A stretch of DNA of 64,000 bases from Candidatus Vallotiella sp. (ex Adelges kitamiensis) (lineage in GTDB: Bacteria; Pseudomonadota; Gammaproteobacteria; Burkholderiales; Burkholderiaceae): assembly GCF_020342435.1 (NCBI RefSeq), contig NZ_CP080504.1, positions 945,081 to 1,009,080 on the forward strand, written 5' to 3'. The position numbers and the translations under genes were made by a program. Each line of letters opens with the position of its first letter. Position 1 is the first letter of the stretch. Below are positions 1 through 64,000 of the stretch, piece by piece. Below the pieces are notes generated by a model. That model saw nothing but the letters and a program-made list of their open reading frames with translations. It ran no database searches and was not told where the DNA came from.

Positions 1-196
1 CTCTTAAGCATGTACTACCATCCTAGCATAAATTAAGTCACTATTTTCACGCCGTAGCGTTAAGAGGAGATAACTTTACCATCCTAGCATCAAGCCCAAA
101 ATTCTGGTGCTCTACTAAAATGCGTACTCTAGCCCTCTAGTGCTCTGCTTCTGGACTTGATATCTCTCACCTATACGTATACGTCCTATATTAAAT
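1..196. other. Spacer upstream of ftsY with a 14-bp direct repeat
   Basis: No gene is visible. A 14-base string (TACCATCCTAGCAT) occurs at 16-29 and again at 77-90, and CTCTTA at 1-6 is complementary to TAAGAG at 61-66. The M16 peptidase gene that I remember next to ftsY in Burkholderia is not present in the visible part. Confidence 0.4.
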
Positions 197-1558
197 ATGT
201 TTAGTTTTCTAAAACGTTTTAGAAAAAATAACACATCTACCGAACAGAAAGCTGTATCTACATCGCACTCTACTTCGATCTTTTGCACATCTGGAACGTT
301 GGAACCTAAGCCCTCCTCCCTCAGATCAACGCCTCCAAATGTCTTATTAGAATCAGAGACGTTATCTAAATCTATAGCCGCACAAGCGCTTAACCCTACA
401 TCGCTACCAGCAGCCTCTACATCGTCATTAGACTCTTTAGCCTTTACCGATACCGTAGCACCTATCGCTTTACCTAATACTATAAACATAAAGTCTGTAC
501 TCTCAGTGCCTCTTATAGAAGGCTCGATCCAATCAACATCTAGTGTGGTACCGCAAGGCGCACACCTTAAAATATCCAACACTCCTGAGCAGCAACCTGT
601 TAGCAGTATAAATGAAGATATCATTAAGATCGTTCCACCCCCCGCTACAGCATCATCTATGAAGCGATCGTGGTTTAAACGATTGAAATCGGGGCTGAAT
701 AAAACCAGCTCAAGCTTAAGCGGAATTTTTGTTGGTATAAAGTTTAATGAATCGTTATTCGAGGAGCTCGAAACCGCGTTATTGATAGCTGATACCGGTT
801 TGGATGCTACTACCTACTTACTTAATGCGCTACGCCAGAAGGTTCGAATTGAGAAACTAACTGACGCACAACAAGTCAAAGAAGCATTGCGCCAACTGTT
901 AATAGAATTGCTTATGCCACTTGAACTATCTATAGTTCTTGGCCGTGCACAACCACTAGTAATAATGATTGCTGGCGTCAATGGGGCTGGTAAGACTACG
1001 AGTATTGGAAAGCTCACTAAGCACCTACAGTTGTTTAACCAGTCAGTAATGCTAGCTGCTGGCGATACATTCCGTGCTGCTGCACGCGAACAGTTAGTAA
1101 TCTGGGGTCAGCACAATCATGTCGCCGTGATCCATCAGGAAAGCGCTGACCCTGCTGCAGTCATCTTCGACGCAGTCCATGCTGCGCGTGCTCGCGGTAT
1201 AGACGTACTGCTAGCGGATACCGCTGGACGCTTACCCACCCAGCCTCATCTGATGGGGGAACTTCGTAAAATTAAGCGAGTTATTGGAAATGCGATGGAG
1301 AATGCTCCTCATGAAATACTGCTAGTGCTCGATGCAAATACTGGTCAAAATACGCTAGCCCAAGTAAAAGCGTTCAATGAGTCACTGGGTTTGACCGGGC
1401 TTATTATCACGAAGTTAGACGGCACTGCTAAGGGTGGAATATTAGCTGCAATTGCTCGCCAATGCCCTATGCCGGTATATTTCATCGGCGTTGGCGAAAA
1501 TCCAGAAGATCTGCAACCCTTCGTCGCCACCGAATTTGCTGAGGCACTGCTCGGGTAA
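197..1558 (+). CDS. ftsY: Signal recognition particle receptor FtsY
   Basis: SRP-receptor GTPase that docks ribosome-SRP complexes at the inner membrane and delivers membrane proteins to SecYEG. The first ~150 residues are a poorly conserved Ser/Thr/Pro-rich tail that takes the place of the usual acidic A domain. The N domain begins near residue 155 (KRSWFKRLKSGL). The G domain shows GVNGAGKTT (about residue 259), DTFRAAAREQL, DTAGRL and TKLDGTAKGG, so all GTPase motifs are intact. The length of 453 aa is in the family range. The ATG at 197 begins MFSFLKRFRK, a typical basic start. rpoH lies downstream on the same strand, as I recall for Burkholderia, but here about 760 bases away. Confidence 0.97.
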   Translation: MFSFLKRFRKNNTSTEQKAVSTSHSTSIFCTSGTLEPKPSSLRSTPPNVLLESETLSKSIAAQALNPTSLPAASTSSLDSLAFTDTVAPIALPNTINIKSVLSVPLIEGSIQSTSSVVPQGAHLKISNTPEQQPVSSINEDIIKIVPPPATASSMKRSWFKRLKSGLNKTSSSLSGIFVGIKFNESLFEELETALLIADTGLDATTYLLNALRQKVRIEKLTDAQQVKEALRQLLIELLMPLELSIVLGRAQPLVIMIAGVNGAGKTTSIGKLTKHLQLFNQSVMLAAGDTFRAAAREQLVIWGQHNHVAVIHQESADPAAVIFDAVHAARARGIDVLLADTAGRLPTQPHLMGELRKIKRVIGNAMENAPHEILLVLDANTGQNTLAQVKAFNESLGLTGLIITKLDGTAKGGILAAIARQCPMPVYFIGVGENPEDLQPFVATEFAEALLG

Positions 1559-2319
1559 GCGTGTAGCGCTAAAAATATAACTTTCTATTAATTATCTAAA
1601 TTAAATATTAGTGTAGACTTATTTTTAATCCATTCGCAAATTTCTATAACTATCTTAACAACAGCGCTAGAAAACTTTATTGCAATACAGAGAAATAATA
1701 CAGTGTACATCCTCTTATGAGGAATACTCTAAATCGAGGCTAAATCATAGAAATACTGAATATTATTCTAGCTGCATAAATGTATAGTGTGGAATTGGAC
1801 TATAGCTAATCGCTAATTTATCCACACAGGGGCACTCTCGTAATTACATACTTATTATGCTAAACGTGCTCGCGCTTAGCAGAGGTACCGCGTATCTTTT
1901 GGATACATTAACTTTCATCATATTCTTTAGGTGCTGGGGGAGATATATATAGTACGAGAGGCGTACATAGACATAAGCAGCTCAGGCTAGACGATAAGAA
2001 TGGAATTAATAGGTATTTTAATCACTATAGATTAGTTACACAACGCCCTAAGTTTCTTAGTATCAGCTTTTGCATGATGAACATATTATAACAAAAGCAT
2101 CTATAGGCTATATATTCTTTATCAGACTACGCAAAGAGGAGCTTGTACTTATGACCGTACCTTAAATAATAACCACCAGAATTCTATATGCTTGGCAAGC
2201 AAAACCTGCTACACCCTTATTTATCTAACGGTTTAGCAACCCCGTGGCATTGAGTGTTAAAATGTCTGGAAGCCCCGTTTCTTAGCAGCATGAAAGCTGA
2301 CCATACAAGGAATACACGA
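1559..2319. other. Non-coding spacer between ftsY and rpoH
   Basis: About 760 bases with stops in all frames and no recognisable protein remnant. The last ~120 bases should carry the rpoH promoter. A possible -35/-10 pair is TTGGCA at about 2192 and a TTATTTAT stretch at about 2217, but this assignment is weak. Nothing else is seen. Confidence 0.4.
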
Positions 2320-3240
2320 GTGAGCAACGAGATGACCCTACCGACAACCTCCGAAAGCCTAGTACCAGTGGGCCGAGCGCTTGCTACGCAGTCAATATTT
2401 CCGGGTGCATTAGGTAATTTGGACTCTTATATTCAGGCTGTCAACCGTATCTCGCTGCTATCTCAAGCTGATGAAACACGCCTTGCAAATGAATATCGTG
2501 AGAAAAACAATCTAGATAGTGCAAGTAAGCTTGTGTTATCACATCTACGTCTAGTTGTGTCAGTTGCGCGTAATTATATGGGTTACGGGTTGCCTCATGC
2601 GGACCTAATTCAAGAAGGCAATATTGGTCTGATGAAAGCTGTTAAACGTTTCGATCCGCGCCAAAACGTACGGCTGGTATCTTATGCGATTCATTGGATT
2701 AAAGCTGAGATCCACGAATATATTCTGCGTAACTGGCGCATAGTAAAAGTTGCAACGACGAAAGCACAACGCAAGCTATTCTTTAACCTGCGCAGCCATA
2801 AGCAAGGCACTCAACCATTCACACCGGACGAGATCACAGGACTTGCGAAAGAGCTGAACGTCAAACGTGAAGAAGTAACCGAAATGGAGGCGCGTCTGGC
2901 TGGTGGCGATATCGCTCTTGAAATTCAGTTCGAGAACAGTGAAGAATCATTCGCACCGATTGCTTATTTAGCTGACTCACGTACTGAGCCAACTACGGTG
3001 CTTGCCTCACGACATGGCGACTTACTACAAACTGAAGGTCTGTCTGATGCCCTGAAATCCCTTGATACACGTAGCCGTCGTATTATAGAGGCACGCTGGC
3101 TACATGTGAAGGACGACGGTTCAGGCGGAGCGACGCTACACGAGCTAGCTCATGAGTTCGGTGTCTCTGCTGAGCGTATCCGTCAAATTGAAGCAAGTGC
3201 GATGAAAAAGATGCGCAGTGCGCTGCAGCACTATGCATAA
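2320..3240 (+). CDS. rpoH: RNA polymerase heat-shock sigma factor RpoH (sigma-32)
   Basis: Sigma factor for heat-shock promoters driving chaperones and proteases. Region 2 is clear (DLIQEGNIGLMKAVKRF near residue 94), followed by the RpoH-specific box QRKLFFNLR near residue 150. The region 4.2 helix-turn-helix is TLHELAHEFGVSAERIRQIE at the C-terminus. I chose the GTG at 2320 (protein SNEMTLPTT...): AAGGA lies 8 bases upstream and the start matches the family N-terminus, giving 306 aa. An in-frame ATG at 2254 would add 22 residues without family similarity. Retention of rpoH in a reduced genome is usual, since chaperone demand is high in symbionts. Confidence 0.96.
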   Translation: MSNEMTLPTTSESLVPVGRALATQSIFPGALGNLDSYIQAVNRISLLSQADETRLANEYREKNNLDSASKLVLSHLRLVVSVARNYMGYGLPHADLIQEGNIGLMKAVKRFDPRQNVRLVSYAIHWIKAEIHEYILRNWRIVKVATTKAQRKLFFNLRSHKQGTQPFTPDEITGLAKELNVKREEVTEMEARLAGGDIALEIQFENSEESFAPIAYLADSRTEPTTVLASRHGDLLQTEGLSDALKSLDTRSRRIIEARWLHVKDDGSGGATLHELAHEFGVSAERIRQIEASAMKKMRSALQHYA

Positions 3241-3513
3241 GCATTTTCCATGCTCTCTCTTTAGAATCAGCTTCAGCTAAGATTTTGTTTGCGCTGCAAT
3301 AAGTTAAGAGAACAACAGTGCATGGGTGCCTAGCGTAATTTTGTAAAAATGCTGTAGTTTAACGCGTTAGAGTCACCACCTTTTGCTACCCTAGCTATAA
3401 AATAAGTTTCTTTAAAGTTGCGCTTGCCGAGCGGTCCGCGAGATACTATTCTCAGTCATGATATCCGTCATAATATTAATATCAATCATACCGCCCTTTC
3501 GCGGTGGCCTAGT

Positions 3514-3726
3514 GTGCTAACACGGATACAGCAACGTTACAGATTAGTTTGCGAGTTAACGGCGGTAGTAATAGCTAAATTCATCATTTTGCTCGCCTTC
3601 AAGTATACGTTGTTTGGTCATCCCCAGGCGCTTCATATGGAACTGCCGCCAGCCCAGGTCGCGCAAGCGCTGTTGTCTGTCTCAGCCTTACATCCGATAG
3701 CTTCAGGTAATTATCATGATAAGTAG
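3514..3726 (+). CDS. cydP: Cytochrome bd small accessory protein CydP
   Basis: About 70 aa with one membrane helix (LTAVVIAKFIILLAFKYTLF) and a short tail matching the CydP (cytochrome oxidase putative small subunit) layout: RELxxxxxxKLxxxxxxxxxxF followed by a PPAQVAQALL-like segment. CydP is a small subunit-like protein encoded next to cydAB in many proteobacteria. It overlaps the cydA start by 11 bases, suggesting translational coupling. The start is uncertain: GTG at 3514 follows a weak GGTGG, while TTG codons at 3418 and 3424 would add ~30 residues that resemble nothing I know. Confidence 0.75.
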   Translation: MLTRIQQRYRLVCELTAVVIAKFIILLAFKYTLFGHPQALHMELPPAQVAQALLSVSALHPIASGNYHDK

Positions 3727-5275
3727 TGAAGTCGTTGATCTTTCGCGGCTGCAGTTCGCTATTACTGCGCTGTACCATTTCCTTTTCGTTCCGCTAACGC
3801 TGGGTTTATCCTGGCTGTTAGTTATCATGGAAACTCTGTATGTAATGACCCAAAAACAAGTCTACAAAGACATGTCTCAGTTCTGGTCTAAACTGTTCGG
3901 CATTAACTTTGCGATGGGTGTAGTGACTGGTATCACATTAGAGTTTCAGTTCGGTACGAATTGGTCTTATTACTCGCACTATGTTGGAGATATTTTCGGA
4001 GTACCTCTCGCGGTAGAGGGTCTGATGGCTTTTTTCCTCGAATCGACTTTCGTTGGGCTAATGTTCTTTAGCTGGAACCGGTTGTCGCGCGTCGGACATC
4101 TGATTATCACTTTCCTCGTCGCACTGGGCTCGAACTTATCTGCATTGTGGATTCTAATCGCTAATGGTTGGATGAATAATCCAGTTGGTGCTGCCTTTAA
4201 TTATGAGACCATGCGTATGGAACTAACTAGCCTATCTAAGGTAGTATTCAATCCAGTTGCTCAGGTTAAATTCGTTCATACCGTGTCTGCAGGCTATGTA
4301 ACGGCAGCTATATTCGTGCTCGGCGTATCCTCGTGGTACCTGTTGAAAAAGCGTGATGTCAATTTTGCATTGCGCTCGTTTGCCGTCGCAGCTGGATTTG
4401 GCCTAGCTTCAACTCTGAGCGTGATTATGCTTGGTGATGAGTCGGGCTACACGATTGGCGAAGTGCAGCAAGCGAAGCTTGCTGCAATTGAATCTGAATG
4501 GACTACTGAGACGCCCCCAGCTACGCTTACTATATTTGGACTTCCAAACCAGGAAAAGCAATGCACGGATTACGCGCTGCGCATACCTTACGTTCTAGGA
4601 TTAATTGCTACTCGCTCGCTCGATAAACCTGTTATTGGGCTTCGCGATGTGATATCTCAGAATGAAGAACGTATACGCGATGGCATCATCGCGTACCAGG
4701 CATTGAAAAAGATGAAACAAGGCGACACGTCTGATACAACACTTGCAGTGTTTAATGCCCATAAGAAAAATCTCGGCTACGGGCTGCTTGTCAGGCAATA
4801 TGCGCCGGATGTACTAAATGCGACTAATGCACAAATTGCCGAGACGGCTAAGCATTCAATCCCTCTTGTAGCACCAGTATTCTGGTCATTCCGTCTGATG
4901 GTCGGTCTAGGAATCTTATTCCTTATAACATTTATACTTGCTTTTTGGTTTTGTGCTACGCGTAGCCTAGAGCAGAAGAACCGACGCTGGTTTCTACGCT
5001 GGTGTGTTTGGGCAATTCCGTTGCCATGGTTTGCCTCTGAGTTTGGGTGGATTGTAGCTGAAATGGGACGCCAGCCGTGGACGATTACTGGTGTACTACC
5101 CACTTTTTCATCAGCCTCTAGCCTAGCGCCTTTGGATCTATATCTTAGTATTAGCGGGTTCATCCTATTTTACACAGCATTATTTATTATTGAGATAATG
5201 CTAATGTTTAAGTATGCAAAGCTCGGACCATCAGCATTACATACTGGACGGTACTTCTACGAACAACCACACTAA
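3716..5275 (+). CDS. cydA: Cytochrome bd ubiquinol oxidase subunit I
   Basis: Haem-bearing subunit of the high-affinity quinol oxidase in the inner membrane. The N-terminus (LSRLQFAITALYHFLFVPLT) carries the conserved haem-ligand His at residue 21. Further conserved blocks are FQFGTNWSYYSHYVG, VEGLMAFFLESTFVG, the quinol-loop start GDESGYTIGEVQ near residue 240 and GWIVAEMGRQPW near 443. At 519 aa it is full length. It starts inside the end of cydP and is followed 70 bases later by cydB. The complete cydPABX set indicates respiration at low oxygen. Confidence 0.98.
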   Translation: MISSEVVDLSRLQFAITALYHFLFVPLTLGLSWLLVIMETLYVMTQKQVYKDMSQFWSKLFGINFAMGVVTGITLEFQFGTNWSYYSHYVGDIFGVPLAVEGLMAFFLESTFVGLMFFSWNRLSRVGHLIITFLVALGSNLSALWILIANGWMNNPVGAAFNYETMRMELTSLSKVVFNPVAQVKFVHTVSAGYVTAAIFVLGVSSWYLLKKRDVNFALRSFAVAAGFGLASTLSVIMLGDESGYTIGEVQQAKLAAIESEWTTETPPATLTIFGLPNQEKQCTDYALRIPYVLGLIATRSLDKPVIGLRDVISQNEERIRDGIIAYQALKKMKQGDTSDTTLAVFNAHKKNLGYGLLVRQYAPDVLNATNAQIAETAKHSIPLVAPVFWSFRLMVGLGILFLITFILAFWFCATRSLEQKNRRWFLRWCVWAIPLPWFASEFGWIVAEMGRQPWTITGVLPTFSSASSLAPLDLYLSISGFILFYTALFIIEIMLMFKYAKLGPSALHTGRYFYEQPH

Positions 5276-5345
5276 ACAGTTATCTTACATAGGTACAACA
5301 AAAATTATATAGTCATGGATCAAATTTTGTTACTAAAAAATAACT

Positions 5346-6485
5346 ATGATTGATTATCCAACTTTGAAGATTATTTGGTGGGCGTTAATCGGCTTTTTGC
5401 TTCTTGGCTTTGCGCTCACCGATGGATTTGATATGGGTGTCGGCACACTACTACCTTTTATTGGCAAGACAGATACCGAACGTCGTGTAATTATTAATGC
5501 AATTGGTCCTACCTGGGAAGGCAACCAGGTGTGGCTGATTACAGCTGGCGCCGCAATGTTCGCTGCGTGGCCACTAGTATATGCCGCCTCTTTTTCGGGC
5601 TTCTATTTCGCAATGCTTCTAGTATTATTTGCCTTGTTTATGCGACCCGTCGGTTTTGAATATCGCGCTAAGCGCGATGATCCACGGTGGCGTGCGAGTT
5701 GGGACTGGGCTTTATTCTCTGGTAGCGCAATTCCGGCACTAGTGTTTGGTATCGCGTTTGGCAACCTGCTGCAAGGCGTACCATTTTATTTAGACGAAGA
5801 GATGCGTGCAAGTTATCAGGGCAATTTTTTTGGTCTCCTAAATCCGTTTGCATTGCTATGTGGGGCAACTAGCCTCGGTATGCTAGTCGCCCACGGCGCT
5901 GCATTTCTACGTATAAAAACTGATGGGGTAATAGCTGACCGTGCGGCGCATGTGTTATTTATAGCAGCACTAACTACGGTCATATTATTTATAATAGCTG
6001 GTATCCTCGTAGCTACTCAGATCACTGGCTTTAAGATTACCCAGGCAGCACCGCTAGACGCATTAGCTAACCCACTGCTTAAGCGCGTAGTTACTGCCCC
6101 TGGCTTATGGATGTCTAACTATATTGTATATCCGTGGACGATGCTCGCTCCCACGATTGGCATCGTAGCCGGAATTCTTGCATTGTTGCTTGCCTTGTCG
6201 TGCTTCACGATATTAAATTTTATTATGACGGGGCTACTAGTTATAGGTATAATTCTTACTGCAGGTATCTCGATGTTTCCGTTTATTATGCCATCCTCAA
6301 TTAATCCAAATAGTAGCCTAACACTGTGGGATTCAACATCAAGCTACCGAACGCTAGGTATTATGCTATGTGTGGTAATTATATTCGTGCCACTAATCAT
6401 CCTGTACACTAGCTGGGTCTATCGCGTAATGCGAGGAAAAATAACCGAACAAGGAGTAAAAACGAATACACACTTAATGTATTAA
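5346..6485 (+). CDS. cydB: Cytochrome bd ubiquinol oxidase subunit II
   Basis: Second large membrane subunit of the bd oxidase. The N-terminal helix ends in the conserved [16 protein letters not shown], followed by [12 protein letters not shown]; both are CydB hallmarks. About eight hydrophobic segments and a length of 379 aa are normal for the family. Same strand as cydA, 70 bases downstream, with cydX 33 bases after its stop, so the genes form one operon. Confidence 0.98.
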
Positions 6486-6518
6486 CGTCCATTTAAACCG
6501 ACTCATCTAATAAAAAAT

Positions 6519-6662
6519 ATGTGGTACTTTATCTGGATATTAGGCATTAATGTTGCACTTGCGTTTGGCATCATTAACGGGATGTGGTTTGAATCGTATT
6601 ACGACGCAGAAAAACTAAGAGAGTCCAAAAAAGCAGAAGAGATGTCGCCTCATACTAACTAG
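6519..6662 (+). CDS. cydX: Cytochrome bd small subunit CydX
   Basis: A 47-residue protein beginning MWYFIWILGINVALAFGI, the classic CydX/YbgT signature of one helix with an early Trp and a polar tail (ESYYDAEKLRES). CydX binds CydA and stabilises the haems and quinol-oxidase activity. It starts at ATG 6519 and stops at TAG 6660-6662. No good Shine-Dalgarno is visible, only A-rich sequence, so coupling to cydB is likely. It is easily missed by ORF callers because of its size. Confidence 0.95.
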   Translation: MWYFIWILGINVALAFGIINGMWFESYYDAEKLRESKKAEEMSPHTN

Positions 6663-6752
6663 TTATATCCGCTTGGGTAAGTTGTGCGGATTTAAATAGC
6701 TACTAGACTTTAGATATTATCACTCCTAAAAGTATACAGCACATGTATATTT

Positions 6753-6775
6753 AACGCTAGGTTGCTAGCGTTTTC
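6753..6775 (+). terminator. Intrinsic terminator after the cyd operon
   Basis: AACGCTAG (6753-6760), loop GTTG, CTAGCGTT (6765-6772) running into a TTTT stretch. An 8-bp perfect stem with a tetraloop and U-tract 90 bases after cydX fits a rho-independent terminator. A weaker dyad ATCCGC/GCGGAT lies at about 6667-6691. Confidence 0.7.
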
Positions 6776-8394
6776 ATTCGGCGCTTAGGATATGACGTCA
6801 AGCTTCTCAGAAGCAATGCGAGATATTAAGCCCTTCTACGCTGTTATGATTCTAAAGAACTTCGCAAGTTACCCAATATCTTATAAAGAAAATTAATCTA
6901 ATAGATATTCACTACTGAGGTGTACGGCGCTGTAGTGTCAAGAACCAGCTTGTGATCGACTGTTATTAGATGAGTATTGCACACGCTATGCGATCCAGAT
7001 ATAACCGATCAGTTACTAAGTAATCCGGTATATAATGCATGGTAATTACAAACGTTAGTAATCTAAAACCTATTTGGACAAGATTAGGGATGCTCATCTA
7101 TCGTTTGAATATAATCTAGTAACTGTAATCTGTTTAGATACTTCGTAAGATTCTATCAGAGTCAATTGTATTTAAGTCTTCTGAGAGCTCGCTCTATCTT
7201 CCGAAGAGGTTATTATGTAATTTATTTACAAACTCGCTTATTCCTTTTTATAAGAGATTTATTTTATATAGTCATTTTTATTCTGAATTTTAATAATTGG
7301 CATATATACATATCTTTTATAGATGTAAAACTTATAAAATAGAGTCTGCAGATTACAGAGTAGAGATATACTCACTCAAAAAATCATCACTTTTTTATAA
7401 AAAATGATAATTCTATTTATTGAATATTCAATATAAGAAAAATTATTTTTCTGAAATATAGATTATAGATATTAGGAAAAAGTTTCCCGACCTTAATAAA
7501 AAAGTGTAATTTCATTTGAAATGAGAACATCTGATCTTTTCATTATTCCTCTTATATAGTCGCAATCTTATTTATAAGGCAGCTAGTAATTTTAATTTCT
7601 GAGATCGTTGTTTGCAGGTTACACTAATTAGTGTGATGGATGTTAGAATAGATTGAAATAGTCCAAGTAGAGTGATGTGGTTTTTTAATAAAACGCAGGT
7701 TTTGGGGCTTCTCGAAATTATGTATTCGCCTCCAAATTTAAGAGATAAAATGTATGAAATAGGAGTATAGAGGCATCATACAACGACAAAGATTGTCTAG
7801 TAGATGATTTGTATCTAGGTTGCAGAGGTCCTTAGTGCGATCTAGCTAATTTAGTAAATGGGGAAACAGCTAGTATTTACTAGATCGGCTCTGGCATGTT
7901 ATTAATCCTTGCGTGCTAACTTCTCCTTGCTAGGTTCGTATCCATGTTTAAATAGTCACGCTCTAGCTATCTAATAACTCGGCCAAGAACCTTCTAATGC
8001 GATGCCAGGATTCTTAGAATTATACTACCTACCGAAGAGTACAATGCTGCAAAAGCACTTCTATATGAGGCTCTATATTTTATTCTTTGACACTCGGGCT
8101 AAGCATATGATTTATTTATCACTGCTCTTAGCACTAAGCTACTGATCTTTTTGGGTTATAAACTTTGGAATGAGTTATATTAGTATGCTTGAGGACAGTT
8201 ACATCAGCTTATCATATCTGTGCATTCAATATATTCATAGCCTTCACCCCCCCCTATTATTAATCTTAAGCTGTTTCGCATTTTATCTCACAAGCATCTA
8301 CGTCATTCTATTTGAGAATGCGTAAGTTGTTTATGTAGTACTTTCAGAGGGAATACAGTATTAGCTCTCGCCGCTTGTTCAAGCATCTCATACA
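6776..8394. other. Large AT-rich spacer between the cyd operon and bioC
   Basis: About 1.6 kb without a supportable gene. 7200-7520 is very AT-rich. Features seen: a 14-bp palindrome ACACTAATTAGTGT at 7621-7634 and an 8-C run at 8247-8254. I could not recognise remnants of former genes. Confidence 0.5.
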
Positions 8395-9429
8395 TCAGGA
8401 AGAGCTTACGTGTGGATTACGCAACTTATGGCCAATCTCGTTAATTCGAATGATGCTATAGCCTTCATGCGTCATGTTAGCTGCCGCTTTTCGTGCATAA
8501 CCGTAGAGCACCTCAAAAGTGAGTGGTATTGTGCCGTCAGGCCGACGCTGCGCTTCTAGCGCATCGATTAGACGATAATATGTACCTCGTGAAATAGAAT
8601 GGCATGATGTGTCGCTATATCGATTCTGCCTCGGCATTGTTCCCCATCGGCGCACATCCGCTAGCAAAGATTTTGGAGACGAATACATAATTATCAGTGT
8701 GTCTGCATCTATCACTGGAATTTCGAATCCGTTAGCAACTAGCATATCACCGTAGTCATGCATATCGACAAAGTTAAGCATATTTGGCGATTCTCTACCA
8801 TCTGCAACTTCTCTTGCTTTACGTAACTCGCGCAGCGTATCAGGGCCAAGCGTAGAAAACATCATCATCCCGTCAGCTTTTAGTACCCGATTCCATTCTT
8901 GGAACACTAGATCAAGGCGCTCATTCCACTGCAGCGCTAGATTTGACCATAGTAAATCAAAGTATTCCGGTGCAAACGGGAGTTCGCCAAAGTCAGCCTG
9001 TACGAGGTCTCGTAGTTGAACGCGTCCCAGCGTAAAATAACGTAGTGGGGCTAGCAACAAACGACGCCATCTCGGGATATTACTGCAATCCGATACATGC
9101 CCTGCACCAAGAAGCATTGAGCGCGATAGATCTACTCCATAGATAGTTGCCTGAACGCAGCGCGTGCGTAGTACAGCTATATCTTCGCCCATGCCACACC
9201 CCGCGTCGAGTATCCGATTCAGTTGAGGGTTAATATATTGCAATCGTTCATGCATGCGATGTGCGATTTCGCGTGACAGAAACGCTACATCTGGGAATTG
9301 CGCTGCATGACGATCAAAAATCATCCTGAGCTGTCGCAACCTTAGGATGCGCTCCGCACACAAATCTGTATCTTGGTCTTCTGTATAGTCGTGATCGATT
9401 AACATAAAAAGGTTTGCAGGAAAAGTCAC
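8395..9429 (-). CDS. bioC: Malonyl-ACP O-methyltransferase BioC (SAM-dependent methyltransferase)
   Basis: Class I methyltransferase; BioC methylates malonyl-ACP to disguise it as a starter for pimeloyl synthesis, the first step of biotin synthesis. Motif I is LDAGCGMGED near residue 74, followed by the acidic end of strand 2 (YGVDLS), the motif DLLWSNLALQW and a post-motif KADGMMMFSTLGPDTLREL typical of BioC. 344 aa, slightly longer than enteric BioC. The GTG at 9429 is the upstream start; ATG at 9405 is an alternative. An 8-bp inverted repeat (9433-9440 with 9450-9457) sits just before the start. In Burkholderia this gene is followed upstream by comF, trmL and gpsA, all lost here. Its use depends on whether bioF and bioB survive elsewhere. 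Confidence 0.82.
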   Translation of the reverse strand: MTFPANLFMLIDHDYTEDQDTDLCAERILRLRQLRMIFDRHAAQFPDVAFLSREIAHRMHERLQYINPQLNRILDAGCGMGEDIAVLRTRCVQATIYGVDLSRSMLLGAGHVSDCSNIPRWRRLLLAPLRYFTLGRVQLRDLVQADFGELPFAPEYFDLLWSNLALQWNERLDLVFQEWNRVLKADGMMMFSTLGPDTLRELRKAREVADGRESPNMLNFVDMHDYGDMLVANGFEIPVIDADTLIIMYSSPKSLLADVRRWGTMPRQNRYSDTSCHSISRGTYYRLIDALEAQRRPDGTIPLTFEVLYGYARKAAANMTHEGYSIIRINEIGHKLRNPHVSSS

Positions 9430-10247
9430 AGTCTACTCATACTATTGAGATGAGTAGTGTCCTTTCATCTTTAATGAGGTGAGCTGTTCATAGACTACTC
9501 TTATCTGCAATAATATATCTGATTAACAATCTAGCAACGCTTCGGGCAGCTATGCTGTACAGCCTGGCTCTGTTTACTGATGCAAGCTATGACTAAATTC
9601 AGGCTAATGACTAATAGGCGATAGCGAGTTTAATGGAGGTTCTTAAATTAAACGTAAACACAGCATAGACATTTGATCAAATAAGCTTTTCTATTTTAGA
9701 GTTAAATATTAATATTAAGAATGGAAGTGCCAGTCTAGAATATGCTTATAACTACCATAACTAATTTAAAATTCACAGCAGATTCTAGAGTACGAATTCC
9801 AGATTAACGGGATCATATTATGATACTTAGACCGTGAGCGTACTAATTATATCATGAGATATGGTATGCTAAACATATCAGAGCTATGCATGCTGCTACG
9901 CTTTGAATACTAGAGTGGCGCTTATGAGGCGTGTTTATGAAACTGCCTAGGTTAGTATTAGGCTTGCTAATCCGCAGTAAAGTCTTATGCTGCATAGACC
10001 TGACAGTTTGAGGCTAAATGTAAATCAATTATCGCTAAGATAGAACGTACGACTTTAAAATATTTTGAAGTCATAAATTATAAATACGAATACAATCATA
10101 CGTAAAATGATTTCTTGCAGAGAAAACTGACCCGTAGATAATAGAACAAGATTTTGTTAACTACAACCTAGTAAGCAGTAGACTGTAAATTGTCTACACT
10201 GTGTTTACGTATAATTTAAGAACCCCTATTAAACTCGCTATCGCTTA
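9430..10247. other. Spacer bioC-secB with trace of gpsA
   Basis: I recall gpsA, trmL and comF here in Burkholderia. Only a trace is readable: on the minus strand 9950-9973 encodes GLASLILT, six of eight residues identical to the GLGDLILT core of GpsA, flanked by stops. The remainder shows no gene. The spacer also holds the two arms of a ~70-bp inverted repeat, listed separately. Confidence 0.4.
9601..9672 (+). repeat. Inverted repeat arm, copy of the secB 3' flank
   Basis: Read on the plus strand, this arm matches the minus strand of 10190-10261 with about six mismatches in the first 70 bases. The shared block begins AGGCTAATGACTAAT and includes the last codons and stop of secB. Similarity fades on both sides. 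Confidence 0.85.
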
Positions 10248-10261
10248 TTAGTCATTAGCCT
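10190..10261 (-). repeat. Inverted repeat arm at the secB 3' end
   Basis: Partner of 9601-9672. It covers the final QAND-stop codons of secB and about 57 bases downstream. The arms face each other across ~517 bases. Confidence 0.85.
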
Positions 10262-10688
10262 GAGCTAGGTCCTGCTCATATAGCGCCTGAAAGTTTATTT
10301 CAGATAAATGGATCGGGGGAAAGCCGGCACGAGTAATCACATCAGCGATGTTTGCGCGTAAATATGGAAAAATAATCGTCGGACAAACGATGCCCATCAA
10401 CGTATCAATTTGCTCATTTAGCATATTGCTTATGTCGAATATACCGGCTTGCTTAGCTTCGACCAGGAAGACTATCCTAGTGGATAGCTTTGCAGTAACA
10501 GTGCTTGTTAGAACTACCTCAAATATGCTCTCAGCAAGCCGCTCTACGCCTACGTCTACCTCAACTTCAACATCGGGTATTTCCTGTTCCAAGAAGATCG
10601 TTGGCGAATTCGGCTGCTCGAGTGATAAATCCTTCAAGTAAATACGCTGAATGTTAAAGTGCGATTGCTTGTTCTGTCGATCGGACAT
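10248..10688 (-). CDS. secB: Protein-export chaperone SecB
   Basis: Cytosolic tetrameric chaperone that keeps precursors unfolded and hands them to SecA. It contains [38 protein letters not shown] and INFQALYEQ, all highly diagnostic. I set the start at ATG 10688 ([14 protein letters not shown]): AAAGGA lies 6-7 bases upstream and this matches the family N-terminus, giving 146 aa. An upstream in-frame extension (19 residues, Ser-rich) is not conserved. The C-terminal tail is short (AQAND) and ends inside an inverted repeat. Third gene of a rhodanese-grxC-secB operon. Confidence 0.97.
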
Positions 10689-10752
10689 AAGCTTTCCTTT
10701 AGTGAAAAAGGCAATTATGCCCGATTCGGAGCTGCTACTGCTCATTATGCGA

Positions 10753-10802
10753 GTAGGGGGTATAGCTCGTAAAGGAGAGCGCGGGTATATATTACCCCCT
10801 AC
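10753..10802 (-). promoter_or_regulatory. Hairpin in the grxC-secB intergenic mRNA
   Basis: GTAGGGGGTA (10753-10762) is perfectly complementary to TACCCCCTAC (10793-10802), a GC-rich 10-bp stem with a 30-base loop. It lies between grxC and secB, without a U-tract, so mRNA processing, differential stability or a translational effect on secB is more likely than termination. Confidence 0.45.
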
Positions 10803-10817
10803 GGTGCTATAGAGTTA

Positions 10818-11108
10818 TTAGCAAGGAGTGTCTAGTCTAAAAGAGGTGCAGGTTACCTCAAGCAGAAGCGTTAGCTTACCGATACGGTCGAGCTCAGCTA
10901 AGTCAGCATAGCCGCCGATATGGGTCGAACCTATAAAAATTTGCGGCACTGTACGTTGCCCAGTACGTTCTATCATTTCTATCCGGCGCTTAGGATCGAG
11001 ATCTATTAGTACTTTCTCGACATGTATAACACCGTATGACTGTAATAACCGTACTGCCATCTGGCAGTACGGGCAGACTTGTGTGCTATACACTACCACT
11101 CTACTCAT
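10818..11108 (-). CDS. grxC: Glutaredoxin 3
   Basis: Small glutathione-dependent thiol oxidoreductase. Thioredoxin fold with the CPYC active site at residues 12-15, cis-Pro loop TVPQIF and glutathione-binding GGYADL. It is 96 aa, about ten longer than usual because of a C-terminal extension (TCTSFRLDTPC) with two extra Cys. Start ATG 11108 has AAGGAG about seven bases upstream and overlaps the rhodanese stop by 4 bases. Its supply of glutathione is a question, because gshA next to gshB is decayed. Confidence 0.95.
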   Translation of the reverse strand: MSRVVVYSTQVCPYCQMAVRLLQSYGVIHVEKVLIDLDPKRRIEMIERTGQRTVPQIFIGSTHIGGYADLAELDRIGKLTLLLEVTCTSFRLDTPC

Positions 11109-11533
11109 TTCGCCGCTCCTTGCTTGATGACTGGCATGTTAGAGTGCTGCCAGGTTTTGATACCGCCCTGCAAAGTGAACACTTCTGCGTAGCCAGTTTC
11201 TCTCATAATCTTCCGCGCCTGGGCAGAATGCTTGCCATCTTGGCAGACCAGAAGTACTGGTGTCTTCTTATTTTTGACCATCTGAGCAACTTTATTTTCC
11301 AATTCATGGAATAGTAGATGCCGCGCCTGCGGTAGATGGCCCCGCACGAATTCATCATCGTCTCGCAAGTCAATGATAATCGCATTACGACGATTAATAA
11401 GCTGTACAGCCTCTTGCGGCGGACATGCGCCGGTCGAGCCGAGTGATAACCAACACGGCCATAGTAATAGAATACCGGAGATAACAACGGTAGCGATCAA
11501 TATAAGGTTAGCTGGTTCAGTAACAAACTTCAC
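11105..11533 (-). CDS. Membrane-anchored rhodanese-like sulfurtransferase
   Basis: Single N-terminal membrane helix (LILIATVVISGILLLW) followed by one rhodanese domain with the Cys97 active-site loop (LLVCQDGKHS) and the conserved IIIDLRDDDEFVRGHLPQA. 142 aa, like the Burkholderia protein encoded upstream of grxC and secB. Starts at GTG 11533. Divergent from gpmA with a 100-base intergenic region that must hold both promoters. The natural sulfur acceptor is not known. Confidence 0.9.
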   Translation of the reverse strand: MKFVTEPANLILIATVVISGILLLWPCWLSLGSTGACPPQEAVQLINRRNAIIIDLRDDDEFVRGHLPQARHLLFHELENKVAQMVKNKKTPVLLVCQDGKHSAQARKIMRETGYAEVFTLQGGIKTWQHSNMPVIKQGAAK

Positions 11534-11633
11534 GGATAGAATTTATTAAAAGAAAAGAATTTATCTATTATAAAATACATTGTCTGCGTACGATGGCGGT
11601 TAACTAATTTCTTACTAGTCTGTCTATATTGCT

Positions 11634-12326
11634 ATGTATAAGCTTATCTTTATCCGACATGGTCAATCGACATGGAACAACGAAAACCGCTTTACTGGCT
11701 GGGTCGACGTTGACCTTACTAACAAAGGCATAGCCGAAGCGCGACAAGCTGGTGTGTTGCTTAAGCGGGCCGGCTATACTTTTGATATTGCATATACCTC
11801 CGTACTCAAGCGCGCTATCCGTACGCTTTGGCATGTGCAGGACGAAATGGATCTGATGTATATTCCCGTTGTACATTCATGGCGCCTGAACGAACGGCAC
11901 TATGGGGCGCTTTCCGGATTAAACAAAGCTGAAACGGCAGCCCAATACGGTGATAAACAGGTTTTAATATGGCGGCGTAGCTACGATACACCTCCACCAG
12001 CACTTGATCCGTCTGATCCGCGTACGTCGTACGATGACGTACGCTATGCTAATGTGTCACGCGAATTGTTGCCCCTCACAGAAAGTCTTAAAGACACAGT
12101 TGTGCGTGTACTACCGATCTGGAACAAATCTATTGCGCCAACGATCCGGGCTGGCCGCAACGTTTTAATCACTGCGCATGGAAACTCAATACGAGCACTG
12201 GTTAAGTACCTGAGTGAAATATCGGATATCAATATTATTGGGCTAAATATCCCAAACGGTATACCACTCATCTATAAGCTAGATGAAGCGCTTAAACCTA
12301 TTAATCACTACTTACTATCTAGCTGA
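11634..12326 (+). CDS. gpmA: 2,3-bisphosphoglycerate-dependent phosphoglycerate mutase
   Basis: Interconverts 3- and 2-phosphoglycerate in glycolysis/gluconeogenesis. The phosphohistidine motif is IRHGQSTWN (His9), with LNERHYGAL and the second catalytic His182 in TAHGNS. At 230 aa it lacks only the flexible C-terminal tail of the ~250-aa enteric enzyme, ending right after the conserved NHYLL. Stand-alone start at ATG 11634. Confidence 0.97.
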
Positions 12327-12450
12327 TATATCGGAAAGTAGGTTTTTATTAACTATGCTGCCGGCAGCTTCTCTAAGAGACGGTTATACTTACACTAATT
12401 TGCTTACTAGCTAGGTTTTATAGCACATACCATTAATTGTTGCTTACTTT

Positions 12451-13950
12451 ATGCGTAAGACTCTGAAAAACGCAGGGTTAATTGCTGCCGGTCTTATAAT
12501 CGGCATGTTTATTATGCTCCAAATCTCTGCATCGGCAGAAATCAGCACGACCGCACTATTGCCGCTAGATCAGTTGAGGCTATTCGCTGCAGTATTCGAG
12601 CAGATTAAGCGCGAATATGTTGAACCGGTCGATGATAGAAAGCTGTGGATTCCAGCGATTAAAGGTATGGTGTCGAGCTTAGACCCACATTCATCGTACC
12701 TAGATAAAACTGACTATCAAGAACTACAGGAGCAGACTAAGGGGAAATTCATAGGGTTAGGCATTGAAGTCTCCCAAGAAGATGGCTTAATAAGAGTTAT
12801 CTCGCCGATCGAGGATACACCAGCGTTTCGCGCTGGCATTCGTCCTGGCGACTTGATTACACAGATTAATGATAGGCCGGTACGTGGTATGACGCTTGAT
12901 CGAGCAGTCAAATATATGCGCGGTGAGCTGGATAGCAAGGTCACGTTAACGCTTTATCGTAAAAGTGACGCGCGCATATTCCCAGTCACCATCACCCGGG
13001 CGATGATCAAAGTTCAAAGTGTGAAGGCTAAGATTGTGCAGCCTGGCTATGCATGGGTACGAATCACAAGCTTCCAAGAGCGCACGGTATCAGAGTTAGC
13101 GACCCAGCTTAAAAAAATTGCATTCCAGCAACCGCAGCTCAATGGTCTAATTCTTGACCTACGTAATAACGGTGGTGGCCTATTACAGAGCGCGATTGGC
13201 GTAGCTAGCGTTTTCTTGATTCCAAATTCGGTAATTGTGTCAACTAATGGACAGATAGCCGATGCTAAGCAGATCTATCATGCTACGTTTGAGAACTATC
13301 GATTATCAACTATCAGCGTTGACCCACTGAAGAATCTACCTAACATATATAAGACAGTGCCGTTAGTAGTATTGGTTAACGCATATTCAGCATCAGCCTC
13401 TGAAATTGTTGCTGGTGCACTACAAGACCAGCATCGTGCGCTGATTATGGGTAAAACTACGTTTGGAAAAGGCTCGGTACAGACTGTACGTCCGATGACT
13501 GCTGATACTGCACTCCGTCTAACGACTGCTTACTATTATACGCCGAGCGGGCGGTCGATCCAAAATAAGGGTATCTCTCCTGACATTCTAGTCGACCAGT
13601 TCAAAGATGGCGATCCGGACGATGCTCTAATCATGCGTGAGGTCGATTATGCGAATCACCTGGCTAATAAGCAGGATGCGAATGAAATAGCTGGGCAAGA
13701 AAAATACAAGCAGAACCGGCTCGATCAATTACGTCAGCTCGAGGAGCAGAATTTGAGGAAGTCGCACGAACAATGCGATAAAGGATGCAATCGCTTACCG
13801 ATCGAATTCGGCACGAGCAATGATTTCATGCTTCATCAAGCAATACACCAGCTCAAAAATGAACCAGTTCAAGTCCCCAACTTACAGACCGAGCAAGAAG
13901 TGTCCGAAAATAAATCGACCGCCATTCCACGTCCAAGCTTGTCGAAGTGA
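12451..13950 (+). CDS. ctpA: C-terminal processing peptidase (S41 family, PDZ domain)
   Basis: Periplasmic serine protease of the CtpA/Prc family that trims or degrades envelope proteins from the C-terminus. An N-terminal signal/anchor helix (residues 8-28) is followed by a PDZ domain around 95-170 (GLGIEVSQEDGLIRVISPIEDTPA split over the carboxylate-binding loop). The catalytic dyad is Ser315 in SASASEIVAG and Lys340 in TTFGKGSVQT. 499 aa, a normal length. Followed 86 bases later by moeB on the same strand, as in Burkholderia. Confidence 0.95.
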   Translation: MRKTLKNAGLIAAGLIIGMFIMLQISASAEISTTALLPLDQLRLFAAVFEQIKREYVEPVDDRKLWIPAIKGMVSSLDPHSSYLDKTDYQELQEQTKGKFIGLGIEVSQEDGLIRVISPIEDTPAFRAGIRPGDLITQINDRPVRGMTLDRAVKYMRGELDSKVTLTLYRKSDARIFPVTITRAMIKVQSVKAKIVQPGYAWVRITSFQERTVSELATQLKKIAFQQPQLNGLILDLRNNGGGLLQSAIGVASVFLIPNSVIVSTNGQIADAKQIYHATFENYRLSTISVDPLKNLPNIYKTVPLVVLVNAYSASASEIVAGALQDQHRALIMGKTTFGKGSVQTVRPMTADTALRLTTAYYYTPSGRSIQNKGISPDILVDQFKDGDPDDALIMREVDYANHLANKQDANEIAGQEKYKQNRLDQLRQLEEQNLRKSHEQCDKGCNRLPIEFGTSNDFMLHQAIHQLKNEPVQVPNLQTEQEVSENKSTAIPRPSLSK

Positions 13951-14036
13951 AGACGCTATATGTAGAATTTGGAATATCTGTGCCACACCGGGCTCATATT
14001 ATGAGTGGATACCGCTAACACGCCGCGGTGTAAACT

Positions 14037-14822
14037 GTGATAAACTCTATATTGAACGACGATCAACTGCTGCGCTATTCGCGCCATATTCTGCTTGATG
14101 AAATTGGCATTGAGGCACAACATCGCTTTCTAAATGCACATGTATTGATTGTCGGGGTTGGTGGACTAGGTTCTCCGGCAGCGATGTACTTGGCTGCGGC
14201 AGGCATTGGTACGCTAACCCTAGTCGATGCTGATACTGTCGAACTAACTAATCTTCAACGCCAGATCCTGCATCCAAGCGACAGCATCGGGCAAACTAAG
14301 GTTGAATCCGGGCGCGCAACGCTTGCACACCTTAATCCAGAGGTGTGTGTTAACGCAATCAATTCGCACGCGGATGATACTTTGCTACAAAAATGGGTGT
14401 CCCGCGCTCACATCGTGCTTGACTGCACTGATAATTATATAACTCGTCATATAATAAATCGAGCATGCGTTCAGCATCGAGTACCGCTAGTATCTGGTGC
14501 GGCACTACGCTTTGACGGGCAGATTAGTACTTTCGATGCACGCGACCCAGCCTCACCGTGCTATGCGTGTATTTTTCCAACAGACCGACTATTTTTTAAT
14601 GAAGTCGCGTGTTCGACAATGGGTATTTTTTCCCCGTTAGTCGGCATTATCGGGGCAATGCAAGCAGCTGAGGCATTGCGCGTAATCGCAGAAGTTGGAT
14701 GTACGTTAGTTGGACGGTTAATGATGCTTGACGCAATGATAATGCATTGGCAGACGATACGCATCGGCCGCCAAGCTGATTGTCTCGTTTGTGGCTCAAT
14801 GCGCCTCGTGTCACACTTTTAG
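14037..14822 (+). CDS. moeB: MoeB/ThiF-type sulfur-carrier adenylyltransferase
   Basis: E1-like enzyme that adenylates the C-terminal glycine of a small sulfur carrier (MoaD or ThiS). ATP-binding VGVGGLGSPAAMYLAAAG, the DADTVELTNLQRQILH block and DCTDN are intact. Two Zn-binding CxxC pairs are at Cys175/178 and Cys249/252. The partner carrier cannot be told from this window, so MoeB versus ThiF is open. Start is GTG 14037, or TTG 14052, which better matches the usual MNDDQLLRYSRHI. The 3' end overlaps convergent ptsI by 12 bases. Confidence 0.9.
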   Translation: MINSILNDDQLLRYSRHILLDEIGIEAQHRFLNAHVLIVGVGGLGSPAAMYLAAAGIGTLTLVDADTVELTNLQRQILHPSDSIGQTKVESGRATLAHLNPEVCVNAINSHADDTLLQKWVSRAHIVLDCTDNYITRHIINRACVQHRVPLVSGAALRFDGQISTFDARDPASPCYACIFPTDRLFFNEVACSTMGIFSPLVGIIGAMQAAEALRVIAEVGCTLVGRLMMLDAMIMHWQTIRIGRQADCLVCGSMRLVSHF

Positions 14823-16556
14823 CAAGCGGTCGAGCGCCGCCCGGATTTCTTGTGGCTCGTATGAGGCTAATACGTCCTCAACCGGCTTTCTCAGACTTTT
14901 TAACCGCGCGCGTAATACTTCTTTCTTAACTAAAAGTAACTGACTCGGATGCATCGAAAACTCGGTGAGCCCCATCCCTAGGAATAGCCGTGTTAGCGCT
15001 GGATCTCCCGCCATTTCTCCACATACTGATACCGGCACGCCAGCTTGTTTGGTCTCGCGAAGTATCATACTAATCAGTTGTAGTACTCCAGGATGCAGTG
15101 GGTCATACAGATGTGTAACCGTATTGTCTGTTCTATCAATTGCTAAGGTATATTGAATTAAGTCATTAGTACCGATTGATAAGAAATCGAGCCGCTTCAG
15201 AAATAAGGGCAGCGCAATAACGGCAGCTGGGATCTCAATCATTGCGCCAATTCGTACGTTCGGATCAAATGCCAGTCCTGCGTCGTCGAGTTGCCTCTTA
15301 GCTTGGGCAATTAGATTTAGTGTTTGATCAATCTCCAATGCATGAGCGAGCATCGGGATAAGAATCCTAACGGGTCCAAAAGCTGAGGCACGCAGAATAG
15401 GCCGTAGCTGGGCGAGAAATATTTGCGGCTTAGATAAACTCCATCGGATCGCACGCAATCCAAGTGCTGAGTGAGAGGCTATTTCTAACCCATTTGTCGA
15501 ATCGATTAATTTATCGGCACCAATATCGATTGTTCGGATTGTCACCGGCCAACCATTCATCGTCTGAACAACACGCCGATACGAGTTGAATTGCTGCTCT
15601 TCTTGAGGCAGCTCGCCGATCGGGTTCATAAACAAAAATTCGGTACGGAACAGCCCGATTCCAACTGCGCCAGCATCTAACGCGGCGCATGCATCATCTG
15701 GCATCTCAATATTTGCTAGTAAATTTATCTTCGTACCGCATATAGTCCGTGCCGGCAAAAACTTTAAGCGCTGCAGTTTATGTTGTGCAAACCACTGTTC
15801 GCTTTGTCGACATGTATATTCCTCCAGAACAAGTGGTGTCGGATCAACAATTACTACCCCACGATCGCCATCGACGATAATCATATCGTTCTGCTGAATC
15901 AACGAGCTTGCCTGCTGCACACCTACTGTTGCTGGAATGCCTAAGCTGCGCGCGACAATCGCAGTATGCGATGTACATCCACCCAGGTCTGTGACAAACC
16001 CAAGAAACTTCTGCGCTTTGAATTTTAATATATCTGATGGTGCAATATCATGCGCGACCACAATCATCTTGTCAGCGTTATGCTGTACGCTGTTGGTCAT
16101 TATGTCGTCTGTCGTTGACGCGACTAAAGCCTGCAGTATGCGCTCGATAATTTGCTCTAGATCTGTCTTGCGTGTTCGAAGATACTCATCATTAATATTA
16201 TCAAAGTGCTTAGATAAACGTTCCAGTTGCTCAGTAAGCGCCCACTCAGCGTTGTAGCCCCGTACACGTATTAATTCAATTACCGCCTCTACTAGCATTT
16301 CATCGACGAGGATTAGTATCTGAACATTAAGGAATGCGTCTATCTCACCTGGCGTATCTGCTGGTAGCTCAGAATGCAACATAACTAGTTCGTTGTAAAC
16401 GGACTGTTGTGCAGCGATAAATCGGGTCACTTCGGCCTCAATACAGTTAGGCTCAACTAGATAATAGATAACATCTAATGCGGCACGTGTAATCAGGTAC
16501 GCTCGACCGATCGCGACACCTCCAGATATAGGGATTCCATGCAGCGTGAATGACAC
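14811..16556 (-). CDS. ptsI: Phosphoenolpyruvate-protein phosphotransferase (PTS enzyme I)
   Basis: Takes phosphate from PEP and passes it to HPr. Active-site His197 lies in GGCTSHTAIVARSLGIPA. The C-terminal TIM-barrel shows GLFRTEFLFM, SIGTNDLIQYTLA and the catalytic Cys in VCGEMAGDP. 581 aa, full length. I placed the start at GTG 16556 (MSFTLHGIPISGG), because AGGAGG lies 5 bases upstream; the GTG at 16562 would overlap that Shine-Dalgarno. Downstream of ptsH with a 233-base gap. No sugar-specific EII is in the window, so a regulatory or residual role is possible. Confidence 0.96.
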   Translation of the reverse strand: MSFTLHGIPISGGVAIGRAYLITRAALDVIYYLVEPNCIEAEVTRFIAAQQSVYNELVMLHSELPADTPGEIDAFLNVQILILVDEMLVEAVIELIRVRGYNAEWALTEQLERLSKHFDNINDEYLRTRKTDLEQIIERILQALVASTTDDIMTNSVQHNADKMIVVAHDIAPSDILKFKAQKFLGFVTDLGGCTSHTAIVARSLGIPATVGVQQASSLIQQNDMIIVDGDRGVVIVDPTPLVLEEYTCRQSEQWFAQHKLQRLKFLPARTICGTKINLLANIEMPDDACAALDAGAVGIGLFRTEFLFMNPIGELPQEEQQFNSYRRVVQTMNGWPVTIRTIDIGADKLIDSTNGLEIASHSALGLRAIRWSLSKPQIFLAQLRPILRASAFGPVRILIPMLAHALEIDQTLNLIAQAKRQLDDAGLAFDPNVRIGAMIEIPAAVIALPLFLKRLDFLSIGTNDLIQYTLAIDRTDNTVTHLYDPLHPGVLQLISMILRETKQAGVPVSVCGEMAGDPALTRLFLGMGLTEFSMHPSQLLLVKKEVLRARLKSLRKPVEDVLASYEPQEIRAALDRLLKV

Positions 16557-16789
16557 GCGCACCTCCTCTAGTTATTTATGTTGGAGCAATTAAAAATATC
16601 GAACACGTGTTTAGAAATTCACCCGCGCTGACCGCTACCACTTACGCCTATTAGCTATTTAATATAGCTTCACCTGGTTAGGCTCATCATAAGTTCCACT
16701 CTATATTCTTTCGCAGCCGACAATTTCACAGACAGAAATCTGCACATATTTCTAGGTGACTTAACTATTATCGCCGATTAGCTCTATCA

Positions 16790-17059
16790 TTATTGATATT
16801 CGCCGAACTTGCCCGAGATTAGTGCTAGGATCGCATCCATCGCCTCTTGCTCATCGGAACCTGAAGTCTCAATAGTAATTGAACTACCAATACCTACTGC
16901 GAGCATCATGACCCCTATAATGCTCTTTGCGTTGATCCGTCTGTCATTACGCGCTATCCAGATCTGACAATGAAAGCTACCCGCTAGTTGAGTCAACTTA
17001 GCGGATGCTCGTGCATGGAGCCCCAATTTATTAACGATCGTTGCTTTTTTTTGAATCAT
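16790..17059 (-). CDS. ptsH: Phosphocarrier protein HPr
   Basis: Small PTS carrier phosphorylated by enzyme I on His15 (KLGLHARASAKL). Ser46 lies in INAKSIIGVMML, the site used by HPr kinase in species that have one. 89 aa, normal. Start ATG 17059. The PTS IIA gene expected just upstream appears decayed, leaving EI and HPr without a local acceptor. Confidence 0.97.
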   Translation of the reverse strand: MIQKKATIVNKLGLHARASAKLTQLAGSFHCQIWIARNDRRINAKSIIGVMMLAVGIGSSITIETSGSDEQEAMDAILALISGKFGEYQ

Positions 17060-17089
17060 GTGCTAGTTAAAATTGAAAAGACAGAGAGC

Positions 17090-17200
17090 TTACATCGGGA
17101 AAACGTAATCCCAGCATAGCCCACTCATCGCAGCATCTGCTGACGGGCAGAGGCTATACGATGTCAACGCAGATTTAGGGTAGTCAAAACTATTACAGTG
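17090..17200 (-). pseudogene. Possible remnant of a ManX-type PTS IIA gene
   Basis: In Burkholderia a PTS IIA gene lies between gshB and ptsH. On the minus strand from 17196, VIVLT is followed after a stop by RIAS, resembling the family core VLVLTD...ATPANIA. Another frame ending at 17090 gives SAD...FPM, resembling LAD...VNLPM. Frameshifts and stops separate the pieces. The similarity is weak and relies on position; the rest of 17060-17463 shows nothing. Confidence 0.3.
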
Positions 17201-17463
17201 CATAGCATTCATGTACTGTAGGAAACACCTGCGGCAGTAAGATATGCCTTTCGACCCACCTTTAATGCTTTATCTTACAAAAACACATACAGTGGTACAC
17301 TATGCGCACTAGAATCGGCAGATTATCCCCCCTACAATCGAACACACAGTAATGACTCTGGTTAGACTTAATGTTAGCCGTTTCTTGCCTAACATTGTTA
17401 TTAATACCCGTACACTATAATAAATAGTTAACTAGGTTGACTTGGATCGTCTAGGACCCTATG

Positions 17464-18414
17464 TTAGTTAACTGAATGTTCCAGAGCGTCGACAAATATT
17501 GCTGCGACATCAAGCCCTGTTTGCTCGGTAATCTCCCGAAAACATGTTGGACTTGTGATATTAATCTCAGTGAGCCATTCTCCAATCACGTCTAGACCAA
17601 CTAGAAGAAGACCGCGATCAGCCAGCACAGGACCTATCGCCCTGGCAATCTTAAGGTCATGCGACCCTAGCAACTGCCCTCGCCCAACCCCACCAACAGC
17701 TAGATTTCCCCGGATTTCGGTGCCTTGAGGAATCCGAGCAAGTGAATAGGGCACTGGCTCCCCCCCGATTAATAGAATCCGTTTATCACCGTCCTTAATT
17801 TGAGGAATATACTTCTGTGCCATCACAGTACGTGTACCATTTCTACTAAGCATCTCAATCGTTGAACCTAAGTTCATACTGTCCTCACATATTCGGAATA
17901 CACCTCTACCGCCCATACCATCTAATGGCTTAAAGATTACATCGCAGTGCTCTCTGTGAAATGCCCGTAGACGCGCCATATCACATGTAACTAGCGTGGG
18001 GGCAGCGAACTGCGTGAACTCACTGATTGCTATCTTTTCAGAATGATCTCGGATAGCGCCTGGCTTATTAAAGATCCGCGCGCCCTGCCTCTCAGCAATT
18101 TCTAAAAGCCATGTCGATGTTACATACTCCATATCAAATGGCGGGTTTTTTCGCATCAGAATGAAACTAAACGTGCTTAGGCTACGATTTTCCGAGCGTT
18201 TTATATCGTACCACTGGCCTGGGTTTGTATAATCGCCAATAATTGAAAAGCGCTGTACCTGAGCCTCGATACTGCACCCTGTATATACGATTTGCCGAGG
18301 CTCGCATGTATAAAGAATATAGCCGCGGCGTGCAATTTCAGCCATCATAGCGTATGTCGTGTCTTTATAAATTTTAAACTGCAGTAGTGGGTCAGAAATA
18401 AATAAAATATCCAT
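17464..18414 (-). CDS. gshB: Glutathione synthetase
   Basis: ATP-grasp ligase joining glycine to gamma-glutamylcysteine. Begins MDILFISDPLLQFKIYKDTTY; ATP-binding segments are FKPLDGMGGRGVFRI and MAQKYIPQIKDGDKRILLI, and the C-terminal block GLDVIGEWLTEINITSPTC is diagnostic. 316 aa, equal to the E. coli enzyme as I recall it. Start ATG 18414 with GGAA eight bases upstream; a TTG at 18432 is not needed. The adjacent gshA, which makes its substrate, survives only as a fragment. Confidence 0.97.
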   Translation of the reverse strand: MDILFISDPLLQFKIYKDTTYAMMAEIARRGYILYTCEPRQIVYTGCSIEAQVQRFSIIGDYTNPGQWYDIKRSENRSLSTFSFILMRKNPPFDMEYVTSTWLLEIAERQGARIFNKPGAIRDHSEKIAISEFTQFAAPTLVTCDMARLRAFHREHCDVIFKPLDGMGGRGVFRICEDSMNLGSTIEMLSRNGTRTVMAQKYIPQIKDGDKRILLIGGEPVPYSLARIPQGTEIRGNLAVGGVGRGQLLGSHDLKIARAIGPVLADRGLLLVGLDVIGEWLTEINITSPTCFREITEQTGLDVAAIFVDALEHSVN

Positions 18415-18540
18415 GGATTGTTCCAGCGGCAAACAGCTATCTAGATGTATTGTCGTACAGCGAAATACTTTCGTACTTAATAGGTTACGCGCGGCTACCT
18501 GCCGCGTTAGTGCTCTCCAATTTACTTGGTGTGTCTAGTG

Positions 18541-18660
18541 TAGCGCTAGGAACGCAGTAACAACGTATGTATAGAGACGATTCGATGGTGTAACAGAATA
18601 TCTGGCACATACATCCGCTAATGAGCCGAAATTAACAATATGAGGTGCACATCTGATATG
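18541..18660 (-). pseudogene. gshA: 3' remnant of gshA (glutamate-cysteine ligase)
   Basis: Minus-strand reading from 18588 gives SNRLYTYVVTAFLAL, which lines up with the beta-type GshA C-terminal PNRFYMYGVVARLAL as I remember it (8 of 16 aligned residues identical), then meets a TAG at 18535-18537. Just upstream, in a shifted frame, VHLILLISAH resembles the preceding MHFVPLAFAH. The fragment sits immediately upstream of gshB on the same strand, the normal place for gshA. The rest of the gene is not recognisable. Confidence 0.7.
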
Positions 18661-20053
18661 TACTGATTTTAATCAGGAACATAAGCGTATAGATACAGTA
18701 CAAGATATAAACTAATCAGAAATCACTCGTATATGAATACTACACGCTTTAACACCGTTTCGTTATGTGAGCAACAAGTCCAATCTATATTGGACACGCG
18801 TATGAACTAGATGGGATAGCTGCTCGGTAAAGCGCCGATAAACCTGAAAAACTTCTTACTTATTTTAATATGGTGTGATTTTTACTCTATCGTTCGTCTA
18901 TCACACAGAGATGCCCCTTAGAACTACTCATATAGATTCTCTGTCGTAGGCTAGAGTACTCTTGCTTACTGGATTCTAGTAGCAGATAGCCCTAACCTAA
19001 CAAACTCTCCAACGTGCCAAGTTACGCGCTAGGTTCACTTAGCAACGAACTAAGTTAGGGCGCACGTATAGCTAGCCCCCCTAGAGATTTAAGAGAGTAC
19101 TAGTATTCCACACGGCTTAAATCCTGCTTGATATACATTAGATAAAAACCTGATTAATAGCAGGTTAAAGACCGCATTTCTTCTTACTAGTTATATATGG
19201 ACCTATGGACCGTTGTGTATAAATTAGCGTTAGTTACGATCTTAAGCTGTAAAATTCACGCTACCGATCCGATAATGCTTTGATGATGCGTATTAATGCG
19301 ATATAGATTGACTAGATTAGGCAGATTATCATAATCTACCTTATTCTTAAGCTCAATGACATTGAAAATAATGTATGTAGACCGCAATACCAATAATGGG
19401 TATGCTCAATATACTGATGCCACTAAATAGATTAGTAAGATAGATTTATCATCAAGATTAAATCTGCTATCGCATGTAATTCCTACCCGAATGGTTTTCT
19501 TTGACTACAGATTATACTGACTTTACAGCATAGCATCTCCTTTTGAAAACTAAGGCTATTAACCTCTTCATCATTACATCTAAGAGAATTAGGGGTAATA
19601 TGTAATTGTGCGACACATTTTAGGAAGGAATAGCATTAAAACAATCTAATAGCGTGTTCAGTGATTTAAAAGCTAACTTAGGCTAAATATCAAAAACCCA
19701 CCTCGTCTTAGATCCGAATATCTAGGGCGGGGGGTGGCAGAGCTATAGAACAGGCTATCTGCACCCGGATAGCCTCTGATTATTAGGATACTTAATATTA
19801 CAAAGTACATAGAAGTCTTAAGTAGGTTCCAGCAGCACTCACCTATCCAAATTTTGATGTTTTTGATGAAGAGATATGGGGTGGTACGTTTATACAAGAC
19901 CAGCCGTATGCGTGGCTATGTATGGTATTAACCATCTAATTTGACTTGGGATAAAAGAGCACACCCTCGAAAATACGCATTTTATTATACGTAACAGCAC
20001 GTCAACATTTCATCCTGAAGGCTATGCTTTTAGAGAAAGAAAGAGTTGACTTA

Positions 20054-20077
20054 TATACTACTTTTAAAAGTAGTATA
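20054..20077. repeat. 24-bp perfect palindrome
   Basis: Twelve bases on each side of 20065/20066 (TATACTACTTTT / AAAAGTAGTATA) are exact reverse complements with no loop. It lies in non-coding DNA between lipA and gshB. Confidence 0.85.
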
Positions 20078-20778
20078 CGTTTAATTTTAGAAAAACTTTA
20101 TTAAAATATATAATATCTGACATTATAGGGAATCTCTGTAGCTAGAATACTTCTAAGTAATGGTACGCAGAGCATTTTTCAAGAATTATTTATACCACGC
20201 TGTGGATTCTTTTAAAAAAGAATAAAAATTGCATAGTTATTACAACTCATTTAAAATGGTAGGCTATATATGTAAAAGCATAATTATAATTCGGCTCTAT
20301 TAGATTCAGCTAACTTATACTTAGATTGCGTAGCACTTACCTATATTAAGTTGCCCATTTCTTTATATCTGGCAAGCACGTAGCGAATTTACACTGCCAT
20401 CCGATTAGTGAGAGGTTGACATTTGTCGCGCCTATTTTAAAATTTGAATTTGTTGCTAACACAGCAGAATACGATTACATGTATGTATCTAGCCCTGTAA
20501 AAATGTAGTAATCACCGTTTAAACCGGCAATATATAATATTTTTCTCAAAATTTATTAATGTTTATTTATATTAACCTCTAACTAAACCTGGCGGAAAAT
20601 ATACATCCTGGTCCCAGCGAGGTGGAAAAGATTTAGCTAATTCCCGGAATAATTACTATTAATCTGGCTATCAATTAGCTGAAGTAGCTTACGATAGACT
20701 CACAAGAGAATAAGTAACTATAATCAGACGCGTTTTCGCCTATTTTTAAGACAACGAATGGTTAGCTTAGCACTACTT

Positions 20779-21831
20779 CTATAGGTTTCTGCGTTCTATT
20801 TGCGCTCGTCCATCAACTTTGACGATACTTGCGCTCTGTGCCTGTATGTCCGCGTGATAACTGGAGCGGACCATTGCACCCACAGCCGCATGTGAGAAAC
20901 CCATCGTATACGCTTCTTGCTCGTACATCTTAAATATATCTGGATGGACATAGGCACGCACCGGAAGATGATATTCCGAAGGTTGTAAATACTGACCGAT
21001 TGTCAGCATATCAACATCATGTGCCCGTAAATCGCGCATAACCTGTAAGATCTCTTCTTCAGTTTCTCCCAGCCCAACCATTAATCCAGACTTTGTTACA
21101 ATGTTCGGATATATTGTCTTAAAGTCTCGTAATAGCTTCAAAGAATGGGCATAGTCAGAACCTGGACGTGCTTCTTTATATAGTCGTGGTACGGTTTCAA
21201 GATTATGATTCATTACATCTGGCGGCGCCGTCTTAAGAATGGTTAACGCACGCTCTAACCGCCCCCGGAAATCTGGGGTTAGTATCTCGATCTGGGTTTT
21301 CGGCGACAGCTTTCGAATCTGCCTGATACATTCCGAAAAATGTTCAGCGCCGCCGTCTCGTAAGTCATCGCGGTCCACACTAGTAATCACAATATAGCGC
21401 AGCTTCAGCATAGTAATAATGCTCGCTAATTTCAGGGGTTCGTCTGCATCCAGAGGATTCGGTCGTCCATGCCCAACATCACAGAACGGGCAGCGGCGCG
21501 TGCATTTATCTCCCATGATCATGAATGTTGCTGTTCCCTTACCAAAGCATTCTCCAATGTTTGGGCAACTACCTTCTTCGCAGACCGTATGCAGCTTATG
21601 CTCGCGCAGGATATGTTTAATCTCATAAAAGCGGGAGTTGTCAGTTGTTGCTTTCACGCGGATCCAATCCGGCTTCTGCAGCTTCTTAATTGGTACAATC
21701 TTGATTGGAATTCTTGAGGTTTTATCCCAAGCTTTTTGCTTCACGCTCTGATTAGATGCGGTGTAAGAGATATGCACCTTGACCTTGGGTGCGGATAAGG
21801 GAAGAAATGAATCGGAAGAGACGGTTGTCAT
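20779..21831 (-). CDS. lipA: Lipoyl synthase
   Basis: Radical-SAM enzyme inserting two sulfurs into protein-bound octanoyl groups. Auxiliary cluster cysteines 84, 89 and 95 are in [12 protein letters not shown], and the radical-SAM CxxxCxxC is 110/114/117 in [21 protein letters not shown] and the C-terminal [12 protein letters not shown] are conserved. Start chosen at ATG 21831 (MTTVSSDSF), which fits the family N-terminus; a GTG at 21858 would add 9 residues. 350 aa including a variable N-terminal tail. Follows lipB in the same direction. Confidence 0.97.
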
Positions 21832-21896
21832 ATTGAATTCAGTTCGGTTAGCGGCCACGTCTTACTCAGCTATCTATGGAGTTAGCATGTTCGCAT

Positions 21897-21913
21897 GCCC
21901 CCCATTAGGGGGC
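21897..21913 (-). promoter_or_regulatory. GC-rich hairpin at the lipB stop / lipA leader
   Basis: GCCCCC (21897-21902) pairs with GGGGGC (21908-21913) across a 5-base loop. The lipB stop codon is inside the hairpin. No U-tract follows, so it may slow ribosomes or stabilise the lipB mRNA end rather than terminate. Confidence 0.4.
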
Positions 21914-22612
21914 TGAAACAACAGTGATCGGAGGTAGATTAATAGTCAGTTGATTAGCAAGCGTCTGCGCCACTTCATGCCAATCTGGTAATACTCCAAA
22001 CGAGGCCATATCAACCGTTTCAAGACCAACGTAGCCACATGGGTTGATATCGCGGAATGGTTCGAGATCCATTTTCAGATTAAGGCTCACACCGTGATAT
22101 GAACAACTATTTCGGATTTTTAGACCGATCGCGGCAATCTTCGCAAGAGTATTTTGATTTGAAGATATGATCTCTACATAGATGCCGGGCGCACCGGCTT
22201 GTCGCTTACCAGCCAAACCATACGTCGCCAGAGTGTCAATAACCGCTTGCTCAATATGCATTACAAGGTCACGAACCCATAGCCGCCTGCGTCGCAGATC
22301 AACCAAAAGATAGGCAATAACTTGGCCTGGCCCATGATAAGTAATCTGTCCACCACGATCGGTCTGGATAAGCACTATACCACTATGTAAAGCAAGTAGA
22401 TGGGCAGGATTCCCTGCTTGGCCTAGCGTGTAGACTGGAAGGTGCTCGACTAGCCAAATTTCGTCTGGGGTACACGGTGTGCGTTCGGCAGTGAAGACAC
22501 GCATCGCGCGCAGGCTCACCTCGTAGGACTCGACACTACGCCAACGCACGATAACATTATTTAACATCTCTGTTAAGACGGTCGGCTTTATGCTGAAATC
22601 AGTCGAGGGCAC
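21905..22612 (-). CDS. lipB: Octanoyl-[ACP]:protein N-octanoyltransferase
   Basis: Transfers octanoate from ACP to the lipoyl domains of 2-oxoacid dehydrogenases and GcvH, giving LipA its substrate. Conserved [21 protein letters not shown], the Lys-bearing [21 protein letters not shown] and the catalytic Cys in [14 protein letters not shown]. 235 aa from GTG 22612. Upstream lie two strong inverted repeats and the wreck of ybeD, so the gene probably has a new promoter. Confidence 0.96.
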
Positions 22613-22719
22613 AGATATGACTTCGTTAGTTTTCAGAAAACTAGCTTTAGCTACAAGCGACTACGCCGATAAAGTTTGGAGTCTATTTGAGTATACCAGA
22701 TAATCCCGTCTAGAACAGC

Positions 22720-22773
22720 AAGCTCGACTACTATAGTTATAATGTATACAGAGCAAATATAGTAGTCGAGCTT
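22720..22773. repeat. 16-bp perfect inverted repeat upstream of lipB
   Basis: AAGCTCGACTACTATA at 22720-22735 is the exact reverse complement of 22758-22773, separated by 22 bases. It lies about 110 bases upstream of the lipB start. It is followed by neither a T-run nor a gene on the plus strand, so an ordinary terminator is unlikely. Confidence 0.85.
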
Positions 22774-22945
22774 AAAGTGAGTATGCTTTTCGAAACTAGG
22801 CCATCTAGCATACAGCCACATGATCTGAACGAGTTATATCGCGCATTTAATACCGAAATCAAGAGGATTTATCATTCAATTATTCTTGTGCTTAATATAT
22901 ATCGGGATAACTAAAATCATGGCGATAGCCGGTCACAGCGAAAAA

Positions 22946-22973
22946 CTATATTTTCAGCTAGCTGAAAATATAG
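22946..22973. repeat. 28-bp perfect palindrome
   Basis: CTATATTTTCAGCT (22946-22959) is directly followed by its exact reverse complement (22960-22973). No spacer. Located in dead DNA between lipB and the ybeD pseudogene. Confidence 0.9.
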
Positions 22974-23560
22974 CTAATAAAGAACATGCTAGCACTATGT
23001 ACAAGTAGTTTCTCAGTGAAGAATTGCTATAGATAACTTAATTATCAACTTAGATAAGCTAAAGGCTTTCCAGATGCACCTCTATAGCTCAAAACTGTTT
23101 CATAATTCACACAAGCGCTTTCTAATATATACTATAATCAGTAAATTAAGTCTGCACATTAAAAGTCTAAGCTAACATGTCGCTAGCTACTGATAATATA
23201 AGTCGAGTCAGTGATCTGTAATCCCAGCCAAAAATTGGTATTTTCTCCTTCCGATTTCCGTATAGTAAATAACGACACAGATTATATATCTCACCGGACA
23301 TCGCTTAATAAAGCATCTTTTCTAGATGCAATCTTTCGTGGCATTACACATACCATAAAATACTGATAGGCTTAATAAGCGTATACTATCTGCATTATGT
23401 ATCAAGATATAAAGTACCCAGCTACCATCATGTAGGCAGATCTAATTAGATAGAGTAGGTGATAGTGGCAATAAACCTATTTTGAGACTCGTCGGGTCTC
23501 GCTATAAAGTTGGAGGAATAAGGGGCTATAAGCTATCGATATAAAATTTGATAGTTTTAT

Positions 23561-23818
23561 TATCATAGTACGAATTTTACTTCGGATGCCTGATAGGCAG
23601 ATGGTAAAATTATCTAGCTGCATACGGCTAGTCGCACGTACAGTCACCGTGAGGCTAACATGGTTGGCGTTTTTGGCTTTGCACTTGTACATCATCAGCA
23701 TTTAAAACTAGATTTTCGAATTTTTCCAAATTACCTCAATAATAGTTTGCTTAAACTGCGGGTGTGACTTGCTCATTATCTTTATTAGAAAGTCACACGG
23801 GAACTGCAATAGCGATTT
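23561..23818 (-). pseudogene. ybeD: ybeD (DUF493) pseudogene with two in-frame stops
   Basis: Minus strand from 23818 reads KSLLQFPCDFLIKIMSKSHP..., matching the DUF493 start SLIEYPCDFPIKIMGKAHP from memory. In the same frame come TAG (23708-23710) and TAA (23702-23704), then NHVSLTVTVRATSRMQLDN, matching GLTVTVRATSREQLDD. The spacing between the two blocks is almost unchanged, so this is a gene killed by substitutions in place. No start codon remains. Its position between lipB and dacC is the normal ybeD location. YbeD is a small, non-essential ACT-like protein. Confidence 0.9.
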
Positions 23819-23912
23819 ATTCGGTGAATTTATAACTGCAGTTCTCTAATTTTCTGACTTATGCAACGCGTACTCTCAGTAGTTTCAATGATTGATTACT
23901 TTATTCCTACCT

Positions 23913-25124
23913 TTAGGTTTTCTTAGCAAACATCAGTAGTACTGTATCTAACAAGCGTCTAAAGATACCAGCTTCTGGAGCAGTCTGCAGAGCTATAGCC
24001 GGGAACTTCTTTAGCACCTTATCTCCGACGATAACCTTTACTGTACCTACTACTTGCCCATTAGTAATCGGGCTAACAAGCGGATGATAGCACTCTAGTA
24101 CCGATAGGACTCTATCACCCATACCATGGGGAACTGTTATGTACTGGTCTTTTTTAACTCCAACTGGTACCGTATATTTTTGACTTTTATACACGCGGGG
24201 CGAACTAATAATCTGGTTAGCTGTATATAATCTTATCATGTCATACGCGGTGTAGCCGTAATTAAGCATATTCAGGCTATCTTGCGTGCGATCATGTTCT
24301 TTTAATTCTCCCATAATCACACTTAAAAGCCGGCGCGGTACACCTGATGCTCCTGGCAGTAATCGTTTTGCACTGGCAATTAGGCAGTAGCCTGCTGCCT
24401 TAGTATAGCCAGTCTTAACTCCATCCACTGTTGGATCAATCCACAGTAACCGATTGCGGTTTAGCTGTTTAATCTTATTGTAAGTAAAATCCTTGACTGC
24501 AAAAATAGAATAATATTCAGGATAGTCCAGCATTAAATGCGCCGATAGCAGAGCTAGGTCAGCCGCACTCGTATAGTGCAGAGAGTGAGGCATGCCACTT
24601 ACGTCAGCATAATGCGTATTTTTCATGCCCAGCTTCTGCGCTGTCTCGTTCATCATCCGCACGAAGTTTACTTCGCTACCGCCAATGAGTTCTGCTAGCA
24701 CAATCGCCGCGTCGTTTCCAGACTGTACGATCATTCCATACACTAGGTCATGCACAGTCACCGGCTTTTGTGCCTCGATAAACATGCGTGATTCGTCTGT
24801 ATGCATTTGGTAGACTGACTGGCTTGGTATTACCATCTGCTCCATCGAAATTTTCTTGGTCTTCAACATATCGAAAACCAAGTACGCCGTCATCAATTTC
24901 GTTAACGAAGCGGGCTCAACTCGCTTATTAGCATTAGCCGATGCGAGTGTCTGCATACTGCTAACATCAATAAGTACCCAGGAGCTCGTATTAACCGTCG
25001 GAAGCGACACCTGCGCGAACACATCTTGCGAAATAATAGGAGCAGATGCGGTGAGTACAGCAGCTAGCACACATGTAAACGTTGCAGCGCGTCCAGCAAC
25101 ATTCCGGATAAAGATCAAACGCAT
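23913..25124 (-). CDS. dacC: D-alanyl-D-alanine carboxypeptidase (PBP5/6 type)
   Basis: Low-molecular-weight penicillin-binding protein that trims the terminal D-Ala of peptidoglycan stem peptides in the periplasm. Active-site SLTK at Ser73-Lys76, SGN at 135-137 and KTG at 237-239 are all intact, followed by the PBP5 C-terminal domain and an amphipathic membrane-anchor helix (FRRLLDTVLLMFAKK). The chosen ATG 25124 gives a signal peptide ending near VFAQ; two further upstream starts (25148, 25190) are possible. The neighbouring D-amino-acid aminotransferase of Burkholderia is deleted. Confidence 0.95.
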   Translation of the reverse strand: MRLIFIRNVAGRAATFTCVLAAVLTASAPIISQDVFAQVSLPTVNTSSWVLIDVSSMQTLASANANKRVEPASLTKLMTAYLVFDMLKTKKISMEQMVIPSQSVYQMHTDESRMFIEAQKPVTVHDLVYGMIVQSGNDAAIVLAELIGGSEVNFVRMMNETAQKLGMKNTHYADVSGMPHSLHYTSAADLALLSAHLMLDYPEYYSIFAVKDFTYNKIKQLNRNRLLWIDPTVDGVKTGYTKAAGYCLIASAKRLLPGASGVPRRLLSVIMGELKEHDRTQDSLNMLNYGYTAYDMIRLYTANQIISSPRVYKSQKYTVPVGVKKDQYITVPHGMGDRVLSVLECYHPLVSPITNGQVVGTVKVIVGDKVLKKFPAIALQTAPEAGIFRRLLDTVLLMFAKKT

Positions 25125-26101
25125 AGCAATCGAATTAACATTAAACATAAGGAGTTCGAGTAGCCAACTGCTATGGAGGCATAGTAGCAATCAATTAAAC
25201 TGATAGGCAGATCAAACCCCGCGTGTTTCACACAGAGGGCAATGCTTATTGTACATGACAGCTCTCGCTAGCGTATAAATGCAGCTACGCTATTGTAGCT
25301 TATCAAGCAAATTAAGGTACATTAAAGTCTGTGAGACACACTAACTATACAATATACAAGATCAAGGGGGTGATACATACGAGTAATGGATATTTATGAG
25401 GAGCGGTCTCTTCAATAATTAGTTTGCGATTGACTATACTCTATTACGCTCGTGCCTAGGCCAATTTAAATTCGCCACCGGCACTAGAATAACGCTCGGA
25501 ATAAAAGGACGATATAGGGGATACCCCGTTTAAATTTCGTAGTACACAATGTAGTGCAGATTGAATAACAGAGCCTAGTTTCTCTATCATAAACACTGCA
25601 CAGCATAATTGCAGTGCTTCAGTGCCTAGAAACATAAATATGAAAAGCCATGCAATTGGAGTAATTTCCACCGCCCCCTCAGGGGTATTCGTATATTGCC
25701 TACAGCAGCATGATCCGACTAAAGATTTCCACTACATACGAGTCAAGCTGAGTCTAAGTAGTAAATAGTTATTTTAATACTATAAAGTATATATACCGAA
25801 ATAGTTCCTTAGCTAAATAAGGCAACAAGTATCAACGTTCATCGGCGTAGGTATGATATGTCTCGCATCGAGCTTAGCATTGAGCACAACGCTGTTTCTA
25901 CTTGGATCTAGTTCTAGCACTAGAGAAAGCTTTCTATTCTTCATAGAAGAAATCATCGAATTTGGGGAAGCATAGAATGACTACGGTTATAAGATAATTG
26001 GCGATTAAGTAGCAGCGATCAAAGTCTAAATCGGGTACAACAAAGTGCCAACTTTTATCAATGTATCGCAAGGCATAGTACCGCCTCGCTACAATAGAAA
26101 A
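25125..26101. other. Spacer between dacC and birA
   Basis: About 980 bases. A 71-codon minus-strand frame at 25456-25671 has a hydrophobic start but matches nothing I recognise; it is probably not a gene. A 12-bp palindrome AGAAAGCTTTCT lies at about 25924. Divergent promoters for dacC and birA must be here. Confidence 0.45.
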
Positions 26102-27232
26102 ATGTCCAATCATCCTTCCCCAAAAAAACTGTCTAGCCTTCTAGGCGAGAGCGGCGCTGGTTATGGATTGCCACTAGCAATAGCCGGCGGTATAGAATAT
26201 AAACAGCTTCTCGAACTGCTTGACCCGCAGCCTTCTAGCTGGGCACTTGAAGTAGTCTATGAGACCGGATCGACTAATGCAGATCTCGCTGCACGGCTAA
26301 AAGCCGCACGCAGGATACCGTTCGATCCCCATGTACGTGTTGCCTATTCTCAGACAGCAGGACGAGGCCGGCGCAGCCGGCCATGGTTGGCTACCCCGGG
26401 TAATGCGCTGCTGTTTTCCATTAGTCACTTGATGCCACGCACACCAGATCAACTTTCTGGGCTGAGCCTAGCTCTCGGCGCAACAATCGTAGACGGATTA
26501 CGTACTTTACCGCTCAATGATGTCCGCCGGCTCTTGATCAAGTGGCCAAATGACATCTTGTTAGATGGGGCGAAGCTAGCGGGTGTTCTAGTAGAAACCG
26601 TATGGAATACTTGCGACGCTACCGCACTGGTAGTGGGAGTTGGCCTGAACATTACTAGTACCGATAGTTTAGCGCAGCAGATTGCATTGTCGCATAAAGC
26701 GTTTAGCACTACTTCCCCGCTTATGCCTAGCGCACTATCTAGCGCATGGCCACATGCTACGCTGACCCCCGTACTCGGCGCGGTGCTTAATGCATTAGCA
26801 ATTGGTCTAGAGCGATTTGGCCAGTATGGCTTCGAGCCGTTCCTTGATACCTGGATTGCCGTGCATGCGTATATAGGACAGGAAGTACTCGTCTTAGGAC
26901 AGGGAGGGGAAGTAGCGCAAGGTATCGCATACGGCATTGATGAAAAGGGACGACTGTTAATACGTACGCCACAAGAAATTCGGGCTATTACTACAGGCGA
27001 CGTGTCGCTACGGCTTTCCCAAAACATCACTACATTATCGCATCCAGCTTCTGATCTATTTTCTTATAAGGCGCATATAAATAGACTGTCGACAGCTAAC
27101 GCATCCATAGTAGAACAGCATGCACCTAGATTACCTATCTGCGGCGCGTCTGCGCCCCATCCATCAGTCACGGTGCTCCCGAGTCCCAGAGCGCTACCAG
27201 TTACTAGATGCGCGCACGAAAAAGACGTATAA
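26102..27232 (+). CDS. birA: Biotin-[acetyl-CoA-carboxylase] ligase
   Basis: Attaches biotin to the carrier protein of acetyl-CoA carboxylase via biotinyl-AMP. Catalytic core has ETGSTNADL, the biotinyl-AMP loop GRGRRSRPW, and [19 protein letters not shown], followed by an SH3-like domain ending in TGDVSL. No N-terminal winged-helix repressor is visible. After the SH3 domain comes a ~60-residue low-complexity tail. Start ATG 26102 (MSNHPSPKK); GTG 26045 would add 19 residues. It stops two bases before coaX, so the two are coupled. Confidence 0.93.
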
Positions 27233-27234
27233 CG

Positions 27235-28098
27235 ATGACGCGTAATCGACTAATGATCGATCCTAATCTTGCTGGCACAACTAGTCACCGTCTAGTAATC
27301 GATGCGGGCAATAGCCGTACTAAATGGGCACTAGTGCATGCTGATGGTAATCTACAACAACTCGGTGCATTCTCGTATGAAAACACGCCGGGAGACTTCC
27401 GGGCGCGCATGGCCGGACTACAGGAGTCCAATTTTCCAGCACCAACCGATATTTGGATCTCCAACGCTGCCGGAAAGCACGTCGCTGGGCAGTTGTCGGC
27501 AATGCTTGATGCGCACTGGCCAGGAATTACACGCACTACTATTGTGTCGCGCTCATCTCAGTGTGGAGTGAGGAATGGATATAGCGAACCGACACAACTG
27601 GGTACAGATCGTTGGGCTGGTATGATTGGTGCTCATGCAGCTTATCCGCATGAGCATCTGCTAATTGTCACACTCGGCACTGCAACAACGATTGAGGCAC
27701 TATGTGCCGATGGAATTTTTATTGGCGGCTTAATTGCACCGGGGTGGTCATTAATGATGCGCGCGCTTGGAGAGCATACCGCACAGTTGCCGACGCTGAC
27801 ACCAGCAAGTGCACGCTCGGCTCTAGTTATCAAGCCAAAGCTGATATTTGGAACGGATACGCCAGCGTCTCTGTCTACTGGATGCGCGCTTGCGCAAGCT
27901 GGTTTAATTGAACATGCTTATTTAATATGGCGTGCCGAACTAGATGGTGCGCCGATACGTATAGTTCTTGGTGGAGGCGGTGGCGACGTAGTAGCAGCGC
28001 TGTTAACTGTACCATATACGCGGCATGATCATTTGATATTATCCGGTCTTGCGCTAATTGCACAGGATGAGGTAAAAACTCATAAGCATGGTGCCTGA
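27235..28098 (+). CDS. coaX: Type III pantothenate kinase
   Basis: First step of coenzyme A synthesis. ASKHA-fold kinase with [27 protein letters not shown] and [27 protein letters not shown] and HTAQLP are typical of type III. I use ATG 27235, two bases after the birA stop; ATG 27208 (overlapping birA) and ATG 27253 are alternatives. The birA-coaX order is standard for Burkholderia. Convergent with rfaE2. Confidence 0.95.
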
Positions 28099-28285
28099 TT
28101 CAGACCTTCTCTGGAAACTGGAATCGTACATAATACGCTGTTTAATTGCTAGAATTTTTAGAGCTGAATGCATTAGGATTCATAGCTTGTTTAGATGCAA
28201 TGCCCGTCTAGATTTTTGACCCAGCGCAGGTAGAAGCCTATTATTAGTAGAGTAAGCTGGGACTCTGTCGTTGCTATCCATGCTC

Positions 28286-28777
28286 TTAACTCCTGCAATC
28301 CGTAGAGCATATACGCCACAACAGTTTTGTTGTCGAATGGTCATGCTCGAAGGGAATTACTAGTGTGCGGCCGCCCCAGCTGCGTACCAATACTGCTTCT
28401 GGCAACTCGTCCATACTGTAGTCGCCACCTTTCACTAGAATATCTGGACGTAACGAGCGTATCAACTCAATCGGTGTTAAGTCGTTAAACATCACGACAT
28501 AATTAACGCTTTCTAACGCGGCAAGCAACGCCATTCGGTCTGTCTCTAAGTTGATTGGGCGATCAGAACCTTTACCGAGCTGGCGCGCAGAGGCATCGCT
28601 GTTGACGCCTACCACTAAAGATGTGCCTAACGATCGAGCACTATCTAAATACGTCACATGCCCACGATGTAGGATATCAAACACACCGTTAGTGAACAAG
28701 ATGCCCGAGCCAAGTGAAGCTCGGCGAGCAAGCAAGGCCTGACAATTGACAATTTTACGTTCGAATGAAGCTGACAT
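28286..28777 (-). CDS. rfaE2: D-glycero-beta-D-manno-heptose 1-phosphate adenylyltransferase
   Basis: Makes ADP-heptose for the LPS inner core; this is the separate nucleotidyltransferase half of HldE. Cytidylyltransferase fold with FTNGVFDILHRGHVTYL (HxGH at 37-40), VGVNSDASAR and the C-terminal DHSTTKLL. 163 aa. It ends 13 bases downstream of the ferritin-like gene on the same strand, implying cotranscription. The isomerase gmhA, expected near the BON gene, is absent from this window. Confidence 0.95.
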   Translation of the reverse strand: MSASFERKIVNCQALLARRASLGSGILFTNGVFDILHRGHVTYLDSARSLGTSLVVGVNSDASARQLGKGSDRPINLETDRMALLAALESVNYVVMFNDLTPIELIRSLRPDILVKGGDYSMDELPEAVLVRSWGGRTLVIPFEHDHSTTKLLWRICSTDCRS

Positions 28778-28790
28778 TAACCTACGCTCG

Positions 28791-29660
28791 CTAGACTTTT
28801 TTGCTCATATCAGCATTACTCTGTAGTCGCATCGCTAACTCTTTGCGGTAATGATTCAATTCCTGTGCTGTTTTAAACGTGCGCCCAAATAGAAGCGAGA
28901 GGTTGTACAGAATCAGATCGATTACCTTTTTTTCCCATATATTATCAAATTTTATCTGTTCGTCTAACCAGCGTTCTAACCATTTAGGATCAGGAAGTCG
29001 CGATTGAACAGTATCTCGCGGAAACAATTTCTGGTTCACATGTAAGTTCGTCGGGTGTAGTGGCTTCTCTGTACGTCGAGCCGAGGCCATCAGTACTCCG
29101 ATCTTTGCAAATGCAGCTTGAGCTGCGTCACCAGCCGTAGATAGAGCCTTCTTCATATATCGAAGATAGGCGCCACCATGCCGAGCCTCATCACGTGAAA
29201 TTGTCTCGTAGATATGCTTAATTACCGGCTCCGTATGCCACACAGCCGCACGGCGGTACCAGTGATTTAATCGGATCTCGCCGCAGAAATGTAGCATCAG
29301 TGTTTCTAGAGGGGGCGCAGGATCAAATGGGAAGCGTACTGCGTGCAACTCCTGCTCAGTTGGCACGAACTCTGGTCGGAAGCGCCGTAAATATTCCATT
29401 AATACTAGCGCATGCTTTTGTTCCTCGAAGAACCAGACACTTATAAATGCGCAGAAGTCGCTATCGTTATAGTTATCACGTAGGAACATTTCCGTTGCCG
29501 GTAATGCCGACCATTCGGTGATAGCATTCATTTTAATCGTATTTGCCTGTATGTCTGTTAAACTTGAGACAGCGAACTTGTTCCACGGAATATCTTGTTC
29601 CATATTCCAGCGAACTGCCTCGAGTGAGTGGTAGAGTTCTGGATAAAGCATGGTGTTCAT
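28791..29660 (-). CDS. Ferritin-like (diiron-fold) conserved protein
   Basis: Conserved Burkholderiales protein of 289 aa with a ferritin-like four-helix region: EEQKH near residue 95 and SRDEARHGG further on supply the ExxH pairs expected of a carboxylate-bridged diiron site. Function unknown; an oxygenase or iron-storage role is not shown. Start set at ATG 29660, five bases after an AGGTGG; a second ATG nine bases further in is possible. Located between rfaE2 and the DUF3567 gene as I recall it in Burkholderia. Confidence 0.85.
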   Translation of the reverse strand: MNTMLYPELYHSLEAVRWNMEQDIPWNKFAVSSLTDIQANTIKMNAITEWSALPATEMFLRDNYNDSDFCAFISVWFFEEQKHALVLMEYLRRFRPEFVPTEQELHAVRFPFDPAPPLETLMLHFCGEIRLNHWYRRAAVWHTEPVIKHIYETISRDEARHGGAYLRYMKKALSTAGDAAQAAFAKIGVLMASARRTEKPLHPTNLHVNQKLFPRDTVQSRLPDPKWLERWLDEQIKFDNIWEKKVIDLILYNLSLLFGRTFKTAQELNHYRKELAMRLQSNADMSKKV

Positions 29661-30582
29661 AAATACCACCTATCAACCTAAAAGCATAAACTGTCTTGTG
29701 CACTCGTCATGAACATCATGACGCCGCATAGTTCGACCCAGCAAATAACGCCATTTTTACGTAAGCTTAAGGCACGTATATACAGACATCCAGCATGCTG
29801 CTTTTAACAGCACGCAAAATTTATGCTAACACCTTACATCAGACTATTGATAGCACCCATAAACAGATAGTTGTCTCGATAGATGGGGCTGCTTTCATAC
29901 AGGCCTTATTATAAATGAGCTCCGGGTACTCTATCCGGGCGAGCACTGTAACTCTGTATAAAAGAATGTGGGCATTGAGAATAGATGCGTTATATCTTGA
30001 GTAAGATCGCCTACTGGAAGATATTTCATTTATATGCTCGTTTTAAATTACGCCACTGTCGGACAGTGCATAGGACTTCTCAACATTGGGCAGTAATTAG
30101 CTAACCTTGTGTAGAAGTATGTGTCGATCTGTATACTGGGCGTCACATGCTGGCTTCTCTTCAACTAAATCAATTTTCTCGATCGAGCTGCTTGGCAGCG
30201 AATCGATACGCATATGTATTACATACTAAGCTAAATAGCTTAGTAAGCAAATTACTGTAGCACAACAAGCTGCTAGCTTAGATACATCCAGAGATCTCAG
30301 ATTTCTAGATGCATAACTGCTCGTGCTAAGCATTAGCTGCACCAAATTTTTGCTATGAAAACAGGGCGGGTCGTAACGAAATTATTCTAGTTGCTGCTAT
30401 CAGAGCTTTATTTTTCACACTGACAATCAAATCAGTAAATTTAGAATGTCCATTAGTTTAAAACACAACATAATGTAATGTCCCTCATATATATCTTTTC
30501 CTGATCGGCCCCTGAAATATCTGATCCGATCTATTTCTACGGTACTAACCGTTGCAGAACAATAGTATTGAGGAGTATCGTC
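29661..30582. other. Divergent spacer, ferritin-like gene to DUF3567 gene
   Basis: About 920 bases, no gene recognised. A 10-bp stem with a 2-base centre (TACTAAGCTA / TAGCTTAGTA) lies at 30224-30245. Confidence 0.45.
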
Positions 30583-30840
30583 ATGCAAATGATCTACAAC
30601 AGCCCAAACTATTGCGTTGTCGAATTCGCCCCTCAAGCTGAACACGGCACTATGCTATCTGGCGGATTTGAGATTGTTAACAAAAATACACAGCGAGAGA
30701 TTTTCATTGAAGGCCTGATAGCAGCTCGCTTTCGTAAAAACATACATCAGCTTCTCCAAAAGCAACCCTCGCTAGAGGAGGTTGATGAATTTCTCGAGCA
30801 ATTCAATTTGCTTATGAATCAACCTGTCGTTATACATTAA
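30583..30840 (+). CDS. DUF3567 family protein
   Basis: 85-residue protein starting MQMIYNSPNYCVVEFAPQAEH and ending EEVDEFLEQFNLLMNQPVVIH, a small family that I know only from Betaproteobacteria. No membrane segment or catalytic motif is visible; function unknown. ATG 30583 has GAGGAG seven bases upstream, so the 5-residue upstream extension is not used. Its strict retention in an eroding genome suggests an important housekeeping role. Confidence 0.92.
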   Translation: MQMIYNSPNYCVVEFAPQAEHGTMLSGGFEIVNKNTQREIFIEGLIAARFRKNIHQLLQKQPSLEEVDEFLEQFNLLMNQPVVIH

Positions 30841-32234
30841 TTTGGATCACTATTATATTTTAGTGTACGTACTATTAATCATCATAATAAGGCGTTACAA
30901 CCCGCCAAAATTTATGCATCAATTTTATGTTATTTGCAGACCGCCTACTCTACTACATTATGTAGTATTCTTCCACTAACTAGTCTAATGGGCGCTCTGA
31001 TTTATCAAAACAAGATATTCTAAGTCTAATTTGGTAGCAAACAGTTCTCTATACTAGTCTTCATATAAATTTTACAATAAGCAATGTCTATTATGCAGCT
31101 TTGGATCATTGACAGATTCCGGAGTAGCGCTTGATCACGCTATAGTAGGTTCGATACACAAGCTAACTTCTAGATAATAGAAACTTTTATCAGCGAGTAA
31201 AAACCACATTCTTTACACCTAATCAATTTTTGCTGATAGCAGCAAGGTGTTATCGTCGTGATTTCTAGCATGGTGAACGTAAGAGCTTAAATTAATCTTG
31301 TCTAAGACATACTCTATCTAGACTTTTTAAAAAGCACTGCATCAAGCTCTTAACTTTTGAGTAAAATACGCACTCCAAACAGCGTTAATAAACCTATACA
31401 TTACCAAGTTACGCAATACTATGCGTTGTATATCTTGCACGTTAAATATAGGACTCGATGAAAACATCATAGCTTTGTAAAAATACTGAGATCAGACAGG
31501 GTTAACAAGACACACTCTGATCGTAAGTATATTCTTCTAAACTTCAAAAATAATCGAGTATATCTCAGAAGAATTACCCATAAAGATAATTGGTGGTATC
31601 AATATGATTCTTACTTAAGTCTTGTGTAGACGTCAAAACATATACTAATTACCTCTAGACCCCTCTCCCTCTATTTTTCTAGCACGATAGAATTTATAGA
31701 AACTTATGATTAAGCTAAGAGTAGACTTATAAAGCAACTCTCTCAAGTGTTTATAGCATTACAGGCCAAAAATCAGTGCATATTCTGATATCCAGAAGTG
31801 TTAGAACCATCTAATTAAATGTAGCTTATTTTAGCACTACAGCCGACTGAAATCAGCATGCTCCTACCGTTTGAGCAGATAATGCTGTATTACTTATCCT
31901 TATAATACCTAACCCCGCTAACCACAATTTGTTATATACAGTAGAACTATGCTTGCTGAGGTAGCTTTTACTATTGATCACAAGAAATTTCTATATAGTT
32001 TTCAGCATCGTTACATAATCGATCACCCTAGAATTAAATCTTACGAAGATGGCGGCTTTTATCCGCTTCGTCGATAACGTAGAAACATGGCATTGCATGC
32101 TCACCGCACTAGCAAACACTCTATTAAGAAGTTTAACACCTGTTAAAATCTTTAATTTTCTTCAAAGCGTGCCTCGGAAATGGGCGGCTAACAAATCTTC
32201 TATTTTCGCCCATTTAGAGAACTGCCACTATTCC
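30841..32234. other. Spacer between the DUF3567 gene and argS
   Basis: About 1.4 kb, strongly AT-rich, no gene recognised. 32049-32234 is open in the argS frame but does not resemble ArgS. A small dyad TACTACAT/ATGTAGTA lies at about 30951-30967. Confidence 0.45.
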
Positions 32235-34043
32235 ATGCTACCCGCACAGAAACACATCATTAAATCGATTCTGGCAGATGCTGTCACTAGTATTACCAAG
32301 ACGTTGTCAGAAAACAACGATTCAGCCTTCGTACTGCCAATCATTACATTGCAGCGACCTAAGATTAGTACGCATGGCGATGTCGCATCGAACTTAGCAA
32401 TGCAGCTAGCCAAGCGCCTAGGCGCGGATTCACGCGTGTTAGCAAAACAACTAGCCGAAGCCGCTCTTGCGCACCCCCTTTCCCCAGGACTAATTGCTAG
32501 TGCGAAAGTGGCCGGAGCGGGTTTTCTAAACTTATGCCTAACCGACACTGCGAAACAGGAAACTGTACGTGCTGTACTGGCAAAACGCGAGCACTTTGGA
32601 TACGCCCCGCCAGGCCACTGCGGCCACGGCAAGAAGGTATTAATAGAATTCGTATCAGCTAATCCAACTGGGCCGCTACACGTAGGACACGGCCGCCAGG
32701 CGGCGCTTGGCGACGCGCTCGGCGAACTAATGCAGACGCAGGGCTGGACCGTATACCGCGAGTTTTACTATAATGATGCCGGCGCGCAGATAAACATGCT
32801 TGCAATTTCGGTACAGGCGCGAGCGCGCGGATTCAAGCCAGGCGATGCGCAGTGGCCAGAAGCAGCCTATAATGGCAACTACATCGCCGATATCGCGCGT
32901 GACTATATCGCTCAAAAAACAGTATTAGCCAGCGATGGTTCACCTGTGACAGGTACAGGTGACATCTATAATCTTAATGAAATCTGCCGTTTTTCTATAA
33001 CTTACCTACGACATGAGCAAGACATCGATTTGAAGGCACTTGGTGTCCAATTTGATCAGTACTACCTAGAGTCGTCACTGTACGACGAAGGTCGCGTCGA
33101 CCACACGGTCCGCGCACTTATCGCCACCGGTAAGACCTATGAAGACGATGGCGCTCTATGGCTACGCACTACGGATTACAGTGATGATAAAAACCGAGTG
33201 ATGCGTAAAAAAGATGGAACCTATACTTATTTTGTACCTGACATCGTATATCACGTCACGAAGTGGGAGCGTGGCTTCACGAAAGCAATAAACGTGCAGG
33301 GCTCAGATCATCATGGAACAATCGGGCGTGTACGCGCTGGCCTACAGGCGCTAGATATTGGTATTCCAAGTGGCTATCCAGAATACGTGCTGCACAAGAT
33401 GGTCACAGTGATACGAAACGGTCACGAAATTAAGATCTCAAAGCGAGCGGGTAGCTACGTAACGGTACGAGATCTAATCGTCTGGTCTGGTAGCGGAAGC
33501 CCGGAGCATCTTACCTCCGTGCTAAGTATAAAGCAACTAGATGACAACTTGCTACGCAAGGGTCGAGATATGGTGAGATTCTTCCTTATTTCACGTAAAG
33601 CCGATACCGAATTTTCGTTTGATATCGATCTCGCACTGAAGCAAAATGAAGAAAATCCAGTATATTATATACAATATGCTCATGCTCGAATCTGCTCGAT
33701 TTTATCAGAATTACGCGCGCGCTATGCAAACGATCTTAAGGATTGGTTGCAAGTTAAATTAACACCTCTTAGTACTCAGCGATCTAAGAGATTGCTCCAA
33801 AAACTATCTGAATATCCCCAGATGCTGGAACACGCAGCAAATGAACTGGCCCCCCATATGGTTGCATTTTATCTACGCGATCTAGCAAGCGAGTTTCATG
33901 CATTCTATAATGACCGAGCGGAGCGGGTGCTTGTAGACAATGCGCATGAGCGCCTAGCTAGGGCTGCACTCTTGGCTGCGACGCGTCAAGTATTAGCTAA
34001 TGGACTAGCAATAATCGGAGTGTCAGCGCCTACCAAAATGTAG
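32235..34043 (+). CDS. argS: Arginyl-tRNA synthetase
   Basis: Charges tRNA-Arg. Class I synthetase with the HIGH-like [17 protein letters not shown] and a KISKRAG signature, plus the N-terminal Add1 domain and C-terminal anticodon-binding DALR domain ([16 protein letters not shown]). Start set at ATG 32235 ([10 protein letters not shown]), matching the family; 602 aa. The 62 residues upstream in the same frame are unrelated sequence. 92 bases upstream of the SPOR gene, same strand. Confidence 0.97.
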
Positions 34044-34135
34044 AGAATGTATACATCGGTTCTTTCTAATACAGCTAATGTAGCCGTGACAGTGACACGA
34101 CGAGTATGGTTTAAGCAAATAGGTTAATCAACACG

Positions 34136-34882
34136 ATGCAAAAATCACGACGAGCCTCCTCGATACCTTCGAGGAGGCATAGTAGTATGCTCCTTGGAAT
34201 CGTGTTTGGATTGATCATCGGACTAGCGATTGCAATTATCGTAGAGATATTTTTTAGAGAAGCGCCAACGCCCTTCATGTCCACAGTCAAAGCACCCGAA
34301 ACAACGTTCGGCATAGTGAATAATAATGAGTCTTTTGATCCGAACCTGGCATTAGCTAGTAAATGGCCTAGCCAGCTGTCTACTCTATCAGCTATACCAG
34401 TACCGCCGAATACGGCGCGAGGTAAGACAGAGTTGCAATCACAGCTTACAAATGCGCTGCTAGCAGAACCACAGATTATTGAAATTCCATCTATAGCTAG
34501 TGTTACTGTAGCACAGCCGAAATCCCAAGAACTTTTGGGTCCAGACGAACCGACGGCGTCTTGTAGCATTAGTAAACCACATGCCTTTTCTGCATTGGCT
34601 AAACCCCCAGTTACCTCACAAAATATAGATGATGCAAGTAAATCTAACACTATCTATTTTCTGCAGGTTGGCGCATTTCATACGGAACAGGCTGCCGAGA
34701 AACAGCGTGCAGAGCTAGTGCTAAGGGGATTTGAGCCTAAGGTCACTCGGCGCACTTCCGGAGACGTCGTATACTACCGCGTGCGTATTGGCCCGTTTTT
34801 AGTTTTTGAAGATATGAATAACGCCCAGCGTCGACTATCTGATGCTGATATTAATAGCATTATAATCCGCATTGCAAAATAA
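34136..34882 (+). CDS. SPOR-domain membrane protein (FtsN-like)
   Basis: Short basic cytoplasmic tail, one membrane helix (MLLGIVFGLIIGLAIAIIVE, about residues 19-38), a ~130-residue low-complexity periplasmic linker, and a C-terminal SPOR domain (YFLQVGAFHTEQAAEKQRAEL to the end). SPOR domains bind denuded septal peptidoglycan, so a role in cell division is likely. 248 aa. Between argS and dsbA, as in Burkholderia. Confidence 0.9.
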   Translation: MQKSRRASSIPSRRHSSMLLGIVFGLIIGLAIAIIVEIFFREAPTPFMSTVKAPETTFGIVNNNESFDPNLALASKWPSQLSTLSAIPVPPNTARGKTELQSQLTNALLAEPQIIEIPSIASVTVAQPKSQELLGPDEPTASCSISKPHAFSALAKPPVTSQNIDDASKSNTIYFLQVGAFHTEQAAEKQRAELVLRGFEPKVTRRTSGDVVYYRVRIGPFLVFEDMNNAQRRLSDADINSIIIRIAK

Positions 34883-34980
34883 TAGACTTATCTCCTGTGT
34901 TATACGGGTGTATCGCACTCTCTTAAATAACGGTATTTGTATCAGCTTAAAGACATTTAATTTCTGTTTTTCTATTCACT

Positions 34981-35628
34981 ATGAAAAAAATCTTTAGCGT
35001 CGCTTTGCTTGTGATTGCTGCTGCTGCCTCTAATACAGTCTCGCTTGTTCAAGCATCACCCTCAGCGCTAGTTAGTAAGAAAGACTATATAATGCTTTCG
35101 CAAGCCCGGCCAGCCAAAGTTCCGGTAGGCAAAGTAGAGGTGATAGAATTCATGTCGTATAGCTGCCCGCATTGCAGGGAGTTTGACTTATATCTTGAGA
35201 AGTGGAAAACTCAGAAATGTACAAATATCGTGTTCCGGCGTGTACCAGTTGCGCTTAATAAGCGATTCATTCCACATTCAAAAATGCTGCTCGCGCTTGA
35301 CGTACTTGGCCTAAGTGATGAACTTGCACCAGCGATTTTTAGAGAGATTCACATTAATAAAAATAGACTTCTAAATCTGGATGAGCAAGTAAATTTCCTA
35401 ATCAAGAAAAGCGTAAATGAAAAGAAGTATCTGGATGCATACCATTCATCCTTTGTCAAAACAGAACTGCAGCGTGTCTTGCAGCTAGCGCAAGACTATA
35501 AAATAGATAACGTGCCCACAATAGTTGTTCAGGGCAAATATAAAACTGGTCCAGCAGTAACAAATAGCCTAGAACATACCGTTCAGGTACTTGAATATCT
35601 AGTCGAACAAGTAGTCAAGAATTACTAA
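34981..35628 (+). CDS. dsbA: Thiol:disulfide interchange protein DsbA
   Basis: Periplasmic oxidase introducing disulfides into exported proteins. Signal peptide (residues 1-25, cleaved near VQAS), thioredoxin fold with CPHC at 62-65 and cis-Pro loop NVPTIVV. 215 aa. 98 bases after the SPOR gene. Needs DsbB, which is not in the window. Confidence 0.96.
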   Translation: MKKIFSVALLVIAAAASNTVSLVQASPSALVSKKDYIMLSQARPAKVPVGKVEVIEFMSYSCPHCREFDLYLEKWKTQKCTNIVFRRVPVALNKRFIPHSKMLLALDVLGLSDELAPAIFREIHINKNRLLNLDEQVNFLIKKSVNEKKYLDAYHSSFVKTELQRVLQLAQDYKIDNVPTIVVQGKYKTGPAVTNSLEHTVQVLEYLVEQVVKNY

Positions 35629-37770
35629 TTGTAGCTTGAAACTGAAAAAGTTGATCTTATGTAGTAAGCGCTTTACTAATAAGCCCGCGCATGAAGGTGG
35701 GTGCCGCCATGCAAGAGCCTTTAAGCTCTCTTAACTTGACAATCTAAGTAAGGCCATCCTATAAGGCAGGGAAATGCATAAGGCCCTATTAAACCAAAAA
35801 TTCCCCTCCCAAACGTAGTGCGACACAGCGGTTTACGGATAGACTTGATAGTGCTTTGTTGTGTACCGTGCTTTTATTACCCATTAAGCTCTGCCTTACA
35901 ATTTTATCCATAGAAATATGATATGCTAGAAACCTTAATTTCTTAGTAAATCCCGCTATTCAACATTTATCTCGAATGTGCGTGCGATAAAGCACTTGCC
36001 TAGCTTTTCGGCGGCCTGCACAGCAAGCTCACAAGAGATGAGTTGCTAACAACTTCAAAAACATGAAACAGCTGGATAGATTAATCAGCTATAGTATCCT
36101 AAGCTGTCTTTGTTGTAGTTAGGAAGCTTGTTATTTATCCAGCCACGGTCTACTTACACTATACAGGTATTAGTTAGTAGATTTCACTTAGCACGCGGCT
36201 CGCGTTACTACGACTTCTCTCTGAAGATTTTCTCAAATAACGCCGAATCGCATAACCTGCGTATGCATAATAAATTCGAATAGTACTCCTTATCTATAAA
36301 CTTTATCTACTCACTGTCACTGCTACCCTAAAGGCTATCAAAAAGACACTGATTATATACATCATAATGATGTACCCACTTACATTACTTCAGCTCTTAC
36401 TTCAGCAATAAGCTAATCATCAAGACGTTATTAGCTAATCTAGACATGCTTAATCTAAGATTAATACGAGCTTATAGGACATCATCAGCCGTATAACCTA
36501 TAGAACTCGAGCGTTTAAAAGTAACGTTTACGTTATCATATTAGAGAATGTACTAGCTAAGGAATTATAGGCGTATACACTTAATTAGTTAAATACTACA
36601 GTAAAAATATAGAGCTCTGCTATCTGTATAGTGATCAGTAATGTTCCCGATAAATTTGCACCTATAAATAGTGTAAATGAGCCGATTAATTATTAAATTT
36701 TAAAAGAACTCTTTACGAAGAGAGCTATTCGATATATTTATTTCTCAATGAGAAGTATATAGACTGCGTATTGTCTTAATTTAACTAGAACACTATTTTT
36801 GTTTCTAAAAAGTTACTGACTGTTATTTTAATTTATTTCTTTATCTTGTTACATAGTGACTAGTAATATACGCAGCGTAGCTAATAAATAAAAACGATGA
36901 ATTTAGATTAAGAACATGCATCTACTTTCTTAGGAGTTTAACAGATATGTAAAAATAACTGACTATAGTTTGACTAATCTCTATACAGCATTGGTCAGTA
37001 CTTCACAAAGTACTAGTTAAGAAAATACCTAGACTTAAATACCTGTAGATTAAATATCTAAGTCCAGTATGTTTCATACATATCATGAATAACCCAGTAA
37101 AATATTTGTGTACGGTAGTGCCATAGATACTATTCTGGATAGCTAAATATTAGCATAATCAGATTTAAGCCGATTCTCGGTAATTTGACTTATAAATAAT
37201 TTACTCGAAACTGAGTAAGCACACCACAATCAAAGTTCGGTTTGGCATTCGGAACAGCGCATTACGACGCCCTAGGATTAGCCGGATAACTATATCTTAT
37301 GCATGCGTTCACGATATACAGCAATAAAGTGAGTCCGACATATCCATGGTTCCGTAATAAAATTCCTTATTTATTACATAATTAACAGCGCAGATATACA
37401 TTGTTTACATCGTTAGTTAAGTACATACAAATCTTGGGGATTTGGGTTATATAAAAACAATGCACTACCGGCGCTATCGCATTAGGGATTCGACCGTTTT
37501 TCAGTCGATCAGATATGAACTTATAAAAACGATTAGTGCAGCTCCCTATGTAAAGAGAGGCAGCTGAAAAGGCGGGTACGATTTTCCTAAACAATATCGG
37601 GACATCACATTTTTAATGTATCGGATGAATAATGTAGTTATAAGTTGAGAAATCTGACGATTGCATGTCAGTTACGCTCAATAATTCCTAGAAACACGGC
37701 CAAATCTATATATGCCACAGATAGTATCGCCGTCTCTCCGGGCTGTTTATTTACATAGGGTAATATATAA
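35629..37770. other. Large spacer between dsbA and bioA
   Basis: About 2.1 kb with no supportable gene. A small dyad AGAGC/GCTCT is at about 35712-35727, and AGTACTT/AAGTACT at about 37000. A 70-codon minus frame (37382-37594) matches nothing I recognise. Presumably decayed genes beyond recognition. Confidence 0.5.
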
Positions 37771-39168
37771 ATGTATTCTTTAAATAATAATTCATCTGAA
37801 CTAATTTCAAGAAGTTTGCGGGCGGTGTGGCATCCTTGCACGCAAATGAAGCACCATGAACAATTTCCATTAATCGCTATTGCACGGGGTGCTGGAGCAT
37901 GGCTCTACGATCACGATGGAAAACGTTACCTTGATGCAATTAGTTCGTGGTGGGTTAATCTCTTCGGGCACGCTAATACACATATAAACGATGCATTAAA
38001 ATCTCAACTAGACACGCTTGAGCATGCAATGCTTGTCGGATGTACGCATGAGCCGGCGGTTAAGTTAGCCGAACGTTTATCAGACCTGACTGAACAGGTG
38101 CTCGGTCATGCATTCTTCGCATCTGATGGGGCATCAGCTGTGGAGATTGCATTGAAAATGAGCTTTCACTTCTGGCGTAACAGCGGCTTCAGTCAAAAAA
38201 TCGAGTTTGTCTGTGTTGCTAACGGCTATCATGGAGAAACGATTGGGGCCTTGGGCGTTACCGACATTGCGCTATTCAAAGACGCATACGATCCAATAAT
38301 TCGCACCGCACACGTAGTTGCCTCACCAGACACGCGCCAAGTACGTACCGGAGAACAGACATCGGATGTAGTAGCGCGAGCATTAGCTGATATAAAGCGT
38401 CTTTTTGTTGAGCGCGCCGAAAAAATTGCAGCGTTTATCGTTGAGCCACTAGTGCAGTGCGCTACCGGCTTCGCAATGCATGATCCGTCGTATCTCAGAG
38501 GACTGCGTGCGCTGTGCGATGAATACCATATACACTGGATTGCTGATGAGATTGCAGTGGGTTGCGGGCGTACTGGAACGTTTTTTGCCTGCGAGCAAGC
38601 GTGCGTATGGCCGGATTTTTTATGCCTCTCCAAAGGCATTAGCGGTGGCTACTTGCCATTATCTGTTGTACTCACGCGTGATGTGATATACACAGCATTC
38701 TACGACGATAGAATCACGCACAGCTTCTTACACTCGCACTCGTATACTGGAAACCCACTTGCCTGTCGGGCGGGCCTAGCTACGCTTGAATTATTCGACA
38801 TATACGACATACTCGCACATAACCGCGTAATGTCAGACGTGCTAAGCGCGTTGCTCGAGCCGTTGCGTAGACATCCACGTGTACAACATCTGCGACGGTG
38901 CGGCACGTTATTTGCGTTCGATGTATCGTTGCCTACTGAACTAACATGTTACTTCTCGCAGCGCTTCTTCGAATGCGCACTCTCGAATGAGCTGCTTCTG
39001 CGCCCAATCGGTACTACCGTTTACCTGGTTCCGCCCTATATTCTGAAAGAAGACGAGCAAGTACTACTTACCACACGATTATATAAAACATTGTCGACAG
39101 TTCTTGCCGAGTTAGACGGGAACAAGCGGGCTGCTAAAACCGCTAAAACCGGCGGTGTAATTCTGTAG
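37771..39168 (+). CDS. bioA: Adenosylmethionine-8-amino-7-oxononanoate aminotransferase
   Basis: PLP enzyme converting KAPA to DAPA in biotin synthesis. N-terminal WHPCTQMKHH, the DAISSWWVNLFGHAN block, GYHGETIGAL and the PLP Lys288 in LSKGISGGYLP. C-terminal LLRPIGTTVYLVPPY is conserved. 465 aa with a slightly long C-terminal tail. Followed by bioD after 79 bases. In Burkholderia bioF lies between these two, so it has been excised. Confidence 0.96.
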   Translation: MYSLNNNSSELISRSLRAVWHPCTQMKHHEQFPLIAIARGAGAWLYDHDGKRYLDAISSWWVNLFGHANTHINDALKSQLDTLEHAMLVGCTHEPAVKLAERLSDLTEQVLGHAFFASDGASAVEIALKMSFHFWRNSGFSQKIEFVCVANGYHGETIGALGVTDIALFKDAYDPIIRTAHVVASPDTRQVRTGEQTSDVVARALADIKRLFVERAEKIAAFIVEPLVQCATGFAMHDPSYLRGLRALCDEYHIHWIADEIAVGCGRTGTFFACEQACVWPDFLCLSKGISGGYLPLSVVLTRDVIYTAFYDDRITHSFLHSHSYTGNPLACRAGLATLELFDIYDILAHNRVMSDVLSALLEPLRRHPRVQHLRRCGTLFAFDVSLPTELTCYFSQRFFECALSNELLLRPIGTTVYLVPPYILKEDEQVLLTTRLYKTLSTVLAELDGNKRAAKTAKTGGVIL

Positions 39169-39247
39169 ATTAGGATAATCTAAACGTACAGCCAGTCTAA
39201 AGTTAATACAAACACGTAATACGGTAGAAATTTTAGGAGCTACTACG

Positions 39248-39973
39248 ATGAAAGCACTTTCGCTATTCGTCACCGGAACTGATACGGGAATCGGTAAAAC
39301 ATTCGTGTCATGTGCACTATTACGCGGCTTCTGCGCACGCAACTATCGTGCTGCGGCTCTCAAACCAATTGCCGCTGGCGCGAAACTACGTAATGGAATT
39401 TGGCACAACGAAGATATGGATCTACTGCTCGATGCCTCTAACATCACGCTGCAGCCGCGCCTGTCTACGCCTTATCTACTACATGAATCAGTTGCTCCGC
39501 ATATCGGGGCTGCGCGTCAAGGTATGCGACTAGATATTGCTCATATTCAAACATGTTATTATGACGCCGCACAGTTTGCCGATGTGATAGTTGTCGAGGG
39601 CGTAGGAGGTGTTTGTGTGCCACTAGATGAGACGCGAGATACGTCGGACCTCGCAATTATGCTCAAATTGCCAATTTTATTAGTTGTTGGGTTACGACTA
39701 GGTTGTATCAACCACGCACTGATTAGTGCTGAGGTAATTTCTACACGCGGCTTGATGCTAGCCGGATGGATCGCCAATGCGGTAGAACCGGACATGCCGT
39801 ACGCTCTTGAGAATGTCGAGACGGTCCAACAGCGCCTGGATCGACAGTACAACGCGCCACTGCTTGGTATTATTCCTCGACTCGAGGGAAAGCGCGCCTT
39901 TGAAACAACATCATACCTTGATATTGATACATTGCTTGAGCGGCTTCGTGTACTTACATACACGTCAACTTGA
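39248..39973 (+). CDS. bioD: Dethiobiotin synthetase
   Basis: ATP-dependent ring closure of DAPA to dethiobiotin. P-loop GTDTGIGKTFVS at residues 10-21, LKPIAAG, the carbamate-site VEGVGGVCVPL and a C-terminal LGIIPRL. 241 aa. ATG 39248 preceded by AGGAG eight bases upstream. No bioB follows; the next 930 bases hold no gene. Confidence 0.95.
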   Translation: MKALSLFVTGTDTGIGKTFVSCALLRGFCARNYRAAALKPIAAGAKLRNGIWHNEDMDLLLDASNITLQPRLSTPYLLHESVAPHIGAARQGMRLDIAHIQTCYYDAAQFADVIVVEGVGGVCVPLDETRDTSDLAIMLKLPILLVVGLRLGCINHALISAEVISTRGLMLAGWIANAVEPDMPYALENVETVQQRLDRQYNAPLLGIIPRLEGKRAFETTSYLDIDTLLERLRVLTYTST

Positions 39974-40908
39974 TACTTTTCGACAAATTCTAGCTTAGAA
40001 TATTCCCCGTAATAAAGCTAATCCATATAAATAATAGTAATATTCGAATCGTTGCATGAAACACTCAGTACTACAGATCATGCAACTAAAACATGATATT
40101 TAAACAAATATCAAGTCCTGGATATAATCTTAGGTTAAAGTCATTAGGCTATAGAGCTATACTATGTGATAGGCCTGTTTAGAGAGCGCACTGGGCTCTA
40201 ATTTCTGCACTACCAGATTAACTACCCCTATAATCTTGAGATCTCATTCTATGAAAACAGAGTTGTGTTGGTCATAAACCAGAAAATAAATACTACGTTA
40301 CAAAAGCCATTATTTTGGCGCAATCACTTTATATACCGCGCTTTACCTAAATTTTTGCTAGAAGTGAACTACCTATAGCTGGTCAAAACTATACGCTATA
40401 ACAAAGATTAACTCTATCTTCAGATCGAAAACACAACATAGTATAAGAGCTATATGAGTACGATCAAATTATTTTTGAACCCTAACCTAGCTCATCAGTA
40501 GTTTACTTACTTATTATAAATAATAAACTATATTAATGTTGTCTAAGTTTACGCCTATAACTGCGAGCATAATAAGCTTGAGCAAGGAAATCGATGCACT
40601 TACATGCAGGGGCCTTATATCATTTAATACTCTCCTATGAAACCTGGAGAAAAACTAAAGTTAGTTTATTGTAGAAGTCTTATATTGAGACTCAATTCAA
40701 TTTGAACTAACGCACATCTAATATAACTGACAAAAGTTGGCTTATTATGTTCGGATACGCCTTCACACACTGTCTTCGAATTTTGTTGAAAGTCTCCCAA
40801 CCGAACGCTTATCTGAGAAAGATAAGGGACTAATCTTAATGCCCTGAAATGATATGCATAGATTCGCTCTTGAGCGCATATTGATAAATAACTTTTTGTA
40901 TAGCTATT
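39974..40908. other. Spacer downstream of bioD
   Basis: About 935 bases. bioB would be expected here in Burkholderia, but I find no trace of its Fe-S motif or other conserved blocks. Nothing else recognised. Confidence 0.45.
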
Positions 40909-40984
<76 letters not shown>

Positions 40985-41540
40985 AAGCAATACTCCGATT
41001 ATGCAGTAGTATGGATTAAGAAAGCAAGATATTACTCCCGCTTTTATAAGCTTCACTAGCATTTTAACTATATTTATTAGTCTTACTCAATTCAAAGTAC
41101 GCTAGTATTGTAAATACTACCGATACTTTTTGTTTTATCCAGAACGATCTTCTTAATAACTCTCTCCTTAAACGCTGCTACATTTACTCTCTACTATTAA
41201 TTGATGATAGCAAGCTTGAACTAACAAGTTCAGCCTTGACTGACCATACAATAAAAACACGTACTCTGCTTCGAAAATTTTTTATTTGTTTACTCAATTC
41301 TTATTAGAATTAGTTACTGTAAGTAAGGGTGATACCTACGCTTAGAATATAGGCCTCTACTAAGTTAGTGGAATTACCCTTATAGTTAAATTCTATACCA
41401 ACCTATACGACTCATCTCACTCATCAATTTGATTTCTCCTGTATGCAACTTGATTTATAAGCTTTAAACACACGGGCTAGATTTTGATTAAGCGATTATG
41501 GTTATCCTTGCTAGTAGCGCTGTGCCTACTGTTGACCCTG
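40985..41540. other. Spacer between tRNA-Ala and the BON gene
   Basis: About 556 bases, no gene recognised. In Burkholderia a cytochrome c gene follows the BON gene; no CxxCH coding motif was noticed here. Confidence 0.4.
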
Positions 41541-42203
41541 TTAATTTTTTGGTGTGCGCTTAGACATCAGTGTGATGCGGTATACTGCAGTTGATGTAGG
41601 TATCTTTGTATCTTCAAACCTTACATATTGAAAAAGTTGAACGACTCGCTTCACACCAGCTACCTGACTGACGATCTCTGATCCTAAATTGCCTTCACGA
41701 ACGGTTACCAAGCCCATTAGATAGACAGTGCCATGCTCCGTAGTCCATTTATAATAATTAGATGAAATATCTTTGCTTCCAAGCAACGCAGCTTGCACCT
41801 TGCTGCTAATATATATATCTCTAATACGTGAAGAAAACGAGCTCACCGGCTCTACTACGAGTTCATTAGCAATGCTACTCACGTTACTTATACTACGCCC
41901 GATCGACTCGACTTTTTGCTTTACAGCTTCATCCGGCACTTCTCCAGTTAAGAGCAGGCGACGATTATAAACTGTCACATTGACGTGAGCAGTTTCCGGT
42001 AGTGAATTTCTCATCTGATTCAATGTCTTAATTTGTATTTCGCGGTCCTCTGTCTGAGCCCCAAATGTACGCCGATCAACAGCCATTAGCGTACCACTAG
42101 CAGCAGCTCCTAATAATAAGAAGCCACAGCCATGGAGTGATAATGCAAGAGTTGCAGCTAGCCCTGATAACATAAGCGTTTTATAGACGTGATTATTAAT
42201 CAT
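41541..42203 (-). CDS. BON-domain lipoprotein (YraP/DolP-like)
   Basis: Signal peptide with lipobox LHGC (Cys26), then two BON domains (about residues 45-115 and 125-200), the outer-membrane dual-BON layout of DolP, which supports envelope integrity. 220 aa. ATG 42203 has AAGGAAGG about eight bases upstream. The Burkholderia neighbours gmhA and yraN that should precede it are missing. Confidence 0.9.
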   Translation of the reverse strand: MINNHVYKTLMLSGLAATLALSLHGCGFLLLGAAASGTLMAVDRRTFGAQTEDREIQIKTLNQMRNSLPETAHVNVTVYNRRLLLTGEVPDEAVKQKVESIGRSISNVSSIANELVVEPVSSFSSRIRDIYISSKVQAALLGSKDISSNYYKWTTEHGTVYLMGLVTVREGNLGSEIVSQVAGVKRVVQLFQYVRFEDTKIPTSTAVYRITLMSKRTPKN

Positions 42204-42742
42204 CGATAAACCTTCCTTGGTTTGAGTAGTCTTTTTTGAAAGACATAATATTAATCTCAGTCTAATAGCGATAGATTATTATCAACTGTAACTTATGAAT
42301 CTGATCTTGACACCGCTGAAATATATAAATATAGATGTTAATATTAATCAGTAGAAAAACAGCCCGCTATCCGCCACGCAGCTGAGCATAGGCGTGAATA
42401 TCAGGTCATATACTTGTGTATCTCAACACCGATAGATACTTCAACATATCCTCAGAATCCCGACATCAATCTCGCGAGATTGATGTCGGGATTCTGCGAC
42501 AATGTACCCTAGTGCACCGGCGACACATATTACACGCTACTAGTATCAACCCGTAGTAGCTAAAACCAAAATAGAGCAAGATAGCACATGCATCTTAAAA
42601 TAAGACTGACAGCCTTCTTGAAGACCCCCGGTACAAAATTTACCATTTCCGCTACCCTCACGTAAGGTGAAGGTGGCGGTCTCTACACCGGATCGTGAAA
42701 ATAACAAGCCTTCTGTTACTTATCATCTTTCTAAGGTATTCC
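42204..42742. other. Divergent spacer, BON gene to rsmI, with a long palindrome
   Basis: Where Burkholderia has gmhA and yraN. No convincing remnant of either is readable. The 44-bp palindrome at 42453-42496 is the main feature. Divergent promoters must be here. Confidence 0.5.
42453..42496. repeat. 44-bp perfect gapless palindrome
   Basis: 42453-42474 (beginning CAGAATCCCGACATC) is exactly reverse-complementary to 42475-42496, centre CG/CG, no spacer and no mismatch. Neighbouring bases do not extend it. More GC-rich than the DNA around it. No T-run follows on either strand. Confidence 0.97.
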
Positions 42743-43645
42743 TTGATCAATCACTTTGCGTCCACTAAGAACCAGAGCTATCCGACCTCAACGCTTTATG
42801 TAACGGCAACGCCAATTGGAAATTGCTCTGATATTACACTGCGCGCGTTACATGTTCTCGCGCTAGTAGACCGCATTGCAGCAGAAGATACTCGCCACAC
42901 AGCGCAACTTCTTGCGCGTTACAACATCACACGCCCATTGATATCGCTTCATAAATACAATGAACGCGAAACTGCACAGCGTATCGTTAATTTTTTACAC
43001 ATGGGAGAGCGTATAGCATACGTATCTGACGCAGGAACGCCTGGTATCTCAGATCCAGGGGCGCGGCTAGTTGATACAGTACGCAAGGCGGGACTACGCT
43101 TGATGCCAATACCAGGCGCTAGCGCAGTAACTGCCGCGCTAAGTGTAACTGGTGATTGGGCTAGTACGTTTACCTTCGTCGGCTTTTTACCAACTAAACC
43201 CAGGCATCGGACCGCTCGGCTTCGAGTACTAGCGTCACGCAAAGAAGCACTTGTTTTTTATGAGGCGCCGCACCGTGCTCTTGAGACCGCTCGCGCGCTA
43301 GCCGAAACACTTGGTCCATCACGCCGAATGCTAATCGCGCGAGAAATGACTAAGCTACACGAGAGTCTACACCAGTGCATGCTTTCCGAAGGACAGGAAT
43401 GGCTCACTTTAGATCCAAATCGACTGCGGGGGGAGCTGATTCTTGTGGTTGAAGGTGCTATTGCACCAGTACAGTATATTGTACATCAGCGTGATGCGAT
43501 ACTTACAATGTGCCTAAGTGAGATGCCACTTAGCGCTGCAGTTAAACTAACAGTTGCATTAACAGGTGCATCACATAATGTGATCTATACGCGCGCACTA
43601 GAACTAAAAAAGTATAGATCAAGCAAGATATGTGCTGAGATATAA
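42743..43645 (+). CDS. rsmI: 16S rRNA (cytidine1402-2'-O)-methyltransferase RsmI
   Basis: Methylates C1402 of 16S rRNA in the decoding centre. LYVTATPIGNCSDITLRAL, IAAEDTRHTAQLLARY, VSDAGTPGISDPGARLV and FYEAPHRALE are the family signatures. Start placed at TTG 42743: AAGG lies six bases upstream and the distance to YPTSTLYV equals that in the Burkholderia protein as I recall it. The alternative GTG 42695 would add a hydrophobic 16-residue leader that makes no sense for a cytosolic enzyme. 300 aa. Confidence 0.94.
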   Translation: MINHFASTKNQSYPTSTLYVTATPIGNCSDITLRALHVLALVDRIAAEDTRHTAQLLARYNITRPLISLHKYNERETAQRIVNFLHMGERIAYVSDAGTPGISDPGARLVDTVRKAGLRLMPIPGASAVTAALSVTGDWASTFTFVGFLPTKPRHRTARLRVLASRKEALVFYEAPHRALETARALAETLGPSRRMLIAREMTKLHESLHQCMLSEGQEWLTLDPNRLRGELILVVEGAIAPVQYIVHQRDAILTMCLSEMPLSAAVKLTVALTGASHNVIYTRALELKKYRSSKICAEI

Positions 43646-44158
43646 CCCTCTAACAGCACCCGAAGTTAAACTAATCTAGCCAATATTAGGTATTGTTACG
43701 ACATCTTCTTTGCTCAGAAAGACTTTTGGGCGAAACTTTACCGAGTCTAAAATTTTGTTACTTAAGTATAGTAGCTTAAAATTGTTCAGTATCAGTACTT
43801 ATTCTTAAGCAAGTACACAGACTACAATAGTCAACGTATTCTTATCTAAATGCTTACTGTTTGTATGATAAACTAGCGTTGAAAATGACGGTAATTTAAT
43901 TACAGTTTTTTAAGGAAAATATCTCGATTATATAGCAGTCCGCTACGTTACGTGCACTTTCGACTAGTAATTCGAAGCTTAATAAAAGAGTATTATGTTC
44001 GACTATACCAGCTAATAAAAATTTATTATTAAACCCATTTGACGCGATTATTCTTTCTGTGGAAAATCACTGAAAGTTATACAAATGCACAGACCAAAAT
44101 ATACTGACCATAATGTGTGCTTCACTCACTTAACTGCTGCAATACGCCTTCAAACCCG
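43646..44158. other. Spacer between rsmI and the MBL gene
   Basis: About 510 AT-rich bases; no gene or clear structure seen. Confidence 0.4.
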
Positions 44159-44806
44159 ATGCAAGTTAAGCTGATTCCCGTTACCGCTTTTATGCAAAAC
44201 TGTTCACTGCTCGTATGTGAAAAGACAATGCATGCTGCTATTGTCGATCCAGGGGGGGATCTGGATTTAATCCAGACGCAAGTACAAAAGAGTGATGCAA
44301 GTGTAGAAAAAGTGTTATTGACACACGGACATGTTGACCATTGCGCGGGTGCGAGTGCATTAGCAGCTCACTACGGTGTGCCTATTGAGGGACCGCATCC
44401 AGACGAGAAATTTTGGTTATCATTATTGCCACAACAGAGCACAGTTTTTGGCCTTCCTCAAGTACAAACATGTGCGCCAGACCGCTGGCTATACGATGGC
44501 GATACTGTACAGTTTGGTCATGAGGTACTAGAGGTTATTCACTGTCCAGGACATACGCCCGGGCACATTGTTTTTTTTAGTCGAAAAAGTCGACTTGCGC
44601 TAGTCGGTGATGTATTGTTCTCGGGATCGATTGGAAGAACAGATTTCCCGCGCAGTAATCATATAGACCTTATCTTGTCGATTCGAAATAAGCTATGGCC
44701 ACTCGGGGACGACGTACGCTTCATCCCTGGACATGGTCCAATGTCCTCCTTTGGAGAAGAGCGACACACGAACCCATATGTTAAAAACTACGTCACTGCT
44801 AGTTAA
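44159..44806 (+). CDS. MBL-fold metallo-hydrolase (glyoxalase II-like)
   Basis: 215-aa metallo-beta-lactamase-fold hydrolase. Metal ligands in THGHVDHC (HxHxDH), [14 protein letters not shown] and the final PGHGP. It belongs to the YcbL/glyoxalase-II-like group; the substrate, probably a thioester, is not determined. Start at ATG 44159 ([11 protein letters not shown]) matches the family; an upstream ATG 44117 is less likely. The exonuclease gene starts 11 bases after it. Confidence 0.92.
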
Positions 44807-44817
44807 CTAAATATTTA

Positions 44818-45492
44818 ATGGATGAAATCTATATCAGCACTGATATCGAAGCTGACGGCCCAATTCCGGGTCCACATTCGATGCTAAGCTTCGCATCTGC
44901 GGCTTATACGGAAAGTAAACAATTAACTGCTACGTTCTCTGCTAACTTAAAAACATTGCCTGGTGCGTTCCCACACCCATTTCAGGATGCGTGGTGGAAG
45001 ACACAGCCCGATGCTTGGGTGGCATGCCATAAAGATATACGTTCGCCTGAAGAAGCACTACCCGCTTATGTTGATTGGGTTGAAGCTTTACCTGGAAAGC
45101 CTGTTTTTGTAGCCTATCCGGCCGGATTTGACTTTACGTTCATGTTCTGGTATATGATGCGTTTTGCTGGCCGCTGCCCATTTTCTTGGTCAGCATTGGA
45201 TATTAAGACGCTAGCATTTTCAATGACCGGGTTACCTTATCGAAAAGCAATTAAGCCACGTTTGCCAAAAACCTGGTTTGATACAGATCTGCATACGCAC
45301 ATTGCGCTTGATGATGCTATTGAACAAGGAGCGTTATTTTGCAACATGCTTTCAGAGTTACGTATCCGCCAGACAATATTTTCCAAATGGCAGGCGGAGA
45401 TAACAAATAGAGAACCTGAGAAAAAAACGCCTTTTTCTTCAACAGTAAACCTAACGGAAAGCCTTATAGAACCCGAGACAAAATTAAAATAG
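44818..45492 (+). CDS. DEDD-family 3'-5' exonuclease-like protein
   Basis: Begins with the ExoI motif STDIEADGP, has [15 protein letters not shown] in the ExoII position, and [11 protein letters not shown] as ExoIII, consistent with an RNase H-fold DEDDh exonuclease. 224 aa with a low-complexity polar tail of ~35 residues. Eleven bases behind the MBL gene, so cotranscribed. Substrate (RNA or DNA) unknown. Confidence 0.85.
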
Positions 45493-46707
45493 TCAGAAAA
45501 TAGGTATAAGCTCACTAAATTAGTTAACCGCTACGTTTCTAGTGTGTAGATAATCCCAGCCCAATATAACGCATCACTGCTAAATAGAGTATTATGATAA
45601 TCTGTTGGTCAAAGCACCGCCCTACTACATCAGTATATGCTAAAGTTTACGCTCTAGAAGTTGTTAGTATTCCTAGATAAATATAGCAGCTTAGTCTCTC
45701 CGTCGATTACGACCTTTTGATACTCTATACCTGTGCTACTACTAACCGTTTGACTATCGACAGAGTCATCCCCAGAAGAGGATGAGATAAACCCCTAAAG
45801 ATAGGCGGGTAATATGAACAGTCAGCAAATAATATTGCATACGTCTTGTAACATACTAAATTATATACTACTTTTGTAGTGACCTATTTTTACACTGATC
45901 TGCTCTGATCACCCTTAGATTGTTAATATTAATCTTTCTAAGCAATGACATTCTTTTTAGGAATCACGGCCTGTGCAAAACTGGGACGCTTTAACGTATT
46001 TTCTCCTTCCTTTTATCCTATAGCATATAAGTAATCAGCAAGCTTGCTACTACATATATCCACTAATAGGTAAAGCTAATTCCCTCACTAGGTGGATCTT
46101 TATATCTTGATTAGATTAAAGTAGTCGCTCTGTAATAAAGTTCTGCTAGTTATTACTGTTAATCAATCATATCTCAATACGGAAAAGCAAAGCTGTATAA
46201 TGTCTTAGCCCACGTTTAAGATTAGTTTTATAAACCTATAGTCAAATCCAAGGGCAATAGTAATACATAGCATATTATTTAGTCGTAATTACACCACAGA
46301 CATTTGGATTGATAGCATAGTGAAATCTACATTTAGCATCAGTATGAGGTCACGTGTTACGGGAGTGCATATTAAATTAGAATCATACATAGATTTCTCA
46401 TCCTATAGCTTCAGTAGAAGAATTTATACATTCAGTTTATAGATATGTATATATATTATTAATGAGCGCCAACATAACTACGTTAACCCTTATCCAGACA
46501 AACATACTCTGCAGTTCTATACTGCATAGTACTGGCTATTAGAACTACGCACATAATGGGAGAGTTTTTATTGATGACTGAATATAATGAAGAAAACTTC
46601 GCTCGCACAATTGCGTATAGGTATTCACGTGCCAGATAAGTAATTAAATTCGATATAAAATTACTGATTTGAGTGATAGCATCGTCCTTAAGAAAACTAT
46701 GCTTACA
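45493..46707. other. Convergent spacer, exonuclease gene to cation exporter gene
   Basis: About 1.2 kb of non-coding AT-rich sequence; no gene recognised. It shares the 15-base string TTATATACTACTTTT (45870-45884) with the palindrome at 20051-20065, probably by chance. Confidence 0.45.
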
Positions 46708-47874
46708 TTATCTAGTGGTGTTACATAGTGCTGAATCAACCCCCTGTTGAAGCCGGATCCGGTATACACCGAGACGCTGGGCAACATCATCGAGATCGAG
46801 TGTCTGAGTTAAGTTGTAATTACTGTTAGCTTGTATGCTGCTGCTAGCTTTTAGAAACAAATTAAGCTCAATACCGTGCTGTAGATAATGGATATCAAAC
46901 GATATAAACTGTATATCGAAAGCGGAAAACTCTCGCTCTAGATTCTTGCGCAAAAAATCTCGAGGTGGCAATAATTCCCATGCCAAGCTGTTTTCATTGT
47001 TTTCTGGATCAACGTGGATTAATGCATCACGCACATACATCTCTTGTAATACACGTAGACGGGCTGTTTCAGCAATATAGTGTCCCTCAGAAACGCTGAT
47101 TCGAGGTTCTACAAGGATGTGTGCATCAACTAATGCCGCATCGCCCATCTTGCGTGTTCTTAACTGATGCACCCCTTGTACGCCAGGTGTTGATAACAGA
47201 ACTTTTCGGATTTGATATGTCGTCTGATTATCCACAGCTCGATCTGATAGGTCCTGGATTGCATCCCAGCTAAAAATCCAGCCCATCTTAACAATTATAA
47301 AACCGACAACAGCTACTGCAATCGGATCTAGCCACCGACAGCCTAACAAACTACCAATGATACCGACTGTGACCACTAGTGAAGACGCAGCATCAGACCG
47401 AGCATGCCATGCATTAGCCATAAGCATTACTGAACGCACTCGTTGCGCTTCGCGCAACATGAAGCGGGATAGCAACTCTTTTGAAAAAAGGGCGACTATT
47501 GTAATAAAAAGCGCGGATACATGCACAGGTGGATGCTTATCAGGAGCTGTACTATGCGTAATGCAGCGCCAGATCATACTTATTCCAAGAATAATCAGCA
47601 GGCTACCTAGAAAGAGCGAGGCAACTGTCTCATATCGGCTATGTCCATAGTTATGATTTGAGTCTGGGTGAGCCCCGCTATGCCGATGAACAATTAGTAT
47701 GACAAAGTCAGATACCAGATCAGCAAATGAATGTGTCCCATCAGCAATTAACGCTTGCGAGTGAGCTAGCGTGCCAACAGTGATCTGTAGCAGCATTAGA
47801 ACCGTATCAAGCAGCATGCTCAGAAATGCATATTTCTGAGCAGCAATTTGGCGCTTAGGAAACGGGGCAGTCAT
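46708..47874 (-). CDS. Cation diffusion facilitator family transporter
   Basis: Inner-membrane divalent-cation/proton antiporter (Zn, Fe, Co or Mn). Transport-site acidic motifs ADGTHSFADLVSD in TM2 and HARSDAASSLVV in TM5, six hydrophobic segments, and a C-terminal cytosolic domain with HVDPENN. 388 aa including an extra C-terminal stretch of ~80 residues. Metal specificity cannot be inferred. ATG at 47874; lies downstream of the hns gene on the same strand. Confidence 0.93.
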   Translation of the reverse strand: MTAPFPKRQIAAQKYAFLSMLLDTVLMLLQITVGTLAHSQALIADGTHSFADLVSDFVILIVHRHSGAHPDSNHNYGHSRYETVASLFLGSLLIILGISMIWRCITHSTAPDKHPPVHVSALFITIVALFSKELLSRFMLREAQRVRSVMLMANAWHARSDAASSLVVTVGIIGSLLGCRWLDPIAVAVVGFIIVKMGWIFSWDAIQDLSDRAVDNQTTYQIRKVLLSTPGVQGVHQLRTRKMGDAALVDAHILVEPRISVSEGHYIAETARLRVLQEMYVRDALIHVDPENNENSLAWELLPPRDFLRKNLEREFSAFDIQFISFDIHYLQHGIELNLFLKASSSIQANSNYNLTQTLDLDDVAQRLGVYRIRLQQGVDSALCNTTR

Positions 47875-48185
47875 AAAAATAGATCGGATGTATGGCTAAC
47901 TTATTTCGCGCCATTCTTACAAGCTTTTTCAGAATAAAATTACCGCTTTCGTGATAAGGTAATATATTCTTGTTTTACCCCCAACAAATGTCAAATGACT
48001 ATCAAATTTTATAGTATATTATTGATATAAGTGAAAAATAGTTTAAAACACAGTTCATTTTTAATGGTGTTAGTTTGAGGCGCAACAATAAAAAATGTGG
48101 TAGCTCTTATCAAGAGCGTGGCTTTTTCTTTATTACAACCCGTCGCTTACTATGCTTCCACTACTATAGCCGACATCTTTTCTAA
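47875..48185. other. Spacer between hns-like gene and cation exporter gene
   Basis: 311 bases. Holds the terminator-like dyad at 48103-48117 and otherwise A/T-rich sequence. Confidence 0.4.
48088..48117 (-). terminator. Likely terminator after the hns-like gene
   Basis: On the minus strand GCTCTT-GAT-AAGAGC (48117-48103) is followed after seven bases by a run of six T. The plus strand also carries a T-rich run after the stem, so it may act in both directions. The stem is short (6 bp). Confidence 0.45.
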
Positions 48186-48485
48186 TTATTGTTGAATTAA
48201 ATATTGATTCCGATCTTTTTCAGCAATCCACTTCGGCGGTTTGCCTCGACCCGACCATGTACTGCCGCTAGCGGGATCACGATATTTTGGCGCCACACCT
48301 AAACGAGGGCGATTCGTTTTTGCTGGCTTACCCCGTCCAAAACCGAGATCAGTTAAGGTAAGCCCATAATCAGCCATTTTTTGCTTGATGTCTTCTATAA
48401 TTCTAACAAGTTCTTTAGCTTTTGCCTCTTCAATTTGTTTTTCGAGCTTTTCACGCTGCACAAGAAGATCTTGGTACGATGACAT
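48186..48485 (-). CDS. H-NS family histone-like nucleoid protein
   Basis: 99 aa: N-terminal coiled-coil oligomerisation region (QREKLEKQIEEAKAKE) and C-terminal DNA-binding domain with the core YRDPASGSTWSGRGKPPKWI, as in Burkholderia H-NS paralogues (Bph/HvrA type). Binds AT-rich DNA and silences it; in a genome with long AT-rich spacers it could mute spurious transcription. An inverted repeat just upstream (48520-48581) may be its own control site. Confidence 0.94.
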   Translation of the reverse strand: MSSYQDLLVQREKLEKQIEEAKAKELVRIIEDIKQKMADYGLTLTDLGFGRGKPAKTNRPRLGVAPKYRDPASGSTWSGRGKPPKWIAEKDRNQYLIQQ

Positions 48486-50778
48486 AGTGGTTTTAGATAG
48501 TAAAGACGACTTAATTTTGTATGTGTTAAATTAATACAATAAAATTATATGAGAATGAAATTCTGTTAAATTTAACACATAATTTGACTAATACAAATAA
48601 AAATATTTATATTTTTATTAGATTGACGATACGTTAAAACGTGATCTCGAACAACCATCTATTACAGTAAATAAGACAGTTAAAAGCTACTAGTTTGAAA
48701 CTATTAAAGATTCAAGTATTGATGCCTAAATTCTATTTAAGATACCCTAATAAGGGTACATGCTTTTTTATATTGAGTGGCTCAAACTTTTCTAGAAAAC
48801 TAGTTATGAAGTATCATGCATAGCTAATCAAGAGGAAAAGATTAATGAGTATATAGAGTTTTAATTCTATGCATAGAAAAGTGTATTCTTCTCTTCGAGA
48901 AGGCAATAATTTTTCTTGGTATAAAATTGCTCCCTTATGTAGCTACTTATTTAATATAATTCGTATAAAAATCTATTTTCAATACCTCTGGGTCGTTTAC
49001 AAAATAGGTAAACAGACATATATTAATTCACGGTCTTTCTGCACATAATCTTTTCTAAAAAAGAGTAAGTAAAAAGTCCTGATACTCGACCTCTGATTAT
49101 TCTATGTGTATAGAAAATTGACGATCTGGTAAATGCAACTACGCGCCTGATTATATAAAATATGTGGTCACCAAGCAACGGATGTTATGCGGTCTTAGCG
49201 TGTTAACGCAAATATACTGTACTGATACTATATTCCCTGAGTAGCCAATTCGAGCTACCTAACAATCTAACTGGTTAGGTGTTCAATAGCTTCAGAAGGC
49301 TAGATAGAGAATTGCGTGTATATAACTAGATAAGTAGTTAGATGCAATATACTTAGGGCGGAAGGTTAAAACCAGAATTTTTTGTTAGGGCAAATTCTTG
49401 CCTGTTAAGTATATAGCATATACATTTTAATAAATTACACTATTTTCGATTACTAGCGACCAGCCTCCCTCTTTTTTAAAACTGAATCACTGCGCTAGGC
49501 ATTCTTACCGAGATGAAACCCCTTGGGTTATCAGAGAGCACGACGTAGTATTCTTTAATTCTCTAAAAGCTTAATTAATACCCATCGAATATGTCCGGCC
49601 TATTTACTAAACTGGTAGTGTGAATTAAACAAAATGCTACCTAAGCTATCGGTTAGCGCTTTATGATTGTCATAGTTCTCAGCTCTACCTATATGTAAAG
49701 CGCATTTATAACCCTATCTTTGGCCTACTTTTGCGTGATCCATATGCGATGGTGCGGGGGTTATCTTCAGCAAGTTATATCTCATCTGGAGGTGAATCTA
49801 TTCTTTAAGGGCATTACTTATTATTAATTATTTTTAATAATTGCATCCACTGATGTACAAATTACTAAAAGTAATCCATGGCATATTGAAGAACTAACCT
49901 AATATAGACATACTGTTTCTATTGCAGCATTCCCATGTAATCACATCTATTTCGTGCTGTATATACTAGATTAAAACACAAGGCAAGCAGTCATATAAGG
50001 TATTTTGATGATGGAATAAACAGGGGAATAGTATTTCTGATAATCAACGCTATAAGTTCAATATAGGCATAAATTATTAAATGCAATAGAGACAATATTT
50101 TGAATAAATAAAGATAAATCGTAAAATAGATTTTTCTCTAAACAGAAATATAAAATGTGTCTTTCTTTAAGAAAGAGCTATCTATTTTTTTACAGCTAGC
50201 CTGTTAACTGCGTATTAATTTTCGTGACTACTATAGCAGGTCGGCAATCGTGCACAGAAATTGAAGTATCGTCATAGCAAATTACTTTATTTTTCCTTAA
50301 AAACTTGTTTGCTTATTTAATAAGCAATGACATTTCGTATTAACGGTAGAATGCTCTGACTATGTCTCCTATCTCCAGAAGAAAGAAAAAAGTCGGGTAG
50401 AATTGATGTAAATTAGCATGGCCGTCTTCAAGTTAAACTTAGTTCGGCGTTTAAAATATAGCTGCAAATGCATTACGCGATAGACACACACACCTGTTTT
50501 TTGGAAAAACTCAGAGGTAGTTAAGGTCCATAGCATAGATGCATGTAACAATACTACTCAACAGTGTCAGCTCAAGAAGCACTCCACGCTTTACTCTACT
50601 AACAACACAATCACGCTTACCAAATCAATGTCGGCACGATATCTCTCACTAATCGTACTAGCAGGCCCGCACTAAACACTAGTTTTATGAATACCTTTCT
50701 ATTGCATGGAAGGCATAGTATATTATAAGTCTATGCATCACTTCTGCTAGTGAAATATTAGATGTAAATGCAAACACT
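48486..50778. other. Very large spacer between cca and the hns-like gene
   Basis: About 2.3 kb, AT-rich, no supportable gene. Structures seen: the hns upstream repeat, AATAAAAATAT/ATATTTTTATT at 48596-48619, and TTGCTTATT/AATAAGCAA near 50309-50327. A 60-codon frame at 50369-50551 is not a recognisable gene. Confidence 0.5.
48520..48581. promoter_or_regulatory. 13-bp inverted repeat upstream of the hns-like gene
   Basis: TATGTGTTAAATT (48520-48532) is the exact reverse complement of 48569-48581, separated by 36 bases. It begins 35 bases upstream of the start codon. The arrangement and AT-richness suit a dimeric regulator or autoregulation. Confidence 0.5.
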
Positions 50779-52029
50779 CTACAGTGAGACTTCCCGTATC
50801 GCGCACTCGATAGCCTGCACACGTGCTGCATGCACGGCCTCCTTAATACGAGCCGGTTTGTCAGCCGCACGGTAGGCAACAGCACCAGCATCAACACTTC
50901 TAACGGCCGTCAGTGCGACGAGCAAACGTTGAGCCTGAGGATAGGGATGATATATAGAGTTCAGTCGCCCGCTAAAATCCGCCTCGCAGGCTTGAAGTGC
51001 TTGTATAAACCGATTGGGCTTACGCAGAGCGTCGCTGCGCTCAAGCACATGTAAAAGCGCAGTAGCCTCCATCTCCATCGCGCGCTGGACGTTGCTATAT
51101 TCATGTGCCACCAATACTGCTAGGTCCCGGCAATCGCTGGGCACTCTCAGACGTTTACATAGCCGGAGAATGTTTTCGGCGTTACGTGTTTTATATCTAT
51201 ATCTAATAGGGGGTAAAAGTACAGGAGGCAGAATATCAGGTTCACCTAGGTTATGTGCAAGTATAGCAAAGCGCACTGGCAGCGCATAATGCCGCGCCGC
51301 CGCATAGTCGATTACCATCATCACATGCGCGTCGATATCAGACTCTGGTTGAGAGTTGACTCTCTGAGAAACACTAAATAATCTTTCTATTTCAGGGAAC
51401 ATACCCTCTAAAGCACCGCATTGGCGCAATATATCAAACATCCGTGAGGGTTTGCATTCCATTAAGCCACGCGCGAACTCTTGCCATATGCGTTCAGGCG
51501 CTAGTGCCTCAACCTCTTTCTCTGCTACCATTTTCCTCATCAACAACAGTGTCTGCGGTGCAACACTAAAATTAGTGAATCGCGTGGCAAAGCGCGCCAC
51601 GCGCAGAATACGTACCGGGTCCTCGGCAAACGCGTCACTAACATGACGAAAAATATGAGATTGAAGATCCATTTGGCCGTTAAACGGATCGATTACGGGT
51701 CCATGCATCGCCCCATTGCATGATACTGCTCGTGCCATAGCATTAATCGTCAGATCACGCCTGGCTAAATCCTCTTCAAGCGTCACATCCGGCGAATAGG
51801 AAAAATGGAAACCATGATAGCCGGCCGCTGTCTTATGCTCTGTGCGTGCTAAAGCATATTCCTCTTGTGAACGAGGGTGAAGAAATACCGGAAAACTCTT
51901 ACCGACAGGCCGAAAGCCTTGTGCTATCATTTGTCCAGGCGTCGCCCCAACTACTACATAATCACGATCTTGAGGTGGCGTACCTAGTAATTCATCACGA
52001 ATAGCGCCACCTACTACATATACATTCAT
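50779..52029 (-). CDS. cca: CCA-adding tRNA nucleotidyltransferase with degenerate HD domain
   Basis: Builds or repairs the 3'-CCA of tRNAs. N-terminal class II nucleotidyltransferase core is intact: YVVGGAIRDELLG, metal ligands Asp21/Asp23 in DRDYVVVG, RRDLTINAMA and ERIWQE. 416 aa. The C-terminal HD phosphohydrolase domain is damaged: the HD doublet reads His259-Asn260 (AHNLGE) and the following GHE motif is replaced by RYRYKTRN near 278. His235 remains. CCA addition should be normal, while the phosphatase/phosphodiesterase activities of the bacterial multifunctional type are probably lost. Confidence 0.95.
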   Translation of the reverse strand: MNVYVVGGAIRDELLGTPPQDRDYVVVGATPGQMIAQGFRPVGKSFPVFLHPRSQEEYALARTEHKTAAGYHGFHFSYSPDVTLEEDLARRDLTINAMARAVSCNGAMHGPVIDPFNGQMDLQSHIFRHVSDAFAEDPVRILRVARFATRFTNFSVAPQTLLLMRKMVAEKEVEALAPERIWQEFARGLMECKPSRMFDILRQCGALEGMFPEIERLFSVSQRVNSQPESDIDAHVMMVIDYAAARHYALPVRFAILAHNLGEPDILPPVLLPPIRYRYKTRNAENILRLCKRLRVPSDCRDLAVLVAHEYSNVQRAMEMEATALLHVLERSDALRKPNRFIQALQACEADFSGRLNSIYHPYPQAQRLLVALTAVRSVDAGAVAYRAADKPARIKEAVHAARVQAIECAIREVSL

Positions 52030-53324
52030 TAGCTATTCAGCGTCTCTCGGTTATACTGCACTAGTCTGATGCGGCAACGAGCCGCCCTGCCTACTCATAG
52101 ATTCTAGTACGTTCGTGTTACAAAATATCGCATAAACTATGCATTCCCAAGATATAACTCATAAACTATGATGAGTAATGCGCAGACTCATGTACCTTTA
52201 TTGCGTTGAACAGAGTAATTATTATAGGGTATACCCAAAAAACATTCTCATCTGTTTTTTGTCTCTGTAGAAAAGATGGTTACTGAAAAGATCGTTCTTT
52301 CTAATTAGTCAATGTAATAAAGTGTTTTCCAAGTATCCTCGATTAAAATTTAAGTTAATTATTTTAAGCACTATCAAAGTATAAAAAACACTATAAATCA
52401 GAAATGAAATAATTCGTACCGAGTAAAATATTTGTATGCATTTTATGCATCTCATACATCACAACACACTTAAATTGGTTTTCTTATATATGATTTACAT
52501 AGTAGATAGTACTTAACTACGTTAATACATTCACACTGACAAAGCGGCGCATGTTAATGATCGATACCAGCTAGCGATGAGAGTATGCGGTTAATACTCT
52601 TCTCGTCATATCAAACTGGGAATCTATGTTATAAGCAAAAAACTTTTAATTTGTCGTTCTGTGACAGAATATAAGCTGCTTCAAAAAACCTGCACACGTT
52701 GTTTAGTGCCATACTGAGCTGCCTGGCCAATTCATTGCAACTCCATGCTCGTAGAATAGCGAGTGCAATAGTTATTAAGGCTACTGCATAGCTACTGGCG
52801 CTAGTAGCTAGCTTAATAGCGCTTATCTATATGGGTTATATTAGACATAATCTATGCCGCTAAGCGGTTAATAAGTTAGATATTTAAATCTAATACAACG
52901 CAAACCCTATTGCATAGACCATCTAAATAGAACTAGTTTACTGCCCTCGGATAGATAAATTAGGTTGATTTTATCATCGCTACAGCATTTATAGCTGCTA
53001 TAAGCAGTAGTTCGCTTTGTATTTCAGTATTTACGCGTCGTACCGCCTTAGATTCAGAGCATCATAGTATTTACTACATGTCTTCATCGAAGATGCACCC
53101 CGCATATTAGGTATTATAATTTGATTGATTAAAATAGGTTCCGAGCACTAAAAGCTAATTAAAGCACACGGACTTTTAACCGACCAACATTATGGCTTGA
53201 TACAAATCGTAGCGCTATATCGAATATATTTTATATAGCGCACTTATATCTACTAGATATACCTGGTAGGTAAGTGCGCGAATATTTGTATACTGCAATA
53301 AAAATCCCTTGCTAATACTTAAAC
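52030..53324. other. Divergent spacer between cca and fthC
   Basis: About 1.3 kb. A lytic transglycosylase gene is expected here in Burkholderia; I could not recognise it. Structures: an imperfect palindrome TAGCTACTGGC/GCTAGTAGCTA at about 52790-52811, and the alternative hairpins just before fthC. Confidence 0.45.
53212..53279 (+). promoter_or_regulatory. Two mutually exclusive hairpins upstream of fthC
   Basis: GCGCTATAT (53212-53220) pairs with ATATAGCGC (53233-53241), while GCGCACTTA (53239-53247) pairs with TAAGTGCGC (53271-53279). The GC of the middle arm at 53239-53241 is needed by both stems, so only one can form fully. This lies 46 bases before the fthC start. Confidence 0.45.
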
Positions 53325-53939
53325 ATGATATGTAAGCCGAAACTACTGCTCGAGGAAAGTGCAATACTACCCTCAGCAAAGAAGAAAGCGTTGCGCGCTA
53401 AGTTACTAGTCGAACGCATGCGCTTCGCCAGCACGCTACAGCGTATGCGGGCCGATGTCGAATTGGCAGTACACTTGGCGAATGTACTCAGATGGTACTC
53501 ACCGCGCTGCCTTGGTTTTTTCTGGCCGGTTTCAGCAGAGTTCGACGTGAGACCGGTAGTTAAGCATTGGCTGAACGGCAGCACCACACGTCGCGCGGCA
53601 TTACCAGTAATCGTCACGCCGCACGCGCCCATGGTCTACCATACGTGGATACCCAGCTCACCGATGAAAAAAGGGTGCTACCAGATTCCCGTTCCAGAAC
53701 ACGAATCTAGCATTATGCCGGACCTTCTTCTAGCGCCATGTATCGGCTACGACGCATCTCGATACCGACTAGGCTACGGAGGTGGTTATTTTGACCGGAC
53801 ACTAGCTGCTTGGCCGGAGCACGCTTGTTTACCGATCACAGTAGGGATCGCATATGAATGCTCTCGAATAGATTCGCTGCCATGCGGGGCGCATGACTTG
53901 CCCCTAGATATGATCGTCACAGATGCGATCTGCTATTAA
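53325..53939 (+). CDS. fthC: 5-formyltetrahydrofolate cyclo-ligase
   Basis: Returns 5-formyl-THF to the folate pool as 5,10-methenyl-THF. K-K/R..R basic N-terminal ATP site (SAKKKALRAKLL), GFFWPVSAEFDVRP and the signature RLGYGGGYFDRTLA followed by GIAYECSRIDSLPCGAHDLPLD. 204 aa. Convergent with metF, 68 bases apart, so two one-carbon enzymes are neighbours. Also known as ygfA/fau. Confidence 0.95.
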   Translation: MICKPKLLLEESAILPSAKKKALRAKLLVERMRFASTLQRMRADVELAVHLANVLRWYSPRCLGFFWPVSAEFDVRPVVKHWLNGSTTRRAALPVIVTPHAPMVYHTWIPSSPMKKGCYQIPVPEHESSIMPDLLLAPCIGYDASRYRLGYGGGYFDRTLAAWPEHACLPITVGIAYECSRIDSLPCGAHDLPLDMIVTDAICY

Positions 53940-54007
53940 TCTCTCTGTGGTATTTCTTTTAATAAATTCTCGGTGGCATCAACAGGCGTAGGCTTTTCTT
54001 CCCGCGC

Positions 54008-54838
54008 TCAGACGCGCAGTCTCTCGCATATCGTTTTGCTATTCACCGAGCTATTTAGCGTATAGAAATGTAAGCCAGGCGCACCGTTCATGACTAGTCG
54101 TTCGCACATTGCGGTTACAACATCAAGTCCGAATTCCTGAATAGCATTATAGTCGTCACCAAAGCTTTCCAGTCTCCGTGCAATCCACCTTGGAACTTCT
54201 GCGCCACACATTTCTGAAAAACGCATTAGTTGCGTATAGTTCATGATCGGCATGACACCAGGCACAATCGGTACGTCAACACCAAGTTGATGCACATCGT
54301 CGACGAAACGAAAGTAGGCATCTGCATTATAGAAATACTGTGTAATTGCTGAATTTGCACCAACCTTTACCTTGTGTGCGAAATTTTCCAGATCCGCACG
54401 TGGTGATCTTGCCTGGGGATGGTATTCTGGATACGCAGCGACTACGATATGAAACCAGTCTCCATACTCAGCTCGTACGAAAGCAACTAGTTCGCAGGCA
54501 TAGCGTAGTTCGCCAGCCCCTCCCATACCAGAGGATAAGTCTCCACGCAACGCAATAATATGCTGAATGCCGTGTGTACGATACTGAGATAGAATCTTAC
54601 GCAAGCTCTGCTTAGACGAGTCGATGCACGACAGGTGCGGAACAGCGTTGAAGCCTTCACCCGCTATTTCAAGCACAGTGTTGAATGTGCCTTGCTGAGT
54701 CGAACCACCGGCTCCAAATGTCACTGACATGAATCTTGGTTGAAGTAACGCCAGCCGCGCACGCGTTGCACGCAATTTCTCGGTTCCCTCCAAAGTCTTT
54801 GGAGGAAAAAACTCGAACGAGATTTGGGGCAATGACAT
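54008..54838 (-). CDS. metF: 5,10-methylenetetrahydrofolate reductase
   Basis: FAD enzyme making 5-methyl-THF for methionine synthesis. SFEFFPPKT with the catalytic Glu, SVTFGAGGST, HLSCID, ALRGD and the C-terminal GLHFYTLN are all present. 276 aa, full length. Minus strand, after the holin-like gene (48 bases) and ahcY (75 bases more), giving an ahcY-holin-like-metF operon as in Burkholderia. Confidence 0.97.
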   Translation of the reverse strand: MSLPQISFEFFPPKTLEGTEKLRATRARLALLQPRFMSVTFGAGGSTQQGTFNTVLEIAGEGFNAVPHLSCIDSSKQSLRKILSQYRTHGIQHIIALRGDLSSGMGGAGELRYACELVAFVRAEYGDWFHIVVAAYPEYHPQARSPRADLENFAHKVKVGANSAITQYFYNADAYFRFVDDVHQLGVDVPIVPGVMPIMNYTQLMRFSEMCGAEVPRWIARRLESFGDDYNAIQEFGLDVVTAMCERLVMNGAPGLHFYTLNSSVNSKTICERLRV

Positions 54839-54886
54839 AGAGATTTAAGACAAAATAAGGATATTAAAAGAGATTGCCAGCACGCA

Positions 54887-55252
54887 TTAGTACCAGCGGT
54901 CGATGGTAAAACGATGACTAAGAATTAACCCGCTTAGAAGATACGATATGACGCTATATAGGATTGATCCATAGAATGCCGACAAAAATCCGGAAACTTC
55001 GAAGCCTTTAAGCAGCATTGCACACAACCAAAAACACAACGCATTAATCACCAAGATAAACATACCTAGAGTAAACACTGTCAACGGCAGTGTGCATAAG
55101 ATCAAGAGTGGCCGAATAATCAGGTTAATTAACCCGAGCACGATCGTGACAATTAGTGCAGTGCCAAAGTCTTTAATTTGGATCGAGGGCACGATATATC
55201 TAATAATCAGCAGTGCAAGTGCATTAATCAACCAGGTCAGCAATACGGTCAT
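54887..55252 (-). CDS. Phage-holin-4_2 family membrane protein (YvlD-like)
   Basis: 121 aa with four membrane helices and the family pattern LGLINLIIRPLLILCTLPLTVFTLG. The name is historical; this is a chromosomal conserved protein, not evidence of a prophage. Function unknown. ATG 55252 has AAGGAG six bases upstream, so the 16-residue upstream extension is not used. Sits between ahcY and metF. Confidence 0.93.
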   Translation of the reverse strand: MTVLLTWLINALALLIIRYIVPSIQIKDFGTALIVTIVLGLINLIIRPLLILCTLPLTVFTLGMFILVINALCFWLCAMLLKGFEVSGFLSAFYGSILYSVISYLLSGLILSHRFTIDRWY

Positions 55253-55327
55253 AGAAGGCTCCTTATGATAAAAGCTACACGCACGGGTATACCTAACCAA
55301 TCATGCGCTGCGCACTGCCTGATGTAG

Positions 55328-56749
55328 TTAATAGCGGTAGTGATCTAGCTTGAACGGCCCATGCTTGTCCACGCCAATATATCGAGCTTGAGCATCGCTT
55401 AGTTCTGTTAGTGTCGCGCCAATACGCGACAGATGCAAACGAGCAACTTTCTCATCTAAATGCTTAGGCAGCATGTAGACTTTATTCTGATACCGCTCAC
55501 CGCGCGTAAATAATTCGATCTGTGCGAGTGTCTGATTCGTGAAAGAATTAGACATTACAAATGATGGGTGGCCAGTTGCGCAGCTAAGGTTTACGAGCCG
55601 GCCTTCCGCTAACAAAATTACTCGTTTTCCATCTGGGAAGATGATGTGGTCTACCTGTGGTTTGATATTTTCCCATGAATACTGGCGTATAGATGCCACG
55701 TCAATTTCTGAATCAAAGTGACCAATATTGCAAATAATTGCATTGTGGCGCATAGCCTTCATATGGTTGTGGTTAATCACATGATAGTTACCAGTAGCTG
55801 TTACAAAGATGTCGGCCTGATCTGCCGCATAGTCTATGGTGACGATGCGATAACCTTCCATAGCGGCTTGCAATGCACAGATTGGATCAACCTCGGTCAC
55901 CCACACTCTGGCTCCAAGCCCTCGCAAGGACTGCGCACAGCCTTTACCAACACCTCCGTAGCCGGCTACTACGGCAAGCTTGCCAGCAATCATTACATCA
56001 GTTGCCCGCTTAATGCCGTCTATTAATGATTCGCGGCAACCGTATAGGTTGTCAAACTTAGACTTCGTCACCGAGTCATTCACATTTATAACCGGAAATG
56101 GTAAGCGAGCTTCTCGCTCCATTTCGTATAGTCGATGCACACCGGTTGTGGTTTCTTCGGTCACTCCGCGAATATGCGTTAGGCGTACGGAATACCAGCA
56201 CGGATCTAAGTCAAGATAGCGGGCAATTATGTTGTATAACACAACCTCCCCTTCGTTCAACGGATTAGCAATCACTGAGCGGTCTTGGCTGGCTTGAGCC
56301 CCAATGATCAGAAGCCGTGTAGCATCGCCACCATCATCGAGAATCATGTTGGCAAACAGATTGTCTGGCCATTCAAAGATCCGGTGTGTAAATTCCCAGT
56401 ATTCATAAAGCGATTCACCTTTATATGCAAATACTGGTGTGCCGGTTTTAACAATTGCAGCCGCAGCGTGGTCCTGCGTGGAAAAGACATTACATGAGGC
56501 CCAACGTACGTCCGCGCCTAGCGCCTTCAGTGTCTCAATTAGTACGCCAGTCTGTATTGTCATATGTAGCGAGCCAGCAATACGGGCGCCTTTTAGTGGT
56601 TGCTCGGCCCGGTACTCGTCACGTATCTGTACTAAGCCCGGCATTTCAGTCTCAGCAATGTTTAACTCTTTCCGACCCCATTCAGCAAGCGACGTATTAG
56701 CAACGATATAATCCTGGAAGGAGTTTTTTTCGTAGACCGTAGCGCTCAT
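55328..56749 (-). CDS. ahcY: S-adenosylhomocysteine hydrolase
   Basis: Splits S-adenosylhomocysteine into adenosine and homocysteine, keeping methyltransferases running. NAD-bound enzyme; [35 protein letters not shown], the NAD-binding GYGGVGKG and the C-terminal KPDHYRY-like FKLDHYRY are visible. ATG 56749 follows AAAAGGAGG with good spacing and gives 473 aa. The 48 codons open upstream are leader RNA, namely the SAH riboswitch. The expected GYGDVGKG has Gly for Asp in the NAD motif, a minor oddity. Confidence 0.97.
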
Positions 56750-56781
56750 CACGCCTCCTTTTCTATCAAAAGAAATAAAGA

Positions 56782-56876
56782 CGTAAGCGCCGTTATGGAC
56801 ACGACCGCAGAAAACCCGCTGTGGTCGAAAAATTCGAGCCTGGCGGCTGTCAGCCGTCGCAACGCTCCTCGAAACA
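56782..56876 (-). promoter_or_regulatory. SAH riboswitch in the ahcY leader
   Basis: Minus-strand order: TTCGAGGAGCGTTGCGAC, hairpin CGGCT-GAC-AGCCG, GCCAGGCTCGAA, a variable hairpin CGACC...GGTCG, then AACGGCGCTTAC. These are the conserved blocks of the SAH riboswitch as I know it: P1 TTCGAG/CTCGAA closes the core, and the AGCG/CGCT contact forms the pseudoknot. It ends 33 bases before the ahcY ATG, covering a region that precedes the Shine-Dalgarno. In known members SAH binding turns ahcY on. Confidence 0.93.
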
Positions 56877-57239
56877 AGCCGCGATTGTAACAAAATGACA
56901 GATACTGCTCAATTGAGATAGCTAGCTAGAAGCTAGCATTAGTGCATTGATCAGGATTCAAAACATGTTAATCTTGATTATTAGAGCAGCTACATCATAC
57001 AGGCAACTTATTAAATAGTGCTAACGCAAACGGAATCCACACTATAAAATCTAGGCTAGCTATACCGATAGTTTCGAATTAATACAGTAAACGCCTTAGC
57101 GTCAGAGAATTTCGACTGCTATTCATAGCAACTATAACTAAGAATTATAACCAATAGCGCCATATCAACTCCTAGTCAGTTAGAATAGACATTTTACTGA
57201 GGTCGGCTTCGCCGCTCTCCGGCTACCGAGTACCGCCTT
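56877..57239. other. Divergent promoter region, ahcY and permease
   Basis: About 360 bases between the riboswitch and the permease start. No gene. It must contain the promoters of both divergent units; I could not assign boxes with confidence. Confidence 0.4.
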
Positions 57240-58646
57240 ATGTCACTGCTTCGAAAGAAAAATATTGATCATATGCTAGCCAGCCGAGATGCTGATGACA
57301 GCTTGCCCAGAACACTGGGGCCCCTAGATCTCACACTTCTTGGCATCGGGGCTATTATCGGTACTGGCATTTTTGTGCTCACAGGAACCGGGGCGGTTAT
57401 CGCCGGTCCCGCTCTAACACTAGCTTTCTTCGTTGCAGCAATTGCATGTTGCTTTGCCGCTCTCGCCTATGCTGAATTCTCATCGACGATTCCGGTCGCA
57501 GGCTCGATTTATACTTACTCGTATGCAACTCTCGGCGAGCTTGCTGCTTGGATTATCGGTTGGGATTTGATGCTGGAATACGGACTTGCAACATCAGCAG
57601 TATCGGTTGGGTGGTCAGGCTACCTTCAGTCGTTATTGTCCGGCCTCGGTATTACTCTACCAGAAGTACTAACTGCAGCGCCTGGGACTGTACCCGACCA
57701 TATAACATGGTTTAACTTGCCGGCGTTTCTCGTCATAATAGCCGTTACACTCCTATTATCGATTGGTATACGAGAATCTACCCGGATAAATAACGTGATG
57801 GTCGCTATTAAGTTAGGCGTCGTGTTATTAGTAATCGCAGTCGGTGCGCTACATATCCAACCAGCGAACTGGCATCCATTTATGCCGATGGGGTGGTCTG
57901 GCGTGTTTGGAGCCGCTGCGGTAATGTTTTTCGCCTTTATTGGGTTCGACTCAGTATCATCAGCAGCGGAAGAGGTTAAAAACCCGAAACGCGACCTCCC
58001 AATCGGGATCATTGGATCCCTTGCAGTCTGCGCGGCACTCTACATGGGGGTCGCTGCTGTTGTCACCGGCGTCGTACCGTACAGTGAGTTTGCGCATGTA
58101 TCGCATCCAGTATCCTACGTGCTTCAGATGATCGGCGCCGGCTGGGTTGCTGGATTTGTCGACTTAGGTGCAGTTCTCGGCATGTTAACGGTGATCCTTG
58201 TAATGATGTATTGTCAAACTCGCATTATCTTCGCGATGTCACGAGATGGCTTGCTGCCTACTGCGCTCTCTCGCGTTCACCCGCGCTTTCAAACACCACT
58301 GATCACCACCTGGCTAGTGGGAATCTTTTTCGCACTAATTGGTGCACTGATGCCGCTGGATGTCCTAGCGGAGTTAATCAATATAGGCACCCTAGCCGCT
58401 TTTTCGATGGTCTCTATCGCAGTACTTATTCTGCGGCACACACACCCAGCACTACCACGCGCATTCCGATGTCCCGGGGTACCGCTTGTACCAATATTTG
58501 CAGTTACATCCTGTGTATTTCTGATGGCTCACTTACAAGTAATAACATGGGTTGCATTTGTAATGTGGCTAGCACTGGGACTAATCGTATACTTCGGATA
58601 CTCACGGCAGCATGCGAAGCTTGCATTGAATACTGAGCATAGATAG
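57240..58646 (+). CDS. APC-family amino acid permease (CAT-like, YfnA type)
   Basis: Twelve-helix inner-membrane amino acid transporter. The substrate-binding helix 1 motif GIGAIIGTGIFVLTG and helix 6 FFAFIGFDSVSSAAEEVKNPKRDLP are typical of the cationic amino acid transporter group. 468 aa. Substrate not deducible. Retained uptake of amino acids fits a host-dependent life. Confidence 0.94.
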   Translation: MSLLRKKNIDHMLASRDADDSLPRTLGPLDLTLLGIGAIIGTGIFVLTGTGAVIAGPALTLAFFVAAIACCFAALAYAEFSSTIPVAGSIYTYSYATLGELAAWIIGWDLMLEYGLATSAVSVGWSGYLQSLLSGLGITLPEVLTAAPGTVPDHITWFNLPAFLVIIAVTLLLSIGIRESTRINNVMVAIKLGVVLLVIAVGALHIQPANWHPFMPMGWSGVFGAAAVMFFAFIGFDSVSSAAEEVKNPKRDLPIGIIGSLAVCAALYMGVAAVVTGVVPYSEFAHVSHPVSYVLQMIGAGWVAGFVDLGAVLGMLTVILVMMYCQTRIIFAMSRDGLLPTALSRVHPRFQTPLITTWLVGIFFALIGALMPLDVLAELINIGTLAAFSMVSIAVLILRHTHPALPRAFRCPGVPLVPIFAVTSCVFLMAHLQVITWVAFVMWLALGLIVYFGYSRQHAKLALNTEHR

Positions 58647-58745
58647 TGCCTCTACATACCCCCCTTCATGTATGCGGGTCCATCCTTGGCTATGGATGTC
58701 GCCCTCATCTGAGCAAAATAGTGATAAGCTATCTTGCGATAGGTA

Positions 58746-58774
58746 CCCCCGAAAGATTTTGCGAAGGGGGTTTT
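58746..58774 (+). terminator. Probable intrinsic terminator after the permease gene
   Basis: CCCCC (58746-58750) pairs with GGGGG (58766-58770), followed by TTTT. The 15-base loop is long, so confidence is moderate. Confidence 0.5.
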
Positions 58775-59271
58775 CCCCTATACCTATAAATAGCAATAAT
58801 ATACCAGATGCATTTAATCATTACAGATAGCTCGAGACCATCTGCTTCAATATTGAAACAGATAGAGAAAAGCCCATAATTTGATAGCAGATTGGCAGGT
58901 AATATTCAAGCGCTATCTCCGTATACTATTTACGTGTGCGCACCGTCATGCCTACATTCAACCTACTGCCAGTTTTGATCATCGCTGCTATTATTAGGCT
59001 CGTTTACATTATATATAACTAATTTAGAACTGACGTCTAGATTTTTAGTGTTGCTATCGTACATATAGCATTCGTAATTGTACTGACAGCATGAACCTGA
59101 GATTGTATACGATCAAATGCTAGCTCAGCTAGACTGGTAGTAGGTCATTATAGTGCTTTTTTGTACTGCTACATATTTATCACATATCAAGTACTCAACC
59201 AGATTCTCTTGATTTCCTTTACGGGAAATCGGCGGAAATAATCAATCTCTAATGTATAGCTATCCCATGTA
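58775..59271. other. Convergent spacer, permease to metK
   Basis: About 500 bases, AT-rich, no gene or clear terminator on the metK side recognised. Confidence 0.4.
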
Positions 59272-60477
59272 TTAGGATACAGTATCCACTAGCTCAGTGC
59301 TGGCTGCTGCAGCTAATATAATCGCCTTGTCAGTAGCTTCCCATGAAAATTCAGGATCCTCGCGACCAAAGTGGCCATAGGCAGCAGTCTTTTCGTAAAT
59401 TGGACGGAGTAGGTTTAACATTTGAATAACGCCTCTCGGACGTAGGTCAAAGTGCTGCTGAACAAGCTTGGTAATCACTATATCCGGCACCCGGCCTGTT
59501 TCAAATGTATTAATCATTACAGATGTTGGATGTGAAACTCCAATCGCGTACGAAACTTGGATTAGGCATCGAGAGGCCAGCCCTGCTGCAACGATATTCT
59601 TCGCAACGTAGCGTCCTGCATACGCAGCAGAACGATCTACTTTCGATGGATCCTTGCCCGAAAAAGCCCCACCACCATGCGGTGCAGCTCCTCCGTATGT
59701 ATCAACGATAATTTTGCGTCCGGTGAGCCCACAATCGCCCTGAGGGCCGCCGATCACAAATCGGCCAGTTGGATTAACGAGAAACTTCAAATTATGCTTA
59801 ATCAGATTTTTTGGCAGTACTGGCTTAATTACCTCCTCTATTACCGCCTCGCGCAACGTAGACAGATCAATATCCGGTGCATGCTGCGTAGAAAGCACAA
59901 CGGTGTCAATTGAATCGGGCTGCCCGTTAACATAGCGCACCGTCACTTGCGATTTTGCATCCGGACGCAGCCATGGAAGCCGACCGTCGCGGCGTAGGGT
60001 GGCTTGTCGCTCGACAAGACGGTGCGACAAATAGATTGGCAGCGGCATTAATTCAGGTGTCTCATTACATGCATAACCAAACATTAAACCTTGATCACCT
60101 GCACCTTGATCTAAATCATCGTCGTGTGCGTTACTCACGCCTTGCGCAATATCTGGCGACTGCTTATCGTAAGCTACCAGTACCGCACAACCTCGGTAAT
60201 CGATTCCATAATCAGTATTATCGTAGCCGATACGCCTAATCGTATCGCGTGCGACCTGAATATAGTCGACGTTTGCGTGCGTTGTGATTTCGCCAGCCAG
60301 TACTACTAAACCAGTGTTACATAAAGTTTCGACTGCCACACGCGAATAGCGGTCTTGCGCTAAGATTGCATCAAGGATCGCATCTGAGATCTGGTCAGCC
60401 ACCTTGTCTGGATGACCCTCAGATACGGATTCCGAAGTAAAAAGATAGCTGTTCTCCACTTCGTTGTCTCTAGTCAT
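59272..60477 (-). CDS. metK: S-adenosylmethionine synthetase
   Basis: Makes SAM from methionine and [26 protein letters not shown] at the N-terminus, [13 protein letters not shown], and the P-loop-like [23 protein letters not shown] are intact. 401 aa. ATG 60477. Together with ahcY and metF it covers most of the methyl cycle in this window; methionine synthase is not here. Confidence 0.98.
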
Positions 60478-61503
60478 AAGGTCGGTTGCGTTTACACGTT
60501 ATTGCTGCATTCAAGTCGAAAAGACGACGATTTTGGCAGATTATATAGGGCACTGCTTCGATAAATTCTTCACCCGCTATCGCCCTGAAAGCTGTCTCAT
60601 TAATTTAGGGGATCGCTTGTATTATAGAGATTTATACAGCAGTATTCACAGGCGTTGAATTATCGTTTTATTACTACTAATAATGGTGTGCCTGAACAAG
60701 ATTAGCTCGCACCCGCACCTACTTTTCTATCCCGTTTATGAAGTTCTTTGTGCTACAGCCTAATAGGACTTAGGTCGACTTCCTTGATGAGGCACTTAAC
60801 ACTGACAGACTAGATGCGGAATAATCATCGAGAGAATATTAACCTTATATTTTATTTCCTTCAGCAGAACAAGGTGGGTATAAGAGATTATTAAACGGTA
60901 GTTCTACTACATAGTTCGGAGCTACCTTAAGTACAGTGAGAAGTAGCTCGGAGTAAAGAAAAATCTGAGAAGCTGATCCAGTATAATAAGCATGATTAAG
61001 CTTCACGATTCGAACATTTTTTTGAAAGCTATTCTTCAACGCGCATTTCGTCGATATGAAGTCAAGCTTAACTTTTATAACCACTAGTTTTTCTAAAGTA
61101 AAGAGTGCCGTACTAGCCCATTCCAGGTTCATTTCCAGACAAGGCTATGCTCACTAAGTGAGTCACAGTATAGATGTAGCTGTCGTCCCGATAGTCGCAA
61201 GTGTGTCGCGTTATAACTAGTACACAATTAATGCATATAAGCCGGGGGTGTTTAGCGCAGAAATATATCCATCTTGCGAAAAAAAGGCATATATCCGTTA
61301 GCATTGTTTATCCACAAGATATTGCCGAATTGTAAGCAACATTGATTCAAGATCTTAACCCTCCTCCAAACTTTATGAGGAGCTACTAATATAACTGTCT
61401 CCAAAGTGTATGAATGCGTAATTAGAAACTAGAACATCGATACTTTAGAACACTTTCTTCGGGTAAAGTAGTCTTGACTGTTTCCTAATTACAACTCAAT
61501 GTT
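60478..61503. other. Spacer between metK and dapF
   Basis: About 1.0 kb. In Burkholderia two late acyltransferase genes of lipid A (lpxL/htrB type) lie here; I see no readable trace. Short minus-strand frames at 60845-61304 match nothing. Confidence 0.5.
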
Positions 61504-62382
61504 ATGAAGCTTAAATTTACTAAGATGCATGGTGCTGGTAATGACTTTGTGATCCTTGACGGCGTGCGTAACATAATCTTACCTACACCTAAATTTGTGC
61601 GTCACCTTACCGATCGACATTTCGGAATTGGCGCGGATCAGCTCTTGCTAGTCGAGCAGCCTACTCTTAATGGTGTAGATTTTAAGTACCGCATCTTTAA
61701 CTGTGATGGCCACGAAGTTGAACACTGCGGCAATGGTGCCCGCTGCTTTATGAAGTTCGTGCATGAAATCGGGCTAAGTCATGCATGCACAATTCGCGTG
61801 CAGGTTCGGCGAGGCGTGAGTACGTTATGCTTACAAGACAATGGCGAGGTGCTTGTTGATATGGGTGTTCCGGGATTAGCTCCCTCACAAGTTCCGTTTG
61901 ATCCATCTGGGCTGACACCGATCAAAGATGGCGACGATTTACTGTGGCCACTCAACGTGCGCGGCTTGATACAATGGATTTCTGTGGTTTCTATGGGTAA
62001 TCCACACGCGGTGCAAATCGTCAATGATACTGATATTGCACCAGTACTCAGGGATGGGCCGGTAATCGAATTGCACGCGCACTTCCCAAACCAGGTGAAC
62101 GCAGGATTCATGCAGATCGTCTCGCGGAACGAAATCAAACTGCGCGTCTATGAGCGTGGCGCAGGCGAAACGCTCGCATGTGGCTCGGGGGCTTGTGCAG
62201 CGGTAGTATCTGGCATCCGACGGAAAGTATTAGACTCTCCCACACGGGTACGAATGAGAGGCGGTATACTAACCATATCATGGGCCGGACAGCGTGATAG
62301 TAACGCTTCGGTTATGCTAGCTGGGCCAGCAAACACTGTCTTCGCGGGCGAAATCAATGTACCTGACTATTTTTTTGTGTAA
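61504..62382 (+). CDS. dapF: Diaminopimelate epimerase
   Basis: Converts LL- to meso-diaminopimelate for lysine and peptidoglycan. [13 protein letters not shown], the first catalytic Cys in HCGNGARCF and the second in [11 protein letters not shown]. 292 aa, usual for Burkholderia. Upstream lipid A genes are gone; downstream a DUF484 stub separates it from xerC. Confidence 0.97.
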
Positions 62383-62448
62383 GCACGATTACTACTCTAG
62401 GCCACTAGAGATGTATGCGCTGAGCAGAAAAACCGGTCTTATACAGCT

Positions 62449-62583
62449 ATGAACGGCCACATAGTCGTGAATTATATAATAGATGACCCAGAGTTCTTTG
62501 ACTGCTCCATCTGGGTACAAGTATCATCGCAAAGTGCTAACAGCATCGACTACATTAAATCTTTAACTAATTATGATGGCTAG
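62449..62583 (+). pseudogene. N-terminal stub of a DUF484 gene
   Basis: ATG 62449 opens a 44-codon frame starting MNGHIVVNYIIDDPEFF and ending at TAG 62581. The pattern VxxYxxxxPEFF matches the DUF484 N-terminus (VAEYLLDHPEFF) as I recall it, and DUF484 is the gene found between dapF and xerC in Burkholderia and many gammaproteobacteria. The family is ~220 aa, so most is lost; 62584-62802 shows no further similarity. Function of DUF484 is unknown. Confidence 0.8.
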
Positions 62584-62802
62584 ATTCAGGACTGCGCCCT
62601 TAAAGCTATATAAGGGCTATAAGTGAACAATATTAGAACGTCTTGGAAAGCGAATACAACTATTTATTTAGCTTGCTTGCGCTTGGCTCACTAAAGCCTA
62701 CACGGTAGATGGGAAGGTGTGACCACCGTCTTTCACAGAAGGCTGATAGCTCATAGGTGCCATGAACACGCCGGCTATGCGCTTACTAAACAAACATTCA
62801 TT

Positions 62803-63768
62803 ATGTTAGCCTACTCGACGCCACTCTCTACTGATCTGATTGTTCGCTATCTAAATAGCTTGACCTACGAGCGTCGACTTTCAGTACATACTCTACGAGG
62901 ATACGCTCATGAGCTGAGAATGCTATGCCAGTTAGCAGGCACCCGGAAATTTTCTGAACTAACACATCTCGATGTACGAGGAGCAGTACTGCGATTTCAT
63001 TCAGTTGGGCTTTCATCCCGATCAATTGCGCGTCGTCTATCGGTGTGGCGCAGTTTCTATCGCTGGCTCTCGCTACATCAACCTCTAACTATAAATCCGA
63101 TCGCTCGTCTACGTGCGCCAAGGGGGCCGAAAACACTTCCAAAAGCATTATCTGTTGATGACGCTGTTATCCTGATGGAGGCTTCGTGCATTAAAACAGC
63201 TAATGCATTACGAGATCGGGCAATTCTAGAGTTACTTTACTCTTGCGGGTTACGCTTAGCCGAACTTATTAACCTAGATATTACTTTTATTCATACCTCG
63301 CAATATCGCTCGGCGGGTTGGATTAATCTAAGCACAGCCGATGTAACCGTGCTAGGAAAAGGAGAGAGGCGCCGAATGGTACCGATCGGCAGCAAAGCGA
63401 TCGATGCGTTACATAATTGGCTCGCGATTCGCGATCGGTTCTTGAAGCACGACCCGAGCCCGCTGTTTTTATCAGCCCAGGGCATGCGTATGTCAGCAGG
63501 CGTCGTGCGAGAGCGAGTTAAACGAGCTGCGCTCTCTGCGGGTATTTCATCTCATGTACACCCACACGTGCTTCGGCACTCATTTGCAACGCACCTCCTG
63601 CAATCAAGCGGCAACTTGCGCGCAGTCCAAGAATTGCTCGGTCACTCAAGTGTCAAATCCACGCAGGTCTATACCTCTCTAGACTTCCAGCATCTTGCGC
63701 ATATCTATGATCAAGCCCATCCTCGTGCAAAAAAGCGATGTAATAGCCAACCGTCTATTATTAAATAG
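62803..63768 (+). CDS. xerC: Tyrosine recombinase XerC
   Basis: With XerD resolves chromosome dimers at dif. N-terminal SAM-like core-binding domain (YLNSLTYERRLSVHTLRGYAHEL), then the catalytic domain: Arg in LLYSCGLRLAEL, Lys in the beta-hairpin VLGKGERRR, VHPHVLRHSFATHLL (HxxR), LLGHSS and the Tyr in TQVYTSLD. Start set at ATG 62803 (MLAYSTPLSTDLI), matching the family; a GTG at 62719 would add 28 unrelated residues. 321 aa. No Shine-Dalgarno is evident. Confidence 0.95.
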   Translation: MLAYSTPLSTDLIVRYLNSLTYERRLSVHTLRGYAHELRMLCQLAGTRKFSELTHLDVRGAVLRFHSVGLSSRSIARRLSVWRSFYRWLSLHQPLTINPIARLRAPRGPKTLPKALSVDDAVILMEASCIKTANALRDRAILELLYSCGLRLAELINLDITFIHTSQYRSAGWINLSTADVTVLGKGERRRMVPIGSKAIDALHNWLAIRDRFLKHDPSPLFLSAQGMRMSAGVVRERVKRAALSAGISSHVHPHVLRHSFATHLLQSSGNLRAVQELLGHSSVKSTQVYTSLDFQHLAHIYDQAHPRAKKRCNSQPSIIK

Positions 63769-63921
63769 AATCGTATTCAAAAGCGATTTTTCCTATTCTA
63801 GAAATATCTCATGTATTACAGCTCTTTTTTAAAGAAGGCGGCAGCTTATTTGGAGCAATATTGATAATTATTGCGAGAAACTCGATAGTAGTGTACGAAA
63901 GATTACAACTCACTATTAAAT

Positions 63922-63941
63922 ATACTCTAACACTAGAGTAT
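63922..63941. repeat. 8-bp stem-loop downstream of xerC
   Basis: ATACTCTA (63922-63929), loop ACAC, TAGAGTAT (63934-63941), 154 bases after the xerC stop. No T-run; possibly an mRNA end structure. Confidence 0.35.
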
Positions 63942-64000
63942 GTATCTATCCAGTAAAGTATGACCCGCACAAACTACGCGCATGCATGCAAGTCACTGAC

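Follow-up and report, generated by a model that had tools for sequence, protein, structure and literature searches.

How does a sequence that pairs perfectly with itself over 44 bp, with nothing between its two arms, come to stand between two genes of a small bacterial genome? The genome is that of Candidatus Vallotiella (G000), which totals 1.17 Mb in two contigs (1,105,254 bases and, by difference, 67,397). By the window we mean the whole stretch of 64,000 nucleotides that was analysed, and coordinates are those of the window unless stated. The features from which the question arises are these.

41541 to 42203, minus strand: BON-domain gene (PF04972), open, from open reading frame and domain.
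42453 to 42496, no strand: perfect gapless palindrome of 44 bp, from the sequence.
42453 to 42474, no strand: left arm of the palindrome, perhaps the newly copied one (direction not settled), from filler fit to relatives.
42475 to 42496, no strand: right arm, perhaps the older one and derived from yraN, from filler fit to relatives.
42695 to 43645, plus strand: rsmI open reading frame (PF00590, PF23016), from open reading frame and domain; relatives were matched by a query starting at 42761.

The two arms at 42453-42496, CAGAATCCCGACATCAATCTCG and CGAGATTGATGTCGGGATTCTG, pair at 22 of 22 positions and leave no loop, exactly as the first-pass annotation of this DNA had described them. Its judgement that such a repeat is far beyond chance in 64 kb is also sound. 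Arms of 22 nt are expected about 4e-9 times by simple arithmetic (~64000 x 0.25^22), while a first-order Markov model of the window, resampled 40 times, gave a mean of 0.00, as printed, for arms of at least 12. The palindrome is the longest gapless one in the window, the next having arms of 14, 12 and 11. We are doubtful, at a length of 44 bp, of the accompanying remark that such sequences are normally unstable: strong instability of palindromes concerns lengths well above this.

The locus was compared with that of seven same-genus genomes. Three of these are small (G002, G004 and G005) and are grouped below with G000; the other four are large Mycetohabitans genomes of 3.3-3.8 Mb (G001, G003, G006 and G007). 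Judged by size and kinship, G004 and G005 presumably belong to symbionts as well. Members of Mycetohabitans are described as inhabiting fungi (PMC12696581), and the large genomes should not be called free-living. In Mycetohabitans endofungorum, whose rsmI product shares 79% identity with that of G000, the same place is occupied by yraN (UPF0102), gmhA (SIS_2) and BON on the minus strand, with rsmI divergent. The window has no open reading frame of at least 80 codons between BON and rsmI, and its longest open stretch on the minus strand there is 57 codons. The corresponding stretch measures 53 codons in G004, 50 in G002 and 126 in G005, and the four large genomes have 230 to 280 codons open. 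The domain matches confirm BON and rsmI as the flanking genes, and the proposal that gmhA and yraN were lost here agrees both with the presence of the two genes in M. endofungorum and with an alignment of the palindrome's right flank to yraN, given below. BON itself, open in the window, is broken up upstream of rsmI in G002 (L009) and G004 (L008), and in G005 it is uninterrupted within the part compared. A different perfect palindrome, of 24 bp, adjoins the broken BON of G004, some 500 bases upstream of rsmI (L008:979-1002).

What the palindrome was inserted into, or formed from, can be approached through its flanks.

42497 to 42566, minus strand: remnant of yraN (UPF0102) in the right flank, from alignment to large genomes.
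42420 to 42452, minus strand: possible remnant of yraN (FVEV codons) in the left flank, weak, from a collinear match.

The 70 bases to the right of the palindrome are identical to yraN of the four large Mycetohabitans at 42 to 45 of 64 positions, and in each of the four none of 500 shuffles aligned as well. For the small genomes, shuffles as good numbered 3 of 500 (G002), 19 of 500 (G004) and 165 of 500 (G005). By these alignments, the right flank appears to keep its order and strand relative to yraN. Looking for the same arm throughout the genome and in relatives, a check that the first-pass annotation had proposed, shows that the 22-base arm is single-copy in its own genome when up to 3 mismatches are allowed, and that a counterpart of the 44-bp palindrome is lacking at the equivalent place in all seven same-genus genomes. 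The perfect inverted repeat at 42453-42496 is thus derived in one lineage. The same two results go against the suggestion that it is a recombinase or regulator site.

The left flank gives a collinear match to the FVEV codons of yraN at 11 of 14 positions in G006 and G007. This match is weak: 178 of 2000 shuffles were as good when summed over six relatives (G005, in which the right flank has no trustworthy placement, is omitted from the sum), and in unrestricted alignments of the left flank 16 to 429 of 500 shuffles were as good across the seven relatives. If both anchors are right, they enclose about 24 to 28 bases in the relatives versus 47 in the window. Given the weakness of the left flank, a net gain close to one arm (~22 bases) is only suggested.

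Which part of the palindrome is older was addressed by scoring candidate fillers between the flanks on the relatives, against 2000 shuffled fillers. When the sole filler was the right arm, shuffles did as well in 48 of 2000 cases on the three small relatives, 680 on the four large and 220 on all seven; with the left arm, the counts were 1171, 1374 and 1424, and with the central 22 bases removed they were 14, 48 and 11. The last form, which joins the outer halves of both arms, is the best filler overall, and only 4 of 2000 random palindromes equal it on the seven relatives. It beats the right arm alone on the three small relatives together, yet in G002 and G004 taken individually it is the right arm that scores higher. 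Models with one arm only were set aside, as their fits are uneven across relatives. A cruder scan in which any 22 bases were removed never raised the summed score; removal of the left arm gave -27.5, and the best removal, at 42564-42585, gave -3.0. An origin of the arm from the yraN codons for RFDIV was dropped after alignment with relatives. The filler fits leave two possibilities, copying of the right arm or the widening, outwards from the centre, of an imperfect repeat that was already there; they settle neither which arm served as template nor how many bases were gained at 42453-42496.

That the best-fitting removal is a central 22-bp stretch, itself palindromic, is also what might be expected had a mobile palindromic element been inserted here, or had a recombinase left a site behind. 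We consider this very improbable: there is no second genomic copy within 3 mismatches, the exact 20-mer is absent from the viral contigs searched, and the plasmid matches (12 records, with E of at least 2) are taken as chance. A search with the 16-base core, allowing up to 2 mismatches, returned scattered two-mismatch matches in five of the seven relatives, against three of seven for a reversed control. REP/BIME or other mobile palindromic repeats were rejected, as these require many copies and one was found (up to 3 mismatches).

Nor do we find much to recommend a functional element, which would be either an operator for a dimeric regulator between the divergent BON and rsmI genes or a hairpin in a transcript, such as a small RNA or a leader. 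The site does lie between divergent genes, and the hairpin is predicted to be very stable (a 91-nt RNA folds at -38.6 kcal/mol, z -7.1), but the palindrome's single copy and its absence from the relatives weigh against both forms of the proposal, as do the 3 promoter-like matches, to be compared with 1.6 in shuffles. Binding sites for dimers need less than a 22-bp perfect arm. The sole Rfam match over the palindrome, to the microRNA family MIR2871, has a score of 24.8 where the gathering score is 99, and is rejected for falling below it; nothing beyond this sub-threshold match was found in Rfam over 40000-45500. The stretch 42200-42800 contains nothing that resembles a terminator, and neither end of the palindrome is followed by a run of T, so the earlier statement that a missing U-tract excludes a standard terminator stands; we rejected an intrinsic terminator on these two grounds and on its placement between divergent genes. 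As for a double-stranded RNA element, also suggested at first pass, a transcript would indeed fold strongly, but no conservation of the hairpin was found, and any hairpin RNA may be a by-product of the palindrome. Conservation, terminator pattern and RNA families at threshold thus give no sign of a function, which we regard as improbable, though less so than a mobile origin.

An artefact of assembly or of the library, in the form of a fold-back chimera, is a further explanation that we think has very little chance of being correct. According to parts of PMC8857208, the assembly of Ca. V. lariciata was made from short reads, which would lend the idea some weight if that is the genome in question, but the largest k-mer given there is 127, well over the 44 bp of the palindrome. 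A fold-back would moreover continue on the other strand, whereas the right flank keeps its direction through rsmI; because the right-hand sequence proceeds in its original direction, a fold-back appears unlikely. Two similar palindromes, described below, lie within open reading frames, which again is not what an artefact would lead one to expect.

We favour a different account, and consider it probable, namely that the palindrome is the mutational scar of a replication template switch inside the yraN remnant. Much of its support is drawn from other loci, described below. In the decaying yraN of this lineage, the growing strand would have left its template during replication and copied nearby sequence backwards, with either itself or the sister strand as the template. 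Its return to the template would have produced two perfectly complementary arms and perhaps some 22 extra bases, and a pre-existing weak inverted repeat may have guided the switch. Among the options listed by the first-pass annotation, a relic of an inverted duplication or strand switch fits best, with the reservation that we infer the switch itself, its direction and the lack of function from sequence comparison.

Such a switch has precedent, template switching at quasipalindromes being known from reporters, yeast and primate comparisons. In Escherichia coli, as described in sections of PMC7202029 and PMC6357072, template switches make quasipalindromes perfect or more perfect, and portions of PMC8604942 describe the same perfecting of inverted repeats in yeast genes. 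The systems that follow the Ripley model (the E. coli thyA hotspot and the lacZ QP reporters) share with our locus the conversion of an imperfect repeat into a perfect one, in which one arm templates the other (same passages of PMC7202029 and PMC6357072); here, unlike there, the event is read from a comparison of genomes, perhaps 22 or so bases were gained, and the repeat that preceded it is uncertain. In yeast, homogenisation of short inverted repeats likewise yields repeats that are perfect in the genes of one lineage and imperfect in relatives (PMC8604942, in part), whereas the present case is bacterial and gapless, with arms of up to 22 nt. Excerpts of PMC8794818 describe a template-switch origin of RNA hairpins, where one insertion event gives a new long perfect stem; our palindrome, in contrast, shows no sign of becoming an RNA gene.

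If the palindrome arose by a kind of mutation to which this genome is subject, others might be found elsewhere. We counted gapless palindromes in sampled stretches with overlaps removed, which amounted to 724 kb for the four small genomes and 508 kb for the large Mycetohabitans, with a first-order Markov expectation and mirror repeats as the control. In the small genomes there were 21 with arms of at least 10 (0.8 expected) and 11 with arms of at least 12 (0.05 expected), and in the large genomes 4 (2.05 expected) and none (0.25 expected). Of mirror repeats, the small genomes had 2 at the lower threshold and none at the higher, and the large genomes none at either. By genome, the counts for arms of at least 10 and at least 12 were 7 and 5 in 224 kb of G000, 2 and 1 in 140 kb of G002, 5 and 1 in 180 kb of G004, and 7 and 4 in 180 kb of G005; G002 alone had no excess at arms of at least 8 (3 versus 3.5 expected). 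Low-complexity rows had been dropped (3 small and 4 large for arms of at least 8, none for arms of at least 10). Within the sample, the small genomes really do carry more perfect palindromes than expected. Such an excess is not limited to small genomes, given that 140 kb of G017 (6.9 Mb) held 3 with arms of at least 10 (0.9 expected) and 2 with arms of at least 12 (0.10 expected). The counts at the two thresholds were 1 and 0 in 100 kb of G016 and 0 and 0 in 100 kb of G018, and in 60 kb of the tiny AT-rich G012 they were 5 (1.05 expected) and 2 (0.20 expected). A survey of bacterial inverted repeats counts 28 endosymbionts among its 200 richest genomes, according to a portion of PMC10434271.

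Part of the contrast between small and large genomes may reflect the amount of non-coding DNA in the former. Fourteen of the 21 palindromes with arms of at least 10 in the small genomes lie outside open reading frames of at least 150 codons (238 kb); such frames contain the other 7 (486 kb), as compared with 4 in 462 kb for the large genomes. Outside them, only 46 kb of the large genomes was sampled, with no palindromes of this size.

Eight other palindromes were examined individually: those at 205, 20054 and 22946 of the window, at L090:900 and L042:762 of G000, at L053:16972 and L097:1768 of G005, and at L081:1613 of G004. The three in the window, all found by the window scan, are as follows.

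205 to 226, no strand: perfect gapless palindrome with an arm of 11.
20054 to 20077, no strand: perfect gapless palindrome with an arm of 12.
22946 to 22973, no strand: perfect gapless palindrome with an arm of 14.

Orthologues could be aligned at four of the eight sites and in none of them is the palindrome perfect. At three of the four the orthologues are mostly imperfect palindromes, while at the remaining one pairing is at chance level. The 34-bp perfect palindrome at L090:900-933 (C1:800900-800933 of G000) lies in an open frame with Lum_binding domains, a gene that we take to be riboflavin synthase. The frame is uninterrupted; in eight orthologues, all of the same length, 6 to 12 of 17 positions pair, a match in G015 (L108) having been left out of this count. 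At L053:16972, a 28-bp palindrome falls within a 1409-codon open reading frame of G005; the site is 31 bases in the four large genomes (three longer), with 11-12 of 15 pairs, and in the small genomes 5, 8 and 9 of 15 pair, the 5 of G000 being the chance level. Of the 11 positions of the palindrome at 205-226, 8 pair in G004 and 7 in G002. Over L081:1613, only G000 and G002 align, and their 4 of 15 pairs are what chance gives. Three of the four aligned sites, with imperfect pairing in the orthologues, therefore have the appearance of repeats that became perfect, which is what the template-switch model predicts; the fourth lacks this pattern.

No orthologues of the remaining sites were aligned: none for 22946 and 20054 (only stretches L079-L086 were compared), none for L042:762 by genome search, and for L097:1768-1805, a perfect palindrome of 38 bp with arms of 19, nothing that matched in any of the seven other genomes of the genus. 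Both 22946-22973 and 20054-20077 lie in long stretches without open reading frames of 100 codons. The mitochondrial genes of Nematomorpha, as portions of PMC6649704 describe, resemble the two coding sites in containing perfect palindromes, but theirs are numerous and up to 284 bp long, as opposed to 28 and 34 bp in two open reading frames here.

What might let such repeats accumulate in the small genomes? All four large genomes have a full-length mutS, of which only short fragments interrupted by stops survive in each of the four small ones; in G000 these remains are at C1:423225-424196. Pseudogenes of mutS and mutL are reported for Vallotia in part of PMC8692619. Loss of mismatch repair may raise template-switch mutation here, as a possible contributor. 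The phrase 'mismatch repair' has 0 occurrences in the main text of the two E. coli template-switch papers (PMC7202029, PMC6357072), and in an excerpt of PMC9234803 loss of mutS cut the share of a hairpin-linked hotspot in Pseudomonas from 95% to 35%, yet the mutation occurred sooner. Two nucleases can be dismissed as the cause. No sbcD (TIGR00619) was found in any of the eight same-genus genomes, by a search whose control matched in 13 of 14 genomes and exceeded the cut-off in 8; since the large Mycetohabitans are among those that lack it, its loss cannot explain the difference between small and large genomes and was ruled out. xseA (TIGR00237) is above the cut-off in all eight, so loss of exonuclease VII was rejected as well.

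The 44-bp palindrome, then, is probably a scar of a known kind of mutation in a dead gene. Perfect palindromes are more numerous than expected in what was sampled of the small genomes, and this one is the longest; it is the excess, rather than the single scar, that makes the interesting part. Among the literature matches listed, as far as their text was available, there is no account of template switching as a shaper of endosymbiont genomes. We would offer, as a speculation that we ourselves rate as rather doubtful, that loss of mismatch repair in these small genomes leaves short switches uncorrected, such that the chromosomes steadily make short or imperfect inverted repeats perfect, whether the gene concerned is dead or alive. 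How many palindromes a genome has, and how long they are, would then mark its decay, the present one being the most extreme sampled. If the excess were to hold genome-wide and to track the loss of mutS, these symbionts would constitute a natural mutation-accumulation experiment for template switching, and perfect palindromes in decayed DNA would require no functional explanation.
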